Positions 1 to 64,000 of a stretch of DNA of 64,000 nucleotides are shown here, piece after piece. The number at the start of each line of letters is the position of its first letter. Position 1 is the first letter of the stretch. The notes under the pieces are model-generated. The model had not been told where the DNA came from. It was given only the letters and a program-made list of their open reading frames with translations, and did not search any database. The position numbers and the translations under genes were made by a program. Source of the stretch: Actinomycetes bacterium (lineage in GTDB: Bacteria > Actinomycetota > Acidimicrobiia > Acidimicrobiales > Acidimicrobiaceae); assembly GCA_021826315.1 (NCBI GenBank), contig JAKAZZ010000002.1, forward strand, positions 1-64,000. Direction: 5' to 3'.

Positions 1-1
1 G

Positions 2-1324
2 ATCGTCGCCGAAGTCGCGAGGGCTTCTGCAAATGAGGCTCACGCTGCCATCGAGAGGTCCCAGCGCGCCTTTAAAAGCTGGAAGCAGATGGCGCCCGGT
101 AAGCGCGCCGAGCTACTTCGAATCTTTGGAGTCAAAGTCCGAGAAGCTAATGAGGAACTGGCGCGATTAGAGGTTGCGAATTCGGGTCACACCATTGCAA
201 ATGCAAGGTGGGAGGCTAATAACGTAGCCGACACGATCACCTATTACGCCGGGGCAGTAGAGCGAATGACCGGATATCAGATTCCAGTTCCTGGAGGTGT
301 CGACATTACGTTCTTGGAGCCTGTTGGCGTCGTGGGCGTCATAGTTCCGTGGAACTTCCCGATGCCAATTGCAGGATGGGGATTTGCTCCCGCTTTAGCT
401 GCTGGAGCTACAGTTGTGCTAAAGCCAGCCGAGGTTACCCCGCTAACCGCATTGCGTATCGCAGAGTTAGCCCTCGAAGCAGGCATTCCGGAGGACGTTT
501 TCCAAGTTGTAACTGGATCCGGATCAGTCGTTGGTGAGGCCCTAGTTGAAGATCCTTTGGTTCGCAAGATTGTATTTACTGGATCAACAGAAGTTGGGAT
601 AGGAATTCAGCAGAAGGCGGCAAGGCAGATCAAGCGGGTGACTCTGGAGCTCGGAGGAAAGTCGGCTAACATCGTTTTTGCCGATAGTGACATTGCCAAA
701 GCTGCTGCTACCGCACCCTACAGCGTCTTCGATAATGCAGGTCAAGACTGCTGTGCTCGCAGTCGCATCTTGGTTGAAGAGTCGGCTTACGATGAATTCA
801 TGGCTGGCCTTGAAGAGGCAGTTTCTAATCTTCGCGTCGAAGATCCCTCGCACGACTCTTCGGAGATGGGCCCCCTAATTACGGCTGCTCACCGCAAGTC
901 CGTGGAGCGCTACGTCGATGAATCTCTGGTCCTCTTCCGGGGTTCAATCCCCGATGGACGCGGTTTTTGGTACCCCCCAACCGTCATTGGTGGTGTAGAT
1001 CGCGACCATCAGCTCTTCCGTGAAGAGGTATTTGGTCCGGTTGTAACCGTTTCAACCTTCAAAGACGAGGCTGAGGCGATCGAGTTGGCAAATGACTCAG
1101 ATTATGGCCTTTCGGGGTCTATTTGGACCTCTAACTTAGGCAAGGGACTCCGCGTGGCGCGTGGAGTTGAAAGTGGAAACTTGTCCGTCAATTCACACTC
1201 ATCAGTCCGTTATTGGACGCCATTTGGCGGGTACAAGATGTCAGGCCTAGGCCGTGAGCTTGGCCCGGATGCACCAAATGCATTCTGCGAGGTCAAGAAT
1301 GTTTTTATTAGCACTGAGATCTAG
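2..1324 (+). CDS. Aldehyde dehydrogenase family protein (5' truncated by window edge)
   Basis: Motifs VTLELGGKSANIVFADSD and GQDCCARSRILV (catalytic Cys region), PWNFP, EEVFGPVV. The reading frame stays open upstream of the listed ATG to the window edge (IVAEVARASANEAHAAIERSQRAFKSWKQ). Confidence 0.95.
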   Translation: MVAEVARASANEAHAAIERSQRAFKSWKQMAPGKRAELLRIFGVKVREANEELARLEVANSGHTIANARWEANNVADTITYYAGAVERMTGYQIPVPGGVDITFLEPVGVVGVIVPWNFPMPIAGWGFAPALAAGATVVLKPAEVTPLTALRIAELALEAGIPEDVFQVVTGSGSVVGEALVEDPLVRKIVFTGSTEVGIGIQQKAARQIKRVTLELGGKSANIVFADSDIAKAAATAPYSVFDNAGQDCCARSRILVEESAYDEFMAGLEEAVSNLRVEDPSHDSSEMGPLITAAHRKSVERYVDESLVLFRGSIPDGRGFWYPPTVIGGVDRDHQLFREEVFGPVVTVSTFKDEAEAIELANDSDYGLSGSIWTSNLGKGLRVARGVESGNLSVNSHSSVRYWTPFGGYKMSGLGRELGPDAPNAFCEVKNVFISTEI

Positions 1325-1373
1325 ATTTATCCTCTGTCGATGACAGATGAAATAGTTAAAAGAGGAGCTTGAA

Positions 1374-2141
1374 GTGATGAAAAGATTAGAAGATAGAGTC
1401 GCGATCGTAACCGGGGGTGGAAGTGGTATCGGTAAAGCTACCGTTGAGCGCTTCGTCTCCGAAGGGGCAAAGGTCGTGATCGCCGACCTCGACATTGCGA
1501 CTGCAACGAGGGTTGCAGATGAGTATGGTCAGGTCGCAATTGAGACTAACGTCGCCGATGAGGCAAGTGTAAATTCAATGGTCGAGCAGGTAATGGCGCG
1601 ATTTGGAAGGATTGACATCGCCTTTAACAACGCTGGTATCTCTCCACCCGATGATGACTCAATCCTTGAAACCTCCGTCGATGCGTGGCAGAGGGTCCAA
1701 GACGTTAATTTGAAGTCGGTCTACCTCTGCTGCAAGGCGGTGCTGCCGCACATGCTAAAGGCCGGCAAGGGATCGATCATAAATACCGCCTCTTTCGTGG
1801 CGACTCTAGGTGCGGCAACTTCACAGATCTCATATACCGCCTCGAAGGGTGGAGTTTTAGCGATGACTCGTGAGCTAGGAGTCCAGTTTGCTCGAAGTGG
1901 AGTTAGGGTCAACGCGATCAGCCCGGGACCTGTGAGCACCCCACTTCTCGTTGAACTCTTTGCGAAAGATCCTGAGAGGGCGGCAAGGCGCCTAGTCCAT
2001 ATCCCGATGGGGCGCTTTGGCCAGGCCCATGAGATTGCAGCAGCAGTGGCATTTCTGGCCTCGGATGACGCCTCGTTCATGACGGCATCTAACTTCTTGG
2101 TTGATGGTGGTATCACGGGGGCATACGTAACTCCACTTTGA
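1374..2141 (+). CDS. Short-chain dehydrogenase/reductase (SDR) family oxidoreductase
   Basis: TGGGSGIGKA cofactor motif, NNAG, YxxxK (YTASKGG), C-terminal VDGG; SD-like AGAGGAG upstream; GTG 1374 or ATG 1377 start. Confidence 0.93.
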   Translation: MMKRLEDRVAIVTGGGSGIGKATVERFVSEGAKVVIADLDIATATRVADEYGQVAIETNVADEASVNSMVEQVMARFGRIDIAFNNAGISPPDDDSILETSVDAWQRVQDVNLKSVYLCCKAVLPHMLKAGKGSIINTASFVATLGAATSQISYTASKGGVLAMTRELGVQFARSGVRVNAISPGPVSTPLLVELFAKDPERAARRLVHIPMGRFGQAHEIAAAVAFLASDDASFMTASNFLVDGGITGAYVTPL

Positions 2142-2208
2142 AGCTAAATGTGACTCCGGCCAACTATTTGTTGGATCTCGAACTGTGGCAGCTTTGAATC
2201 AAAGTAGA

Positions 2209-2247
2209 AGAGTCCGGCGGCGTAGCGCCTCCGGACTCTGTTTATTT
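2209..2247 (+). terminator. Rho-independent terminator after the ALDH/SDR genes
   Basis: AGAGTCCGG...CCGGACTCT perfect stem followed by GTTTATTT. Confidence 0.75.
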
Positions 2248-2415
2248 AATCTCTGTCACCTACTTATGGCCCTTATGGGTCATTCGCATTGGCCATTGGA
2301 ACGAAGTTTACCGATATCGGTTGTTCTTGGAACTAGACCTTGCCAAAGTAGCGTTGGTTATGATTGAAGTGGATTTGTCACACCTTCATAAAGCGAGGGT
2401 GTTCAAAATCGAACT

Positions 2416-3273
2416 TTGAAGGCGGAAGGTGTGGCTTCTTTGAAAGAGCAGGCAATTACTCAAGGGGTCTTTAAGTCCTTCAGCGTTGTAGGCGCTGATG
2501 CGCGAACCTACTTGCACTCGCAACTTACCTGTGATCTGCTAGGAGAGTTTGACTATTCCAAGGGGCTTTTACTAGAGCCAGATGGAAAGCTCATAGATAT
2601 CTTGCACCTATTTCCTATCGAGGGAGGTATTGAGGTCGTTGCCTCATCTCAATCGATTGAAGAGGTGGCAAACAGACTACGTCGATTTCTTCTTCGAACC
2701 AAAGCCACAGTCGGCGAAATAGCGGATGTATCGCTCTACTTAGATGGCGACCTTGAGTTGGCCATCAGTCCACAAAGCGGTGAAGATCTTCCCCTAGACG
2801 AAGGTGAGCTGCTTGCACTTCGACTGATAAATGGAGATGTGGCAAGGGGGCACGACTACCAAGAGGCGCTCTTTCCAAATGCGCTTATCGATATAGATCG
2901 TTACGTCTCATTTACTAAGGGTTGTTACGTTGGACAGGAGTACGTTGAACGTACCCACTCGAGAGGTGCCACTGCTCCAAAGAACCTTGGCCTCTTTGCC
3001 TCCACAAGTGCCGTAAAGGGGCCAATTTTACAGGGGGAATCCGAAGTTGGGGCGACTTTGGTGGGGATGGACCTACTCGCAGTTGACATGCGGGACGAGC
3101 TAAAGAGTGCTCTGAAAGAGAAGTTCGGCTCCTATGACTATCTCTTTTTTGGCATCTACTCAAGGAAGTTGCAGGCCGCTCATAGTTCAGACGTCGCTAT
3201 TCAAGATGAAGTGAAGCCACTTACAGCCGCTAATGAGAGCGGGGAACTAATTGAGGTCTACCGCCTCTCATAA
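2416..3273 (+). CDS. YgfZ/GcvT-like folate-binding protein
   Basis: Signature KGCYVGQEYVERTHSRGATAPKNLGLF, matching the YgfZ K-G-C-Y-x-G-Q-E motif. Start codon uncertain (TTG 2416 or a nearby GTG). Confidence 0.87.
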   Translation: MKAEGVASLKEQAITQGVFKSFSVVGADARTYLHSQLTCDLLGEFDYSKGLLLEPDGKLIDILHLFPIEGGIEVVASSQSIEEVANRLRRFLLRTKATVGEIADVSLYLDGDLELAISPQSGEDLPLDEGELLALRLINGDVARGHDYQEALFPNALIDIDRYVSFTKGCYVGQEYVERTHSRGATAPKNLGLFASTSAVKGPILQGESEVGATLVGMDLLAVDMRDELKSALKEKFGSYDYLFFGIYSRKLQAAHSSDVAIQDEVKPLTAANESGELIEVYRLS

Positions 3274-3317
3274 TTTGAGTAATCCCCTCCTTTTTTTTCT
3301 GGGAATTTGCAGGATCT

Positions 3318-4676
3318 TCAGAGGCTGTAGTTCGACTCGTCGGCGATTGGAATCGCAACCAAAATCGAGGTCCCGACTAAAGAGGTTGCCTCAACGGTAA
3401 TCGTAGCCCCCATTGACTTCGAGAGTCTTTCTGCTATCAATAGGCCGTACCCACTCCCTCCTTCCCTACCTCGGTGGTCTCCGGAGTCGATTGGCTCGAC
3501 GAAGAGGCGACTCCGTATGGAATCTGGAATTCCTGGGCCGTCGTCTTCAATCCGAATATTGAGGTGGGCGTCGTTGAGAGTTGACGAAAGTGACACCTTT
3601 GTTCGGGCAAATTTATAGGCGTTATTGAGGATATTTGTGACCACTTGAATAAGGCGGTCGGGGTCAATCTCGAGTGGAACTTCGAGCGACTCTTCGCGAA
3701 CGTTGACTGAAAGTTTGACTTCGCTTCCAGCAACTCTTTGCCCGATGTGAGAGAGCGCAGCGTCGATTATCTCTGTCGATGAGACGCGGCGGATCGATAG
3801 CGAGAAGGTGTTGGCCTGAAGTTTGGCTAGATCTAGCAGGTCTTGGATGAGTCGAGAAAGGCGCTGTGAAGCTCCTTCTATTCTCCTAGCTCCACTTGTT
3901 GGATCTATTGCGCCGTCAATGATCGCCTCGGCGTAGCCTGAGATAGAGGTAAGAGGCGTCTTTAGATCGTGCGAGATCGAGATCAGAAATTGGCTCTGAC
4001 TCGCTTGGGCCTCCTCTAGGCGTTTTGCCATTGAGTTGATGGCTCTTTCGAGGTCTTGAAACTCTTCAATTTGATCGAGACGGGATTCAACGCGGGCTTC
4101 AAAGTTTCCCTCGCTGATTCTCTGTGTCGCACTGACGAATCGGCGGAGATAGCGGGCAAAGCGAGCAGAGAGTATCGCTGCTACGGCTAAACCGACGATA
4201 GTTGCAGCTGCTATAACGACAAGGAGAAATGAGATCGATTTACCAAGTGGTGGTATGGAACGAGTTATCACCAATATCGAAGGTCGCGTCACGAACTGGT
4301 TTATGTGCTGGTCGACGAAGATTGCAGCGTATGCGACATTCTGATAGACGCCAGCTTGTCCTCCACCATTTAGGAAGAGGGCCTTGTTCAAGATTCGTGG
4401 TACCAGGGGTGCCGGGAGTGCTCCACGAATTGTCAATGTGCTCGAATTGACTGGAACTACGACCGCTCCACTCAGCGAAGCCGCGGTCTTTATAACTTGG
4501 AGGACGGCGCCCCTTGTGACGTCGATGTGGCCAGCGAGTGCCTCAGCTTCTGCTCCAAGTTCATGGACGCTTTGACTTTGAACCTGAGAACGAAAGGTGA
4601 GTGCCACCCCAATTCCAGCGATGAAGAGTGCAACGATCAAAACACTCGACATGGCAAGGGCGAATCTACGGCGCAT
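3318..4676 (-). CDS. Sensor histidine kinase (HAMP, HisKA, HATPase)
   Basis: H-box FLISISHDLKTPLTSISGYAE, N-box NILNNAYKFA, G1 DDGPGIP, G2 GSGYGLLIAERL; N-terminal TM segments; HAMP-like region. Confidence 0.95.
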   Translation of the reverse strand: MRRRFALAMSSVLIVALFIAGIGVALTFRSQVQSQSVHELGAEAEALAGHIDVTRGAVLQVIKTAASLSGAVVVPVNSSTLTIRGALPAPLVPRILNKALFLNGGGQAGVYQNVAYAAIFVDQHINQFVTRPSILVITRSIPPLGKSISFLLVVIAAATIVGLAVAAILSARFARYLRRFVSATQRISEGNFEARVESRLDQIEEFQDLERAINSMAKRLEEAQASQSQFLISISHDLKTPLTSISGYAEAIIDGAIDPTSGARRIEGASQRLSRLIQDLLDLAKLQANTFSLSIRRVSSTEIIDAALSHIGQRVAGSEVKLSVNVREESLEVPLEIDPDRLIQVVTNILNNAYKFARTKVSLSSTLNDAHLNIRIEDDGPGIPDSIRSRLFVEPIDSGDHRGREGGSGYGLLIAERLSKSMGATITVEATSLVGTSILVAIPIADESNYSL

Positions 4677-4723
4677 CTATGCTCCTTCGAGGGTGAAAGC
4701 CAACATGAAAATCTCTCCGCGCC

Positions 4724-5398
4724 TCAATCTAAACGATATCCAATCCCCCATATCGTTGCTATTGGAAAGTCTTCACCTAGTTTTTTACGTATTTGGCGGA
4801 TGTGAACGTTGATGGTTCTTTCGTCGCCAAAGAAGTCAGTGCCCCACACGCTCTCTAGTATCTGCTCACGAGTGAGTGCCAGGAAGCGATTCTCTACCAA
4901 TAGCGCAAGGAGTTCAAATTCCTTTGTGGTAAGCGTCGCCTCTTTGCCTTCCTTGGTCACCCGGTGACTCGAGAGGTCAATGACCACGTCGCCGATTTGG
5001 GTCGTTCGATCGAGTCGAGGTGACTCTTTGTAACTTCGTCTGATGATTGCTTTGACTCGTGCGACTACCTCCCGAGGGGAAAAGGGCTTGGTTATGTAGT
5101 CGTCTGCCCCTACATCGAAACCGGTGATGCGGTCTAATTCGCTATCCCTGGCCGTGACTATGAGTACTGGGATGTCGGAGGTGGAGCGAATGTAGCTCAA
5201 GACGCCAATTCCGTCAATAGCTCCAGGAAGTCCGATGTCAACTAGGGCTAAGGCGATCTTCTGTTGGTCAAGAATCTCCTTGGCCCTCTCCCCATCTCCA
5301 GCAATGAGAGCCCGAAATCCCTCCTTCCTAAGGTACGAATTCAATAGATCCGCGATATCCATATCGTCCTCGACGATCAACACACTTATCTCGTCCAC
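4724..5398 (-). CDS. OmpR/PhoB-type response regulator
   Basis: Receiver domain (VEDDMDIADLL, LVDIGLPG, KPFSPREVVARV) and winged-helix C-terminus (TTKEFELLALL, RTINVHIRQIRKKLGE). Upstream of the kinase on the same strand. Confidence 0.95.
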   Translation of the reverse strand: MDEISVLIVEDDMDIADLLNSYLRKEGFRALIAGDGERAKEILDQQKIALALVDIGLPGAIDGIGVLSYIRSTSDIPVLIVTARDSELDRITGFDVGADDYITKPFSPREVVARVKAIIRRSYKESPRLDRTTQIGDVVIDLSSHRVTKEGKEATLTTKEFELLALLVENRFLALTREQILESVWGTDFFGDERTINVHIRQIRKKLGEDFPIATIWGIGYRLD

Positions 5399-5562
5399 GG
5401 TAACTCCATCGATGGTAACTCCACAATGTTATTTCTAATAGTTATTAAGGATCTGTTATAGAAAGACCATAGACCTTGGATTCGAATGGGTCATGCGACT
5501 AGTACTATCGTCGTTGGTCGATTATCCTGTAGGTATCTTGACGTTGTCTGGTAGCTTTTGAG

Positions 5563-6366
5563 ATGGTTAAAGTGGTTGCAGAAGGTACCTATTTAGAACG
5601 GATTGTCGGTTGGCACCTCGAACGAGCGAGGAACGACCAACGAAAGCTCGAACAACTCATGGAAGGCGCGAGGCGAAGTCCTCGTTCGCCAAGTTTCTCT
5701 ATCGCCATTGGAACAGATGATCTCTCGCTGATTGCTGAGTGCAAGAGGCGATCGCCTTCGCGAGGGGATCTAAACATCGACCTTGTTCCAAGCGAAATTG
5801 CAGTCTCCTATAGAGATGGGGGCGCCTCCGCACTTTCAGTACTGACCGATACCGAACACTTTCATGGCTCGGTTGATGACCTCAAAGAGGTCAGGTCTGT
5901 GGTTGATATTCCTATCCTGCGGAAGGACTTTACTGTCGATCCACGTGACATCGCCGATGCCAAGATCATGGGAGCATCTGCAGTTCTCCTAATCGTTGCC
6001 GCCTTAGACCCAATACAACTAGAGGACTACCTTGCTCTTGCGCAAGAATTAGAGTTGGATGCTTTAGTGGAAGTACACGATGCAAAAGAGATCGAGGTGG
6101 CTCTTGAAGCCGGAGCCTCAATCGTTGGCATCAACCAGAGGAACCTTCATGACTTTTCGATCGATACGTCTTTGGCTAGCTCGCTTCGTTCGATGATTCC
6201 GGTCTCGGTTCTGTCAGTTGCCGAAAGTGGAATCATGGAGTTAGATCAAGTTTCCAGCCTCGCCAAAGATGGCTTTAGTGCGGTGCTCGTAGGTGAGGCT
6301 CTAGTTACTTCAGGAGACCCCGAAGGCCAGAGCCGCAGGTTTGTTACGTCGGGTATCAGAAGGTAG
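5563..6366 (+). CDS. trpC: Indole-3-glycerol-phosphate synthase
   Basis: IAECKRRSPSRGD, PILRKDFTVDP, ALVEVHDAKEIEVALEAGASIVGINQRNL, VAESGI. Confidence 0.97.
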   Translation: MVKVVAEGTYLERIVGWHLERARNDQRKLEQLMEGARRSPRSPSFSIAIGTDDLSLIAECKRRSPSRGDLNIDLVPSEIAVSYRDGGASALSVLTDTEHFHGSVDDLKEVRSVVDIPILRKDFTVDPRDIADAKIMGASAVLLIVAALDPIQLEDYLALAQELELDALVEVHDAKEIEVALEAGASIVGINQRNLHDFSIDTSLASSLRSMIPVSVLSVAESGIMELDQVSSLAKDGFSAVLVGEALVTSGDPEGQSRRFVTSGIRR

Positions 6367-6379
6367 TAGGGTTCAATAG

Positions 6380-7063
6380 GTGTTCATTAAAATCTGTGGG
6401 ATCACGAATGAGGACGATGCTCTTCTGTCGGTAGCTTTAGGCGCTACCGCCCTTGGTTTCGTCTTTGCTCAGTCGCCTAGACGAGTCGACCGCGAGATTG
6501 TAAAAGACATCGTAAAGAGAGTCCCCTCCGAAGTGCTAACCATTGGAGTATTTCGCAACGACAACCCCCTCAAAGTAATCGAGACTGTCTACGACTGTGG
6601 GCTAAGCGGGGCCCAACTCCACGGTGACGAAGACGGGCACGACGTCGCTCTAGTTAGATCCAAGGTGAGCTTCGTCATCAAGGCCGCGAGTGCAGATGCA
6701 TTCTCTATAGGTGAATACGAAGAGTACCCTTGCGATGCTCTCCTGCTCGACTCACCCCAACCAGGATCGGGGAGTGCTTTCGACTGGTCGATCGTAGAGT
6801 CACGTTTTGTATCGAAGCCGCTGATTTTGGCGGGAGGCCTTAATCCTTCCAATATCGAAGAGGCGGTCTCGATCGTCAAGCCCTTTGGGGTCGACGTATC
6901 CTCAGGGGTAGAAGCCAAGTTAGGCAAGAAGGACCCAGTTGCTCTGAAGTCATTTATCCAAAGAGCGACTACTGCTTTGAGTAAAGTAGAAGCGGAATTT
7001 GCAGCTAAAAGCCGAATGGTTGAATCAATGGGTTCACCATATGATTGGGAGGAAAGCATTTGA
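6380..7063 (+). CDS. trpF: Phosphoribosylanthranilate isomerase
   Basis: IKICGIT, GVFRN, QLHGDE, LLLDSPQPGSGSAFDW, LAGGLNPSNI, GVDVSSGVE; GTG start. Confidence 0.96.
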   Translation: MFIKICGITNEDDALLSVALGATALGFVFAQSPRRVDREIVKDIVKRVPSEVLTIGVFRNDNPLKVIETVYDCGLSGAQLHGDEDGHDVALVRSKVSFVIKAASADAFSIGEYEEYPCDALLLDSPQPGSGSAFDWSIVESRFVSKPLILAGGLNPSNIEEAVSIVKPFGVDVSSGVEAKLGKKDPVALKSFIQRATTALSKVEAEFAAKSRMVESMGSPYDWEESI

Positions 7064-8244
7064 CGGTCGACCACGAAGTTGATTTAGCGGCCGACTTTGA
7101 CGGAAAGTTCGGACCCTTTGGTGGCAGATATGTCCCTGAGTCGTTGATGGCAGCCCTCTCTGAACTCGAAGACGTCTTTAATGATGCTACGCGAGATCCA
7201 GTTTTCATGGCAACCTATCGCGAGATTCTCAGGAGTTATGGTGGACGCCCATCACCCATAACCAAGTGCCACAATCTTTCGCGTGAACTAGGAGTCGATC
7301 TCTACTTCAAGCGAGAGGACCTCAACCACACCGGTTCGCACAAGATAAATAACGTGATTGGCCAGGCGCTACTGACCCAGCGAATGGGAAAGAGCCGCAT
7401 GATTGCTGAGACTGGCGCGGGCCAACATGGAGTTGCTACCGCCACAGCAGCGGCCCTTCTTGGTTTGAAGTGCACTGTTTACATGGGTGAAGTCGATACC
7501 GAGAGGCAGGCCTTAAACGTCTTTCGTATGAAGCTTTTGGGCGCCGAAGTCATCGCGGTTAAGTCCGGTTCGCGAACCCTCAAGGATGCCATCAATGAAG
7601 CTATGAGGGAGTGGGTTGCATGTGTAGAAGATACCCACTACTGCATTGGCTCAGCGATGGGACCACATCCATATCCCTATATGGTTCGACAATTCCAACG
7701 GATCATCGGCGACGAGGCTAAGCAGCAGCTTCTTGACGAGTATCAATTATCGCCGGACTACGTCATCGCCTGTGTTGGTGGGGGTTCCAACGCCATTGGA
7801 ACATTTACTGCATTTGTCGATACTGACTCAAAGATTGTAGGCGTAGAACCTGAAGGTGGCGCAGCAATCGGTAGAGGTGTCTTAGGTGTAATCCATGGAA
7901 TGCGCTCTCAATTTATTCAGGATGAGTTTGGTCAACTTGAAGAGGCCCATTCAATTTCAGCGGGCCTTGACTATCCAGGTGTCGGCCCAGAACACGCTCA
8001 CCTCGCGCAAAGTGGACGTGCAACCTATGCCACGGTGAATGATCAAGAGGTACTAGATGCCTTCCAGCGCTGCTCGCGCAGTGAGGGAATCATTCCAGCA
8101 TTAGAGCCAGCCCACGCCCTCGCCTATCTCTTCCGCGAAGCTGGCCGTGAGATCCCTCTAGGCTCAAGTATCTTGCTAACTATGTCGGGGCGGGGCGACA
8201 AAGACTCCGAGCAAGTCGCGAAGATACTAGGTTATCTCAAGTAA
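7060..8244 (+). CDS. trpB: Tryptophan synthase beta subunit
   Basis: FGPFGGRYVPESLM, KREDLNHTGSHKINN (PLP Lys), GGGSNAIG. Probable TTG start at 7060 overlapping the trpF stop (TTGA) with SD GGAGGAAAG; the track starts at 7045. Confidence 0.97.
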   Translation: MTVDHEVDLAADFDGKFGPFGGRYVPESLMAALSELEDVFNDATRDPVFMATYREILRSYGGRPSPITKCHNLSRELGVDLYFKREDLNHTGSHKINNVIGQALLTQRMGKSRMIAETGAGQHGVATATAAALLGLKCTVYMGEVDTERQALNVFRMKLLGAEVIAVKSGSRTLKDAINEAMREWVACVEDTHYCIGSAMGPHPYPYMVRQFQRIIGDEAKQQLLDEYQLSPDYVIACVGGGSNAIGTFTAFVDTDSKIVGVEPEGGAAIGRGVLGVIHGMRSQFIQDEFGQLEEAHSISAGLDYPGVGPEHAHLAQSGRATYATVNDQEVLDAFQRCSRSEGIIPALEPAHALAYLFREAGREIPLGSSILLTMSGRGDKDSEQVAKILGYLK

Positions 8245-8256
8245 ATTCAACTCTTT

Positions 8257-9066
8257 TTGAATAGGAAATTAGCTGTGGAGTCGTACGGTTCACTTGAGAC
8301 GCATTTAAGGAAAGTTAGGTCTGGCGGGCGAAAGATATTGGTACCGTACGTAACCGCGGGATATTCGCCCGAGTGGATCGATACCCTTCACCACGTTGCC
8401 GCCGCCGGTGCTGACGCCATCGAGGTCGGAATTCCATTTTCCGATCCGATCATGGATGGGCCAGTTATACAAGCAGCATCAACTATGGCGCTAGGTAGGG
8501 GAGTTACGCCGCTCTCTCTCTTGAGTGAGCTCTCTTCGGAGTCGTTTGACGTTCCACTGGTCGTGATGACCTACTGCAACCTACTCTTTCACGCTGGCAT
8601 TGAGCGCTTTGGCGGTTGGCTATCTGAGGCCAAGGTAAGTGGCACCATCTTTCCCGACCTACCTCTTGAGGAGAGCGAGGAGTGGTCTAACTATGCGGCA
8701 TCAAAAGACATAGACAATGTGATGCTCGTATCTCCCGTTACCTCTGAGGAGCGTGCTAGAACGATTGCGAGTCGATCTCGTGGCTTTGTCTATGGCATTG
8801 GACTGATGGGAGTAACTGGAGTTAGAAGCACCCTTGAAGAGAGTGCCTCTCAGATTGCTACGAGACTCAAAGCTGTTACTGATCGCCCTGTTCTCGTTGG
8901 TATTGGTATCTCAAATAAAGATCAAGCCCATACCGTTGGTTCGATAGCAGACGGAGTAATCGTGGGTTCAGCTTTAGTAAAGCTTCTCATTAATGGTGGT
9001 GGCCCTCAAGGAGCCTTCGACTTTATATCCTCGCTACGAGAAGGTTTGGACGAGATCGATGGCTAA
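8257..9066 (+). CDS. trpA: Tryptophan synthase alpha subunit
   Basis: PYVTAGYSP, GADAIEVGIPFSDPIMDGPVIQ, PDLPLEES, GVTGVR, VGIGIS. Confidence 0.97.
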   Translation: MNRKLAVESYGSLETHLRKVRSGGRKILVPYVTAGYSPEWIDTLHHVAAAGADAIEVGIPFSDPIMDGPVIQAASTMALGRGVTPLSLLSELSSESFDVPLVVMTYCNLLFHAGIERFGGWLSEAKVSGTIFPDLPLEESEEWSNYAASKDIDNVMLVSPVTSEERARTIASRSRGFVYGIGLMGVTGVRSTLEESASQIATRLKAVTDRPVLVGIGISNKDQAHTVGSIADGVIVGSALVKLLINGGGPQGAFDFISSLREGLDEIDG

Positions 9067-9355
9067 GGATAGCAACTGTGAGCTGTGTAGCGAAGCACGC
9101 ATCTCTCCATGGTTGTTTGAAGACGATAGGCTCTTCGTCGCTATTTGCATTTCGTGTAACCTTCCAATGATTGTCCTTCGAGATCATCGTTGCAATATTG
9201 ACGAAGATGAAGCTGTGACTATGAGGCAGATTTTGGCTCGTGAGGCAAAGGAATACTTTGGTGAGGCCCCTTTCTTCATTGATGAGGTCATGCGGCAAAT
9301 TCCGGACCATAAGCATATGCACGCACGTCGTCGCCCGCAAGTGCCAAACTTTTAG
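9059..9355 (+). CDS. Small conserved protein with two CxxC pairs and a C-terminal DHKHMH motif (HIT-like or zinc-binding)
   Basis: Likely ATG at 9059 overlapping the trpA stop (ATGGCTAA). CELC, CISC and PDHKHMHAR motifs suggest metal binding or a HIT-like fold. Confidence 0.7.
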   Translation: MAKDSNCELCSEARISPWLFEDDRLFVAICISCNLPMIVLRDHRCNIDEDEAVTMRQILAREAKEYFGEAPFFIDEVMRQIPDHKHMHARRRPQVPNF

Positions 9356-9368
9356 TGAGCCTAAGGAC

Positions 9369-10241
9369 CTAGCCGCTTATTGAATCGTCAGCCACAACCG
9401 ATGAGCCGTAAAGCTCTCGGTCGATGCGTCGAGCTTTGCGTTCTTCGGCGCGAATCCACTCAATGAATATAGGCACTATTCCAACGAAGATCACGACCTC
9501 GCTGATTATCCAGAGCAGTTCGCCTCCCGCGTGAATCTGCGAAAGGCTATACATTGGAGCCAAGGTTGTCTTGCGGCTCATTATCGCAACGCCTAGGAAT
9601 GATTCAAAGGGCACGCCGATAGCGAGCGTTAGGAGTTTGAAGCCGTAGTTCATCTTGAAGTGAGTAATTGGATCTTTTGAGATGAGCGGCCACCAAAAAC
9701 AGGTCGATGCGAAGAAGAAAGCCACATTGAAGATGTCCATTATGAACATCTGATCCATGGCGGTCTTTATTAGGGATGAATTGTAAAAGCCCCACATAAG
9801 GCCGTAGTAGGTGAACCAAGTCGTAATGGGATTTGTAAATGCTACAAAGATCGGTGAGCGAAGGACCCTAGACCAAAGTTGGCGGTACTTCTTGGGAGCA
9901 GTCTGAAGGATCATTGTTGAAGGGTTCGAAAGCGCAAGTAGGGCCGGCGCAGCAATCATCAGTAGTAGATGTTGAATAATGTGTGCTACAAAGCTGACGT
10001 TAACCAGGTAGGCGATCGAACTTTGTAGCGCAATGTCAAGCGATAGAATTCCAGCAATGAATGACACCACTCTTCCAAATGGCCAGCGGTGGTTCTTGGC
10101 GCGTTGTATCTTGTAACCCTTCAGGTACAGATAGATCGCCGAAATCGAGAATAAAAATACCAACAAGGGGAACGGTCCCCATTGCCATCCGGTAACTAAA
10201 AAGCTAAGAGAGTACGGATCGGCAACTTGGTTCATCTTCAC
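9369..10241 (-). CDS. CtaG-like cytochrome c oxidase assembly family membrane protein
   Basis: Multi-TM; HIIQHLLLMIAAPALLALSNP motif as in caa3_CtaG family proteins. Confidence 0.85.
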   Translation of the reverse strand: MKMNQVADPYSLSFLVTGWQWGPFPLLVFLFSISAIYLYLKGYKIQRAKNHRWPFGRVVSFIAGILSLDIALQSSIAYLVNVSFVAHIIQHLLLMIAAPALLALSNPSTMILQTAPKKYRQLWSRVLRSPIFVAFTNPITTWFTYYGLMWGFYNSSLIKTAMDQMFIMDIFNVAFFFASTCFWWPLISKDPITHFKMNYGFKLLTLAIGVPFESFLGVAIMSRKTTLAPMYSLSQIHAGGELLWIISEVVIFVGIVPIFIEWIRAEERKARRIDRELYGSSVVADDSISG

Positions 10242-10306
10242 TTGATGCGTCTCCTTCCAATCTTCGACACTACATCGTCCTTAGGCCATTGCCAAATGCA
10301 CTTTAA

Positions 10307-11212
10307 CTACGCCTTTGTTTGGTTCTTGATCCAAGGTTTGAAAGGATCGAAGAAGGCGCCCTTAGTATCTGCGTCGTCGGATCGAGCTAAGAAAAGTTTG
10401 ATGTTGTAGTATCCGGTGTAAAAGAATGGCTCCATGCATAGAACCCAAATGATAGATGCGGCTATCTGCTGGTCACCAAGCGATGATAGGGTTCGGATAG
10501 AAGTTGCAGCATAAGAAGGGTAAAGGGGCGATGAGAAGGCTAGGAACATTGCGGCAAACCAACTCGCTACCCCAGCACCCAGTATGTGTAGAAGTCTGGT
10601 TATTGGAGAAGGTACCCTACTAACGTAGGGATCGGAGTCGACCATGTTGATGAAGAATGCCATGCCAGATGTTACGAATGTAAAGTGCATGAGCTGCATG
10701 CCAAGCTGGCTTGAGAGGGCAAAGCTCATCATGGAAGGGATAAACCAACTCCACATTGTTGCTACGAAGTATAAAAGTGCAACCCTAGGTTCTGATATGA
10801 AGGTGAAGATAGCCTTCGAGATCTTAGACGTAGCAGTGAAGGCTTTTGAAGATTTTATTGAAGTCGGTATCCCAGCCCAGATCGCCTTCCACGGCTTTGA
10901 ACCCGCGATAAGTGGTGGAGCAACGATCATAACTAGAACGTGAATGAGAGCGTGAACCCACAGATAGGCCATCGACCAGAACATCATTGGCGAGTTGAGC
11001 GGAATGGCAAGGATTACCATTCCACCAGCGAACATGATCGGACGACCGTGCTCCTTCTCACTTACCCGAGTGAATCCTCGAACGTAGAGAATTACCGGTA
11101 TAAAGATCGCAAGAAATGAGGTAGGGAAGCCTAAAGACCACCCCTCGATAACGTACTTTACGAAGAATCCCGCGTGAAGGGTCAGTAGACCCATGTTCAT
11201 ATTCATGTGCAA
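10307..11212 (-). CDS. CtaG-like cytochrome c oxidase assembly family membrane protein (paralog of neighbour)
   Basis: Multi-TM; HALIHVLVMIVAPPLIAGSKPW motif; collinear with the adjacent CtaG-like ORF. Confidence 0.82.
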   Translation of the reverse strand: MHMNMNMGLLTLHAGFFVKYVIEGWSLGFPTSFLAIFIPVILYVRGFTRVSEKEHGRPIMFAGGMVILAIPLNSPMMFWSMAYLWVHALIHVLVMIVAPPLIAGSKPWKAIWAGIPTSIKSSKAFTATSKISKAIFTFISEPRVALLYFVATMWSWFIPSMMSFALSSQLGMQLMHFTFVTSGMAFFINMVDSDPYVSRVPSPITRLLHILGAGVASWFAAMFLAFSSPLYPSYAATSIRTLSSLGDQQIAASIIWVLCMEPFFYTGYYNIKLFLARSDDADTKGAFFDPFKPWIKNQTKA

Positions 11213-11341
11213 GGAACTCGTCTCCTCAAGACCGAAGTAGTAACTTAAAGGTTACTTCGTCGAGAGTGGTATCTATGTTCGCTAGGGACAAGCCTTGGCT
11301 TAACTAAATGGTACTTCACTTGTAACCTTTGCTCCTAGGTT

Positions 11342-13075
11342 CTACTTTTTTGTTAGCTTTTGGGCGACACTGGTAGCACTACGGAGTGCCTTGGAGGTTG
11401 ATTTGGTGATCTTTGAAAGGGCTGATCTATTTTCGGCGCGCTTCGAGTTTCGTCTAGCGTTCTCTTCCATCCGGGTTCTAATGGTCTCTCGTCGTTGGCG
11501 AAGCTCGCGGTAGGTTATTGCCTCTGTCTCAGCGTCAAGTCCAAGACTTCCTCGGACTCCATCTAAGTCGACTGCACGTTCGCGAGGATCGATGCCTACC
11601 TCGGCTGCGATGCGAGCCCCATGCTTACTTGTAAAGTAAGTTGCCAGGTACATGATCTCAGCGAAGAGGTCGACGTCAGGCGCAAGGCGTGAAAGGGAAG
11701 CGTCTAGGAAGATCATGTTCTTGATAAATAGCATGAGCTCTTTTGGAAGTCGAGCGCCATAGCCTAAAAGCGCCTTTGTAAGCTCGCGTATCTCTTTAGT
11801 CAATTCATCCGGCGACATTGTAGTTGGGTCCTTGGCTGGCTTGTCCAAACCTAAGTCGCTAATTACTGCTTCAATGTCTGTATCTTGTGGCAGTGCTCCT
11901 AAATCTCGAAGAGCTGATGTCTGCATCTTGATGTCGTTTATCGTCCCGCCCATCAAGAGCCTTAGGAATGCTAGGCGCTTGAACTCTCCGAGTCGTCCGG
12001 TAATTCCGTAGTCAAGAAGTGCCACCTTGCCGTCTTCTTGAACCATAAGATTTCCACCGTGGAGATCTCCATGAAAGACGCCGTAGAGTATTGCACCCTC
12101 CATGAATGCAACTAGAGCCGCGCGAAGGACCTTGGAGGTGTCGATTCCAGCGTTCCGCATTCCCTCGGCGTCATCCCAAGAAAATCCTTGTAGTCGCTGC
12201 ATTACCATCACTCGCTTGGTCACATACCGAGGGTGTGGACGCGGAACAACGATAGATCGTTGGTCAGTTTCGGCAAGAATTCGTGCGATGTCGAGCATAT
12301 TTGCCGCTTCGAGCCGGAAGTCAAGCTCTTCAACGATCGTCTCGGCGAATAGATCAACTAGGGCCGGTGGGTTTGCTAGTGCTGCTACTGGTATCCGCCC
12401 AACTAGAGCCGGTGAGAACCACGCCATGGCTGCGAGATCGCGCTTTACGAACTCAGCAACTGTGCTTCTCTGTACCTTTACTACGACCTCTTCGCCGGTT
12501 CGAAGGGTTGCTAAATAAACCTGGGCGATCGAAGCCGAAGCTATTGCTACTGGATTGAAGGAAGAAAATACCTCTTCAATCGTTGCGCCTAAATCTTGCT
12601 CAATAGTCTTCCTCACCTTGTCGAATGGTTCGGGTGTGACCTTATCTCTCAGTTCTTTGAATTCAGTTACTAGTTCAGTGGGGAATATCCCCTCTCCGGA
12701 AGAGATGATTTGTCCAAGCTTGACGTAAGTTGGCCCTAAGATTTCGAAGGCGATCTTTAGTCGTTTTGATAGACCTTCGCGTGAAGTTGGATTGCCTTTA
12801 GGTCTTTCGACGAACCTCCACATAGCAAGGGCCTTACCGAGGTGCCATCCCACCTTGACTACTCTCGCACCAGGGGGTAGTAGCTGTCGCTTTATCAACT
12901 TGGGTATCGAGGCGGCATTTCTTTGACGTAAAGAGTCCACCTGTGGCAGCCATAGGATCTTTGAGGGGTCGACTATCCAGGGTCCTACCTCTGTGAAGGA
13001 GCCAACCTTACTGTCATCAAAGGCGTTTGCGCTATTCAAATCGATGTCCACTCGTCCAAGCCTGTCCGTATGCAT
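11342..13075 (-). CDS. ABC1/AarF/UbiB family atypical kinase
   Basis: KLGQIISSGEGIFPTELVTEFKELRDKVTPEPF, ASIAQVYLA, FHGDLHGGNLMV, ALLDYGITGRL. ATG 13075 preferred over the track's TTG 13147, which lies inside a terminator stem. Confidence 0.92.
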   Translation of the reverse strand: MHTDRLGRVDIDLNSANAFDDSKVGSFTEVGPWIVDPSKILWLPQVDSLRQRNAASIPKLIKRQLLPPGARVVKVGWHLGKALAMWRFVERPKGNPTSREGLSKRLKIAFEILGPTYVKLGQIISSGEGIFPTELVTEFKELRDKVTPEPFDKVRKTIEQDLGATIEEVFSSFNPVAIASASIAQVYLATLRTGEEVVVKVQRSTVAEFVKRDLAAMAWFSPALVGRIPVAALANPPALVDLFAETIVEELDFRLEAANMLDIARILAETDQRSIVVPRPHPRYVTKRVMVMQRLQGFSWDDAEGMRNAGIDTSKVLRAALVAFMEGAILYGVFHGDLHGGNLMVQEDGKVALLDYGITGRLGEFKRLAFLRLLMGGTINDIKMQTSALRDLGALPQDTDIEAVISDLGLDKPAKDPTTMSPDELTKEIRELTKALLGYGARLPKELMLFIKNMIFLDASLSRLAPDVDLFAEIMYLATYFTSKHGARIAAEVGIDPRERAVDLDGVRGSLGLDAETEAITYRELRQRRETIRTRMEENARRNSKRAENRSALSKITKSTSKALRSATSVAQKLTKK

Positions 13076-13145
13076 AAGAGTAACAAAGTTACGTTTCGAT
13101 GTCGTTAACGTAGCTAGTGTCTTTATTATGCCCTCGTTGAAGCCC

Positions 13146-13182
13146 AAAAGAGAGAGGGCACGTGTCGTGCCCTCTCTCTTTT
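13146..13182 (-). terminator. Terminator hairpin downstream of fabF
   Basis: Perfect 17-bp stem AAAAGAGAGAGGGCACG / CGTGCCCTCTCTCTTTT with 3-nt loop TGT, ending in TTTT on the minus strand. Confidence 0.85.
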
Positions 13183-13223
13183 GCGTAATTATGCCAATTT
13201 CTCAGCCGTGGACTGGTGTGAAT

Positions 13224-14426
13224 TTACGGCTTTGTAAATACCAAGGAGCCGTTGTGGCCACCGAATCCGAACGAGTTCGAGATGATCGCTCCTGTGCCGA
13301 GTTTGCGAGGCTCCCCGATTACTACATCGATGTTCATCTCTGGATCGATGTTGACGGTATTTGCTGTAGGAGGAATGATGCCGGTTTCAAAGGTTAGACA
13401 CGCGGCAACGGCTTCGATTGCGCCAGCAGCTCCGAGGGAGTGGCCAAGCGCGCCCTTGATTGAAGTAACGGGTGGTCGAGTGGCGCCGAAGAGCTTATCG
13501 ATTGCTTCCGCTTCGCCTTTGTCGTTTAATGGCGTCGACGTGCCGTGGGCATTTACGTGAGCTATGTCGTTAGGAGATAGTCCGGCATCTTCAAGAGCTG
13601 CCTCCATGCAAGCAATAGCTCCTGCTCCGTGCGGTGCTGGTGCAGTGATGTGATGCGCGTCTGCATTGGAGCCGTAGCCGGCCACGATTGCGTAGATGTG
13701 AGCACCTCGGGCGAGTGCATGGCCAAGCTCTTCTAGAACAACAACCGCTGCCCCTTCAGCCATAACAAAGCCATTACGTTCGGCATCGAACGGGCGAGAA
13801 GTAGCCGTCGGTGAAGCCGCGGTCATGTTATCGAAGCCAGCGATAGCCGTTGGCGTCGTCGCAACCTCAGCACCACCTGCGAGCATGATGGTCGCTCGTC
13901 CAGACGAGATCTCACGTGCAGCGTTACCAATCGCTTGAGTTCCAGCAGCGCATGCCGTGGCGGTCGTTTGGCACGTGTTCGTAAAGCCAAACTTCATCGA
14001 AATGGTGGCTGCATTGGAGTTCGCCATCATCATTGGCACTAAGAAAGGCGACACGCGGTCTGGACCGCGGCCGTGGCAGATCAATATCTGTGCCTCAAGT
14101 GTGGTGAGGCCACCAACGCCAGTGCCCATCCATACACCAGCCTTCGCTGGATTTACCTCTGGATTGCCGGCGTCTTCCATGGCCAGCATGGAAGCGGCTA
14201 ATCCAAGTTGGTTGTAGCGATCTGCTCGTCGAGCTTCTTTGACGTTCATGAACTGGGACGGATCAAAGTCGTCGATGAGGCGGGATCCGCTGTAAGTGGA
14301 CTTAAGAATCCCACTCCAAAAAGCATCTTTTCCTATACCAACCGACGAGAGGACGCCAACGCCAGTAATTGCAACCTGAAATGGTGATTCAATTGCTTCA
14401 CCATCAGCGGACCAACCTAATTTCAT
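13224..14426 (-). CDS. fabF: Beta-ketoacyl-ACP synthase II
   Basis: TACAAGTQAIGNA active-site Cys, NAHGTSTPLND, KGALGHSLGAAGA, FGFGGHNGSLVF. Confidence 0.96.
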   Translation of the reverse strand: MKLGWSADGEAIESPFQVAITGVGVLSSVGIGKDAFWSGILKSTYSGSRLIDDFDPSQFMNVKEARRADRYNQLGLAASMLAMEDAGNPEVNPAKAGVWMGTGVGGLTTLEAQILICHGRGPDRVSPFLVPMMMANSNAATISMKFGFTNTCQTTATACAAGTQAIGNAAREISSGRATIMLAGGAEVATTPTAIAGFDNMTAASPTATSRPFDAERNGFVMAEGAAVVVLEELGHALARGAHIYAIVAGYGSNADAHHITAPAPHGAGAIACMEAALEDAGLSPNDIAHVNAHGTSTPLNDKGEAEAIDKLFGATRPPVTSIKGALGHSLGAAGAIEAVAACLTFETGIIPPTANTVNIDPEMNIDVVIGEPRKLGTGAIISNSFGFGGHNGSLVFTKP

Positions 14427-14665
14427 GCAACCTTGCCCTTTACAAGGTCGAAGGCTGCACCAACGGTGTCGACGCCTTCGAGTTCTGATTCATCTACTTT
14501 GATAGAAAAGGAGTCTTCGAGCTCCATAACGAGCTCCACGATGTCGAGGCTGTCGGCGTCTAGGTCGTCAGCAAAGTTTGCCTCAAGAACGACCTTGTCG
14601 CCGTCTACGCCTAGAACCTTTACGGCACATGCCTTAAACTGATCAAACAACGCTGCGTCGTCCAT
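14423..14665 (-). CDS. acpP: Acyl carrier protein
   Basis: DDLDADSLDIVELVMELEDSF with phosphopantetheine DSL motif. Start MDDAALFDQ at 14665 more likely than the 14695 ORF start; overlaps the fabF start. Confidence 0.95.
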   Translation of the reverse strand: MDDAALFDQFKACAVKVLGVDGDKVVLEANFADDLDADSLDIVELVMELEDSFSIKVDESELEGVDTVGAAFDLVKGKVA

Positions 14666-14773
14666 TTGTATCCTTTTCTCGTAACTAATGGCCAATCGCT
14701 TGGCCTAACTCATACGCAATTAAAAATATTCAATTACGTAACCGGGTAAATGCTAGTCGAATTTCATTGCCGA

Positions 14774-15505
14774 CTAGAACCCCATAGAGAGGCCACCATC
14801 GACCGGAATTAGGGTTCCTGTTATGTAATTTGCCCTATCTGACGATAGGAAGTCGACAATTCCAGAAATATCAGATGGTTGAGCCATTCTTCGCATAGGA
14901 ATTGCCCCCACCATCTCCTCCATACGCTTTTCGGTGAGGCCTTCTGTCATGGCCGTTGCGACTGCCCCTGGAGCGATCACGTTTGCTGTTATGTTTCGTG
15001 TGGCGACTTCACGGGCCACGGATCTTGCAAAGCCAATAAGTCCCGCTTTTGATGCGGCATAGTTGGCCTGACCTGGAGCACCCATGCCAGCAATTACCGA
15101 AGACATATAGATTATTCGACCCCAGCGACCACGTACCATCTGTGGTAACACGCGCTTAGTAAGGAGGAAGGCGCCCTTTAAATTCGTGTCGATAACTTTG
15201 TCGAATTGCTCTTCGTCCATTCGAAGAAGGAGCGTGTCAGCGGTCATGCCAGCGTTTACAACCAGTATCTCGATTGGACCAAACTTTTCTTCAACCACTT
15301 TTATGGCTGCATCGATTGACTCTGAGCTAGCAACATCGCAGGAGACTTCAAGGAGTTGATCTCCCCACTTTTGTGAAATCTCCGGATCGATGCGCCGCGA
15401 TCGAAAAGTTACTGCAACCTTGTGGCCCGCCTCGAGGAGATCAAGCGTGCACGCTTGACCAATCCCCGTGGAACCACCGGTAATGAATGCGACCCTTGAC
15501 GTCAT
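14774..15505 (-). CDS. fabG: 3-oxoacyl-ACP reductase
   Basis: TGGSTGIGQA, NAGMTADTLLLRM, YAASKAG, VDGGLSMGF; sits in the fab cluster. Confidence 0.95.
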   Translation of the reverse strand: MTSRVAFITGGSTGIGQACTLDLLEAGHKVAVTFRSRRIDPEISQKWGDQLLEVSCDVASSESIDAAIKVVEEKFGPIEILVVNAGMTADTLLLRMDEEQFDKVIDTNLKGAFLLTKRVLPQMVRGRWGRIIYMSSVIAGMGAPGQANYAASKAGLIGFARSVAREVATRNITANVIAPGAVATAMTEGLTEKRMEEMVGAIPMRRMAQPSDISGIVDFLSSDRANYITGTLIPVDGGLSMGF

Positions 15506-16441
15506 TTACTGCGATACCCACTTTATGACCGCCGCAGACCATGTCATTCCTGCACCGAAGCCACAGAAGAGTACGTAGTCTCCGTCCTTTAGCCTTCCGT
15601 CGTCGGCGGCACCGCCGAGTGCTAGAGGAATTGATCCCGAAGATGTATTTCCCGTCTTGTGCAAGACGATTGCCGCCTTTTCGATGGGTATTTCGAGGCG
15701 TTTAAGCGCAGCTTCGATAATCCTAAGGTTTGCTTGATGGGGAACTACTAACGATATCTGATCTGCGGTTACCCCGGAGCGTTCCATTGCGTTCTTCGCC
15801 GATGAAACCATAGAGAGGACTGCCTTTTTGAATACTTCGCGCCCCTCCATTTTGAGGTAGTCGCCGTGGTCGCAGTAGAGAATTGGAACGAGCGAGCCGT
15901 CGAGTCCTAGATCCCACCCGAAGAAGGCATTCTCATCTGCAGATGTTTGCTCCATCACAATCGCGCCGGCGCCATCTGCGAACAATACCGCGGTGGAACG
16001 ATCCTCTTGGTCGGTGATCTTGCTTAGAGTGTCGGATCCTATAACGAGGATTCTCTTAAGGCCGGTTGTAATCATCGAGTTGGCTACGACCATGGCATAT
16101 ACGAAGCCTGCGCAAGCAGCGTTGATGTCGAATCCACCGCACCTCAGCCCCAATTCTGCTTGAACGACGGAAGCCGTCGCTGGAACAGTCTGATCAGGGG
16201 TGGTAGTGGAGAGGATGAGGAGGTCAATATCTTCTGGCGAAAGACCAGCGCTCTTTATCGCATTGCGACCTGCTTCGACTGCCAGTGATGAAGTTGTACC
16301 GCCGAAACGCCTCTCCTTGATGCCGGTACGCTCGGTGATCCAGGCATCGTTTGTATCAAGCCGGGCCTCAAAGTCAGCGTTCGTAACAATCTTCTCGGGT
16401 AGAGCAGTACCCCATCCCGTAATCTTTGAACCGTAGGTCAC
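15506..16441 (-). CDS. fabH: Beta-ketoacyl-ACP synthase III
   Basis: DINAACAGFVYAM, VVPHQANLRI, KTGNTSSGSIPLAL, ITERTGIKERR. Confidence 0.96.
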   Translation of the reverse strand: MTYGSKITGWGTALPEKIVTNADFEARLDTNDAWITERTGIKERRFGGTTSSLAVEAGRNAIKSAGLSPEDIDLLILSTTTPDQTVPATASVVQAELGLRCGGFDINAACAGFVYAMVVANSMITTGLKRILVIGSDTLSKITDQEDRSTAVLFADGAGAIVMEQTSADENAFFGWDLGLDGSLVPILYCDHGDYLKMEGREVFKKAVLSMVSSAKNAMERSGVTADQISLVVPHQANLRIIEAALKRLEIPIEKAAIVLHKTGNTSSGSIPLALGGAADDGRLKDGDYVLFCGFGAGMTWSAAVIKWVSQ

Positions 16442-17632
16442 TTAGCCTTCCAATTTCGTTCGCAACCATGCAACTGGTTGTCCTATAATTACTCTTTCTC
16501 CATCAGCTGCGAGATAACCGCTGACATGACCTTCAAATGCGGATCGCACCTGTTCGCCTGAAACTTCACCGAGGGCATCTCCGACTCTCACTTTGTCTTT
16601 GAGATGTACATTTGACGACGAAGTAAAGACACCTGCCGCGGGTGAAACAACGATGCGTTCGAAGGCATAAAGGTGTTCCCCGCCGCGAATTTCTGAAGGT
16701 ATGTGTATGGTCGCACTCTCTTCGACCGCCATGATCAGCTTGTCCAGGTCGTCTGGAGTTTGAATAGAGATAGCCCGAATGTCCGGTGTCGTACGCTTTG
16801 CGAGACCTGTTAATACGTTCCCAGGTCCGATCTCTACTAACAGAGAGGTACCTTGGTCACGGAGACGATTTAGCGACCGGGTCCACATTACGGGTGAGGT
16901 AAGTTGTTGGGCTAGTAGGCGGATCCAATCGGCTGCACGTCGATAAGGAAACGCGTCGACGTTTGCTATAACCGGAATTTCCGCGTCATAGAAGCGAGAC
17001 TCGAGTATCGCACGACGAAGTCGTTGCCGCGCGTTCTCCATGTACGGCGTATGGAATGCGCCATTTACGGGGAGAATCATCGCCCTCTTTGCCCCTAAGT
17101 TCTTCGCAATTTCAATTGCCTTTCCGAGAGCATCTTTCGCTCCGGATAGTACGACTTGACCAGGCGCGTTGTAGTTTGCAACCCACACATCGCCGCCAGC
17201 TTCGTCGCAAGCCTTTTCAGCTCCGTCGTCGTCGATGCCAAGGAGAGCTGCCATTCCGCCTGGGTTTTGTTGTGCTGCAATTTGCATTGCTTCAGCTCGC
17301 TCAGCTACCAACTTTGCGCCGGTATCAAATGGAAGTGATCCCGCTGCGACGAGGGCACAGTATTCGCCGAGTGAGTGACCCGCGCAAATCGATGGCGAGA
17401 CGCCGATACGTTCTACTGCATCGAGAACCAGCATTGACATGGCGTACGTAACTAGCTGTGTATTTCTAGTTTGCGATAGCATCTCTTGGTCGGCAGACGT
17501 AAGCAGTTCAGCTATGTTTCGCCCAGTAGCTTCGGAGGCCTCTTCAATAACCTCCCAACTGGGATGATCGAGCCATGGCAGCCCCATTCCTGCCTTTTGC
17601 GAACCCTGTCCTGGGAAGGTGAAAGCAATCAA
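16442..17632 (-). CDS. fabD: Malonyl-CoA:ACP transacylase with C-terminal biotinyl/lipoyl-like (barrel-sandwich hybrid) extension
   Basis: FabD core: FPGQGSQKAGMG, AGHSLGEYCAL (catalytic Ser), NGAFHTPYM, VEIGPGNVLTGL. About 80-90 extra C-terminal residues (IVVSPAAGVFTSSSNVHLKDKVRVGDALGEVSGEQVRSAFEGHVSGYLAADGERVIIGQPVAWL) resemble two half-motifs of a biotinyl/lipoyl domain. Confidence 0.92.
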   Translation of the reverse strand: MIAFTFPGQGSQKAGMGLPWLDHPSWEVIEEASEATGRNIAELLTSADQEMLSQTRNTQLVTYAMSMLVLDAVERIGVSPSICAGHSLGEYCALVAAGSLPFDTGAKLVAERAEAMQIAAQQNPGGMAALLGIDDDGAEKACDEAGGDVWVANYNAPGQVVLSGAKDALGKAIEIAKNLGAKRAMILPVNGAFHTPYMENARQRLRRAILESRFYDAEIPVIANVDAFPYRRAADWIRLLAQQLTSPVMWTRSLNRLRDQGTSLLVEIGPGNVLTGLAKRTTPDIRAISIQTPDDLDKLIMAVEESATIHIPSEIRGGEHLYAFERIVVSPAAGVFTSSSNVHLKDKVRVGDALGEVSGEQVRSAFEGHVSGYLAADGERVIIGQPVAWLRTKLEG

Positions 17633-17861
17633 TTTATTACCTTTCGGTCAAACGTTGATCGAAACGTCGAGTTCTTAATCGAGCCGACTTTTTTCGATGC
17701 CTTTAGAAGGTCACCGGTTGTTGGTCGCAAGAAAGCCTTGAAGTTATATTGACTATAACTTGCCATTACAGGTTACATGAATATGTCGGAGAATAAAAGA
17801 AAATTCACTTATCGTTTCTGAGTCGACCAACTTCGAGTTCGATATATGCTTTATAAAGCTT

Positions 17862-17944
17862 GCCCGGGTGGTGGAATGGTAGACACGGAGGACTCAAAAT
17901 CCTTTGCTCGCGAGGGCGTGCGGGTTCGAATCCCGCCCCGGGTA
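17862..17944 (+). tRNA. tRNA-Leu(CAA)
   Basis: GCCCGGG acceptor, D-arm GTGGAATGGTAGACAC, anticodon loop CTCAAAA (CAA), long variable arm TGCTCGCGAGGGCGTG, T-arm GCGGGTTCGAATCCCGC, 3' CCCGGGT plus A; CCA not encoded. Confidence 0.95.
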
Positions 17945-18191
17945 CTCAAAGCTCATTCCATACTTTTTGTCGCTTGCACTTTTGATGGAAGTACGGATTT
18001 AGTCCCTCGCCATAATTGACTTCCTCTAAACGATCGTTTTCCCCGCTTGTTGGTTCCATTAAATCGTCATGGGAAAAAATCTTTTTCAGCCCCAAATGTC
18101 TTAAAGTAACTTTTTCGTCGTGACGATAATGGCTTTAGATTGGCAATTTGAATATTGCCTAAAGGCATAAGCAAATAACGGGGGTTTTCCA

Positions 18192-18995
18192 TTGTCTCTC
18201 TTGCGTGACGGAACACGTATCTTCGTTGACACCTCTACAAGCTCCCGTTATGGTGAGGCGGCATTCGTACTTCCAGCGACCGCGCGCGCTGCCACACTCA
18301 TGTACTTAGCTGGTAGATCCGCTCGGATAATTATGGATGGTGGTCAGCCTCCTTTGGCCGGTACGAATGGTGTCATCTACCGAAGGATAAAGTTCGGCCT
18401 TTTTGCTGCCCCCGTGACATTTTCTGCAGCTGATGTTTCTGGGTACCGTGCGTTCGAAGCGGTCCTTTTGAATCCTGGAGCGGTTCTACAAAGGCGTGAG
18501 TACGTTAGAGTCCCGACCGTTCTTGGAATTTCCGTCTTTGCAATGGAAGCTGGTAAAGCCCGATCAAACTTCACGACCGTTGCTATCGATATCTCTCAAG
18601 GCGGTATGCGTATTCGTTCCCGGGAGAATGTGAAGGTCGGCCAGCAACTCAAGATCTCTTTCCTGATTGATGGATCTGCAGTTGGATTGAATAGCGTCGT
18701 TAAATCAAACTTTCCTGATGGCACATTGGGAGTGGAGTTTGTGGACGTCCCTCCTAACGTCGCAAAGAGCATCTGTCGTTTGGTCTACAAGACCCAGGTC
18801 TCCCAGAACCCCAATCTTGGCCGAGATCTCAAGAACAGCAAGCAAGGTGTCGAGATCTGCCAAGACCTCACCGACGCTGATGATTACTGGGATATCTTCA
18901 GTGAAGGTACCCTCGAGTCGATAGCGGTCTCGACTGACTACAACGAATTTAACAAAATAGTTTTTGGTTCGTTTGGTACCGCATTTTCGATGTAA
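18192..18995 (+). CDS. PilZ domain protein (probable c-di-GMP effector)
   Basis: RREYVRVPT (RxxxR) and DISQGGMRIRS (DxSxGG) motifs with an N-terminal YcgR-N-like region; TTG start. Confidence 0.85.
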   Translation: MSLLRDGTRIFVDTSTSSRYGEAAFVLPATARAATLMYLAGRSARIIMDGGQPPLAGTNGVIYRRIKFGLFAAPVTFSAADVSGYRAFEAVLLNPGAVLQRREYVRVPTVLGISVFAMEAGKARSNFTTVAIDISQGGMRIRSRENVKVGQQLKISFLIDGSAVGLNSVVKSNFPDGTLGVEFVDVPPNVAKSICRLVYKTQVSQNPNLGRDLKNSKQGVEICQDLTDADDYWDIFSEGTLESIAVSTDYNEFNKIVFGSFGTAFSM

Positions 18996-19043
18996 AGCGT
19001 GCGCCATTGAACTTTACCGCATACCGTAGCGTTTTGAAAAGAG

Positions 19044-19088
19044 CAAAAAAAGAGATGCTCTGAAAGTTTTTCAGAGCATCTCTTTTTA
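19044..19088. terminator. Bidirectional terminator between convergent PilZ gene and pst operon
   Basis: AAAAAAAGAGATGCTCTGAAA / TTTCAGAGCATCTCTTTTT: stem flanked by A and T tracts. Confidence 0.88.
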
Positions 19089-19137
19089 TTTCACCGGAAG
19101 GCATCCACTACCTTGCCTTCTTGAAGCATCGTTCTTC

Positions 19138-20016
19138 CTAGCGGCGGGTCTCAGCGTGTCTTTGCGTCTGCGCAACGATTATGCGGGAGATCCCAATTAG
19201 CAGAAGGATCAGTACCATTATCACCATGCCAGCATCGTAAGAGAGTTGCAATGCTGTCTTATTTGGCTGATTGTAGAAGGTCCAGACGGCATAGGTCAGA
19301 TATCCAAGGGGGGAGTGCGTTATCGTCAGCTTTGGAAGATTCTGCGAATAGCCAGCGGTGTAGAGAAGAGGCGCGGTCTCTCCAACCGATATTGCCATGG
19401 CAACTATAAGCCCGGTTGTGATTCCTGGAAGTGCGGTCTTCAATGTAATACGCGAGAGAATGCGGGTTGGCTTGAATCCCAGAGCCTCAGCACCTTCGAT
19501 GTAGTTGATGGGAACTTGACGGAGGGCTACTTCTGTCGTCTTTGCAATGTAAGGCATTACAAGTACGGAAAGTGTTATGACTCCAGCTCCAAGAGAGAAT
19601 CCCCAGTGGAATCCGACAACGAGTGCCGAATATCCGACGTAACCTAAGACGATCGATGGAATACCCGCGAGGATATCTGACGCCGCCCTCAGAATTGAGG
19701 CGAAGCGCCCTTTGGCATATTGCGCAAGGTAGATCCCTGACAGTATCCCTATGCTTCCGGCTACGATAACGACGCCGATTGAGATCACGGCGGTGCCGAT
19801 GATTTCGTTCTTCAAGCCTCCGTCTAGGCCAACTCCACTCTTTGTAAGCACCGAAAGGCCAAAGTGCGGAAGCGCTTTGTGGAGAATTTGAAAAACGATC
19901 CAAATCGAAGGAGCAATGACGGCGAGCAACGCGATTGAACTGAGAGTAAGCACAACGCCGTTTGCCAAGCGGCGCGAGGTGGAGCGTTTCTTGTGATTGC
20001 TGATTTGGTAAGACAT
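19138..20016 (-). CDS. pstA: Phosphate ABC transporter permease
   Basis: Multi-TM; GLDGGLKNEIIGTAVISIG, GIPSIVLGYVGYSAL, EGAEALGFKPTRILSRITLKTALPGI, SVGETAPLLYTAG. Confidence 0.94.
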   Translation of the reverse strand: MSYQISNHKKRSTSRRLANGVVLTLSSIALLAVIAPSIWIVFQILHKALPHFGLSVLTKSGVGLDGGLKNEIIGTAVISIGVVIVAGSIGILSGIYLAQYAKGRFASILRAASDILAGIPSIVLGYVGYSALVVGFHWGFSLGAGVITLSVLVMPYIAKTTEVALRQVPINYIEGAEALGFKPTRILSRITLKTALPGITTGLIVAMAISVGETAPLLYTAGYSQNLPKLTITHSPLGYLTYAVWTFYNQPNKTALQLSYDAGMVIMVLILLLIGISRIIVAQTQRHAETRR

Positions 20017-21077
20017 TAGAGTCCCTTTCCTATGGGAAGCGAAGTTGATGAGACGCGCTTCACCAGGTAACGCGCAGCTACGTTGGCGAGGAGTGTGACC
20101 GCCATCAGAATTAGCGCTGCCTCGGCGAGTGTCTCTACTGCTAGGCCAGTCGCATCCGTAAGCGCTGAGTCAAGCTGGGTGACTATCGCAGCGGCGATTG
20201 TTGAATAGGTTGAGTAGATGGTATGGGGCACAGTGCCGAGAACGGCACCCGAGACCATGGCAACTGCCATCGTCTCTCCCAGAGCGCGAGCAAATCCAAG
20301 GACCGTGGCGCCAATGACCCCAGCTGAAATCCAAGGAAATGTTACCTTTCGAGTGATTTCCCACTCCGTGAATCCCAGTGCAGCCGCTCCCTCTTCAGTG
20401 AGACGCGGTACTGCTGTAATTAGGTCGCGAGTCGTCGATGCGATAATCGGTATGACCATGATTCCAAGGACTAGGGCCGAAGTAAGGAGCCCTTCGCCGT
20501 TTCCTGTATTTCCCCGAAAGAGTCGAAAGAAGATGATGTTTGGTGCGTGGTGTGCAAAGAAGGGGTAGATGTGCTTTGAGAGAATTGGGCCAAGCGTGAG
20601 CGCGCCCCAGAGGCCGAAGATAACGCTTGGGATGCCTGCGAGGAGTTCTAGGAACGTACTAGCAATTGAACGGAGTCTCGGTGGAAGTTTTTTGGCGACA
20701 ATAAATGCTGCTCCGACTGATAGTGGAAGGGCGAAGATTAGGGCAATGATCGATGATTCCAGAGTTCCAGCCAGAAGGGGCCATACGCCGTACTTGGCCA
20801 AGATTGGGTGCTCGACGCCGTTGGTAACGACTGGATTCGCGTAGAAGTTACCTGGGTTCCACGCTGTTGAGGTGAGGAAGTGAACGCCGTTGTATTTGAT
20901 GGCGGGGAGAGCTTTGGAAAGTAGAACCAAGAGTACGGCTATGACTGCTATTGCGGGAACCGTTGTGGCTATCGCTGAAATTATGGCTATCGGCGTACGC
21001 CTGCCAAGAAGGTTGGGGTGAAAGCGTCCTGTGGCATCATTCTTGGCATCGTCGGCGCTCGTCTCTACGATTGACAT
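20016..21077 (-). CDS. pstC: Phosphate ABC transporter permease
   Basis: AGIPSVIFGLWGALTLGP, EEGAAALGFTEWEITRKVTFPW, ARALGETMAVAMVSG. Start ATG 21077 (MSIVETSADD) with SD GGAGACC rather than ORF start 21299. Confidence 0.94.
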   Translation of the reverse strand: MSIVETSADDAKNDATGRFHPNLLGRRTPIAIISAIATTVPAIAVIAVLLVLLSKALPAIKYNGVHFLTSTAWNPGNFYANPVVTNGVEHPILAKYGVWPLLAGTLESSIIALIFALPLSVGAAFIVAKKLPPRLRSIASTFLELLAGIPSVIFGLWGALTLGPILSKHIYPFFAHHAPNIIFFRLFRGNTGNGEGLLTSALVLGIMVIPIIASTTRDLITAVPRLTEEGAAALGFTEWEITRKVTFPWISAGVIGATVLGFARALGETMAVAMVSGAVLGTVPHTIYSTYSTIAAAIVTQLDSALTDATGLAVETLAEAALILMAVTLLANVAARYLVKRVSSTSLPIGKGL

Positions 21078-21105
21078 CTTCAGGTCTCCGGATTCTCGTT
21101 TGAAA

Positions 21106-21142
21106 AAAGTGAAGGCAGCTTGACATCTGCCAAGCTGCCTTC
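21106..21142 (-). terminator. Intra-operon terminator/attenuator between pstS and pstC
   Basis: Perfect 12-bp stem GAAGGCAGCTTG / CAAGCTGCCTTC followed on the minus strand by ACTTTTTTC. Confidence 0.8.
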
Positions 21143-21175
21143 TAAGGCGCTTAGGCACCTTCGTTATTAGTTTGA

Positions 21176-22345
21176 CTAACCTGCTTGGATCTTGTTGATC
21201 TGCGCAAGGGAAAGTCCAGCAACTGAAGACGGCAGTGGCTGGAATCCTACCTGAGAAAGGTAAGAGGCAGCATTGCCGTGTGCTGGATCGATTGCCCAAG
21301 TTAGTAGGGCTCGGATTGCCTGGGCCTTGTTGGCGTCAGTCTGTGCCGAGTTGACGATCGCATATTCGAAGTTGATGATCGGATAGCTAGTAGCACCAGG
21401 TCCGTATACGAGTGAGATCGCCTCATTCGTTGGTACTTGGCTAATGAAGCTCTGAGAATCAGCGAGGATACCAGCGGCACTTGGCGTTAGGTACTTGCCA
21501 GCAGCGTTTGAAATTGCTGCTACTGCGAGCTTTGCAGCAGTTGCCTGCTGGGCAAAGGAGATACCTACATAGGCGATACAGCCAGGGGTTGCACCACAAG
21601 TTGTTACCATTCCACCGTTGCCGTTAGCGGTCAAAGCACTTGAGACGCTCGGCCAGGCGACTGTTGTACCGTACGAAACGTTGGCACCCCAGCCATTTGG
21701 GTCGGCCTTGGAGAGGTATTGGGTGAAGATGAAGGTATCACCCGAGCCGTCAGAGCGGTGTACTGGAACGATAGCAAGGTGAGGAAGAGTCAGCGATGGA
21801 TTGAGAGCCTTGATGGCTGCGTCGTCCCAGAAGCTGATCTTACCCTGGTAGATCTGTGAAATCACCGATCCTGAAAGATCAAGCGTTCCAGATAGACCCG
21901 TTATGTTGGTGACGATCTCCTGAGCCGAAATGGCAAGAGGAATGTTTAGTAGCGTTGGGGTCTTAGCTACCTGTGTCTGCGACAGATAGGCGTCGGAAGC
22001 GCCGATGTCTACAGTTCCTGCTGAAGCGTCTGCGATACCTGTACCAGAGCCAGTTCCAGCGGTCGTGATGGTGATATTGCTGTAAGCCTTTTGATAGTCA
22101 GGTGCCCACAGGTTGAATAGCGGATAAAGTAGGGTAGACCCTGTTTCTTGCAAGGCAACTGACGCTGTAGGAGGTGTCTCGGTTGCAGCAAAGCTTGGAG
22201 CAGTAGTCGTCGTAGCTTGGGTAGTCGCAACTGCGCCCGTGGTAACTGTAGTTGAACTTGAAGAGGTTGAACTACCACATGCGGATGCGACTAGCCCGGC
22301 TGACAAAAACATTCCAGCCAGCGCTAGTGGTTTCTTCGGCGACAT
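21176..22345 (-). CDS. pstS: Phosphate ABC transporter substrate-binding lipoprotein
   Basis: Lipobox LVASACGSS; QETGSTLLYPLFNLW, AGTGSGTGIADASAGTVDIGASDAYL, HRSDGSGDTFIFTQYL. Start MSPKKPL with SD AAAGGAAA. Confidence 0.94.
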   Translation of the reverse strand: MSPKKPLALAGMFLSAGLVASACGSSTSSSSTTVTTGAVATTQATTTTAPSFAATETPPTASVALQETGSTLLYPLFNLWAPDYQKAYSNITITTAGTGSGTGIADASAGTVDIGASDAYLSQTQVAKTPTLLNIPLAISAQEIVTNITGLSGTLDLSGSVISQIYQGKISFWDDAAIKALNPSLTLPHLAIVPVHRSDGSGDTFIFTQYLSKADPNGWGANVSYGTTVAWPSVSSALTANGNGGMVTTCGATPGCIAYVGISFAQQATAAKLAVAAISNAAGKYLTPSAAGILADSQSFISQVPTNEAISLVYGPGATSYPIINFEYAIVNSAQTDANKAQAIRALLTWAIDPAHGNAASYLSQVGFQPLPSSVAGLSLAQINKIQAG

Positions 22346-22388
22346 GCCGTTTCCTTTCATTAATGGGACGGGAGTTTTACTTCGGTCA

Positions 22389-23228
22389 CTAACCCATGCG
22401 ACCCGAAATATAGTATTGAGTCTCCGGCATCTGAGGATCGGTGAAGATATTTTCGGTCTCTCCCGACTCCATCAATTTGCCGTCGTAGAAAAACATTGTG
22501 TGATCCGATATTCTCCTCGCTTGCGCAAGGGAGTGGGTCACAACAATGAATGTGATCTCGGGTACGAGTTTTCTCAGTAGGTTTTCTACTGCCTCTACCG
22601 AGATCGGATCCAGTGCTGATGTGGGTTCATCGAGCAGCAGGACTTCTGGTTGTACAGCAAGGCTCCGAGCTAGACAGAGCAATTGCTGTTGTCCGCCGGA
22701 TAGGCGGAATGGGGAGTCATTGAGTCGGTCTTGTACGGCCTTCCATAGGCCAACCTTCTCTAAATTTTCGCGCACGATTTCATCGTGCTGACTTTTCGGT
22801 GCGAGTCGGTGTGCTTTGACGCCGGCTAGGACATTTTCCTTGATCGACATTGGGAACGGATTTGGCCGCTGGAATAGCATTCCGACCTTGCGGCGGAGCT
22901 CTAGGAGGTCTGTATCCTTAGAAAGCAACTCTTCACCTTGTAGGGAGATGGAGCCCTTCGTCCAAAATCCCGAGATCTTGTCATTCAGGCGATTGACGGA
23001 GCGGAGAAATGTGGTCTTTCCTGAACCAGTAGGTCCGATCAGCGCTACGACGTGGCCTCTAGGCATGTCGAGGTTTATATCGCGTATGACTTTTTTGGCA
23101 TGGAAACCAATTTCGAGGTGACGTACAGAGAGAACGGCGTTCTCAGATTGCGTAAGCGATCCTTCGTCCAACTTTTTTACATCTCCATCGAAACTAGGCG
23201 TATCGTGTAACATATGCCCCTCGTGCAC
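22389..23228 (-). CDS. pstB: Phosphate ABC transporter ATP-binding protein
   Basis: Walker A GPTGSGKTTFLRSVNRLND, FQRPNPFPMSIKENV, LSGGQQQLLCLARSLA, LLLDEPTSALDPIS. Confidence 0.95.
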   Translation of the reverse strand: MHEGHMLHDTPSFDGDVKKLDEGSLTQSENAVLSVRHLEIGFHAKKVIRDINLDMPRGHVVALIGPTGSGKTTFLRSVNRLNDKISGFWTKGSISLQGEELLSKDTDLLELRRKVGMLFQRPNPFPMSIKENVLAGVKAHRLAPKSQHDEIVRENLEKVGLWKAVQDRLNDSPFRLSGGQQQLLCLARSLAVQPEVLLLDEPTSALDPISVEAVENLLRKLVPEITFIVVTHSLAQARRISDHTMFFYDGKLMESGETENIFTDPQMPETQYYISGRMG

Positions 23229-23270
23229 CTCTCACTCCAAAAATCAAAGCGCAGGAATGAACCTATAGAG

Positions 23271-23292
23271 CCATGTTTAACTACAGGTAAAC
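23271..23292 (-). promoter_or_regulatory. Candidate Pho box upstream of pstB
   Basis: Minus-strand GTTTACCTGTA GTTAAACATGG: two direct 11-nt units resembling actinobacterial PHO-box repeats. Confidence 0.45.
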
Positions 23293-23471
23293 AAGACGTA
23301 TGTTTTTTGTCTACCAACTCATGAAAGTTGAGTATAAAGTTTATTTCACACGGACTTTTCGTGCCCGTAAAATTTATTACCGTCATTTAATTTCCCATTG
23401 CAAATAGTCTTTCGGTAGGTTATTTTGACATTTGTTTCATAACTCGTTCTTTAACAATCATCAATTGAAAG

Positions 23472-24716
23472 TTGCGGCGATTCATGGAGTTTTCAGGGGT
23501 TTTCCCCGAGTCGTTTGACGTAGTCCGATGTGCCTTGCCCCTTTTTGATCATCACCGGTCGACGGTATCGCCTAACCGCTTTAAAGAAGCGGTTGTAGTC
23601 GTAGCCAGGTATGGTGCCGATGCGGGCTTTGGCGAGCTATCACCCTTAGTAAAGCCGCTCTATGAGGAGCAGTTTCTAGATGCTGCCCAGTCAGTGCTCT
23701 TGGATCTCTTGGCGGAGCTTTCGAGAAAGTTCAAGCCAGGTTCAAGCTTCGATTTCGAAATGTATCGCTCTACTATCGATAGTGTGCGAGGTTGGTCATC
23801 AGCCAAGTTTGCGATTGACACAGCTCTCGCAGATCTAAATGGAAGGCTGTCTCGTCTTGGTCCGTTTGGGTCAATCTTGAACTGGTTTAGCGAAAGCGAT
23901 CCTTCAGTAGTTCTAAGAGAACGAATCGTAAACCTCGATCGCAAAGTGGGAGTTAGTGACTTCAATGTTGCACCACACGGAACCTCCATCGGTGACTTCA
24001 CCGTCGTTGTTCCCGATTTCATAGATGTATCTAGGTATCGGCGTGTGAAAATTAAAGTCGATGCAAAAGTTTGTGAAGATCCCAGTTGGCTAAGTCAGCT
24101 CAGCACCTTCGTACGTGATGTTCCAAACTCAATAGACGTGGTGGTCGACTTCAATGAGTCGGCGCCAAGTACTGCGGTTCTTGCTGCACTTTCAGATGAG
24201 CCGATCAAATTTTTAGAGGCACCGTATGGAGTGAAGACCGTTGAAGAAGGTCTGAGAATTTTTCGAGATCGGCAGTATAAAGTCGCATTCGATGAGTCGT
24301 TGGTAGATGAGGCGCGCCTGGTTGACTTCGATAACGCAGGTCTATTCGACATAGCTGTCGTAAAGCCCCATCGTTTCGACTCCGTATCTAGGTTGGTAAA
24401 TGCTCTTGAACGCCTTTCGGCTGGTCGAAGTGGAACGAATACATTTGGTCACTTCTACATGGGCGGTATGTATGACCTGCCCGTTCTACGACGATTGATA
24501 GCAGTTTTGACAACGATCTTTCCTGATGGTGAAGCTAGTGACCTCGGACCGGATGTAGATTATTTTTCCGCGCCGTTGCTGCCCTCTGTTGTGGCTGGAG
24601 TTGGAACTCTGAAAGTAATTGGAGGAGTGGGGCTTTCGGGAGCATTTGTTCCGAATCGCGAATATGTCTCAACGCGATGTCGAATTGAAGATGGTCAAAT
24701 CACCAAAGTAGATTGA
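23472..24716 (+). CDS. menC: Enolase-superfamily enzyme, o-succinylbenzoate synthase-like
   Basis: VKIKVDA (KxK), VVDFNES, KFLEAPYG, VAFDESL, VVKPHR: enolase-superfamily catalytic pattern in OSBS-like spacing. Confidence 0.7.
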   Translation: MRRFMEFSGVFPESFDVVRCALPLFDHHRSTVSPNRFKEAVVVVARYGADAGFGELSPLVKPLYEEQFLDAAQSVLLDLLAELSRKFKPGSSFDFEMYRSTIDSVRGWSSAKFAIDTALADLNGRLSRLGPFGSILNWFSESDPSVVLRERIVNLDRKVGVSDFNVAPHGTSIGDFTVVVPDFIDVSRYRRVKIKVDAKVCEDPSWLSQLSTFVRDVPNSIDVVVDFNESAPSTAVLAALSDEPIKFLEAPYGVKTVEEGLRIFRDRQYKVAFDESLVDEARLVDFDNAGLFDIAVVKPHRFDSVSRLVNALERLSAGRSGTNTFGHFYMGGMYDLPVLRRLIAVLTTIFPDGEASDLGPDVDYFSAPLLPSVVAGVGTLKVIGGVGLSGAFVPNREYVSTRCRIEDGQITKVD

Positions 24717-24759
24717 TCGGAAGTTATACGAGCTAAGTAGCTGTAGGTGACCGGCTAAC

Positions 24760-25473
24760 TCAGCTTAGAAACTCGGCGATAAACGGGTTGGTTCGACGTT
24801 CGTCGCCAATCGTTGTCGTTCCGCCGTGGCCAGGAAGAACGAAGACTTCGTCGCTGAGAGGCAAAATCTTGTCGACCATTGAATCCCTGAGCTTCGTGAA
24901 CGACCCACCCTCCAAGTCCGTTCGTCCAATACTGCCTTTGAAGAGGTGGTCGCCACTGAAGAGAAGTTGGGGGTAACCTTCTAAGTCGACCAAGAAGCAC
25001 GTAGATCCTGGAGTGTGTCCTGGAGTGTGAATTGCCTTGAAGGTTACGTCAGCAGATCCGAATGTAACGTCGTCATCTATGTACTCGATGAGTTCGGGCT
25101 CTTTCGTGGATAGCCCTGCCTCCACTAAAAGTTGTCCCAGGCTCGAGGAGTTATCCAGTGGAGCTTTAACGTAGTGAGCGTCATCACGATGAATCTTTAG
25201 TTCGACCCGCTGGTGCATGGTGCCGTCGAGATTTGATGGATCTTCTACGAATGTAGGAACTCCTCCGATGTGGTCGATGTGACCATGAGTAGCCACGATC
25301 GCAACTGCCTTGAGCCCTTCACGTGCCAAGAAGTCAATGACAGCATTGGGATCAGGGGGTAGGTCGACGATTACCACTTCGCGGGCGTTTATCGACGATC
25401 TTACGACCCAGAAGTTGGTAGACGCTACCCATAGTGGCTGGCCATATACGAGTTCCAACATTACTCCAATCAA
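24760..25473 (-). CDS. MBL-fold metallo-hydrolase (glyoxalase II-like)
   Basis: THGHIDHIGG, HTPGHTPGSTCF, FSGDHLFKGSIGRTD, LPGHG. Confidence 0.92.
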   Translation of the reverse strand: MIGVMLELVYGQPLWVASTNFWVVRSSINAREVVIVDLPPDPNAVIDFLAREGLKAVAIVATHGHIDHIGGVPTFVEDPSNLDGTMHQRVELKIHRDDAHYVKAPLDNSSSLGQLLVEAGLSTKEPELIEYIDDDVTFGSADVTFKAIHTPGHTPGSTCFLVDLEGYPQLLFSGDHLFKGSIGRTDLEGGSFTKLRDSMVDKILPLSDEVFVLPGHGGTTTIGDERRTNPFIAEFLS

Positions 25474-25643
25474 GTTATCGGCGCGGTTGCCGATGACACC
25501 GCTTGTCCTGCGGGGCGTTGGTACGCCGTTTGCGAGACCTTGCGACTAGTATCCTATGTTTTATCGCCCGCAACTTCGCTAAAGTTCTAGGCGTTACGCT
25601 TAGTGCTAAACGATCTATTGCGTCACCTCGATAGGAGACATTC

Positions 25644-26258
25644 TTGACTCGTGTTGTAATAGCTGAAGACGAAGCAATCATTCGCCTTGACCTAAAAGAG
25701 GCTCTCGAAGAGCTCGGCTATGAGGTCGTTGCAGCTTGCGCGAATGGACAGGAAGGTCTGGAGAGAGTCCGGATCGAACGCCCTGATCTAGCTATATTCG
25801 ACGTCAAAATGCCGATCATGGACGGGCTAGAGGCCGCCGCAACGATCGACAAGGAGCGGATCTGTCCGGTTATCATCCTTACAGCTTTTTCGCAGAGGGC
25901 ATTAGTCGAGCAAGCCCGGGATGCCGGTGCGCAGGCCTATCTGGTCAAGCCATTTCAACCTGCTGACCTAGTGCCCGCAATTGAGATTTCTGTCGCCCGC
26001 TTTGCCCAAGCAAGAGCCCTCGAGGAAGAGATTGCGAATCTTGAGGATAAGAGCCAGACGTTGACTACGCAGCTCGAACTTCGTAAGATTTTGGACAGAG
26101 CTAAAGGCAAGCTCATGGAGAAGTACGATCTCTCGGAACCAGAAGCCTTTGCGTTTATACAAAGGCGCGCGATGGATACACGAAGTCGCATGAGCATTAT
26201 CGCTCAGGGGATTATCGATGGCGAAATCACGCCGGAGGCGGACGGTTCTGACGCATAA
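25644..26258 (+). CDS. ANTAR-domain response regulator (PdtaR-like)
   Basis: Receiver (VIAEDEAIIRLDL, IFDVKMPIMDGLEA, VKPFQPADL) plus ANTAR (ILDRAKGKLMEKYDLSEPEAFAFIQRRAMDTRSRMSIIAQGI). Located upstream of polA, as recalled for mycobacterial pdtaR. Confidence 0.93.
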   Translation: MTRVVIAEDEAIIRLDLKEALEELGYEVVAACANGQEGLERVRIERPDLAIFDVKMPIMDGLEAAATIDKERICPVIILTAFSQRALVEQARDAGAQAYLVKPFQPADLVPAIEISVARFAQARALEEEIANLEDKSQTLTTQLELRKILDRAKGKLMEKYDLSEPEAFAFIQRRAMDTRSRMSIIAQGIIDGEITPEADGSDA

Positions 26259-26315
26259 TTTTGCGGGTAGGTTTATTTCGTAAGTAAATGGCTTACCCAC
26301 TTTTAGGAGTACCTA

Positions 26316-28991
26316 TTGTCCGGTCGCCTCGTCGTCGTCGACGGTTTCAGCCTCGCATTTCGAGCTTTCTTTGCGATTCCACCAGAGTCGATGACAAATT
26401 CGAATGGCTTCGCGACTAACTCGCTCTACGGATTCGTCTCCATGCTCGATGGCCTTCTCGAAGAGTTTCAGCCGAGCCACTTCGCTGTAGCGTTAGATCG
26501 ATTTGAACCAACCTTCCGTGATGAACTGAACGACAAATACAAGGGTCACCGACCTCCAACTCACCCGGCTCTCTTGGCGCAGTTGGAGATGATGGAGTCT
26601 GTTCTCGACCAATTGTCTATTCCCAAGGTGTCTCACGCTGGCTTTGAGGCAGACGATGTAATTGCTACGTTGGCGGAACTTGGCGCTTCAGAAGACTTTG
26701 AAGTGGTCGTCGTTACAGGAGACCGTGACTCCTTTCAGTTAGTTAGAGATCCATCAATTTGGGTGCTCTACAACAGGCGAGGGGTAAGCGACTACCAAAA
26801 GATGGACGAAGCCGCGGTCCATGCAAAAGTTGGTACCACTCCGTTGCTATATCCCTTTCTAGCTGCAATGCGTGGTGATCCCTCCGACAACTTGAAGGGC
26901 GTTACTGGCATAGGCGAAAAGACCGCGGCAAAGTTCGCGAATACCTATCAAGATGTTGAGACGTTATATGCAAACATTGACGCACTTTCACCAAAGATTG
27001 CCCAAGCACTTCGAGACGAAGAGGAAAATCTTCGCCTCAATATGGCTCTAACTCCCCTGAAGAGGGATGTTCCGATCGGACTCTCGATGGGTGACCTAGC
27101 ACTTGGCGAATTTGATGTGGATAAGGCGAATCAATTCTTTGACTTTATAGAGTCCAAGCGGCTAGCTTCGCGAACGACTGCAGCTAGGTCGTACATTGGA
27201 ACTTCTGCAACGGCAGTTGCCCCTGCGCGTACCTCTATCAAGGTCGGGGTCGCTAAATCCATAGATGATGTTTTGGCTAAAGGTGATGGAGGCGTTGAAA
27301 ATGGTATTTCAGCTGCTTTCTTGGGGGAGGCCGGTCGCTCGCCAATCACAGCTATTTCTCTTGCCCGTCGTCTAAGTAGCGACACGTTTAGTTCGATCGT
27401 TATAGAGGTGCAAGACGATAGAGGCGATATGGGAGTATTGCTCGAAGCAATCGAAGGTGCCGAGTTAGTTGGCTTCGAGATGAAGGAGTTGCTAAGACGA
27501 ATAGCAACGATTGGCCATCGCCTGCCCAAGGTTGCCCTTGACTTAGGCGTAGCCTCCTACTTGGTCGACTCAAATAGTGGACATTACCGCCAGAGTGATG
27601 TTCTCACCACTTATCTCGTAGAAACTGAGATTGATGCGAGTGCATTTGGTGCAGAGGACAAAGATCAGGGCCAAGACCTCTTTTCACAGGGTAAAATCGA
27701 CCATCGCTCATTAGCACATTCGTCGGTCGCCGCTCTGTTGCTCGCTGACATTCTCCGAAAAGAACTTGAGGCGACAAAGGCAACGTGGCTGTACGACGCA
27801 ATTGAGAACCCCTTACTTTTGGCCCTAGCGAAGATGGAAGCAGTTGGAGTTGCAGTCGATAAGCCTTATCTCCAGCATCTTGCTCAAGAGTTGACAAACG
27901 AGGTCGCAACCCTAACTGTGAAGATTCATGAGTTGGCTGGCAAGAAGTTCAACGTCAATTCCACTAAGCAACTTGCCGAGGTGCTCTTCGTCGATCTTGG
28001 GCTTACGCCGCCCAAAAAGACTAAGACTGGATTCTCCACTGACGCCCAGACGTTAGAGAAGCTGTCAGATTCCCACCCGATCATCCCGGCGATTTCTCGC
28101 TATCGCGAGGTCGAGAAGTTGAGAAGTACATATGGAGAGTCGCTCATTGCTGAAGTCGCTGAAGATGGAAGGATCCACGCTACATTCAATCAAATGGTGG
28201 CACGCACCGGGAGATTGTCATCAGATCATCCGAATCTTCACAACATCCCAATCCGAAGTGACGACGGAAAAAAGTTTAGATATGCATTCGTCGCACCCGA
28301 AGGTCGGAAACTCATTGTCGCAGATTACTCGCAGATCGAACTTCGTGTAATCGCCCATTTGAGCGGTGACCCCGGTCTTCTTGAAGCGTTCTCGAGTGGA
28401 CAAGATATCCACACAGCTACTGCATCAAGAGTGTTTTCGGTGCCGACGAGTGATGTAACTGGATCTCAGCGTAGTAAAGCGAAGATGGTAGCGTACGGCT
28501 TGGCATATGGGATGGAAGCGTACGGCTTGGCGCAAAGGTTGAACGTTGACGTAAAAGAGGCCGAAGGTATTTTGAAGAGCTTCTTCGCTGCGTTTCCCAC
28601 TTTACGGCAATACATGGATGACGTCGTTGAATTGGCGGCAAAGCGAGGATATAGCGAAACCGAATATGGTCGACGCAGGCCGATGCCAGACCTTTCGAGC
28701 TCAATCTTTAGGGTCCGTCAGGCAGCTGAGAGACAAGCAATGAACTCCGTCATTCAAGGCTTGGCCGCTGACATCTTCAAGATCGCCCTTGTCAACCTAG
28801 ATGAGCAGCTTGCTATGACTCCTGCTAAGACCGTGTTGCAGATTCATGACGAAGTCGTAGTTGAGGTAGATATCGATCGTGCTGAGGAGGTTGCCGCTAT
28901 TGTCGTCGAAACAATGGAAGGGGCTGCTTCACTGTCGGTTCCCCTCGTTGCGAATTGTTACATAGTTGACTCTTGGGGAGAGGCGAAATAA
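26316..28991 (+). CDS. polA: DNA polymerase I
   Basis: 5' nuclease N-terminus (VVDGFSLAFRAFFA, TGDRDSFQLV, GVTGIGEKTAAK); pol motifs VADYSQIELRVIAHLSGD, RSKAKMVAYGLAYGM, LQIHDEVVVEV. The 3'-5' exo motifs look degenerate. Confidence 0.97.
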   Translation: MSGRLVVVDGFSLAFRAFFAIPPESMTNSNGFATNSLYGFVSMLDGLLEEFQPSHFAVALDRFEPTFRDELNDKYKGHRPPTHPALLAQLEMMESVLDQLSIPKVSHAGFEADDVIATLAELGASEDFEVVVVTGDRDSFQLVRDPSIWVLYNRRGVSDYQKMDEAAVHAKVGTTPLLYPFLAAMRGDPSDNLKGVTGIGEKTAAKFANTYQDVETLYANIDALSPKIAQALRDEEENLRLNMALTPLKRDVPIGLSMGDLALGEFDVDKANQFFDFIESKRLASRTTAARSYIGTSATAVAPARTSIKVGVAKSIDDVLAKGDGGVENGISAAFLGEAGRSPITAISLARRLSSDTFSSIVIEVQDDRGDMGVLLEAIEGAELVGFEMKELLRRIATIGHRLPKVALDLGVASYLVDSNSGHYRQSDVLTTYLVETEIDASAFGAEDKDQGQDLFSQGKIDHRSLAHSSVAALLLADILRKELEATKATWLYDAIENPLLLALAKMEAVGVAVDKPYLQHLAQELTNEVATLTVKIHELAGKKFNVNSTKQLAEVLFVDLGLTPPKKTKTGFSTDAQTLEKLSDSHPIIPAISRYREVEKLRSTYGESLIAEVAEDGRIHATFNQMVARTGRLSSDHPNLHNIPIRSDDGKKFRYAFVAPEGRKLIVADYSQIELRVIAHLSGDPGLLEAFSSGQDIHTATASRVFSVPTSDVTGSQRSKAKMVAYGLAYGMEAYGLAQRLNVDVKEAEGILKSFFAAFPTLRQYMDDVVELAAKRGYSETEYGRRRPMPDLSSSIFRVRQAAERQAMNSVIQGLAADIFKIALVNLDEQLAMTPAKTVLQIHDEVVVEVDIDRAEEVAAIVVETMEGAASLSVPLVANCYIVDSWGEAK

Positions 28992-29168
28992 TTAATGATG
29001 GAACCCCGTCTCTTCATGGGTCTCTTGATAATTTGGCCAATTGTAAACCTCTGTTAACCATCGTTCGGTCGTTTCAGAGTGTGGAACTCGTTATGCTAGC
29101 TAATGGCGTATTTTAATTCTTTCGTTTAAATGCGCCTGAATACTACCTAAAGAAAGCGTTTTGTATAC

Positions 29169-30500
29169 ATGTCCGATTCGGTAATTATCCCCAGTGGCGA
29201 GGAAGAATCCTCCGAGCAGGGTGCACCGCGAGTTATTGCATTCAACGACCTCGGCGATCTTACGTTCGACGAAGCTATCGCGCAGACAATTGTGCGCTTT
29301 GATGATGGTGACATCGTCAAAGGAAAGGTCGTTAAGGTTGATAAAGACGAAGTCCTTCTAGACATTGGCTTCAAGTCAGAAGGCGTTATCCCAGCCCGCG
29401 AGCTATCCATTCGTCACGATGTCAACCCATTCGAGGTTGTTAAAGTTGGCGACGAGATAGAAGCTCTTGTCATCCAAAAGGAAGACAAGGAAGGGCGCCT
29501 TATCCTCTCGAAGAAGCGTGCACAATACGAGCGTGCGTGGGGTTCTATCGAGGAGATAAAGGAGCGAAACGGATCTGTAACCGGTGCAGTAATCGAGGTC
29601 GTCAAAGGCGGCCTGATCGTCGACATTGGTCTTCGTGGATTTTTGCCCGCATCTCTCGTTGAGACGAGGCGTGTTCGCGACCTTACTCCTTACATTGGCA
29701 AGGTCATGGAAGCCAAGATCATTGAGCTTGACAAGAACCGAAATAATGTTGTTTTGTCCCGTCGGGCTTGGCTCGAAGAGACCCAAAAGGGTCAGCGTGA
29801 GGCGTTCCTCGCCGATCTCGCCCCTGGCGACGTTCGTCGTGGAGTTGTCTCCTCGATTGTTGCATTCGGTGTCTTCGTAGATCTCGGTGGCATGGACGGC
29901 CTTGTACACGTCTCCGAACTCTCTTGGAAGCATGTTGACCATCCTTCTTCAGTCGTGCAAGTTGGCGATGAAATCGACGTTCAAGTTCTTGAGGTCGACC
30001 GTGACAAAGAGAGAATCTCGTTGTCACTCAAGGCGACACAACGTGATCCATGGGCAGAGTTTGCATCAGCTCACAAGCCGGGCGAGCTAGTTTACGGCCG
30101 CGTCACGAAGCTTGTTCCATTCGGTGCTTTTGTTCAAGTTGCTGAAGGTATTGAAGGCCTTGTCCACATCTCTGAGATGTCCTTCCAGCACGTCGACTCT
30201 CCTGAGCACGTAGTTGAAGTTGGCGAAGAGCTATGGATTAAGATCATCGACATTGACCTCAGTCGTCGTCGCATCAGCGTCTCGATCAAGCAAGCAGCCG
30301 AGGGTGGCGAAGTTGCAGCCGAGTACCAAGACATCTATGGTGAAAGCGCATACGACGCCGATGGCAACTACGTAGGAAACTACGAGTTCGCAGGTGAGTT
30401 TGTTCCAGAATCCGAAGCTCAAGCTGCATGGCTTGAAGATCTCAAGGGTTACGGAAAGAACGCAGAGGGCGCAGAGGTCGTAGAGGGCGAAGAGGCGTAA
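29169..30500 (+). CDS. rpsA: 30S ribosomal protein S1
   Basis: Four S1-type repeats, e.g. GDVRRGVVSSIVAFGVFVDLGGMDGLVHVSELSWKHVDHPS and GRVTKLVPFGAFVQVAEGIEGLVHISEM. Confidence 0.97.
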   Translation: MSDSVIIPSGEEESSEQGAPRVIAFNDLGDLTFDEAIAQTIVRFDDGDIVKGKVVKVDKDEVLLDIGFKSEGVIPARELSIRHDVNPFEVVKVGDEIEALVIQKEDKEGRLILSKKRAQYERAWGSIEEIKERNGSVTGAVIEVVKGGLIVDIGLRGFLPASLVETRRVRDLTPYIGKVMEAKIIELDKNRNNVVLSRRAWLEETQKGQREAFLADLAPGDVRRGVVSSIVAFGVFVDLGGMDGLVHVSELSWKHVDHPSSVVQVGDEIDVQVLEVDRDKERISLSLKATQRDPWAEFASAHKPGELVYGRVTKLVPFGAFVQVAEGIEGLVHISEMSFQHVDSPEHVVEVGEELWIKIIDIDLSRRRISVSIKQAAEGGEVAAEYQDIYGESAYDADGNYVGNYEFAGEFVPESEAQAAWLEDLKGYGKNAEGAEVVEGEEA

Positions 30501-30546
30501 ATCATTCGAGCCTTCGAGTGAAGTTCGCAAATTGAAGTTCTTATTG

Positions 30547-30580
30547 AACCGGACGCAAATGGCGTCCGGTTCTTTTTTTT
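30547..30580 (+). terminator. Rho-independent terminator after rpsA
   Basis: ACCGGACGC AAATG GCGTCCGGT followed by TCTTTTTTTT. Confidence 0.92.
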
Positions 30581-30632
30581 ATTTACCATCAAGGTGCGAC
30601 AAAGTTGAATCGGTCCACTTTAGGATCGAATC

Positions 30633-31250
30633 ATGGCTTTAGTTGGACTAACGGGTGGAATAGGTTCTGGAAAGTCGGCAGTGGCCTCGATTTTGACGGC
30701 TCGAGGTTATCAGCTTGTCGACGCTGATTTGGTTGCTCGGTACGTCGTAGAGAAGGGTTCACCAACTCTGCTAAAGATTGTTGAGACCTTTGGCCCTGAT
30801 GTACTTACGCAAGAGGGATATTTGGATCGTCCAAAGCTCGGTGCGATCGTCTTTGGAGATAGTTCAAAGTTGGATAAGCTAAATTCGATTATCCACCCAG
30901 CTATAGCTGCTGAGATGCAGAGGCGTATTGAGGCTTCGCTTGAGTTAGATTCCCTGGGCATTGTCTTTGTCGATATTCCTCTCCTTGTTGAGACAGGTGG
31001 CAAGGACCGTTATCGTCTTGACTACGTAGTGGTCGTCGACGTACCACGCGAGACGCAGTTGCACCGCCTCACTCGTATAAGGGCGCTTAGTGAAGATGAA
31101 GCCAGCGCGAGGATCAATTCGCAAGCAAAGCGGGAGGACCGCTTAGCGATGGCTGATTTCATAGTCGATAATACGGGTTCGCTCTCCGACCTTGATGAGC
31201 GTGTGGATGAGATGCTCGCTCAATTACTGAGAGCAATTGAGCGCGGTTAG
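30633..31250 (+). CDS. coaE: Dephospho-CoA kinase
   Basis: GLTGGIGSGKSAVASIL, DADLVARYVVEKG, VFVDIPLLVETG, R-rich lid RLTRIRAL; DFIVDNTG. Confidence 0.96.
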   Translation: MALVGLTGGIGSGKSAVASILTARGYQLVDADLVARYVVEKGSPTLLKIVETFGPDVLTQEGYLDRPKLGAIVFGDSSKLDKLNSIIHPAIAAEMQRRIEASLELDSLGIVFVDIPLLVETGGKDRYRLDYVVVVDVPRETQLHRLTRIRALSEDEASARINSQAKREDRLAMADFIVDNTGSLSDLDERVDEMLAQLLRAIERG

Positions 31251-31284
31251 ACATTTATCTTTTTCCATCCTTTAGGCTTATAAC

Positions 31285-33288
31285 GTGACTCAATTCAAGG
31301 TGGTTTCTTCCTATCAACCAGCAGGTGATCAACCTAATGCAATCGCGGAATTGGCGGCCGGAGTAGAAGCCGGTGAGAAGTTTCAGACGTTGCTGGGCAT
31401 TACCGGTTCGGGTAAGAGCGCAACTATTGCCTGGACGATAGAGAAGGTACAAAGGCCAACCCTTGTGATCGCTCCGAACAAGTCACTAGCAGCTCAACTT
31501 GCTAGTGAGTTCAGAGAGTTTTTTCCTGAAAATAGAGTTGAGTACTTTGTTTCGTACTACGACTATTACCAACCTGAGGCATATCTACCTTCATCGGATA
31601 CTTATATCGAGAAAGACTCGTCGGTAAACGACGAGATCGATCGCCTTCGTCACTCAGCTACCTCGGCTCTGCTAACGAGGCGCGATGTTATCGTTGTAGC
31701 GTCAGTCTCGTGTATCTATGGACTCGGATCACCGATCGAGTATCAGGATCGTATTGTTCACCTCCAAGTAGGGGAACAATACGATATGCGTCACGTACTC
31801 CGTAGGTTGGTCGATATTCATTACGATCGAAATGACGCTAACTTGCTTCGTGGCAAATTTAGGGTCCGGGGGGACACGCTAGAAGTCCATCCAGCTTACG
31901 AGGAGTTCTGCTACCGTTTTGAATTTTTTGGCGACGATCTCGAAGCTATTTTCACCTACGATCCATTGACGGGTGAGATCCTTTCGCAACTCGATGAGTA
32001 CGTCATATTTCCTGCGACCCACTATGTGGCCGGTGACGAAACGATGCGCAGAGCGATCTCCTCAATTGAGAAGGAGCTAGCTCAGCGCCTCAAGGAGTTT
32101 GAGACCGAGGGGCGACTCTTAGAGGCACAACGACTTAGAATGCGGACCGAATTTGATCTAGAAATGATGGCAGAAGTCGGATTTTGTAACGGGATTGAGA
32201 ACTACTCGCGCCACTTGGACGGTAGGAATCCAGGCGAGCCTCCCTTTACTCTTTTGGACTACTTTCCTAAAGATTTCCTGCTCGTTATAGATGAGTCTCA
32301 CGTTACCGTTCCCCAGTTGCATGCTCAACACGCTGGCGATCGAAGTCGAAAGGAGAATTTGGTTGACTTTGGTTTTCGCCTTCCTTCGGCCCTTGACAAC
32401 CGCCCTCTTCGATTTGAAGAGTTCTATGAGCACGTAAATCAAGCGATCTTTTTGTCGGCGACGCCATCTGCATACGAGATGAATCAATCATCGCGCATCG
32501 TTGAGCAGATCGTTCGTCCAACCGGTCTTTTGGACCCCAAGGTAGTAGTTCGCCCCACCAAGAATCAGATCGATGACCTGATCGGCGAGATTAGAGGTCG
32601 GATCGAAGTCGGGGATCGGGTAATCGTCACCACTTTAACTAAAAAAATGGCTGAGGACCTTACCGACTACTTACTTGAGCAGGGATTACGTGTTCGGTAT
32701 CTTCACTCAAATATTGATACTCTCGAGCGAGTCACTATTTTGCGCGATCTAAGGCTCGGTGAATTTGACGTCATAGTGGGTATAAACCTACTTCGTGAGG
32801 GTATTGACTTGCCCGAGGTCTCGCTTGTGGCAATCCTCGACGCTGACAAGGAAGGATTCCTTCGCTCTGAGACGTCACTTATCCAGACGATCGGTCGAGC
32901 GGCTCGAAACTCCGATGGATATGTCATCCTTTACGCCGACCAAATTACGCGCTCGATGGCAAATGCAATGTCTGAGACTGAACGTCGCCGTGAACTGCAA
33001 ATTGCCTATAACAGAGAGAATAACATCAACCCTACGACCATTCGTAAGGCGGTCACAGACATTCTTGACCAGTTACGCCCCTCGAAGAGTGCGCCGCTAC
33101 CAAACGCATCTAAAAAGAGTCGCCATGGTTCGGAGTATGCAAAGCTAAACGCTGGCGAGATCGTAGGGTTGATACAAACCCTCGAAGCCGAGATGGCTGA
33201 GGCTGCGGCCGACCTTAGGTTCGAATACGCCGGACGGTTACGGGATGAGATCAAAGAGTTGAGAAAATACCTCAGCGACATTGGTTGA
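31285..33288 (+). CDS. uvrB: UvrABC system protein B
   Basis: [82 protein letters not shown]-terminal UVR motif. Confidence 0.98.
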
Positions 33289-33313
33289 TCGCTGTGACTC
33301 CGAAAGGATAGTT

Positions 33314-33952
33314 TTGTCACATATTTTTCTACCGAAGACCCTCGAAGCCGTAATGGACCCAATTGGCGGCGTCGTAGATGCTGGCCATCCAATGCGCGCG
33401 GTTGTCAAGGGGGCGGCCTTTGGTGATGGAAGTTGGAACGGCGTACGGGCAAAGAAGGTAGCTGACCTCTTTGATTCAATGGCGCTTGAATGGAAAGATC
33501 GAGAAAATGAGGGCTGTTCGATTGTGATGGACTCTTTTGATCGTATCCAGTTCACGACGGGGCGCGTTCTAGAGGTTGGATGCGGAACTGGAGAGGTTCT
33601 CGAGGTGCTCAAAGGGTACTTCGATGAGGCTATTGGAATTGATATCTCTAATGCGATGCTTCGCAATTCAAATTACCCCCAAGCAGATCAGGCAAATTGC
33701 GACGGCGCCCACCTTCCCTTTCCATCAGCCAGCTTTGACGCCGTTGTGATCGTGAATTCCCTGTTGTTTCCATCGGAGGTCGATCGCGTTTTAAAGGTAG
33801 GAGGAACATGCTTCTTCGTCTCTACGAAGGGAGCAGGAACCCCCATCTACCTTTCCCCTTATGACGTTCGAAGAGTACTTGGGGTAAAGTATCAAGCCTT
33901 TACTTCGGCCTCTGGAAACGGAATTTGGACCGCTTTGCACAAGAGCGCATAG
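33314..33952 (+). CDS. SAM-dependent class I methyltransferase
   Basis: VLEVGCGTGEVLEVL, GIDISNAML, FPSASFDAVVIVN. Probable TTG start at 33314 (MSHIFLPKTL) after the uvrB stop. Confidence 0.82.
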   Translation: MSHIFLPKTLEAVMDPIGGVVDAGHPMRAVVKGAAFGDGSWNGVRAKKVADLFDSMALEWKDRENEGCSIVMDSFDRIQFTTGRVLEVGCGTGEVLEVLKGYFDEAIGIDISNAMLRNSNYPQADQANCDGAHLPFPSASFDAVVIVNSLLFPSEVDRVLKVGGTCFFVSTKGAGTPIYLSPYDVRRVLGVKYQAFTSASGNGIWTALHKSA

Positions 33953-33968
33953 TTGAGAGGTTCGTTTT

Positions 33969-34880
33969 ATGGACGGTAGATATGCCGTTTTTGTAGATGC
34001 TGGATACCTATGGGCCGCTGGTATTACTGCAGTCTTTGGTGATAGCAAAGAGGTGGAGAGTTACAACCGATCAAATGTCAAGATCGATTACCGCGACTTG
34101 ATTCACATGATAAAAAGCTTCTCCAAGAAGATGGCTAACGATCGTGAACTACTCCGCGTCTATCGGTATGACGCTGCTCCTGATCGGGTGCCTACCAAAG
34201 AGCATCAGAAGATCAATGTCTTACCTGAGGTAAAAACGCGAATAGGTCATTTGACTGCAAATGGAGTACAAAAGAACGTAGACACGATGTTGCTACTTGA
34301 CCTCAATGCACTAGCTAGGCAAAATTCGATTTCAACTGCGGTTATTTTAGGAGGAGATGGTGACTTTGTCGAAGGCGTCGCTACAGCTCAAAGCTTCGGC
34401 GTAAAGGTCTACATAATGGCGATTGGAAGTGACGGTAACTCCCTCTCGCCGGAACTGCGTGCCGAGGCAGACGACGTTCTCCTTTTGGGCAGGAGCGATT
34501 TGACTAAGTACTTCACGCTTCCGCCGAAACCCCAAACGGCGAAGCCTAAGTGGGCACCATTAGAGCTCATTGGCTCTGAATCGGTTGAGATCGCTGTTGA
34601 ACAGGAGGCGGTGTACCAGCCTCGAAGTGAACAAGTTACAACGCAGGATGTGGCGATAGTCGGTGGGAACTTCGCCCGTAGGTACAAGATGATGGCTAGT
34701 GCTGGTGAGGTTGAAAGTACGTTGCGGAGCAAGCCTCAGGTTCCTGATAGTACGCACTTTCGTCTTCTGCGCTATACGTTAGAGTACTTTGATATGCCAT
34801 GGGGCACGCTTTTGCCCTCTCACTTGGCTGAAGCTATGCGCGAAGGATTTTGGCTCGAGCTCGAAGGAAGGGCTAAGTAA
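33969..34880 (+). CDS. NYN/LabA-like domain protein (PIN-like nuclease fold)
   Basis: YAVFVDAGYLWAAG, NGVQKNVDTMLLLDLNALA, VILGGDGDFVEGVATAQSFGVKVYIMAI: typical NYN acidic motifs. Confidence 0.82.
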   Translation: MDGRYAVFVDAGYLWAAGITAVFGDSKEVESYNRSNVKIDYRDLIHMIKSFSKKMANDRELLRVYRYDAAPDRVPTKEHQKINVLPEVKTRIGHLTANGVQKNVDTMLLLDLNALARQNSISTAVILGGDGDFVEGVATAQSFGVKVYIMAIGSDGNSLSPELRAEADDVLLLGRSDLTKYFTLPPKPQTAKPKWAPLELIGSESVEIAVEQEAVYQPRSEQVTTQDVAIVGGNFARRYKMMASAGEVESTLRSKPQVPDSTHFRLLRYTLEYFDMPWGTLLPSHLAEAMREGFWLELEGRAK

Positions 34881-34943
34881 GAAGCTTGTGTCTTATCCCC
34901 GAAGCGTTCAAGATGGCCAATCTGGAACTGCTGAAATAGATAG

Positions 34944-34987
34944 AGGCCCGTAGCACGCAATAGCGAGCTACGGGCCTTATTGGTTTT
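34944..34987. terminator. Bidirectional terminator between convergent NYN gene and MBL-rhodanese gene
   Basis: AGGCCCGTAGC ... GCTACGGGCCT stem then TATTGGTTTTTT. Confidence 0.82.
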
Positions 34988-36355
34988 TTAGGCAGTTATT
35001 TGCGTTGCAACAAGGGAGCGAGCCTCTTCGGTGTAACTATCCCGCACTGCAATCGCGTCGAAGCCAAGTTTTTCGAGGATAGATGCGCCAAAGACGGATC
35101 GATAACCTCCAGCACAGTGGACATAGAGAGTCTGATCCTTTATGCCGTCGAGCTCACTATGGCGTTCGGACAAGTTGTGCACGGGAATATTGATCGCTCC
35201 AGGAATCGATGATTCCCGATTTTCGTTTTTACGCCTTACGTCTACGATCGGAGCCTTCTTCTTGGAGAGAGCTTCGGCGAGTCCCGGAAATGTAACGAGC
35301 TCCATCGAAGCTCTCTTTAGTACATTTGAGTCCGTCTTAGGAAAGAGGGTGTACCCGACGACGTTTTCGATTCCAATTCGTGCAAGCTGGCGCTTAGCTT
35401 CGAGTACTTGGGAGAGATCTGAGGCGACAAATGCAATCGCTTCGCCCCAAGGGTAGGTCCAGCCTAGGTAGGCAGAAAAACTGTTACTTATCCCTAAGGC
35501 TAAAGTTCCAACGATATGTTCGGCCGCGAAGGCTTCGCCGTCGCGAAGGTCCACTACGTATGCTCCATCGTTGATGAGTTTTGCAAGCTCGTCGTCTGAT
35601 AGTAGCGATGGTAGTGAATCAAAGTATGACGATGGACCCGATTGGTTCAACGGTCCCATATGTGCATAATAAGCCGGCCACTCATCGAGGCCGGCGAGGA
35701 GTGTCTCTTTGAATTCGTCCTCATCGGTTATGGTAAGAGCGAAGTTGTACTCCTTTTCTTCACCGATAGTCGAACTGTTAGAAACTTCGCACGTGTTCGA
35801 GGAGCAGAATGATCCAAAGCCATGGGTAGGAGCTACAGCAAATTCATCTGGAAGGGTAGCGGCGAGGTGGTTGACGCTGCGGAATTGGCTTCGAGAAAGA
35901 AAGTCAACCAAGTCGGGGCCGAGTAGATCAGGGCGCCCTACAGATCCGTATAATAGCGACCCACCTGAGAATATCGTTCCACTGCCGTCTTTTCCTCTTA
36001 CTTCAAACGAAATGTGGGTGGGTGTATGGCCGGGTGTGGCGATAACTTTAAGATTTAGCTCTCCAATATTCATGGTAAAGCCATCGGAGACGCCAACGCG
36101 CTCGAACGAAACTTCATCTTTTTCGTTTACGAGGTAAGGTACTCCAAGCAGTGTCGCCAATTCGTATCCACCAGTCACGTAATCGTTGTGCATGTGTGAT
36201 TCGGCTATAGCTACGATCTCAACACCAGCGTTACTTGCAGCCTCGATTACACGTTCGATGTCGCGTTGCGGATCAATTACTAGAGCTTTTTGTCCGTCGT
36301 GGACGATGTAACTTCTATCTCCAAGTTCTGGAGTGCTTAGGATGATTGTCTCCAT
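34988..36355 (-). CDS. MBL-fold (ETHE1/persulfide dioxygenase-like) protein with two rhodanese domains
   Basis: SHMHNDYVTGGYELA, ATPGHTPTHISFEV, GGSLLYGSVGRPDLLG. Second rhodanese loop VHCAGGYRSVFGAS; first rhodanese copy lacks Cys. Start ATG 36355. Confidence 0.9.
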   Translation of the reverse strand: METIILSTPELGDRSYIVHDGQKALVIDPQRDIERVIEAASNAGVEIVAIAESHMHNDYVTGGYELATLLGVPYLVNEKDEVSFERVGVSDGFTMNIGELNLKVIATPGHTPTHISFEVRGKDGSGTIFSGGSLLYGSVGRPDLLGPDLVDFLSRSQFRSVNHLAATLPDEFAVAPTHGFGSFCSSNTCEVSNSSTIGEEKEYNFALTITDEDEFKETLLAGLDEWPAYYAHMGPLNQSGPSSYFDSLPSLLSDDELAKLINDGAYVVDLRDGEAFAAEHIVGTLALGISNSFSAYLGWTYPWGEAIAFVASDLSQVLEAKRQLARIGIENVVGYTLFPKTDSNVLKRASMELVTFPGLAEALSKKKAPIVDVRRKNENRESSIPGAINIPVHNLSERHSELDGIKDQTLYVHCAGGYRSVFGASILEKLGFDAIAVRDSYTEEARSLVATQITA

Positions 36356-36462
36356 GGTCGTTATCCTCTCTTCAGGTTCAGCGTTGTCTATGCCACTTAT
36401 CGATCTGTTCATTATTACTTAGCTACATTTCGTCAGAGTTATCTTCGTACAGTTTTATACAA

Positions 36463-36521
36463 ATATTCTAATCGATCGCCATAAATGTACGTACATTATT
36501 ACATTTAGAACGTTAGAATAT
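36463..36521. promoter_or_regulatory. Divergent promoter/operator region: inverted octamer ATATTCTA...TAGAATAT flanking palindrome AATGTACGTACATT
   Basis: ATATTCTA 36463-36470, palindrome 36484-36497, TAGAATAT 36514-36521, lying between two divergently transcribed genes. Confidence 0.55.
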
Positions 36522-36572
36522 AACTAAATAGTTTCGAGTTGTTTTTTCTGACGTTGCTTAGGTGGGTTTTGT

Positions 36573-37388
36573 ATGGATGTAGTCCTCATTCTCTTGGGCT
36601 TGCTAATGGGCGGAGCTCTAGGTGCATTGGGTGGTGGCGGTTCGATTTTGGCCGTTCCTATGCTCGTTTACATAGCTGGAGAGAGCGTCAAGATTGGAAC
36701 GGCAGCCTCTTTGGTTGCAGTTGGGTCTGCTGCGCTCGCGGGAGCGATCGGTCATTACTTTGGAGGGCGAGTAAGGGTGAGCCGTGGTCTCATCTTTGGC
36801 GTAATCGGCTCCGGCGGCTCAATTATCGGCTCTTTGCTTAATAAGCACATCAATCAATATGTGCTTTTGATTCTCTTTTCGGCGTTGATGTTCTTCGTCG
36901 CCTCAAGGATGGTTAGAGTCAACTCTCCAAGAGTTGCACAAGCTGCTACGGGTGAATTGGACGAATTAGCTCCTGTCGCTAACAGTGGTGTTTTGCCACT
37001 TGACCTGTCACCTAAGGCGATACTTAAGCTGGTACTCGCTGCAAGCGGAGTCGGTTTTCTTACAGGATTTTTTGGCGTCGGTGGCGGGTTTGTAGTGGTG
37101 CCAGCTCTGGTGCTGTTTCTCGGGTTCAAGATGGACGAAGCTATTGGAACGTCTCTTCTTGTCATCTCGGTCAACTCCGCGGTAGCACTGCTCTCTCGTC
37201 TCGGTCAAGCGCATATGGATTGGGGCGTAATCCTTTACTTTTCAGCCGGAGCATTTGCAGGGTCCCTCATAGGGTCACGGCTGATGGCGCGCCTTCAAGG
37301 CAAGGCTCTGAAGAATGCTTTTGTCGTTCTGCTGGTAGTTCTGGCTACCTACATGGCCGGTAACTCGATCTTCCATTTGGTGCACTAA
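36573..37388 (+). CDS. TauE/SafE family membrane transporter (putative sulfite exporter)
   Basis: Duplicated GGGGSILAVPMLVYIAGESVKIGTAASLVAVGSAALAGAIGH and GVGGGFVVVPALVLFLGFKMDEAIGTSLLVISVNSAVAL motifs; multi-TM. Confidence 0.92.
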   Translation: MDVVLILLGLLMGGALGALGGGGSILAVPMLVYIAGESVKIGTAASLVAVGSAALAGAIGHYFGGRVRVSRGLIFGVIGSGGSIIGSLLNKHINQYVLLILFSALMFFVASRMVRVNSPRVAQAATGELDELAPVANSGVLPLDLSPKAILKLVLAASGVGFLTGFFGVGGGFVVVPALVLFLGFKMDEAIGTSLLVISVNSAVALLSRLGQAHMDWGVILYFSAGAFAGSLIGSRLMARLQGKALKNAFVVLLVVLATYMAGNSIFHLVH

Positions 37389-37402
37389 TCGGTGCATCAA
37401 TG

Positions 37403-37446
37403 GCGCCCGTAACCTCTCCAAACCGGGTTGCGGGCGCTTATATTTT
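37403..37446. terminator. Terminator between convergent TauE and DUF167 genes
   Basis: GCGCCCGTAACC / GGTTGCGGGCGC stem (one wobble) followed by TTATATTTTT. Confidence 0.75.
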
Positions 37447-37791
37447 TAACGCAGTCCGCAGAGCCCTCTCTGCTTGATCCTTGCTGGTTCCGTCTATCGC
37501 GACTACCTTTGATCTCGAATGCTCCCCACTAGCTATTTCGATTCGTGCTGACTTGACTCCGAATACTTCACTGAACAGTGATATAACCGCTCGGTTGGCT
37601 CTGCCATCGACGGCGGGAGCAGCTATATCGACTTCAATTCCCCTAGTGCTCATGGCCTTTAGCCGACTCTTGCCCTTGGAAGTTGCGACATGGATCTTCA
37701 TGTGTACGTAGTTTTCGGTATCGGTGATCGCTTCTTTGATGAGGTCATCCACGTTGTTACTGTGCTCCGTTGGTACGTCTCGTGCGCTCAC
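37438..37791 (-). CDS. DUF167/YggU family protein
   Basis: IEVDIAAPAVDGRANRAVISLFSEVFGV, IASGEHSRSKVVAIDG. GTG at 37791 overlaps the MFS stop (GTGA); the longer 268-aa ORF overlaps the MFS gene in another frame. Confidence 0.85.
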   Translation of the reverse strand: MSARDVPTEHSNNVDDLIKEAITDTENYVHMKIHVATSKGKSRLKAMSTRGIEVDIAAPAVDGRANRAVISLFSEVFGVKSARIEIASGEHSRSKVVAIDGTSKDQAERALRTALKI

Positions 37792-39167
37792 GCTATTGCG
37801 CTTTTTATATGAGCGCGGATTTTTCCAGATGTCGCAATGGTAAGTATGAAGATGGCAGCCGACATGAAAGTTCCAATGAGTACGCCAGCACTCACCACGT
37901 GGGCCGCATGCATTGTAGAGGCGACGGATACGAAGGTTCCGACGACGCCTGTTCCTACTGCGATCCCAGTCGTATCGGCGAGGGCAATGGCCGATGTTGC
38001 TACCTCGGTCTCCTCGTCGGGCACGAAGTCGAGTGTGGCAACGGATATAGTTGCATAGACTCCTCCCATTCCTAAGCCGGTTATGGTCCATGACGATACG
38101 ACCAAGAGAGTGGAAAGATTGAATAAAATCGACGCCGCGGTACCAATCACGCCAACTAAGGCGACTAGCGACCCGACCCAAAGGATTAGGGAGCGACGAC
38201 TCTTGCGAGTGAATTTTGAATTTACCCACGAGCCGATGCTCCACGATATGGCTGCTGTCGTTAGCGTTGCTCCAGCGGCGGCTAATGAGAGATGTCGATC
38301 TTGAAACAGCAGTAACGGCAAAAGGCCATCGACGCCAAAGAAGGCGATATCGGTTACGAACCTAAAGATGATGAGCCATTTGAGCTGGCGAGCAACTCGT
38401 ATTGCTTCAAAGGGAATTAGCCCGTATCCACCTACCCCCGCCAAGATTAGTAGCGGAACCGCAAGCGCATAACTTATGGCTGTTACGTTGCCATTGGAAA
38501 GTCGTAGCGCGAGCGACAGTCCAACTGAGAGCAAGAGTGCGGCCAAAATTCTTTTAGTTGAACTTTGGATCTCCAATCTCGTTGGAGTAACGTATGGCTG
38601 ACTCTTGAGGGTATTCGCCGTGAGGATGGTAGAGATGATCGAAATTGGTAGTACGATCAGAAATGGAGCCTGCCACCCGAGACTCTGAGCTAAAAGTCCA
38701 GAGAGCGCGGGGGCAAAGAGCGACGGCAGCACCCAGGCGAGAGAAAAACCGAAGAAGATCTTTGGTCGTTCCTTTTCGTCGAATACGTCCTTGATGATCA
38801 CGTATCCGATTGAACCAAATGTTCCACCTCCTATGGATTGAACTATTCGTGCAAGTAGGAGCATGGTTATAGACGGACTTATTGCAACAAGCACTATTCC
38901 GATTTGAAAGAGTAATATTCCAGAAAGCGCAGCCCTTTTTTGGCCGAACCGCCTCGAGGCTTCTCCGAGTGCTACGATCCCGAGTACCTCTCCTCCTAGG
39001 TAGAGGCTTAAGATGAGGGGCAAAAGGGTAGTAGTGTGAAAGTGCTTACCGATTGCCGCAAGGTCTGCGGTTGTGGCTAAGTTTTCAAATGCAATCGTAG
39101 ACACAACTGCAATTAGGGAGACGCGAAGTAAGGACTTATCGCGTTTGGAGTACAATTGGCTGCTCAT
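37788..39167 (-). CDS. Major facilitator superfamily transporter
   Basis: About 12-14 hydrophobic segments; ALGEASRRFGQKRAALSGI and SIGGGTFGSIGYVIIKDVFDEKERPK MFS motifs. Confidence 0.88.
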   Translation of the reverse strand: MSSQLYSKRDKSLLRVSLIAVVSTIAFENLATTADLAAIGKHFHTTTLLPLILSLYLGGEVLGIVALGEASRRFGQKRAALSGILLFQIGIVLVAISPSITMLLLARIVQSIGGGTFGSIGYVIIKDVFDEKERPKIFFGFSLAWVLPSLFAPALSGLLAQSLGWQAPFLIVLPISIISTILTANTLKSQPYVTPTRLEIQSSTKRILAALLLSVGLSLALRLSNGNVTAISYALAVPLLILAGVGGYGLIPFEAIRVARQLKWLIIFRFVTDIAFFGVDGLLPLLLFQDRHLSLAAAGATLTTAAISWSIGSWVNSKFTRKSRRSLILWVGSLVALVGVIGTAASILFNLSTLLVVSSWTITGLGMGGVYATISVATLDFVPDEETEVATSAIALADTTGIAVGTGVVGTFVSVASTMHAAHVVSAGVLIGTFMSAAIFILTIATSGKIRAHIKSAIA

Positions 39168-39311
39168 AAAGACTCTTCAACTTCTTGATCGGCGCAATTG
39201 AGCCGGATTGGTAGGGGACTATTCCTCAACGTTTCACACCCCGATTAGTCGACCCTTTGAAATGTCAGAGGATGAGGCGTGGTTGTGAAAATCCCTCTCT
39301 TCACTCTAACA

Positions 39312-39350
39312 CGAAGACCAATTGACCTAGTTGGGGTCAATTGGTCTTCG
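39312..39350. repeat. Strong inverted repeat at the 3' end of the MFS CDS
   Basis: Perfect 16-bp arms CGAAGACCAATTGACC / GGTCAATTGGTCTTCG, 7-nt loop, no U tract on either side. Confidence 0.8.
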
Positions 39351-40568
39351 TCCCGATACGTCATACTTTGTAAATCCCGTAAGGCGCATCGCCAAAAAGG
39401 CAGTAAAAACAATGCACGCTATCCCGCCAGAGACCACGGCGAATGTCGTTCCACCTATCGATCCCGCAATTCCGGACTCTAAATCTCCCAGGCGAGGTCC
39501 ACCGGTCACGACCAAGATCTGAACCGCGTTTAATCGCCCCAGGGTCTCCTTAGGTGCCGAGTATTGCAAGAGGGAGTTTCGGAGAATCGCTGAATTTACG
39601 TCACTGTAGCCAGCTAGGGCGAGCATCATGAGCGCCAGGGCGATTTGATGGGTGATCCCAAAGAGTGCAATTGCAAGTCCCCACACACAGACGTTTATCT
39701 CTATCGAAAGCCCTAGTCGTCCTATGGATGCTAGCCATCCAGACGAGAGAGCTGCCACCATCGAACCTCCACCTAGGGCGGCGTACATATATCCAAGGAG
39801 GGCGGGTCCTCCATGAAACTGATGGATCGCGAGTGCTGGAAACAACGCTCTTGGCATCCCGAAGACCATGGCAATTAGGTCGACCGTGTAGATGCCAAGG
39901 AGTGAATGGCTCGCCTTTACTGCACTGTATCCATCTTTGAGTCTGGTTCGACGTTGTGAATTTGATTGCTCTGGTGGCAGAGGTTTGAGGACGAGCGTAA
40001 TTGCCAATCCTACAAAGAAAGAGGCGGTATCGATGAAAAATGCTAATGAAACTCCACCTTTAGCAATTATGATTCCGGCAATTGCTGGTCCAGTAATTGC
40101 GCCAATTTGAAACATAAGCTGCCGTAAAGCTGCTGCTGCCGTTATTAGGTGATCGCCAACAATGCCAGTAACCGTTGCATTTTGAGATGCTCTTACCAGC
40201 GATGATGCGCCTGCTATGAGCGCTGGAAAGAGGTAAAGAGGCCACAATATGACTTTTGCGCGTGAGATATCGACAACCGTGCCGATCGACAGAAGCCCCG
40301 ATAATAAATAGCCACCGAGCATTAGTTTGCGCCTATCAAGGTGGTCCACTAGCCCTCCGCCAAATATAGATACAAGCGCCAGTGGCAGTAGTTGAGCTAC
40401 GCTTACTGCTCCGACCTGAAATGATGAACCCGTGATGTGGTAAACCTCGTACGCAACACCTACTGCGCTTAATTGATCACCAAAGTTGGAGACGAGCTGC
40501 GATGAAAACATCTTTCGGAATTGACTGCTCTCCCTTATCGGGCGTAGGTCGATTAAATAACGCTTCAC
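39327..40568 (-). CDS. Major facilitator superfamily transporter (EntS-like)
   Basis: RKMFSSQLVSNFGDQLSAVGVAYEVYHITGSSFQVGAVSVAQLLP, GGGLVDHLDRRKLMLGGYL; multi-TM. Confidence 0.88.
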   Translation of the reverse strand: MKRYLIDLRPIRESSQFRKMFSSQLVSNFGDQLSAVGVAYEVYHITGSSFQVGAVSVAQLLPLALVSIFGGGLVDHLDRRKLMLGGYLLSGLLSIGTVVDISRAKVILWPLYLFPALIAGASSLVRASQNATVTGIVGDHLITAAAALRQLMFQIGAITGPAIAGIIIAKGGVSLAFFIDTASFFVGLAITLVLKPLPPEQSNSQRRTRLKDGYSAVKASHSLLGIYTVDLIAMVFGMPRALFPALAIHQFHGGPALLGYMYAALGGGSMVAALSSGWLASIGRLGLSIEINVCVWGLAIALFGITHQIALALMMLALAGYSDVNSAILRNSLLQYSAPKETLGRLNAVQILVVTGGPRLGDLESGIAGSIGGTTFAVVSGGIACIVFTAFLAMRLTGFTKYDVSGRRPIDPN

Positions 40569-40723
40569 TCAGAAATCTCGATTCTGGGTCTCGATGAAAT
40601 TTGGCCGTCGAAGGTATGTAAATAGGAAATATCGTTAGGAACTGGCATTTTAATTTAATTGATTTGAATGTTTTTCATCTGAATGTGGTTTTTTTGTGTC
40701 GTAATATCGTTTAATTAGCTCTC

Positions 40724-42106
40724 ATGATCCACAACCTTGAAATAGCGAAAGTCATCTCTTTGGAAACTAAATCGAGCAGTCATTTCGTCGACTCGTTGAA
40801 AGAGACGATACCCGAGGTACTCGTGGATGACCCCGACGTTGTTCGGGCATGCAACGTTGATTGGACCGGCAAAGTTGTTGGCGGTGCTCACTTTTTGCTA
40901 AGGCCCTCGTCCTCCGCGCAGCTCGAATTGATCTTAATGTTAGCCAATCGCCTTCGGACTCCGATTCACATTCAGGGGGGGAACACATCTTTGGTTGGCG
41001 GTGCGACGCCTGTTAATTCTGACTTCATCCTAACCACCTCTAAATTGAAGCGGATCCGTCACTTCGATAGTCAATTGGGTAGGGTCACCTGTGAGGCTGG
41101 GGTGACGCTAGGCGAACTATCTGAGTACCTCAGGGGAACCGGGTATCACTTTGGCGTTGATCTTGCTTCTCGTGAAAGTGCTACGGTCGGGGGAATGATT
41201 TCGACCAACGCAGGAGGAATTCACTTTATTCGACACGGTGGATTCCGCGATCAGGTTGTTTCACTTGACCTAGTGACGCCGGCGTTCGGATTGATCTCTG
41301 CCTCTTCAAAGTATCTAAAGGACAATACCGGCATTGACGTTGGCCGAATCGCAATTGGAGCAGAGGGAACCATCGGCGTTGTCACAAGTGCAACTCTCAG
41401 GTTGATCCCTAACTCCGCCTCGAGCTATACGGTACTCTTCGGTGTTGACACCTTTAGCGATGCGCTTGAAAAGCTTCGCTTTGCGCGGCAATTCGCGACG
41501 CTTTCCGTCGCCGAGTTCTTTACCTACGATGGCGTTGTTCTCGTCGAAGAGGCAATTGGCGCGAGAGTTCCATTTCGATCCCGCTATTACCTTCTTTTCC
41601 AATTCGATGGTGGCCATCTCATGGAGCAGGAGCTTTCAGATGCATTTCGAAATATTGAAGGAAACGTAGCGGTCGCATCGGACGCAGTTAGCGCCAAGAA
41701 GTTATGGGCCCTTCGCGAGCACCATACTCTTGCGATATCGACTCTTGGAAAGGTCGATAAGTACGATGTTTCATTTGAACTTGGCCAAATTGAAGAGTTT
41801 TGGAGCAGTGCGAACAAGCGGCTTGAGTCCCTTACCTCTAGCGCAAAGGCTTATATCTTTGGTCATTTGGGCGATGGAAACGTCCACTTGAATGTCGTTT
41901 CGAGACTATCGAGTGCTGTAGTTGACGAAGCCATTATTGGCCTTACCCTTGAAATGGGCGGTTCCATCTCGGCTGAGCACGGAATTGGGACCCTAAAGAG
42001 TGGTTATCTCTCTAGGGCGAAAAACGATGCGCAGTTGCAGGCGATGCGAGCAATTAAGGCTACCTTTGATCCAAACGGAATCTTAAACCCGGGCGTGATT
42101 TTTTAA
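40724..42106 (+). CDS. FAD-linked oxidase, GlcD/D-2-hydroxyacid dehydrogenase family
   Basis: IHIQGGNTSLVGGATP, GGMISTNAGGIHFIRHGG, GAEGTIGVVTSATLRL, FGHLGDGNVHLNV, SAEHGIGTLKSGYL. Confidence 0.9.
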   Translation: MIHNLEIAKVISLETKSSSHFVDSLKETIPEVLVDDPDVVRACNVDWTGKVVGGAHFLLRPSSSAQLELILMLANRLRTPIHIQGGNTSLVGGATPVNSDFILTTSKLKRIRHFDSQLGRVTCEAGVTLGELSEYLRGTGYHFGVDLASRESATVGGMISTNAGGIHFIRHGGFRDQVVSLDLVTPAFGLISASSKYLKDNTGIDVGRIAIGAEGTIGVVTSATLRLIPNSASSYTVLFGVDTFSDALEKLRFARQFATLSVAEFFTYDGVVLVEEAIGARVPFRSRYYLLFQFDGGHLMEQELSDAFRNIEGNVAVASDAVSAKKLWALREHHTLAISTLGKVDKYDVSFELGQIEEFWSSANKRLESLTSSAKAYIFGHLGDGNVHLNVVSRLSSAVVDEAIIGLTLEMGGSISAEHGIGTLKSGYLSRAKNDAQLQAMRAIKATFDPNGILNPGVIF

Positions 42107-42134
42107 GTAAGTTAGAGCCCTTGCCAGCTTGCAG

Positions 42135-44981
42135 TTAATACTTCTTTGCGAGTAGCTCAACTAGGAAGTGCCCCGTATGGCTCTCTTGGTTCTTCGAAAG
42201 CTCAAGAGGAGTTCCAACACCAACGAGGCGTCCACCTTTGTCCCCTCCTTCTGGGCCAAGGTCGATCAAGTAGTCGGATGACTTTATGACGTCGAGGTTA
42301 TGTTCGATGGTAAGGACTGTGTTGCCGTTATCGACTAGACGCTGAAGTACGGTGAGAAGGCGTCGCACATCCTCGAAGTGCAAGCCTGTGGTTGGTTCGT
42401 CGAGAATGTAGAAGGTGTGCCCCGTTGGTCTCTTTGCGAGCTCGCTTGCGAGTTTGACTCTTTGTGCCTCACCGCCCGATAGCGTCGTAGCGGGTTGCCC
42501 CAACTTTATATAACCAAGGCCAACTTCGGAGAGAGTTGATAGGTGGCGTTCAATGGCGGGGATCGCCTTGAAGAAGGTAAGGGCCTCGTCAACTGGCATA
42601 TCAAGCACTTGTGCTATGTTCTTGCCTCGGTATTCAATTTCGAGCGTGTCCCGGTTATATCGACTACCTTTGCACGCCTCACAGGGTACATAGACGTCTG
42701 GAAGAAAGTTCATCTCGATACGTAGAGTTCCATCACCGCTACAGGTCTCGCAACGACCGCCTCGGATATTGAATGAGAAGCGTCCCTGTTCATAACCTCT
42801 GACTCTTGACTCGGGAGTGCCTGCGAATAGCGCTCGGATTTTGTCGAAGACCCCGGTATAGGTGGCAGGATTGGAACGCGGAGTACGACCTATGGGCGAT
42901 TGATCGATGTCTACGACTTTATCGATGTTCTCCATGCCAATTATCGCCTTATGCCTTGCGGGTGGCGTCTTTGATCGGTATATCTTCTGCATCAATGCAT
43001 TACGAAGGATGTCATTTACGAGGGTTGACTTCCCCGAGCCCGACACTCCAGTGACGGTGACGAATAGGCCGAGTGGTATATCTACGTCGACCGCTTTGAG
43101 GTTGTTCGCGATCGCACCTTTGATAGAGATAGATTTTTCACCTACGAAGCGAGGTTCTCGAATAGGCGCGACGTGACGCCTTCCGGCGAGATAGTCGCCC
43201 GTGATCGACTCGGGTGAAGCAATGATGTCATCTACACTGCCTTCGCCGACGACGCGACCTCCATGGATACCAGCTCCGGGACCGATGTCAACAACATAAT
43301 CTGCGGCACGAATTGTATCTTCATCGTGTTCAACGACGATTACCGAATTATCGAGGTCGCGTAAGCGTTCGAGTGTTTTGATGAGGCGCTGATTGTCGCG
43401 TTGATGCAGTCCGATTGAAGGTTCGTCTAGGACGTAAAGAACTCCGGTAAGCCCCGATCCAATCTGCGATGCCAAACGAATTCTCTGCGCCTCTCCACCC
43501 GAGAGGGTATTGGCAGAACGATCTAGCGTGAGGTAGTCCAATCCAACGTCTATGAGAAAGCGAAGTCGAGCACTTACCTCTCGCAGAATTGGGTGAGCGA
43601 TAATGGTGTCTCGATCGTCGAACTTGATCTCGGACATTGTATCCATGCAGTTGGCGATCGAAAGAGATGAGATGTGCGCTATTGAATGGTTTCCAACAAG
43701 CACTGCGAGCGACTCGGCCTTCAGACGATGCCCTCCGCAGGTAGAACATGCGATATCGCTCATGTACTGGCGTACTTGCTCGCGCGCCCCCTCGGAGGTT
43801 GATGTCTCATATCGCCGCCGTAGCCAGGGGATTACCCCTTCCCACTTCATGCTTACTTCGCCGCGAGAGTAACGCGACGAAAGGTTGACCTTGAGTTTGG
43901 TGGACTTTTCGCCGCTCAGGATTTCATTCCGAGCTTTTTCAGGAAGATCTTGGAATGGCGTCCTGAGGTCAAACCCCATCTTGGCTGCCAATGCTTCGAG
44001 GCCAGAGAGATAGAAGTCGCTCTTCATGGAAGCCCAAGGCGCAATGGCTCCCTGAAGTACGGAAAGGGTTGGATCTGGGATAACTAGGTCTTTATCGACT
44101 TCGACGGTTACACCTAAACCATCGCACGCATCACATGCTCCATACGGAGAGTTGAAGGAGAAGTTTCTTGGCGCGAGTTCCGAGAAGCTGATACCACAGT
44201 TGTTACATGCCAGGAGTTCCGAAAACACAACTTCAATCTCTTCGGTCTGTTCACCATTTGGTAGCAGAATTACTTTGAGACGGCGGTTTCCAAGTTCGAG
44301 TGCGCTCTCTACCGAGTCGGTAAGGCGTGATTCGATGCCTTCGCGGCGGGTGAGGCGGTCGACGACTACGTCGATGTGGTGGTTCTCATAGCGATTGAGG
44401 TCAAAGTGAGTAGCTTGGGCTACGTCTATAATTTCGCCGTCTACTCGTGCTCTAGAGTAACCCTTACGTGCTACTTCGTGAAGGAGGGTGGCAAATTCGC
44501 CCTTTCTTCCCTCGACCAGAGGTGCCATGACCATAAACCGCCCGCCCTCGTCGATCTCCATGAGGCGATCGACGATCTGCTGTACGCTTTGACGCTCTAC
44601 CTTTTCGCCACAGACGTGGCAATACTGCGTACCTACGCGAGCAAATAGCAGGCGTAGGTAGTCGTTGATTTCGGTAACCGTTCCGACGGTGGAGCGAGGA
44701 TTTCGTGGTGCAGACTTTTGATCGATCGAGATCGAGGGCGATAAGCCTTCTATCGACTCAACATCGGGCTTATCGAGTTGGCCGAGAAATTGTCTTGCGT
44801 AGGAAGATAGAGATTCGAGGTACCTTCGCTGGCCTTCTGCGAATATGGTGTCAAAGGCTAGCGACGATTTGCCCGAGCCAGAGAGGCCGGTAAATACGAC
44901 AAGCTTGTTCCTGGGCACTGAAAGGTGGACGTCTTTCAGGTTGTGTTCTTTTGCACCTTTTACGATTAGCTTTTCGGACAC
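42135..44981 (-). CDS. uvrA: UvrABC system protein A
   Basis: GAKEHNLKDVHLSVPRNKLVVFTGLSGSGKSSLAFDTIFAEGQRRYLESLSSYARQF, Zn fingers, YVLDEPSIGLHQRDN, GGRCETCSGDG. GTG at 44981 (VSEKLIVKG) preferred over ORF start 45086. Confidence 0.97.
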   Translation of the reverse strand: MSEKLIVKGAKEHNLKDVHLSVPRNKLVVFTGLSGSGKSSLAFDTIFAEGQRRYLESLSSYARQFLGQLDKPDVESIEGLSPSISIDQKSAPRNPRSTVGTVTEINDYLRLLFARVGTQYCHVCGEKVERQSVQQIVDRLMEIDEGGRFMVMAPLVEGRKGEFATLLHEVARKGYSRARVDGEIIDVAQATHFDLNRYENHHIDVVVDRLTRREGIESRLTDSVESALELGNRRLKVILLPNGEQTEEIEVVFSELLACNNCGISFSELAPRNFSFNSPYGACDACDGLGVTVEVDKDLVIPDPTLSVLQGAIAPWASMKSDFYLSGLEALAAKMGFDLRTPFQDLPEKARNEILSGEKSTKLKVNLSSRYSRGEVSMKWEGVIPWLRRRYETSTSEGAREQVRQYMSDIACSTCGGHRLKAESLAVLVGNHSIAHISSLSIANCMDTMSEIKFDDRDTIIAHPILREVSARLRFLIDVGLDYLTLDRSANTLSGGEAQRIRLASQIGSGLTGVLYVLDEPSIGLHQRDNQRLIKTLERLRDLDNSVIVVEHDEDTIRAADYVVDIGPGAGIHGGRVVGEGSVDDIIASPESITGDYLAGRRHVAPIREPRFVGEKSISIKGAIANNLKAVDVDIPLGLFVTVTGVSGSGKSTLVNDILRNALMQKIYRSKTPPARHKAIIGMENIDKVVDIDQSPIGRTPRSNPATYTGVFDKIRALFAGTPESRVRGYEQGRFSFNIRGGRCETCSGDGTLRIEMNFLPDVYVPCEACKGSRYNRDTLEIEYRGKNIAQVLDMPVDEALTFFKAIPAIERHLSTLSEVGLGYIKLGQPATTLSGGEAQRVKLASELAKRPTGHTFYILDEPTTGLHFEDVRRLLTVLQRLVDNGNTVLTIEHNLDVIKSSDYLIDLGPEGGDKGGRLVGVGTPLELSKNQESHTGHFLVELLAKKY

Positions 44982-45247
44982 GACGGAGATCGATCTTTCA
45001 GAGGAATGACAGCAATTAGAGCCCAAAGGATCTCTAAAGTATGGAACAACTAAATATAGCCCTAATGCTATTCCCAATGGCGACAAGACCTCTCGATTGG
45101 GTGTAGCGGAAGGGTTGGTTGCATAGCCTGAACTGATGCATTTTTCTGCTCAACTTCGTGCTGAAGCGATCTAAAGGGCAACTCACTGTAGGTTTAGCGT
45201 TAGTCTCATCTGCAGGCGATCAGTTGATATTGGGTTAGGAGGTAGCG

Positions 45248-47197
45248 GTGCTCAAGTGGATTGACCTTGGTAAAGTCCCTGATCTACCAGGCTCTTACCA
45301 ATTCAAAGATGGCGACGGCAGAGTGATCTACGTTGGCAAAGCCAAGTCGCTCCGGTCCCGACTTTCAAATTATTTTGCGCCGATTGAAACACTTCACCCT
45401 CGAACCGCAGCGATGGTTAGTAGCGCAAGTGATGTGGAATGGATCACTGTCGCCAACGACCTCGAGGCATTGATGCTCGAATATACGCTTATCAAGAGAT
45501 TCCGACCGCGGTATAATGTGCGTCTTCGGGACGATAAGAGCTATCCGTTTTTAGCGATCTCTGCGAGCGATGAGTGGCCACGAGCCTTTGTAACTAGAGC
45601 TAGCCACAGAAAAGGTTTCCACTACTTTGGCCCTTACGCACAGGCATATGCAATCCGTGACTCTTTGGATCTACTGATTCGTACTTTCCCTATCAGGACG
45701 TGTTCTGAGAGTAAATTCAACGCCGCAGTCCGAAGTAAGCGTCCATGCCTTCTCTACCATATAGATCGCTGCTCCGCACCGTGTGTTGGTGCCGTAGACG
45801 CAGAGAGTTACCGAAATATCGTTCGTGATCTTGAAAGCGTACTCAAGGGCAACTCGAAGAAGTTCGTTGAAATGATGCGTACTCAGATGCACCAGGCTGC
45901 AGCTGAGCTTGACTTTGAGACCGCGACTCGAATTCGTGACCGCCTTGGCGCCCTCGAGAAGGCGATTGAACGCCAGGAGATGGTGGGAGAGGAGGCCGAT
46001 AACTTTGATGTTGTTGGGGTTCACTTCGATGAGCTCGAATTTCAAGTTGACATCCTCTCCATCAGGACCGGGAGGGTAAATGGAAGGCGTTCTACGTTGA
46101 TCGATCGCGTCGAAGAGCTATCCGAGGCTGAGATGTTAGAACGTGTCGTCGAGGACGTCTACGCAGACTCGCCTGTAGAGTTGCCGCGAGAGGTCTTGGT
46201 AACCGTAGAACCAACGAATAAAGAACTCCTCGAGGAGTGGATGTCTGCACTTCGTGGTACGAAGGTTGAGATCAAAGTGCCAAAGCGTGGCCATAGGAAG
46301 GCACTTTTAGAGAGGGCAAGCATTAACGCCCATGGAAGCTTTACGCGAACGAGATTGAAGCGCGCTAGTGACCATAACTCAAGGAGTAGGGCTCTAACTG
46401 CGCTCAGCGACGAGCTTGGGTTGCCTATCTTTCCACTTCGGATTGAATGTTACGACATGAGCCACTTGAGTGGTACTAACTATGTGGGTTCAATGGTCGT
46501 AATGGAAGACGGTTTGCCAAAGCGAAGCGATTACCGCCGATTTAAGGTAAACGTTGGCCAAAATGATGACTTTGCGGCTATGTACGAGGTTCTCACTCGC
46601 CGGCTAGCCCACTTGACAGAGGAAGAGGATGAAGAGGTTGAGACTGTACGTCGCCGCTTTTCATATCCACCTTCACTCATCGTTATAGACGGTGGAAAGG
46701 GGCAGTTGTCTATGGCATATAAGGCGCTATGTGAGGCAAATTTGCAAGATGAGATCCCCATGGTCTCGCTCGCAAAGAAGTTCGAGGAGGTCTACCTTCC
46801 TGGTGAGAGTGAGCCCATAAGAATTCCAAGAACCTCCGAGTCCCTCTTTCTGCTACAGCAGATTCGCGACGAGGCTCACCGATTCGCAATTACTTACCAT
46901 AGGTCCTTGCGAGATAAGGCTATGACTAAGTCGATCCTCGATGAAGTCGTGGGCCTTGGCCCTATACGGAAGAAGAAGTTGCTATCACACTACGGGAGTC
47001 TAAAAAAGATACGAGCGGCCTCTCTAGACGAGCTTCAAACTCTCTCCTTCCTGCCGGTAGACGTAGCTACTTCTGTATACAACTTGCTCCATGACGTAGA
47101 TCAATTTGCGGATTCGAAGGCGAGCTTGGATATCGGTGAAGAAGTTGCTCTTGAGGCAAGCACCACTGATGGCAACCTTCGCGATCCGACCGAGTAG
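45248..47197 (+). CDS. uvrC: UvrABC system protein C
   Basis: GIY-YIG: LPGSYQFKDGDGRVIYVGKAKSLRSRLSNYF; YNVRLRDDKSYPFLAIS, RPCLLYHIDRCSAPCVG, IECYDMSHLSGT, LIVIDGGKGQLS. Confidence 0.98.
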   Translation: MLKWIDLGKVPDLPGSYQFKDGDGRVIYVGKAKSLRSRLSNYFAPIETLHPRTAAMVSSASDVEWITVANDLEALMLEYTLIKRFRPRYNVRLRDDKSYPFLAISASDEWPRAFVTRASHRKGFHYFGPYAQAYAIRDSLDLLIRTFPIRTCSESKFNAAVRSKRPCLLYHIDRCSAPCVGAVDAESYRNIVRDLESVLKGNSKKFVEMMRTQMHQAAAELDFETATRIRDRLGALEKAIERQEMVGEEADNFDVVGVHFDELEFQVDILSIRTGRVNGRRSTLIDRVEELSEAEMLERVVEDVYADSPVELPREVLVTVEPTNKELLEEWMSALRGTKVEIKVPKRGHRKALLERASINAHGSFTRTRLKRASDHNSRSRALTALSDELGLPIFPLRIECYDMSHLSGTNYVGSMVVMEDGLPKRSDYRRFKVNVGQNDDFAAMYEVLTRRLAHLTEEEDEEVETVRRRFSYPPSLIVIDGGKGQLSMAYKALCEANLQDEIPMVSLAKKFEEVYLPGESEPIRIPRTSESLFLLQQIRDEAHRFAITYHRSLRDKAMTKSILDEVVGLGPIRKKKLLSHYGSLKKIRAASLDELQTLSFLPVDVATSVYNLLHDVDQFADSKASLDIGEEVALEASTTDGNLRDPTE

Positions 47198-47309
47198 GAG
47201 GCAGCGCTAGAGTGGATCGGTGCTTGGCATTGCTTAAAGCAGGTGCTGCGATGGCACTACTTGCCCGACACCTCTGAGGTGTATAACGTTTTTGCCCAGG
47301 AGGTAACAC

Positions 47310-48122
47310 ATGGGAGTCTCTGACCACCAAGAAGAGGAGCGCGAAGTCACGGTTGAAGCTGAGACCGGCGACGACTACCTTCGTCGTGAATTTGAACCAA
47401 TCGCATCGGAGTTGTGGTCTCACAATGCCAAGTGGTGGCAAGACGGTTTTACGGCCGGCGCCGACCCAGAGTACGAAGAGCAGATTCTCCCGATCATTGC
47501 TTCCTGGTCACATGGGCGCCGAAGGGTTGTGGAGATAGGTACCGGCGAAGGTCAAATACTTAGACACTTAGCCGAGCTTCAAGAGCGCGACGTTCTCATC
47601 GGTTTTGATCCCACGCTAGAGCAGATCTCCGTCGCGAACGAACGTGGAGTAGCGAGCTACCTTCAAGCGGGGGCTAACGAAGTACCACTCGCCAGTGGTT
47701 CATTTGACCTAGCGATAGCGTGCTTGGTATTTGAACACATCCCCGATATTGACGGTGCTCTGTCGGAGGTCCATCGTCTTCTGGAGGCTGGTGGCAGCTT
47801 TCTATTCTTGCTCAATCATCCTCTCTTCCAGACTCCAGACTCAGGTTGGGTCGACGATACTTCGTTCGGAGAGCAGTACTGGAGAGTAGGTAGATACCTA
47901 GAGGAGCGTCAAAATATCGAAGAAGTGGAGAAGGATGTCTTCATACCCTTCGTCCACAGGGCTCTCTCGTCGTATCTCAATGCCGCAATTGCAAAAGGGT
48001 TGATGTTGGCAAAGATCTACGAACCATCTCCGCCGCAAGGGTTTTTGGATTTGGCCCCTGAATACTATGAAGCTCAATACATACCGCGTCTTCTAGCATT
48101 GCACTTCGTAAAAGGTTACTAG
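47310..48122 (+). CDS. SAM-dependent class I methyltransferase
   Basis: VVEIGTGEGQILRHLAELQERDVLIGFDPTLEQI, LASGSFDLAIACLVFEHIPDIDGALSEVHRLLEAGG. Confidence 0.88.
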   Translation: MGVSDHQEEEREVTVEAETGDDYLRREFEPIASELWSHNAKWWQDGFTAGADPEYEEQILPIIASWSHGRRRVVEIGTGEGQILRHLAELQERDVLIGFDPTLEQISVANERGVASYLQAGANEVPLASGSFDLAIACLVFEHIPDIDGALSEVHRLLEAGGSFLFLLNHPLFQTPDSGWVDDTSFGEQYWRVGRYLEERQNIEEVEKDVFIPFVHRALSSYLNAAIAKGLMLAKIYEPSPPQGFLDLAPEYYEAQYIPRLLALHFVKGY

Positions 48123-48207
48123 CTTATCGGTAGCACCTTGAGTGCGATTTATCTCGCAGATTCTATGAGGTCGGGCGGGAAACTTTGATTGCGTTTAATA
48201 AGGGGGC

Positions 48208-49062
48208 GTGATGACGGAGTACCTCTTTATCGTCGGAATGTCGGGCGCAGGTCGCTCGTCCGGAGCTGCTGCTCTAGAGGACCTGGGTTGGTTCGTAATA
48301 GACAACATGCCAGTCTCTCTGATCTCCAAGGTCTCGGAATTAGCCGACCGCAACAGCAACGCTGAAAAGGTCGTCTTTGTCGTAGGCCGATATGGCTATG
48401 AGGCGATTGATGGAGTTCGTGCCGAGATTGAGCACTTGAGATACCTCGGTGCGAATGTACGAGTACTGTTCCTCGAAGCAACGGATGAGGCACTCATAAC
48501 GAGATTTGAGAGCACTCGTCGGCGCCACCCCTTGGGTGACGAAGGCGTGGCGGTCTCAATAGACAAAGAGCGTAAGTTGCTGATGCCGCTTCGCGAGATT
48601 GCTGACATCATCGTCGATACCTCATCACTGAACATTCATGAGCTGCGTAGACGCATCTCTGAACTGTTCTCGGGGGCAGGCGAGAGTACGGCCTTAACGA
48701 TTACCGTTGTGTCGTTCGGTTTTTCATACGGGACTCCACGCGACGTTGACCTACTCTTTGACTGCCGCTTTTTACCAAATCCTCACTGGATTCCGGAGCT
48801 TCGACCGCATACGGGTCTCGAAGATCCGGTGAAAAACTACGTCATGGAACAACCCGATACCATTGAGTTTTTGGAAAAGCTACGATCACTTTTTGACTTT
48901 TTACTTCCGGCATATGAGAAGGAAGGAAAGTCATATTTGACCATTGCGGTTGGATGTACTGGCGGTCGTCATCGCAGCGTGGTTGTGGCAAATCAATTAG
49001 CTCAATACTTCAGTGATAGGTCGATTTCGCCGCGGGTAATTCATAGGGACGTCGATCGTTGA
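48208..49062 (+). CDS. rapZ: RNase adapter RapZ / YvcJ family nucleotide-binding protein
   Basis: IVGMSGAGRSSGAAALEDLGWFVIDNMPVSLI, FEATRRRHPL-like FESTRRRHPL, SFGFSYGTPRDVDLLFDCRFLPNPHW, VGCTGGRHRSVVVANQLA. Confidence 0.95.
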   Translation: MMTEYLFIVGMSGAGRSSGAAALEDLGWFVIDNMPVSLISKVSELADRNSNAEKVVFVVGRYGYEAIDGVRAEIEHLRYLGANVRVLFLEATDEALITRFESTRRRHPLGDEGVAVSIDKERKLLMPLREIADIIVDTSSLNIHELRRRISELFSGAGESTALTITVVSFGFSYGTPRDVDLLFDCRFLPNPHWIPELRPHTGLEDPVKNYVMEQPDTIEFLEKLRSLFDFLLPAYEKEGKSYLTIAVGCTGGRHRSVVVANQLAQYFSDRSISPRVIHRDVDR

Positions 49063-49964
49063 GACTTGAAGAAATCGCACCTTCGTATGTTGCCTCACCC
49101 CAAAGAATCCTTGCAATCGGTGGCGGCCATGGCCTTGCAGCGACGTTATCCGCATTGTCAAGAATCGGCCACTTTCCGATCGGGATCGTCTCGGTCGCCG
49201 ACGACGGTGGTTCTTCCGGTCGACTGAGGGAAGCCTTTGGCCAAATACCCCCAGGTGATATTCGCCGTTGCATCTCGGCACTCGCCGATCCATCTTCTAG
49301 CTGGGCGTCGATCCTCGAGTATCGATTCTCTCAGACGGAACTGCGCGGCCACGCCCTCGGAAACTTGATCTTGACCGCACTTATGGCGATCGGAACGACC
49401 CCCGTCGAGGCTTGTGTCGAGCTGTCGCGTCTAGCGTTTGCGAACGGACTGATTCTTCCAGCGAGTAATGAGCCAATAACTTTGATCGGCCATTACGGGG
49501 AGATGGAGATCGTTGGTCAAGCCATGGTCGCTAGTACCGCTGGTTTGGATGCAGTGGCGCTAATGCCCCCAGATCCCGAGGTCCCCGACGTAGTAATTGA
49601 GGCGATTACCGGAGCTTCGACCATCACAATTGGCCCGGGTTCAATTCATACCTCTATTGGGGCAGTCATTGGAATTCCGAAGATCCAAAGAGCGATCGTT
49701 TCCTCTGGGGCAAAGGTGATCTACATTGCAAATCTTTCGCCCCAGGCCGGAGAGGCACAGGACATGTCGGTGGCCGATCACTTTGCTGAGATAGGTCGCT
49801 TTGGATTTGAAGTCGATCAGGTGCTCTACGACGATACTGCCATTGAGCTAGGAGTGGTGGATCGTTCCAAGTGTGAGTGGACTTTTGCTCACTTGAGTGG
49901 AGACGAGAAGCGGATCCACGACATTTCTCTACTGTCTGAGGCGCTGTATAAAATTATTGGGTGA
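49059..49964 (+). CDS. yvcK: YvcK/CofD-like gluconeogenesis factor family
   Basis: AIGGGHGLAATLSALSRI, VADDGGSSGRLREAFGQIPPGDIRRCISALAD, LRGHALGNLILTAL, IGPGSIHTSIGAVIGIPKI. Start overlaps the rapZ stop (TTGA). Confidence 0.94.
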   Translation: MRLEEIAPSYVASPQRILAIGGGHGLAATLSALSRIGHFPIGIVSVADDGGSSGRLREAFGQIPPGDIRRCISALADPSSSWASILEYRFSQTELRGHALGNLILTALMAIGTTPVEACVELSRLAFANGLILPASNEPITLIGHYGEMEIVGQAMVASTAGLDAVALMPPDPEVPDVVIEAITGASTITIGPGSIHTSIGAVIGIPKIQRAIVSSGAKVIYIANLSPQAGEAQDMSVADHFAEIGRFGFEVDQVLYDDTAIELGVVDRSKCEWTFAHLSGDEKRIHDISLLSEALYKIIG

Positions 49965-50198
49965 TGCATGCTCGATTGCTGCTGACACTTGAAGCTAGTT
50001 TTGTTTTCTTGGCGATACAAATCTTCGCCCTCTTGCTTCGATGATGGCATGGGATTACTTTGAGTCGATGGCGCAATGTAGATGTCTAAATGGCGTATAG
50101 GCTCTTGCGAAAGATCCCGGATTGTAAGGCATTTGGGATTTTGTATGGGGATATCTTCAACTATTCGTTGTTGAAGAGATGGCTAATTGGAGGTCGCA

Positions 50199-51221
50199 AT
50201 GGCGATTCGCGTCGGAATTAACGGCTTTGGCCGTATCGGACGTAACTTCTACCGCGCTGTAAAAGAGCAAGGTGCTGATATCGAAGTAGTAGCAGTAAAC
50301 GATTTGACCTCGATTGCTACAAATGCTCACCTATTGAAGTACGATACGACGCACGGTCGTCTCAACGAGAATGTAGAAGCCCTTGAAAACGGAATCAAGG
50401 TAGGAAATCACGTAATCCAAGTCCTCTCTGAGCGTGATCCAAAGGCTCTTCCTTGGGGTGAATTGGGTTGTGACATTGTAATCGAGAGCACCGGAATCTT
50501 CACCGACGGTACAAAAGCTGTAGCTCACATCGATGCGGGCGCCAAGAAGGTAATCATTTCAGCTCCAGGAACGAACGTTGACGCGACGTTTGTAGTCGGA
50601 GTAAATGATGGTGATTACGATAGCGTAAACCACAAGATCGTCTCCAACGCCTCGTGCACGACGAACTGCTTCGTGCCAATGATCAAAGTTCTCGACGATG
50701 CATTCGGTGTCCATAAGGGGCTTATGAGCACGGTCCATGCTTACACCAACGACCAAAATCTACTTGACCTTGCACACAAGGATCTGCGCAGGGCACGAGC
50801 AGCGGCCGCCAACATAGTTCCATCCTCAACTGGAGCAGCAAAGGCTACTGGCCTGGTTCTTCAGGCTATGGCTGGGCGCCTCGATGGAACCAGCCTCAGG
50901 GTTCCAGTTCCAGATGGCTCGATCACAGATGCAACGATTGTTCTCAAGGGAACTTATACCAAGGATCAGATCAATGAGGCTTATAAAGCCGCTGCAACTT
51001 CTGGCCCTCTCTCCAAGGTTCTTGAATACTCAACGGCTCCGCTCGTCTCTTCGGATATTGTTGGTACCCCGTTCTCATGCACTCTCGATGCCAACATGAC
51101 GATGGCTATGGATCTCGAAAATGGAACGACACTTGTCAAGGTATTTGGCTGGTACGACAATGAGTGGGGCTACTCAAACCGCTTGGTTGACCTGACGTCA
51201 ATTATCGGCTCTTCTTTATAG
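50199..51221 (+). CDS. gap: Glyceraldehyde-3-phosphate dehydrogenase
   Basis: MAIRVGINGFGRIGRNFYRA, VSNASCTTNCFVPMIKVL, WYDNEWGYSNRLVDL. ATG 50199 preferred. Confidence 0.98.
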   Translation: MAIRVGINGFGRIGRNFYRAVKEQGADIEVVAVNDLTSIATNAHLLKYDTTHGRLNENVEALENGIKVGNHVIQVLSERDPKALPWGELGCDIVIESTGIFTDGTKAVAHIDAGAKKVIISAPGTNVDATFVVGVNDGDYDSVNHKIVSNASCTTNCFVPMIKVLDDAFGVHKGLMSTVHAYTNDQNLLDLAHKDLRRARAAAANIVPSSTGAAKATGLVLQAMAGRLDGTSLRVPVPDGSITDATIVLKGTYTKDQINEAYKAAATSGPLSKVLEYSTAPLVSSDIVGTPFSCTLDANMTMAMDLENGTTLVKVFGWYDNEWGYSNRLVDLTSIIGSSL

Positions 51222-51270
51222 GTTTCGATTTGGGCTTCGGCAGTTGATGCCGGGTAAGTCCCGTTTTTGT

Positions 51271-51308
51271 CAGTGGTCTTACACGAGTTAGTTCGTGGAA
51301 GGCCACTG
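51271..51308 (+). other. Long hairpin in the gap-pgk intergenic region
   Basis: CAGTGGTCTT-A-CACGA-GTTAGT-TCGTG-G-AAGGCCACTG; nearly continuous 15-bp paired structure without a U tract. Confidence 0.6.
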
Positions 51309-51453
51309 ATTCTTTGAAGCTACCATACCCACTCCATATCTAAAGGGTAGGGGCTCGATTTTTGGAAGCAACTCATATTTTGATTACGGGTCTTACTTGC
51401 TATACGGCTAGCTAGAGGGACCTCAGTACCTTTTGCGTGAATGGAGTGCATAG

Positions 51454-52596
51454 ATGAACGTGCCAGAGCTTGAGGACCTCGGGGACCTCACTGGAAAGTC
51501 AGTTTTCTTGAGGGCTGACCTCAATGTTCCACTTATCTACGGTGATGACGGCACTGCAGAAGTTGCCGACCCGTTCCGAATCGTGTCAACATTTCCAACC
51601 CTTGAGTTTCTGCTAAATGGCGGCGCCAAGGTGACGATGGCATCTCATCTAGGGCGCCCCAAGGGGCGAGTGGTCGCGAAGTACTCGATGGAGCCAGTGC
51701 GACGCTACATCGAGGAGCGATACAAAGGCGTCGAAGTTGCTGAAAACTTACGCTTTGACCCTCGGGAGGAAGCCAACGACGACACATTCGTCAAAGAGTT
51801 GATCTCGGGCCACGACCTATATGTGAATGACGCCTTTGGCGCGAGCCACAGAGCACATGCTTCGATAGTTGGACCTCCGAGGTACCTTCCATCTGCTGCG
51901 GGTCGACTACTTGCCAAAGAGGCGAACGTCTTAGGGCAACTTCTCACTGATCCAAGGCGCCCCTTTGTCGCAATCATAGGTGGGGCTAAGGTCTCAGATA
52001 AGCTCGCACTTATTGAATCGATGCTCCCGAAGGTCGACGCCCTCCTAATCGGTGGTGCGATGAGTTATACGTTCCTAGCAGCCTTAGGACATGAGGTTGG
52101 TGACTCCCTCTTCGAAGAGGATAAAGTCGAAACTTGCAAGAGGCTTCTTGGATCTTCGGACAAGATCCACCTACCGGTAGATTCTATAGCTCTCGATTCA
52201 AACGGGTCTTTTGGTCGCGGTGCAACTGGTGGGCAGGTTTTGAAGGTAGGACGTGACATACCTTCGGGTTACCGGGGCCTTGATGTAGGGGCAGATACGG
52301 TCGCAAATTACTCGGCCATCATCGCTAACGCCGGTACGATCCTTTGGAACGGCCCAATGGGTGTATTTGAAGATGAGCGATTCTCAAATGGTACCTTTAG
52401 CATAGGAAGGGCAGTGGCGGCCTCGGAGGGCTTCTCGGTTATTGGCGGAGGCGATTCGGCTGCAGCGATCGAGGAGGCAGGGCTCGCGGATCAAGTCAGC
52501 CATCTGTCGACCGGTGGTGGCGCCTCTTTGGAGCTACTCGAAAAGGGTGACCTTCCAGGATTGAAGGCTCTGCGCGATAGCGCTTCAATTAGGTAG
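51454..52596 (+). CDS. pgk: Phosphoglycerate kinase
   Basis: GKSVFLRADLNVPL, MASHLGRPKG, YVNDAFGASHRAHAS, AIIGGAKVSDKL, GPMGVFE, VIGGGDSAAAIE, STGGGASLELLE. Confidence 0.98.
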   Translation: MNVPELEDLGDLTGKSVFLRADLNVPLIYGDDGTAEVADPFRIVSTFPTLEFLLNGGAKVTMASHLGRPKGRVVAKYSMEPVRRYIEERYKGVEVAENLRFDPREEANDDTFVKELISGHDLYVNDAFGASHRAHASIVGPPRYLPSAAGRLLAKEANVLGQLLTDPRRPFVAIIGGAKVSDKLALIESMLPKVDALLIGGAMSYTFLAALGHEVGDSLFEEDKVETCKRLLGSSDKIHLPVDSIALDSNGSFGRGATGGQVLKVGRDIPSGYRGLDVGADTVANYSAIIANAGTILWNGPMGVFEDERFSNGTFSIGRAVAASEGFSVIGGGDSAAAIEEAGLADQVSHLSTGGGASLELLEKGDLPGLKALRDSASIR

Positions 52597-52680
52597 TTAT
52601 CCTCAGCGAGATATCGTGCTCGTTGGAGATTTGAACGTGGAAACCGTAGGACTTTGTCCGGATGGTTGTGAGGAGACGAA

Positions 52681-53490
52681 GTGTCGGCGAAAAAGGGATA
52701 TGAATTAAAGCCAAATCCAGCAACGGGTAGATATCGGTTGATTTCGGGAAACTGGAAGATGAATCTCAATCACCTTGAGGCGATATCGATAGTTCAAAAG
52801 CTTTACTTCGAATTGCGTGACGTTGATTATGCCTTTAGTGAGATTTCAATTCATCCACCGGCAACCTCGCTTCGCTCACTCCAACTACTTATTGAAAGTG
52901 ATAGGATGCGCTTCTCCTTGGGCGCTCAAAATCTTTACTTTGAGCAGAAGGGTGCATTTACAGGTGAGATCTCGGCCAGCATGCTATCGAAGCTGAACGT
53001 ACGCTATGTGATCGTCGGCCACTCTGAAAGGCGCAAATTCTTCGGCGAGACCGATGAAATTGTCAACAAGAAGGTCGCGGCTACCTTTGGCGAAGCTATG
53101 ACACCAATAGTCTGTGTCGGTGAGTCGATGCAGGAGCGCGAAGATGGCAAGACTGACGATGTATTGAGTCAGCAAGTTCGTGGCGCATTCGGAGAAATCG
53201 CTCCGGAGTTGGTTGCCAAGGCGGTCGTCGCATATGAGCCGATTTGGGCCATTGGTACCGGATTAGTCGCTACTCCTGAGGACGCCTCTTCGGGTGCATC
53301 TCTGATACGTGACGAGATTGAGCGCAACTTCGGTGTCGAAGTTGCTAACTCTGTGCGGATTCAATATGGAGGTTCGGTGACTCCTACCACAGCTGCTGAG
53401 CTGCTTGCGGCGGATGGGGTGGATGGTCTTTTGGTCGGTGGTGCTAGTTTGGATGCTGAAGCATTTGCGCGAATCGTGCGTAGTCTTTAG
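52681..53490 (+). CDS. tpiA: Triosephosphate isomerase
   Basis: ISGNWKMNLNH, VIVGHSERRKFFGETDE, AVVAYEPIWAIGTG, IQYGGSVTPTTAAELLA, GLLVGGASLD. Confidence 0.98.
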   Translation: MSAKKGYELKPNPATGRYRLISGNWKMNLNHLEAISIVQKLYFELRDVDYAFSEISIHPPATSLRSLQLLIESDRMRFSLGAQNLYFEQKGAFTGEISASMLSKLNVRYVIVGHSERRKFFGETDEIVNKKVAATFGEAMTPIVCVGESMQEREDGKTDDVLSQQVRGAFGEIAPELVAKAVVAYEPIWAIGTGLVATPEDASSGASLIRDEIERNFGVEVANSVRIQYGGSVTPTTAAELLAADGVDGLLVGGASLDAEAFARIVRSL

Positions 53491-53513
53491 TGCGAATTAA
53501 TTTGGAGCTTTAG

Positions 53514-53741
53514 GTGTTCACGGCGTTACTGGTTGTTCTTGAGATAATTTCTGCAGTTGCACTCGTTGTGCTTGTACTTCTTCACGCCGGAAAGGGTGGA
53601 GGAGTCTCCGACCTTTTGGGTGGCTCTGTAGGTGCAGCAGCTGCTGGATCTACGGTCGCGGAGAAGAATCTCGACAGGATTACGATCGTCTTCGCTCTTC
53701 TCTTTATGGCGACGGCGATTGCACTTTCGTTGCGACTTTAG
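53514..53741 (+). CDS. secG: Preprotein translocase subunit SecG
   Basis: Small two-TM protein; VLLHAGKGGGVSDLLGGSVGAAAAGSTVAEKNLDRITIVFALLF. Confidence 0.93.
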   Translation: MFTALLVVLEIISAVALVVLVLLHAGKGGGVSDLLGGSVGAAAAGSTVAEKNLDRITIVFALLFMATAIALSLRL

Positions 53742-53843
53742 GGTTCATCCCTGGTAACTTGGCTTTAGAGCCACGAATTCAGCTTGTTTGAAACTAACCA
53801 CAGGCCAATTTATCGGTATGGTCCCGGCTTCAGGAGTTAAGCG

Positions 53844-55427
53844 CTGCGTATATTCAAGTACATTTCGCTTTTCGTCGTCGCCGCGCTACTACTAGGCGCC
53901 TGTGGAGGAGCTTCGGTTGCTTCGCCAACTTACTACGGATCGCTAGATGTCTCCGTTCCTTCAATACCGGCGACACTAAATCCTATGGTAGGCGTGGTAG
54001 ATCGATCCGTTACGCGTCTGGTCGATTCATTGCTATTGCCCCGTGCCTTTTACGTTGATTCAAATTCCAACTTCGTCCTAGACACTCGCTATGTCCTCAG
54101 CGCAGAGACGATTTCAGTCAATCCCCAAGTAGTGGTCTACAAGATAAACCAAAAGGCGATCTGGAGCGACGGCCATCCGCTCTCGGCTCTTGACTTTATT
54201 TACACCTGGGAAGCCCTAGATAATGGCCTTGAAGGCAAGGTTCTTCCGTATGCATCTGAATTGGTGGATAACGCGGGCTACTCGGCGATTGCATCTCTCG
54301 TCTCAAATGGCGACGGAAGCGAAGTAACCGTCACCTTCAAACACCCGGTTACCGATTGGCGCAGCCTATTTTCCACAATTTACCCCGCACGCTACATGCA
54401 TCTCCGTGGTTTCATAGCAGGTCTTTCATTTGGGGTGACGAGCGTACCATCGATAACGAACTACCTAGTCAAGTCCTATTCATCGAATAGCATCGTCCTA
54501 TCGACGAATAAGCCCTCGAACTTTTCGACCATCACGTTTAGCGATGGATCATCATTGCCTGCGTCTCTGCACGCAACCGTAGGTACTCCAGGTTCGTTTG
54601 CGCCTGCTTCGGCGGTTACTTCCGGATTTGTTCAAGGATCTGCAGTGACGTCGCTTCTCTTCAATACCTCGAATACATCTTTGGCTTTTCGAAATGGCCT
54701 TGCTTACTCAATCGATAGAAGTTCTCTTTGGTCGAATATCTATGGGACTACTCCACTTGCTAACTATCCTTCTCCGCCGCCTGGGAATAACCTCTACATA
54801 AATTCCGAACAAGGATACGCCGATCATCAGGGTTTTTTCTTGGTGGGTGACTTCGCCAAGGCCATACGTTCATTTGTGCTAGCTGGAATGACCTATGACC
54901 AGTTGGGCTATTTGTCGCTTCCTACGGGGCCAGCAAGGATTTCACTTGCGTATGATGAAAGTTCGCCGGCTGATGTAAAGAGTGCAGCTCTGATCGATCA
55001 CATCTGGAGCTACTTCGGCTTTTTGGTAGACCTTCACCCGTACTCCTCCACCTCATCGCCACAAGTTCTGCTCGACAGTGGGCAATTTACCGCCGTGCTA
55101 TGGGACCTTCCAGCGCTACCGGAGCCATCTGATCGCCTAAAAGTAGTCGTTAATCAATTGAATGCAGCGGATCCGTCAACTTTTGGCGCTACGACGTCAT
55201 ATCAGATCACCCAAGCTAGCGAGGAGGTATATCCACTCGATGCATCAAAACTTTACAACTCTGTGGATAGCCAGATCTGGTCCAATATGGTCGAGCTTCC
55301 CTTGTTTCAGCTCCCCCAACCTGTTTGGTTTGATCATCAGGTCGGTGCAGCCGCGCTCAGCGTGGTTCTTCCAATCGTCACTGGTGGCTCCTTAGGCTCT
55401 TCGTCATTTTTGACTCCAGCTAATTGA
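53844..55427 (+). CDS. Family-5 extracellular solute-binding lipoprotein with apparent CTG start
   Basis: SBP_bac_5-like VVYKINQKAIWSDGHPLSALDFIYTWEAL. In-frame upstream extension LRIFKYISLFVVAALLLGACGGAS encodes a lipoprotein signal peptide; AGGAG precedes CTG at 53844; in-frame TAA just upstream. Confidence 0.82.
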   Translation: MRIFKYISLFVVAALLLGACGGASVASPTYYGSLDVSVPSIPATLNPMVGVVDRSVTRLVDSLLLPRAFYVDSNSNFVLDTRYVLSAETISVNPQVVVYKINQKAIWSDGHPLSALDFIYTWEALDNGLEGKVLPYASELVDNAGYSAIASLVSNGDGSEVTVTFKHPVTDWRSLFSTIYPARYMHLRGFIAGLSFGVTSVPSITNYLVKSYSSNSIVLSTNKPSNFSTITFSDGSSLPASLHATVGTPGSFAPASAVTSGFVQGSAVTSLLFNTSNTSLAFRNGLAYSIDRSSLWSNIYGTTPLANYPSPPPGNNLYINSEQGYADHQGFFLVGDFAKAIRSFVLAGMTYDQLGYLSLPTGPARISLAYDESSPADVKSAALIDHIWSYFGFLVDLHPYSSTSSPQVLLDSGQFTAVLWDLPALPEPSDRLKVVVNQLNAADPSTFGATTSYQITQASEEVYPLDASKLYNSVDSQIWSNMVELPLFQLPQPVWFDHQVGAAALSVVLPIVTGGSLGSSSFLTPAN

Positions 55428-55435
55428 GAAACTTC

Positions 55436-56299
55436 TTAGAGTTGTAGCGCTCTGAATTGTGCACCGATGTTTTCAAGGCGATTCGAGGTAACTTCAATAG
55501 CTTTCGGATTTATATCGCTGACAATGAACCTCCGTCCCATTTCATTCGCGGCGACGGCGGTTGTGCCGGAGCCGCTGAAGAAGTCAGCGACGATATCCCC
55601 AGCATCGCTTGATGCCCCCAAAATTCGACGAAGTATTCCTAGCGGCTTTTGGTTAGGGTAGCCGCTCTTTTCGTGGCCAGTCGGGCTCACAATCGTATGC
55701 CACCAGACGTCAGTCGGGAGTTTTCCTCTTTCTGCCTTTTCTTTTGTCACTAGACCGGGCGCCATATATGGCTCGCGATCGATCTGGTCAGTGTTGAACT
55801 TGTAGTTTTTTCGATCTTTGACATAGAAGAGAATATTGTCGTGCTTGGCCGGCCACCGAGTCTTGGCCTTCCCTCCATAGTCGTAGGCCCAGATTATTTC
55901 GTTGAGGAAATTGTCACGACCGAAGATTGAATCCAAGAGAACTTTTGCGTAGTGAACTTCGCGGTAGTCGAGGTGGAGGTAGAGCGCTCCGTGGTCTTTT
56001 AACCTGCTATGTGATAAGTCAATTACTGGCTTTAGAAACGATTCAATGAAGTCCTCATGGCTGTCAGAGTAGCCGACCGCATCCACGGTCTCCCTTAGGT
56101 ACTTTTTACCGCCAAACCCAGTAACTCCGTCTTCCTCAAGGGTCTGCCGACTCTTGGTTGTTGTCTTGGTTTGCGTAATGCCGGTGTTGAAAGGAGGGTC
56201 AATGTATATGAGGTCTAGAACTCGCTCGTCTAAATTATTGAGGGTCTCTTGGGCAGTGCCTGTAACAACCCAGGAATCTCCTGAATCCAAATTGATCAA
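55436..56299 (-). CDS. Site-specific DNA methyltransferase, beta-class (probable N6-adenine)
   Basis: Motif IV IYIDPPFNTG precedes motif I DFFSGSGTTAVAANEMGRRF; Mod-like GALYLHLDYREVHYAKVLLDSIFGRDNFLNEIIWAYDYGG. Confidence 0.9.
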   Translation of the reverse strand: MINLDSGDSWVVTGTAQETLNNLDERVLDLIYIDPPFNTGITQTKTTTKSRQTLEEDGVTGFGGKKYLRETVDAVGYSDSHEDFIESFLKPVIDLSHSRLKDHGALYLHLDYREVHYAKVLLDSIFGRDNFLNEIIWAYDYGGKAKTRWPAKHDNILFYVKDRKNYKFNTDQIDREPYMAPGLVTKEKAERGKLPTDVWWHTIVSPTGHEKSGYPNQKPLGILRRILGASSDAGDIVADFFSGSGTTAVAANEMGRRFIVSDINPKAIEVTSNRLENIGAQFRALQL

Positions 56300-56487
56300 A
56301 TTCTCTCCTCGAATCGATAGAGCGGTTCACAAGCATGATGTTACCCTGCGAAACTTGAGGTCGAACCGAAGATTACCAGCAGTGCTCTATATCTTTACAG
56401 TCATAGCCCACTCGTACATCTTATGGATTTGCATTTCATGGATCCTTATTCTTGTTAAGAGTCCGATGCGATTTTGAATTGTATTTC

Positions 56488-56593
56488 GGCTTTATTTGCT
56501 CCATTATTTGTTCGGGCAAGATTTCATAAATTGTGATTTTGACGGATCAATAGTGTGCCATGTTTCATATAGTTGTGCAATGCAAATAAAGCC
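56488..56593. repeat. 12-bp perfect inverted repeat separated by 82 nt
   Basis: GGCTTTATTTGC (56488-56499) and GCAAATAAAGCC (56582-56593) in an AT-rich intergenic region. Confidence 0.7.
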
Positions 56594-56764
56594 AACGGAT
56601 TTATAAGTCCAGCTTAATGGCGATTTTTTCGAGAATTTCATTGTAATTCTGATTAATTCGATTGTCTTCTTATGTAGGATAGGGACTTTTTACCCCCATA
56701 ATTGATTTGGCAATGGACGTATATTGATAATTAAGTTTCGGTTCGGGACGAATGGAGGAAAAAA

Positions 56765-57352
56765 ATGAAAAGACGTGCTTTTGACAAATTGGTTAGTTGG
56801 TTTGGGCTTGTAGTAGTCGTGGTTCTACTCGTGGCCGGTTCGCTTCTAACATGGGGTTCCTCTTTTGCAAACAGTAGCGTTCACGATCAGTTAGCTGCGC
56901 AGAAGATATTCTTTCCATCAGCAGCTGCGTTCGCCCACGCCAAGGCTGGGACAGAGATTACGCCTAGCATGATCCCTTCGGTATCACAATATGCAGGCCA
57001 ACAGCTGCTAACGGGATCTCAAGCCGAGGTCTACGCAAATAGCTTCATTGCGGTCCACCTATCCGAGATGCCTTACGGTGGGGTCTACTCTAAGATCTCT
57101 GCAGCGGCTATGGCTGATCCAAAGAATGCATCCTTAGCAGGGTTGGTAAATACTTCATTCAAGGGAACTGCGCTGAGGGGCTTGCTACTCGAAGCTTATG
57201 CCTTCTCTGTCTTCGGTGAAATTGCGACGTACGCAGCGATTGCAGCCTTCGCCCTTGCAGCGGTCCTGGCGGTCCTAGTTGCCTTTGGCTTCCTCCACTC
57301 TCGCAGAGTTAACGAAGATGCCAAGATTGGCGTAGGTGCCTTGGCGGTATAG
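56765..57352 (+). CDS. Hypothetical two-TM membrane protein
   Basis: TM near each end (FGLVVVVVLLVAGSLLTWG; YAAIAAFALAAVLAVLVAFGFLH); RBS GGAGGAAAAAA before ATG; followed by terminator. Confidence 0.75.
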   Translation: MKRRAFDKLVSWFGLVVVVVLLVAGSLLTWGSSFANSSVHDQLAAQKIFFPSAAAFAHAKAGTEITPSMIPSVSQYAGQQLLTGSQAEVYANSFIAVHLSEMPYGGVYSKISAAAMADPKNASLAGLVNTSFKGTALRGLLLEAYAFSVFGEIATYAAIAAFALAAVLAVLVAFGFLHSRRVNEDAKIGVGALAV

Positions 57353-57393
57353 GTAATAACGCGACAGTAAGCGGACAAAATAGATACAGAAGA

Positions 57394-57431
57394 GAATGGG
57401 GCGGGATAATAATCCCGCCCCATTCTTATTG
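57394..57431 (+). terminator. Rho-independent terminator
   Basis: Perfect 14-bp stem GAATGGGGCGGGAT / ATCCCGCCCCATTC, 4-nt loop, then TTATTGTTT. Confidence 0.85.
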
Positions 57432-57501
57432 TTTGCTGCTGGAGTAACGAAATTTGTGGTACAGCTCGGGGTGGTGTCCCTCGTAGTTCGAATCTTACGC
57501 T

Positions 57502-57948
57502 TTAGTAGGTCCGATACGCGAGGTACTTGCCACTCATTTCAAGCTTGACCCGATCGCCCTTTGGATCGGGTTGACGCGAGATGTCCATCTCAAAGTCGAT
57601 GGCGCTCATAATGCCGTCACCAAATTCTTCGTGGATCAGTTCCTTGATCGTTGTTCCATAGACCATGACAATTTCGTATAGTCGGTAGATAAGGGGATCT
57701 GTCGGAACCTGACTTGGAAGCGATCCACGATACGGAGGAACCTTCAAGAGAGAGATCTCAAAGTCGGTGAGGTCAAAGATCTCACCGATCTCTTGCGCAA
57801 CTCGATCGTCGAATGTCATCTGGCCTAGGCAACCCGCAGTTACCCACTCCTTGGATAGTCCGACTTTGTCGGCAATTTCCGACCATTTAAGTCCCTGAAG
57901 GATCTTCTTTTCCAATATCTTTTCTGTTACCTCAAGCCGAGTTGTCAT
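57502..57948 (-). CDS. cynS: Cyanate hydratase (cyanase)
   Basis: VPPYRGSLPSQVPTDPLIYRLYEIVMVYGTTIKELIHEEFGDGIMSAIDFEMDISRQPDPKGDRVKLEMSGKYLAYRTY; start MTTRLEV with SD GGAGGAG. Confidence 0.97.
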   Translation of the reverse strand: MTTRLEVTEKILEKKILQGLKWSEIADKVGLSKEWVTAGCLGQMTFDDRVAQEIGEIFDLTDFEISLLKVPPYRGSLPSQVPTDPLIYRLYEIVMVYGTTIKELIHEEFGDGIMSAIDFEMDISRQPDPKGDRVKLEMSGKYLAYRTY

Positions 57949-58112
57949 GCTCTCCTCCTTATCGTCGAGGCTATAGCTAAAGCGGTCCAAATCAAGGAAA
58001 TTGGAACGGATTTAACAAATCCTTCAACTTTGCTTTTGGATCTAATTTGGGCGGGGGTTCAATTTCGGAACTAACACTTGACTTTTTATTCTGTCAAATG
58101 TGTGATGTCGAC

Positions 58113-59036
58113 TTAATCGTTCGAATTCAGGAACGCTCCTACGATCTCCATATAGCGTTCGCGCTCTTCGTGAAAGGGCATATGCGATGATTGCTCAAAG
58201 ATTCGTACCGCGGAATTTACGATTCCACTAGCAAGTTCGTCCGATAGCCACGGTGCAGCTTCATCGAATTTCCCGCAAACTATGAGGGTAGGGGCTTCAA
58301 CATCGTGGAGACGATCGATAGCCGACCAATCTTTTAGTGTTCCAATCACGTGAAATTCTGACGGACCGTTCATCGTGTGGTATACCGTAGGATCCTTATC
58401 GATCTCTGCGAAACTCGAGGTAATTTCTTCGGGCCACTCTTCAAGGCGGCACACGTGCCTTCGGTAAAAGACATCGCAGGCGTCAAGATACTCTTGACTG
58501 TCTGTCGTTCCGTTCGCCTCGCACTTTTTGAGCGTCTCTTCCACTTCGATAGGGAGCTGAGCTCTCCACTCATTTGCCGCTTGCAGGAAGTGTGGGAAAG
58601 AGGCTGCTGTATTTGATAGGACCATGCTGTTGAGTCCTTGAGGGTGTGCAAGAACGTACTCTTGGGCGAGGAAGCCACCCCAAGACTGTCCGAGAATTGA
58701 ATGATTTTTATCGATGCCGAGAGAAACGACCAGGTTTTTGAGCTCCTCTACGAAGATCGAAGGCTCCCAAAATTCAACAGGAGCATCAGGAAAGTGGCTC
58801 GAGTTTCCGTTTCCGATTTGGTCGTAGAAGATAATCGATCTGTTGTCGACCGCGAGGTCGGCGATGGGAAGGCAGTAGCCATGAGTAGCTCCTGGACCGC
58901 CGTGCAAAACTACGAGGGGTGTCTTTCCCGAGGTTAGAAATTCACTCCCGAATATCTTGCACCAAGTCGTCGCGACGCCAAAGTCGTATCCGAATCTATT
59001 TCCAACTTTAAAGTTTATTAGTCTCTCTTCAATCAC
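58113..59036 (-). CDS. Proline iminopeptidase-like alpha/beta hydrolase
   Basis: VVLHGGPGATHGYCLP, FYDQIGNGNSSH, ILGQSWGGFLAQEYVL, C-terminal His in FEQSSHMPFHEE. Confidence 0.88.
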   Translation of the reverse strand: MIEERLINFKVGNRFGYDFGVATTWCKIFGSEFLTSGKTPLVVLHGGPGATHGYCLPIADLAVDNRSIIFYDQIGNGNSSHFPDAPVEFWEPSIFVEELKNLVVSLGIDKNHSILGQSWGGFLAQEYVLAHPQGLNSMVLSNTAASFPHFLQAANEWRAQLPIEVEETLKKCEANGTTDSQEYLDACDVFYRRHVCRLEEWPEEITSSFAEIDKDPTVYHTMNGPSEFHVIGTLKDWSAIDRLHDVEAPTLIVCGKFDEAAPWLSDELASGIVNSAVRIFEQSSHMPFHEERERYMEIVGAFLNSND

Positions 59037-59220
59037 ACATAAAAGTTACCACTTCGCATTGCTAATGGTGGGCTAAAGTACTCTCTTTGCTGCTCGTGAG
59101 TTCGATCTGTGAATTCGTATTTAATTTAGGCGAACGTGGTCAAGGTGTAGATTCGGATATGGTTTGCAGAGATTCTTGTTAAGCGAGGGAGTGGATTGGA
59201 CAGTGTTGGGGATGGTTTAG

Positions 59221-59601
59221 TTGGTTGACTTACTATTTGCCGAGCGAGTTCGCTCGCACCTAGTCGAGATGGTCCCTTTTGTCGAAAAGAAGATGTTCGG
59301 TGGCATCGGATTTTTAGTCGAAGGAAAGATGGCTGTTGGCGTAAGTAGCAAGGGTGGATTGATCGTTCGAGTTGAGCACGAAGAGACCTTAATTCTCATC
59401 CAGGAAGAGAATGTTGGACCAATGACGTCGAGTGGTCGTATTTCTCGAGGGTGGGTGATCGTGGATCAAGCCGCTTTTTTCAACGACGCGATTCTGCTTG
59501 ATTGGATCGAGAGGGGCGTCTTCTTTGCGCTGCGGAGTGCTGAAGAAGAGGAGCAGCGTCACACTCGTCGAAAGAACTCTCAAGGCAACGACGGCGAGTG
59601 A
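59221..59601 (+). CDS. TfoX N-terminal domain family protein
   Basis: KKMFGGIGFLVEGKMAVGVSSKGGLIVRV ... GWVIVDQAAFFNDAILLDWIERGVFFAL, typical TfoX-N pattern. Confidence 0.82.
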   Translation: MVDLLFAERVRSHLVEMVPFVEKKMFGGIGFLVEGKMAVGVSSKGGLIVRVEHEETLILIQEENVGPMTSSGRISRGWVIVDQAAFFNDAILLDWIERGVFFALRSAEEEEQRHTRRKNSQGNDGE

Positions 59602-59628
59602 ATACGAATTGGTTCAATTTTTTAGATT

Positions 59629-60885
59629 TTACGGTATCCATTTGAATGCCAGGAATGAAGAGAGGCCGGTAAGTGCGGCTGCGATCAATACTGATGCATT
59701 GAGTCCGGCCACATTTGCGATAATTCCAGCACCAAGGGCACCAACGGCATAACCTAGGTCTCTCCAGAATCTATATACTCCTAGAGTTTTGCTTCGTAAT
59801 GTGGGAGATACCGAGTCGGAGACGGCTGCTATCAGTGTTGGGTAGACCATTGCAGTTCCTATTCCTAACACAATCGATGAGGCGATTCCCGCTAGGAGTG
59901 GCCACTTCAAGAGTGCGATCGCGAGTACAAGCGCTGCCGCTTGAATGGCCATTCCAAGAACGATGAGTGGTTTTCTGCCGATTTTATCTGAAGCTAATCC
60001 GGTGGGAATCTGGCCAAAACCCCATAGGAGAGGGTAAATGCCTTTGATTATGCCTACCGCAGCAACTCCCAAGCCGTGATTGGTGAAGAGTAGAGGGAAG
60101 ACCCCCCATGTGACGGCGTCGTTCAAGTTGTTGATGAATCCAGCTTGACTTGCACCGCGTAATCTTCGATTGCTCCACGTCGTACTCCAGAATATCGAGG
60201 TGAATTTCGCTTGGTCGTGAAGGTTCTTGTTGCCGTTAAATGAATGTTGATGTGAGGCGTGGTTACTAGTCTCGTGCGCTACGTGATGTGCGGTGTCTTT
60301 TACCACGAGGCTCAATGCGAACCCTAGAACAACGAAGATGGCGCCAATTATCTCAGGGGCAGGGCGGAGGCCATAGTGGCTCGCTAAATAGCCGGTCAAA
60401 AGTGCTGTGGCACCGACTGCGCCATAGCCAGCGGCTTCGTTGATACCCGTAGCCAAACCACGCTGCTTGGGTCCAACCAGATCGATCTTCATATTTACGG
60501 TCATGGACCACGTCAAACCTTGGTTCAAGCCGAGAGCAATATTCGCTACGATGATTACCCACCAGTGCGTCGAATAGGCGAGAATAAATGGTACCGGAGC
60601 CCCAACTATCCACCCAGTGATCAAGATGGAACGCTTGGGGTATTTGGCGGTAAGAGGGCCGGCCAACAGATCAGTAGCAGCCTTAGCGACGCCAAAGGCG
60701 ATTATGAAGGAGAAGATTGCAATCGTATTAGCGAGATGAAATACCTCTCTCCCGACCAAAGGTGTCGTCGTACGTTCAAGCCCTACAAGCCCACCTACGG
60801 TTATATTTATGAGGGCGAGAAGGATGAATTGACTAAGGTTCTGCCTGATACCGAGCTTGATTACCCTAGCCGCCTGCTGCTTCAT
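59629..60885 (-). CDS. Major facilitator superfamily transporter
   Basis: Multi-TM; TDLLAGPLTAKYPKRSILITGWIVGAPVPF, GFGQIPTGLASDKIGRKPLIVLGM. Divergent from the ArsR-rhodanese gene. Confidence 0.9.
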   Translation of the reverse strand: MKQQAARVIKLGIRQNLSQFILLALINITVGGLVGLERTTTPLVGREVFHLANTIAIFSFIIAFGVAKAATDLLAGPLTAKYPKRSILITGWIVGAPVPFILAYSTHWWVIIVANIALGLNQGLTWSMTVNMKIDLVGPKQRGLATGINEAAGYGAVGATALLTGYLASHYGLRPAPEIIGAIFVVLGFALSLVVKDTAHHVAHETSNHASHQHSFNGNKNLHDQAKFTSIFWSTTWSNRRLRGASQAGFINNLNDAVTWGVFPLLFTNHGLGVAAVGIIKGIYPLLWGFGQIPTGLASDKIGRKPLIVLGMAIQAAALVLAIALLKWPLLAGIASSIVLGIGTAMVYPTLIAAVSDSVSPTLRSKTLGVYRFWRDLGYAVGALGAGIIANVAGLNASVLIAAALTGLSSFLAFKWIP

Positions 60886-60983
60886 TAGTTAATACCTCCA
60901 AGGTAATGAATTTGATGAAGATGATTCTCGAAATATGAAACATCGTCGATGTGAAGACTAGAAGTCGATTCGTACAGAGGCTT

Positions 60984-61021
60984 ATTCAGATATTCTAGTA
61001 TTCTTGATAATTATAGAATAT
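60984..61021. promoter_or_regulatory. Candidate operator/promoter: phased ATTC half-sites and ATATTCTA-N16-TAGAATAT inverted repeat
   Basis: ATTC at 60984, 60992 and 61000 (8-bp period); ATATTCTA 60990-60997; TAGAATAT 61014-61021, just before ATG 61031. Confidence 0.55.
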
Positions 61022-61030
61022 ACTGTTCAT

Positions 61031-61747
61031 ATGGGTGATGCGCGCAACAAAGAAGATTTATACGGAGCCTTCGCGGAGGTGGGTAAAGTTCTTTCAAATG
61101 GTAAGAGAATCGAGATCCTCGATGTCCTTTCCCAAGGTGAGAGGAGTGTTGAGGTTCTAGCGGAGCGCGTGGGCACTTCGGTTACTACTACTTCGGCGCA
61201 TCTGCAAATCATGCGCAGGAGCGGTCTCGTTTCGACCCGTCGTGAAGGAACTCACATCTATTACAGCCTCGCAAGCTTCGACGTGGTCAAGTTGTTGGAG
61301 ACCTTTCGAAGCGTGGCTCGAATGCATTATGAGCGGGTGGAACCGGCTTTGGAACGGTACTTAGGAAGTAACGAGGCTGAATCGATCGATCAAGGTGATC
61401 TCCAAAGGAGATGGAGTCGCGGCCACATCGTAATTTTAGATGTCCGGCCTCATGAAGAGTATTTGGCAGGCCACATCCCCGGTGCGATTTCGATTCCGCT
61501 AGAACGACTCTCCGATGAAGTTGAAAAGGTCTTCGAAGTAGAAGCCGCATCTCCTTCTTCTTTGCCCGAAAGTGAACAGGGTAGCGTCACTCCAGCAGAC
61601 CTCGAGATCGTCGTTTATTGTAGAGGTGCCTACTGCTCCTTCGCCAATGACGCCCTTGCAATCCTGCAGAGTCGCAAACTCAATACAATTCGCCTTTCCG
61701 ATGGCTTTACTGAATGGAGGATAGCTGGGCGTGAGGTTGAAGTTTGA
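61031..61747 (+). CDS. ArsR-family HTH regulator fused to C-terminal rhodanese domain
   Basis: ArsR wHTH (LSNGKRIEILDVLSQGERSVEVLAERVGTSVTTTSAHLQIMRRSGLVSTRREGTHIYYSLAS); rhodanese (VILDVRPHEEYLAGHIPGAISIPLE, VVYCRGAYCSFA, LSDGFTEWRIAG). ATG 61031 preferred over 61004. Confidence 0.92.
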   Translation: MGDARNKEDLYGAFAEVGKVLSNGKRIEILDVLSQGERSVEVLAERVGTSVTTTSAHLQIMRRSGLVSTRREGTHIYYSLASFDVVKLLETFRSVARMHYERVEPALERYLGSNEAESIDQGDLQRRWSRGHIVILDVRPHEEYLAGHIPGAISIPLERLSDEVEKVFEVEAASPSSLPESEQGSVTPADLEIVVYCRGAYCSFANDALAILQSRKLNTIRLSDGFTEWRIAGREVEV

Positions 61748-61817
61748 CAATACATTGAGTTGCCCAATTTTGCGTATGAGTCTGCCTGCGACCCACTCGA
61801 AGAGGTGAGTATAACTC

Positions 61818-62585
61818 TTAACATCCGCCGGTTGGGCCGGGAGCGCCAACGCCGGAGGCTGGGGCGTCCACTATGCCAACTTCGTTGTTGCGATTAATTG
61901 CGCCTAAGTGTACGACGTACCAAGTGCCTCGCCATGAGATTAGTGAAGCAATTCCGATCGAGTAGGTCTTCCCGTTGACGCTGTAAAGAATTCGTGCGTC
62001 AGGAACCATCCAGTAGCCGAGACGGTTGTAGCATTCACCCGGTGGAACATAGTGAACACTGTTTTTTGGAATGTAAAATCCGGTGTAAGTCGCACTTCCC
62101 TGTGAAGCTATGTAACTATGCGCCGCCTCAACGTCGAGGGTAAATTCGAATACGAGCCTCGCTGCGTAGTCGTAGGCGTCATCTTTGAGGCTCTTGACTG
62201 ATAGGTACGAGTCGAGGGTAAAGAATGACGATAATGCTAGGGAAATTGAGTCCTGGCTTATGCCGTTGAAGAGGTTTTCCATACTGACGCGTAAAGCAGA
62301 ACTGTTACTTGTCGGCCTAGTGTTGGTTTGGGACAAGAGACCTGGATCGATAGTTGTTGTGGTCGAGGCCGACGATAATGGCGACTTTGCGACAACCGAT
62401 TGGGGGTTCCGAAGTATTTTTCTTGTGCTTGTTGCCCTCTTAGAAGGCGCCTGATACAAGTTGACTCCGATCGCAAGGATCACGATAAGAGTGAGAATTA
62501 GTATTATCCTCCTTCTCTTAGCGCTAGCGTTAGCACTCTGGCGCTTTATGGCTGTAACCCTAGGAGATCTGTTCATCTGATCCAC
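61818..62585 (-). CDS. Hypothetical membrane-anchored extracytoplasmic protein
   Basis: N-terminal basic segment plus one TM (RRRIILILTLIVILAIGVNLY), Ser/Thr-rich linker, globular C-terminal region. Confidence 0.7.
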   Translation of the reverse strand: MDQMNRSPRVTAIKRQSANASAKRRRIILILTLIVILAIGVNLYQAPSKRATSTRKILRNPQSVVAKSPLSSASTTTTIDPGLLSQTNTRPTSNSSALRVSMENLFNGISQDSISLALSSFFTLDSYLSVKSLKDDAYDYAARLVFEFTLDVEAAHSYIASQGSATYTGFYIPKNSVHYVPPGECYNRLGYWMVPDARILYSVNGKTYSIGIASLISWRGTWYVVHLGAINRNNEVGIVDAPASGVGAPGPTGGC

Positions 62586-63143
62586 CCTTTGGAGTCAGTT
62601 GATGCGACAGATTACGGGTGGGGTTGAATCTTTGAAGTCTCTTTTGGCCGAGCGTAAAATCAAGTTCTAAAGTAATTTTTACCTTCCCTAAGTTCGACCT
62701 TTGAACACGCAACGACTTATGAAACTTTTTGACCTCGCGTGGGATCGAAAGTAGCGGTGCATTGGAAGATGATAATGCCATTGTCAAAATTTGAGATCTG
62801 CGATGGCGATCTAGGAGCGGTCGCTCTCTCAGTTTTCACTCATCTTCTTGGAATCTGTCACTTGGTCGAAGATTTGCAGTACGGCTGAAATGTTGGTTTA
62901 AGCATGATTCTGAGCTGGTACCCCGTCGATTGACGAAAACATGGGTGTCTGTGGCGCACGGGACTCTAGATGGTGCCGTGGGTGGCTTCCAGTTGCGAAT
63001 TGAACCTTGCTTTCATGTAATGATTTCTTGCGTAGCTGTTCGACTCTAGATGAGGTTGGGCCATAGAAGTTATTCACTTCTATTGGTTCAGCCACAGAGG
63101 CGTTATTGGAGGGTCCCATGCGACAATTACTTACTCCGTCGTA

Positions 63144-63190
63144 GCGGCTGGTCAGCCTTTGGAGTAAAAGCTAAAAATCTGACCAGCCGC
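63144..63190. repeat. 12-bp inverted repeat (possible terminator or structured RNA)
   Basis: GCGGCTGGTCAG ... CTGACCAGCCGC, 23-nt loop, no U tract. Confidence 0.55.
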
Positions 63191-63280
63191 GTTACGAATA
63201 CGCCAATGTACCTTGCTCATCTCCTTGGCTGATGTCGTTTGTCAGTTGGCAAAAGTCGCATTAAGCAAATGACCATTCGA

Positions 63281-64000
63281 TCATTTGCTAATGAAACTTG
63301 CAACGCTCTCAATTGCCTCGTCGGACTCTTTGAAACCTGGGAAAGTGGCATATACGTGCCACATTCCCTCAGCTACGATGAGCTGAGAATCTACTCCTGC
63401 GTCAACCAGCGCGTCGTGGAGGCGCGTCGAATCGCTAAGTAGAATTTCATCGTCGCCAACTATCGTCAAGGTTGGAGGAAGGTTAGAGAGTTCACCAAAA
63501 AGTGGTGAAGCCATTGGATCTCCGGGTGGGGTAGTCCCAAGGTACACGGCTGCCGCAGGTGTTAGAAGGTCTGATGAAAGCCAAGGATCCGCCTCTGCTC
63601 GGTCTTTGACCGAACTCCCAGATGCGGTGAGGTCGGTCCATGGACTTAGGAGTACAAGTTTCGACGGAAGCTCGATATTGTTCTCCTTTAGTTTCAGCAT
63701 TAGGGCGAGGGTCAGGCCACCTCCTGCAGAGTCGCCACCTACGATGATCTTCGAAGCGCCACCGTTCTGAGCGATTATCTCCTTGTATGCCATTAGCGCA
63801 TCTTCAATTGCGGCTGGGAATGGATCTTCAGGGGCGAGACGATATTCCGGTAATAGGGCCTTGACATTAGATGCAGCTACGATCCTGCTAACCATCGACT
63901 GGTGTGTCTTGATGGAGCCTGCCGAATAAGCGCCGCCATGAAGCCATAGCAGCGTTCGATCTGACGAAGTAGTGGCAGGTAGTATCTCGATGGACTGGAG
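63281..64000 (-). CDS. Alpha/beta hydrolase-3 (HSL-type) esterase, N-terminus beyond window
   Basis: GGDSAGGGLTLAL nucleophile elbow; the frame continues past the listed start to the window edge with LLWLHGGAYSAGSIKTHQS (HGG oxyanion motif). Confidence 0.9.
   Translation of the reverse strand, partial: LQSIEILPATTSSDRTLLWLHGGAYSAGSIKTHQSMVSRIVAASNVKALLPEYRLAPEDPFPAAIEDALMAYKEIIAQNGGASKIIVGGDSAGGGLTLALMLKLKENNIELPSKLVLLSPWTDLTASGSSVKDRAEADPWLSSDLLTPAAAVYLGTTPPGDPMASPLFGELSNLPPTLTIVGDDEILLSDSTRLHDALVDAGVDSQLIVAEGMWHVYATFPGFKESDEAIESVASFISK

Follow-up and report, generated by a model that had tools for sequence, protein, structure and literature searches.

P0001, a fusion of an ArsR-type winged helix-turn-helix (HTH) and a rhodanese domain, is probably an autorepressor that also controls a divergent MFS transporter gene and lets go of the DNA once a sulfane-sulfur bridge forms between two cysteines of the rhodanese loop, C197 and C202. 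The gene lies in a 64-kb stretch of DNA (64,000 nucleotides), which was analysed as a whole and is referred to here as the window. On balance, the evidence from the wider family favours a more general reading, in which ArsR-rhodanese fusions form a class of one-component sulfane-sulfur sensors that crosses phylum boundaries. These would carry a CRGxxC dithiol built in a repurposed rhodanese loop by replacement of the loop arginine, and would use a conserved TATTC-N12-GAATA operator to control their own genes and a linked module (MFS, dioxygenase or SQR), with the mycobacterial Rv0324 as a member.

The N-terminal half of P0001 belongs to the ArsR/SmtB family, with its winged HTH scoring above the curated cut-offs of PF01022 (37.4 bits, cut-off 22) and NF033788 (74.6 bits, cut-off 55). 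The C-terminal half is a rhodanese domain (PF00581, 55.1 bits, cut-off 22.2) whose loop cysteine is C197. An AlphaFold2 model made with 52 family members is confident for both domains (mean pLDDT 91, pTM 0.85) and for their arrangement relative to each other. The best Foldseek matches are solved structures of single halves, and no solved structure of a full-length ArsR-rhodanese fusion was found, as the top PDB matches cover one domain each. Translation from the ATG at 61031 agrees with an earlier note on this DNA, which had described an HTH half free of cysteine and only two cysteines in the protein, both in the rhodanese loop; they are C197 and C202, in VVYCRGAYCSFA (loop YCRGAYCSF). P0001 and its two congeneric orthologues also have an insert of variable length at 61526-61600 (about residues 166-190), before the active-site strand, which is predicted with low confidence and is absent from the other fusions. 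The features discussed below are collected in Table 1.

Table 1. Positions of the fusion gene, its operator and the related genes in the window
Feature	Coordinates	Strand	Remarks
ArsR-rhodanese fusion gene P0001	61031..61747	+	238 aa; ATG and synteny kept in two congeneric species
ArsR winged-HTH half, about residues 3-111	61037..61363	+	No Cys; Asp31 at the SqrR/HlyU α2 Cys position
Rhodanese domain, residues 122-230	61394..61720	+	
C197 codon, rhodanese-loop cysteine	61619..61621	+	Invariant, 126/126
C202 codon, replaces the usual loop Arg	61634..61636	+	Invariant, 126/126
Core operator TATTC-N12-GAATA (TATTCTTGATAATTATAGAATA), 22 bp	60999..61020	.	Conserved in genus and family
Extra half-site ATATTCTA	60990..60997	+	8 bp upstream of the core left arm; ATTCTA kept in genus
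Putative -10 TATACT	61019..61024	+	6 nt before ATG; overlapped by operator; conserved in three species
Divergent MFS transporter	59629..60885	-	Phylum-wide linkage to the fusion
MBL-fold and rhodanese protein, type III persulfide dioxygenase kind	34988..36412	-	Context; lacks the P0001 operator
TauE/SafE-like exporter	36573..37388	+	Divergent from the dioxygenase-like gene; TauE from sequence and likeness to the Pfam-confirmed neighbour at L047

The family set comprises 126 distinct full-length ArsR-rhodanese fusions, P0001 included, and spans Actinomycetota, Chloroflexota, Proteobacteria, Acidobacteria, Gemmatimonadota, Planctomycetes, Armatimonadota and others. The alignment of fusions that the earlier note had proposed as a check on the cysteine distribution shows both loop cysteines to be invariant in the whole set, among 17 invariant columns (alignment A2), and the pair is the only cysteine site that all fusions retain. 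The loop motif formed part of the seed of the genome-contig scan for fusions; both cysteines are likewise present in 30 of 30 loci sampled with a whole-protein HMM that did not use the motif. C197 is the rhodanese catalytic cysteine, so its conservation is expected for catalysis anyway.

The HTH half tells a different story about cysteine. At residue 31, which aligns with the α2 cysteine of SqrR and HlyU (RLMIMC, RLQILC), 100 of the 126 fusions have Asp, 26 have Glu and none has Cys, which bears out the earlier view that the HTH sensor position is not a cysteine here; the estimated α5 site, aligned position 97, is likewise free of Cys in all 126. A completely Cys-free HTH half holds for P0001 itself but not as a rule of the family, as it is found in 88 of the 126 fusions, while 38 have some cysteine there; exactly two loop cysteines and no others are found in 74. 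One subclade (L057, L059, L063, L071, L073, L084 and similar loci) has an extra pair of HTH cysteines at aligned positions 34 and 86, which are not the BigR positions. In place of the dioxygenase/MFS module its members have DsrE and SQR-like genes as neighbours, an association with Fisher p-values of 5e-4 (DsrE) and 5e-5 (SQR) that, like all p-values given here, are indicative as the sequences are related.

What sets the fusions apart from ordinary rhodaneses is the sixth position of the active-site loop. It is Cys in 126/126 fusions, whereas in ordinary rhodaneses of related genomes an arginine stands five residues after the loop cysteine in all 13 readable loops. P0001 thus lacks the arginine expected at this position of an active sulfurtransferase, and we infer from the alignment that the fusions have exchanged it for a resolving cysteine. 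The rhodanese half could still be a working sulfurtransferase, or a sulfur relay that acts on other proteins while DNA binding is controlled otherwise or not at all, given that the domain is complete and the catalytic cysteine present. We consider this quite unlikely, because the usual arginine has become Cys in every fusion, the inter-domain model is confident, and across many phyla the halves remain joined and the operator is maintained. Sensing through C197 and C202 is the best reading of these data, and a fairly probable one.

A C-X4-C loop may also be a general dithiol switch or a thiolate metal site. The signal would then be a soft metal or metalloid, for example As(III), Cd(II) or Cu(I), or else an oxidant or electrophile, with efflux of it as the task of the MFS protein. 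This would suit the invariance of the dithiol, the membership of P0001 in the ArsR family and the weak matches of the MFS protein to drug-efflux models. However, the HTH half has neither a CxC motif nor any other cysteine metal site, the dithiol is located in a domain that binds sulfane sulfur, and the neighbouring genes encode sulfane-sulfur enzymes rather than metal or arsenic functions, all of which makes a metal or general dithiol sensor unlikely. The ELCVCDL-type site that the earlier note had reported missing is indeed absent: P0001 has no CxC in α3, the arrangement of ArsR/SmtB proteins that sense metals or As(III), and no cysteine in its HTH half. The α5 ligand positions of CzrA and SmtB read S82, D84, V95 and M98 in P0001 by an ungapped offset to CzrA and its usual ligand numbering, and this site is also lacking.

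Upstream of P0001, ATTC occurs at 60984, 60992 and 61000, and ATATTCTA (60990-60997) and TAGAATAT (61014-61021) form a dyad with an N16 spacer, just where the earlier note had placed them. Within one sequence the dyad is unremarkable, because a perfect inverted repeat of at least 8 turns up in 10% of the sequences obtained when the 145-bp intergenic region is shuffled by dinucleotides. Three ATTC in 8-bp steps appear in 0 of 2000 shuffles, for a pattern that was chosen after being seen. Comparison with the other species of the genus is more informative. Three congeneric species retain synteny here, and intergenic conservation is limited to 60991-61024, where 33 of 34 columns are identical compared with 18 of 62 in the remaining intergenic region (Fisher p=1.3e-11). 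Among the three, conservation covers the right arm and the ATTC at 60992 and 61000 but not the one at 60984, and three phased ATTC can no longer be taken as the operator.

The family defines the operator further. An inverted-repeat scan with no motif preset finds ATTCAA-N8-TTGAAT / TATTCA-N10-TGAATA arms upstream of the fusions far above shuffled sequence: 54 of 126 fusions reach at least 10 of 12 matches, where 0.75 would be expected. TATTC-N12-GAATA is present at 8 or more of 10 matches upstream of 92 of the 126 (6.7 expected), and the spacing is specific, as any other from 6 to 19 reaches at most 36. Expected values are from first-order Markov resamplings, and start codons outside the window's genus are approximated. 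With spacing 12 as the sole strongly enriched geometry, the N16 dyad is superseded. Members in Streptomyces and Mycobacterium have ATTCCA/TGGA-type versions of the operator. The exact TATTCA-N10-TGAATA occurs once per genome, before the fusion gene, in six of seven further genomes, and the exact TATTCT-N10-AGAATA once in each of the three genus genomes, at the fusion-gene site. By these comparisons the operator core uses the inner ATTC, and the outer ATTC is an extra half-site at the level of the genus, outside the family operator. P0001 therefore has a deeply conserved operator of its own, as had been supposed, though at another spacing, and control through it is very probable in view of this conservation.

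A promoter scan found no canonical sigma-70 promoter upstream of P0001 at the strict threshold, and the gene start is probably leaderless. The right arm of the core operator overlaps the putative -10, as expected for a leaderless promoter that is blocked by its own repressor. Repression and its target site are well supported computationally, with repression rather than activation being the presumed outcome.

Wider use of the site within the genome was considered and rejected. TATTCTA-N(10-40)-TAGAATA is found only at P0001 in each of the three genomes, and plain TATTC-N12-GAATA has 4, 2 and 3 matches compared with 0, 2 and 1 for the reversed control. ATATTCTA and TAGAATAT have exactly two copies each in the window, one per sulfur-related intergenic region (36463, 36514, 60990 and 61014). 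In the region between the dioxygenase-like and TauE-like genes the arms are spaced differently from those at P0001, and the copies at 36463 and 36514 were discarded as a second operator, having the wrong geometry and being incompletely kept in the congeners. The same region contains the palindrome AATGTACGTACATT (36484-36497) in a stretch conserved in three species. It has only two copies in each of two of the three congeneric genomes and looks like the operator of another regulator, distinct from P0001.

The divergent MFS transporter, which the earlier note had named as a second target, is a true genetic partner of the fusion. Of 79 fusion loci, 29 have a homologue of it no more than about 5 kb away, in addition to the two congeners. 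Among 198 genomes sampled evenly from the phylum, the matches listed show the fusion in 35, the MFS protein in 38 and both in 32 (Fisher p=2e-27). The two genes are within 1.7 kb on one contig, divergent or co-directional, in 29 of these 32, again among the matches listed, from which all linkage counts are taken. The G000 assembly is about 90% complete. On the MFS side of the intergenic region, the congener comparison shows no conserved promoter element beyond the shared operator.

Other recurrent neighbours of the fusion loci are genes for type III persulfide-dioxygenase-like proteins (26), DsrE (about 22) and SQR-like flavoproteins (about 18). The MFS gene or at least one of these three is present at 53 of the 79 loci. 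Since these neighbours handle sulfane sulfur, it is the most likely signal. In the window the dioxygenase-like protein, whose best solved match is 3TP9, with 3R2U also matching, is encoded 23 kb from P0001 and without the operator, which counts against the favoured explanation; in other genomes its relatives directly adjoin the fusion.

Alternatively, the rhodanese pocket could bind an anion such as thiosulfate, sulfite, thiocyanate or cyanide non-covalently, and this anion would be both inducer and cargo of the MFS transporter. Rhodaneses do bind anions of this type, genes for TauE-type exporters are found in some fusion neighbourhoods, and all three congeneric genomes have a cyanase (cyanate hydratase) gene, here at 57502-57990, at a distance of about 3 kb from the fusion. 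The cyanase link, however, is seen only in the genus of P0001, and non-covalent binding leaves the absolute conservation of both cysteines unexplained; we regard an anion sensor as very unlikely.

Returning to sulfane sulfur as the signal, the following mechanism may be envisaged. P0001, presumably a dimeric repressor of the ArsR type, would bind TATTC-N12-GAATA, overlap the putative -10 of the leaderless fusion gene and repress both this gene and that of the divergent transporter. The fused rhodanese domain would be the sensor, in which C197 accepts sulfane sulfur from a persulfide or polysulfide. C202, in place of the loop arginine, could then attack the C197 sulfur to form a di- or polysulfide bridge. 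The resulting change in the loop would loosen DNA binding by a putative allosteric coupling, and the MFS gene would be expressed. In other genomes, release would also allow expression of the linked persulfide-dioxygenase-like, DsrE and SQR-like genes. If this is true, a sensor in the fused rhodanese is a concrete, testable alternative to HTH cysteine sensing, and the family offers an operator, two mutable residues and a transporter target with which to approach it.

The ArsR-rhodanese architecture is already known, because fusions are present in sequence databases and Mb0332/Rv0324 of the M. tuberculosis complex is evidently one; a sensing site in the rhodanese loop would be the new variant. 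The HTH half of Mb0332 (2KKO, 3GW2) is the closest solved structure to that of P0001, both by Foldseek and by sequence. A fusion from M. persicum with an HTH nearly identical to 2KKO has the architecture of P0001 and a YCRGAYC loop, and it is through this homologue that Mb0332/Rv0324 can be placed in the family; P0001 shares with it the ArsR HTH followed by a C-terminal rhodanese with CRGxxC. Published work on Rv0324 treats it as a node in networks of hypoxia and of bedaquiline tolerance (PMC4916473, PMC9480834). In the literature examined no sulfur ligand is reported for Rv0324/Mb0332, and in the open-access literature we found no paper that treats an ArsR-rhodanese fusion as a sulfur sensor or deals with its function. 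The fusion family thus suggests a signal for a regulator so far known only from hypoxia and drug-tolerance networks.

A comparable gene arrangement is found in the CsoR circuit of S. coelicolor, which also includes a rhodanese and where the repressor adjoins a type III PDO and a sulfite transporter and responds to sulfane sulfur (PMC7533328), a response that is putative for P0001. The regulator there is of the CsoR type and its site is ATACC-N6-GGTAT (PMC7533328), whereas in the P0001 family the corresponding place is taken by an ArsR-rhodanese fusion, paired with an MFS transporter. Further parallels are the persulfide-sensing repressors BigR, SqrR, HlyU, SoxR and sHdrR, which have in common with P0001 the ArsR fold, a two-cysteine chemistry and sulfur-detoxification neighbours (PMC5823870, PMC12423496). 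BigR binds over the -10, and polysulfide releases it by oxidising its cysteine pair (PMC5823870). By analogy, repression by P0001, expected at its own gene and at the MFS gene, should end once C197 has been persulfidated and C202 has closed the bridge. The cysteine pair of these regulators is located in α2 and α5 of the HTH, but that of the P0001 family is in the fused rhodanese loop, and P0001 has no pair at the α2/α5 positions. It scores 45 bits with the NCBIfam BigR model NF040642 (cut-off 155), a cut-off reached in none of 41 related genomes. Many sulfur-linked ArsR regulators have no cysteine pair and perhaps act differently (PMC12423496), and for these the fusion family is a candidate answer. 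Although the cysteine pair and the NCBIfam model place P0001 outside the BigR/SqrR class, it may well work as they do.
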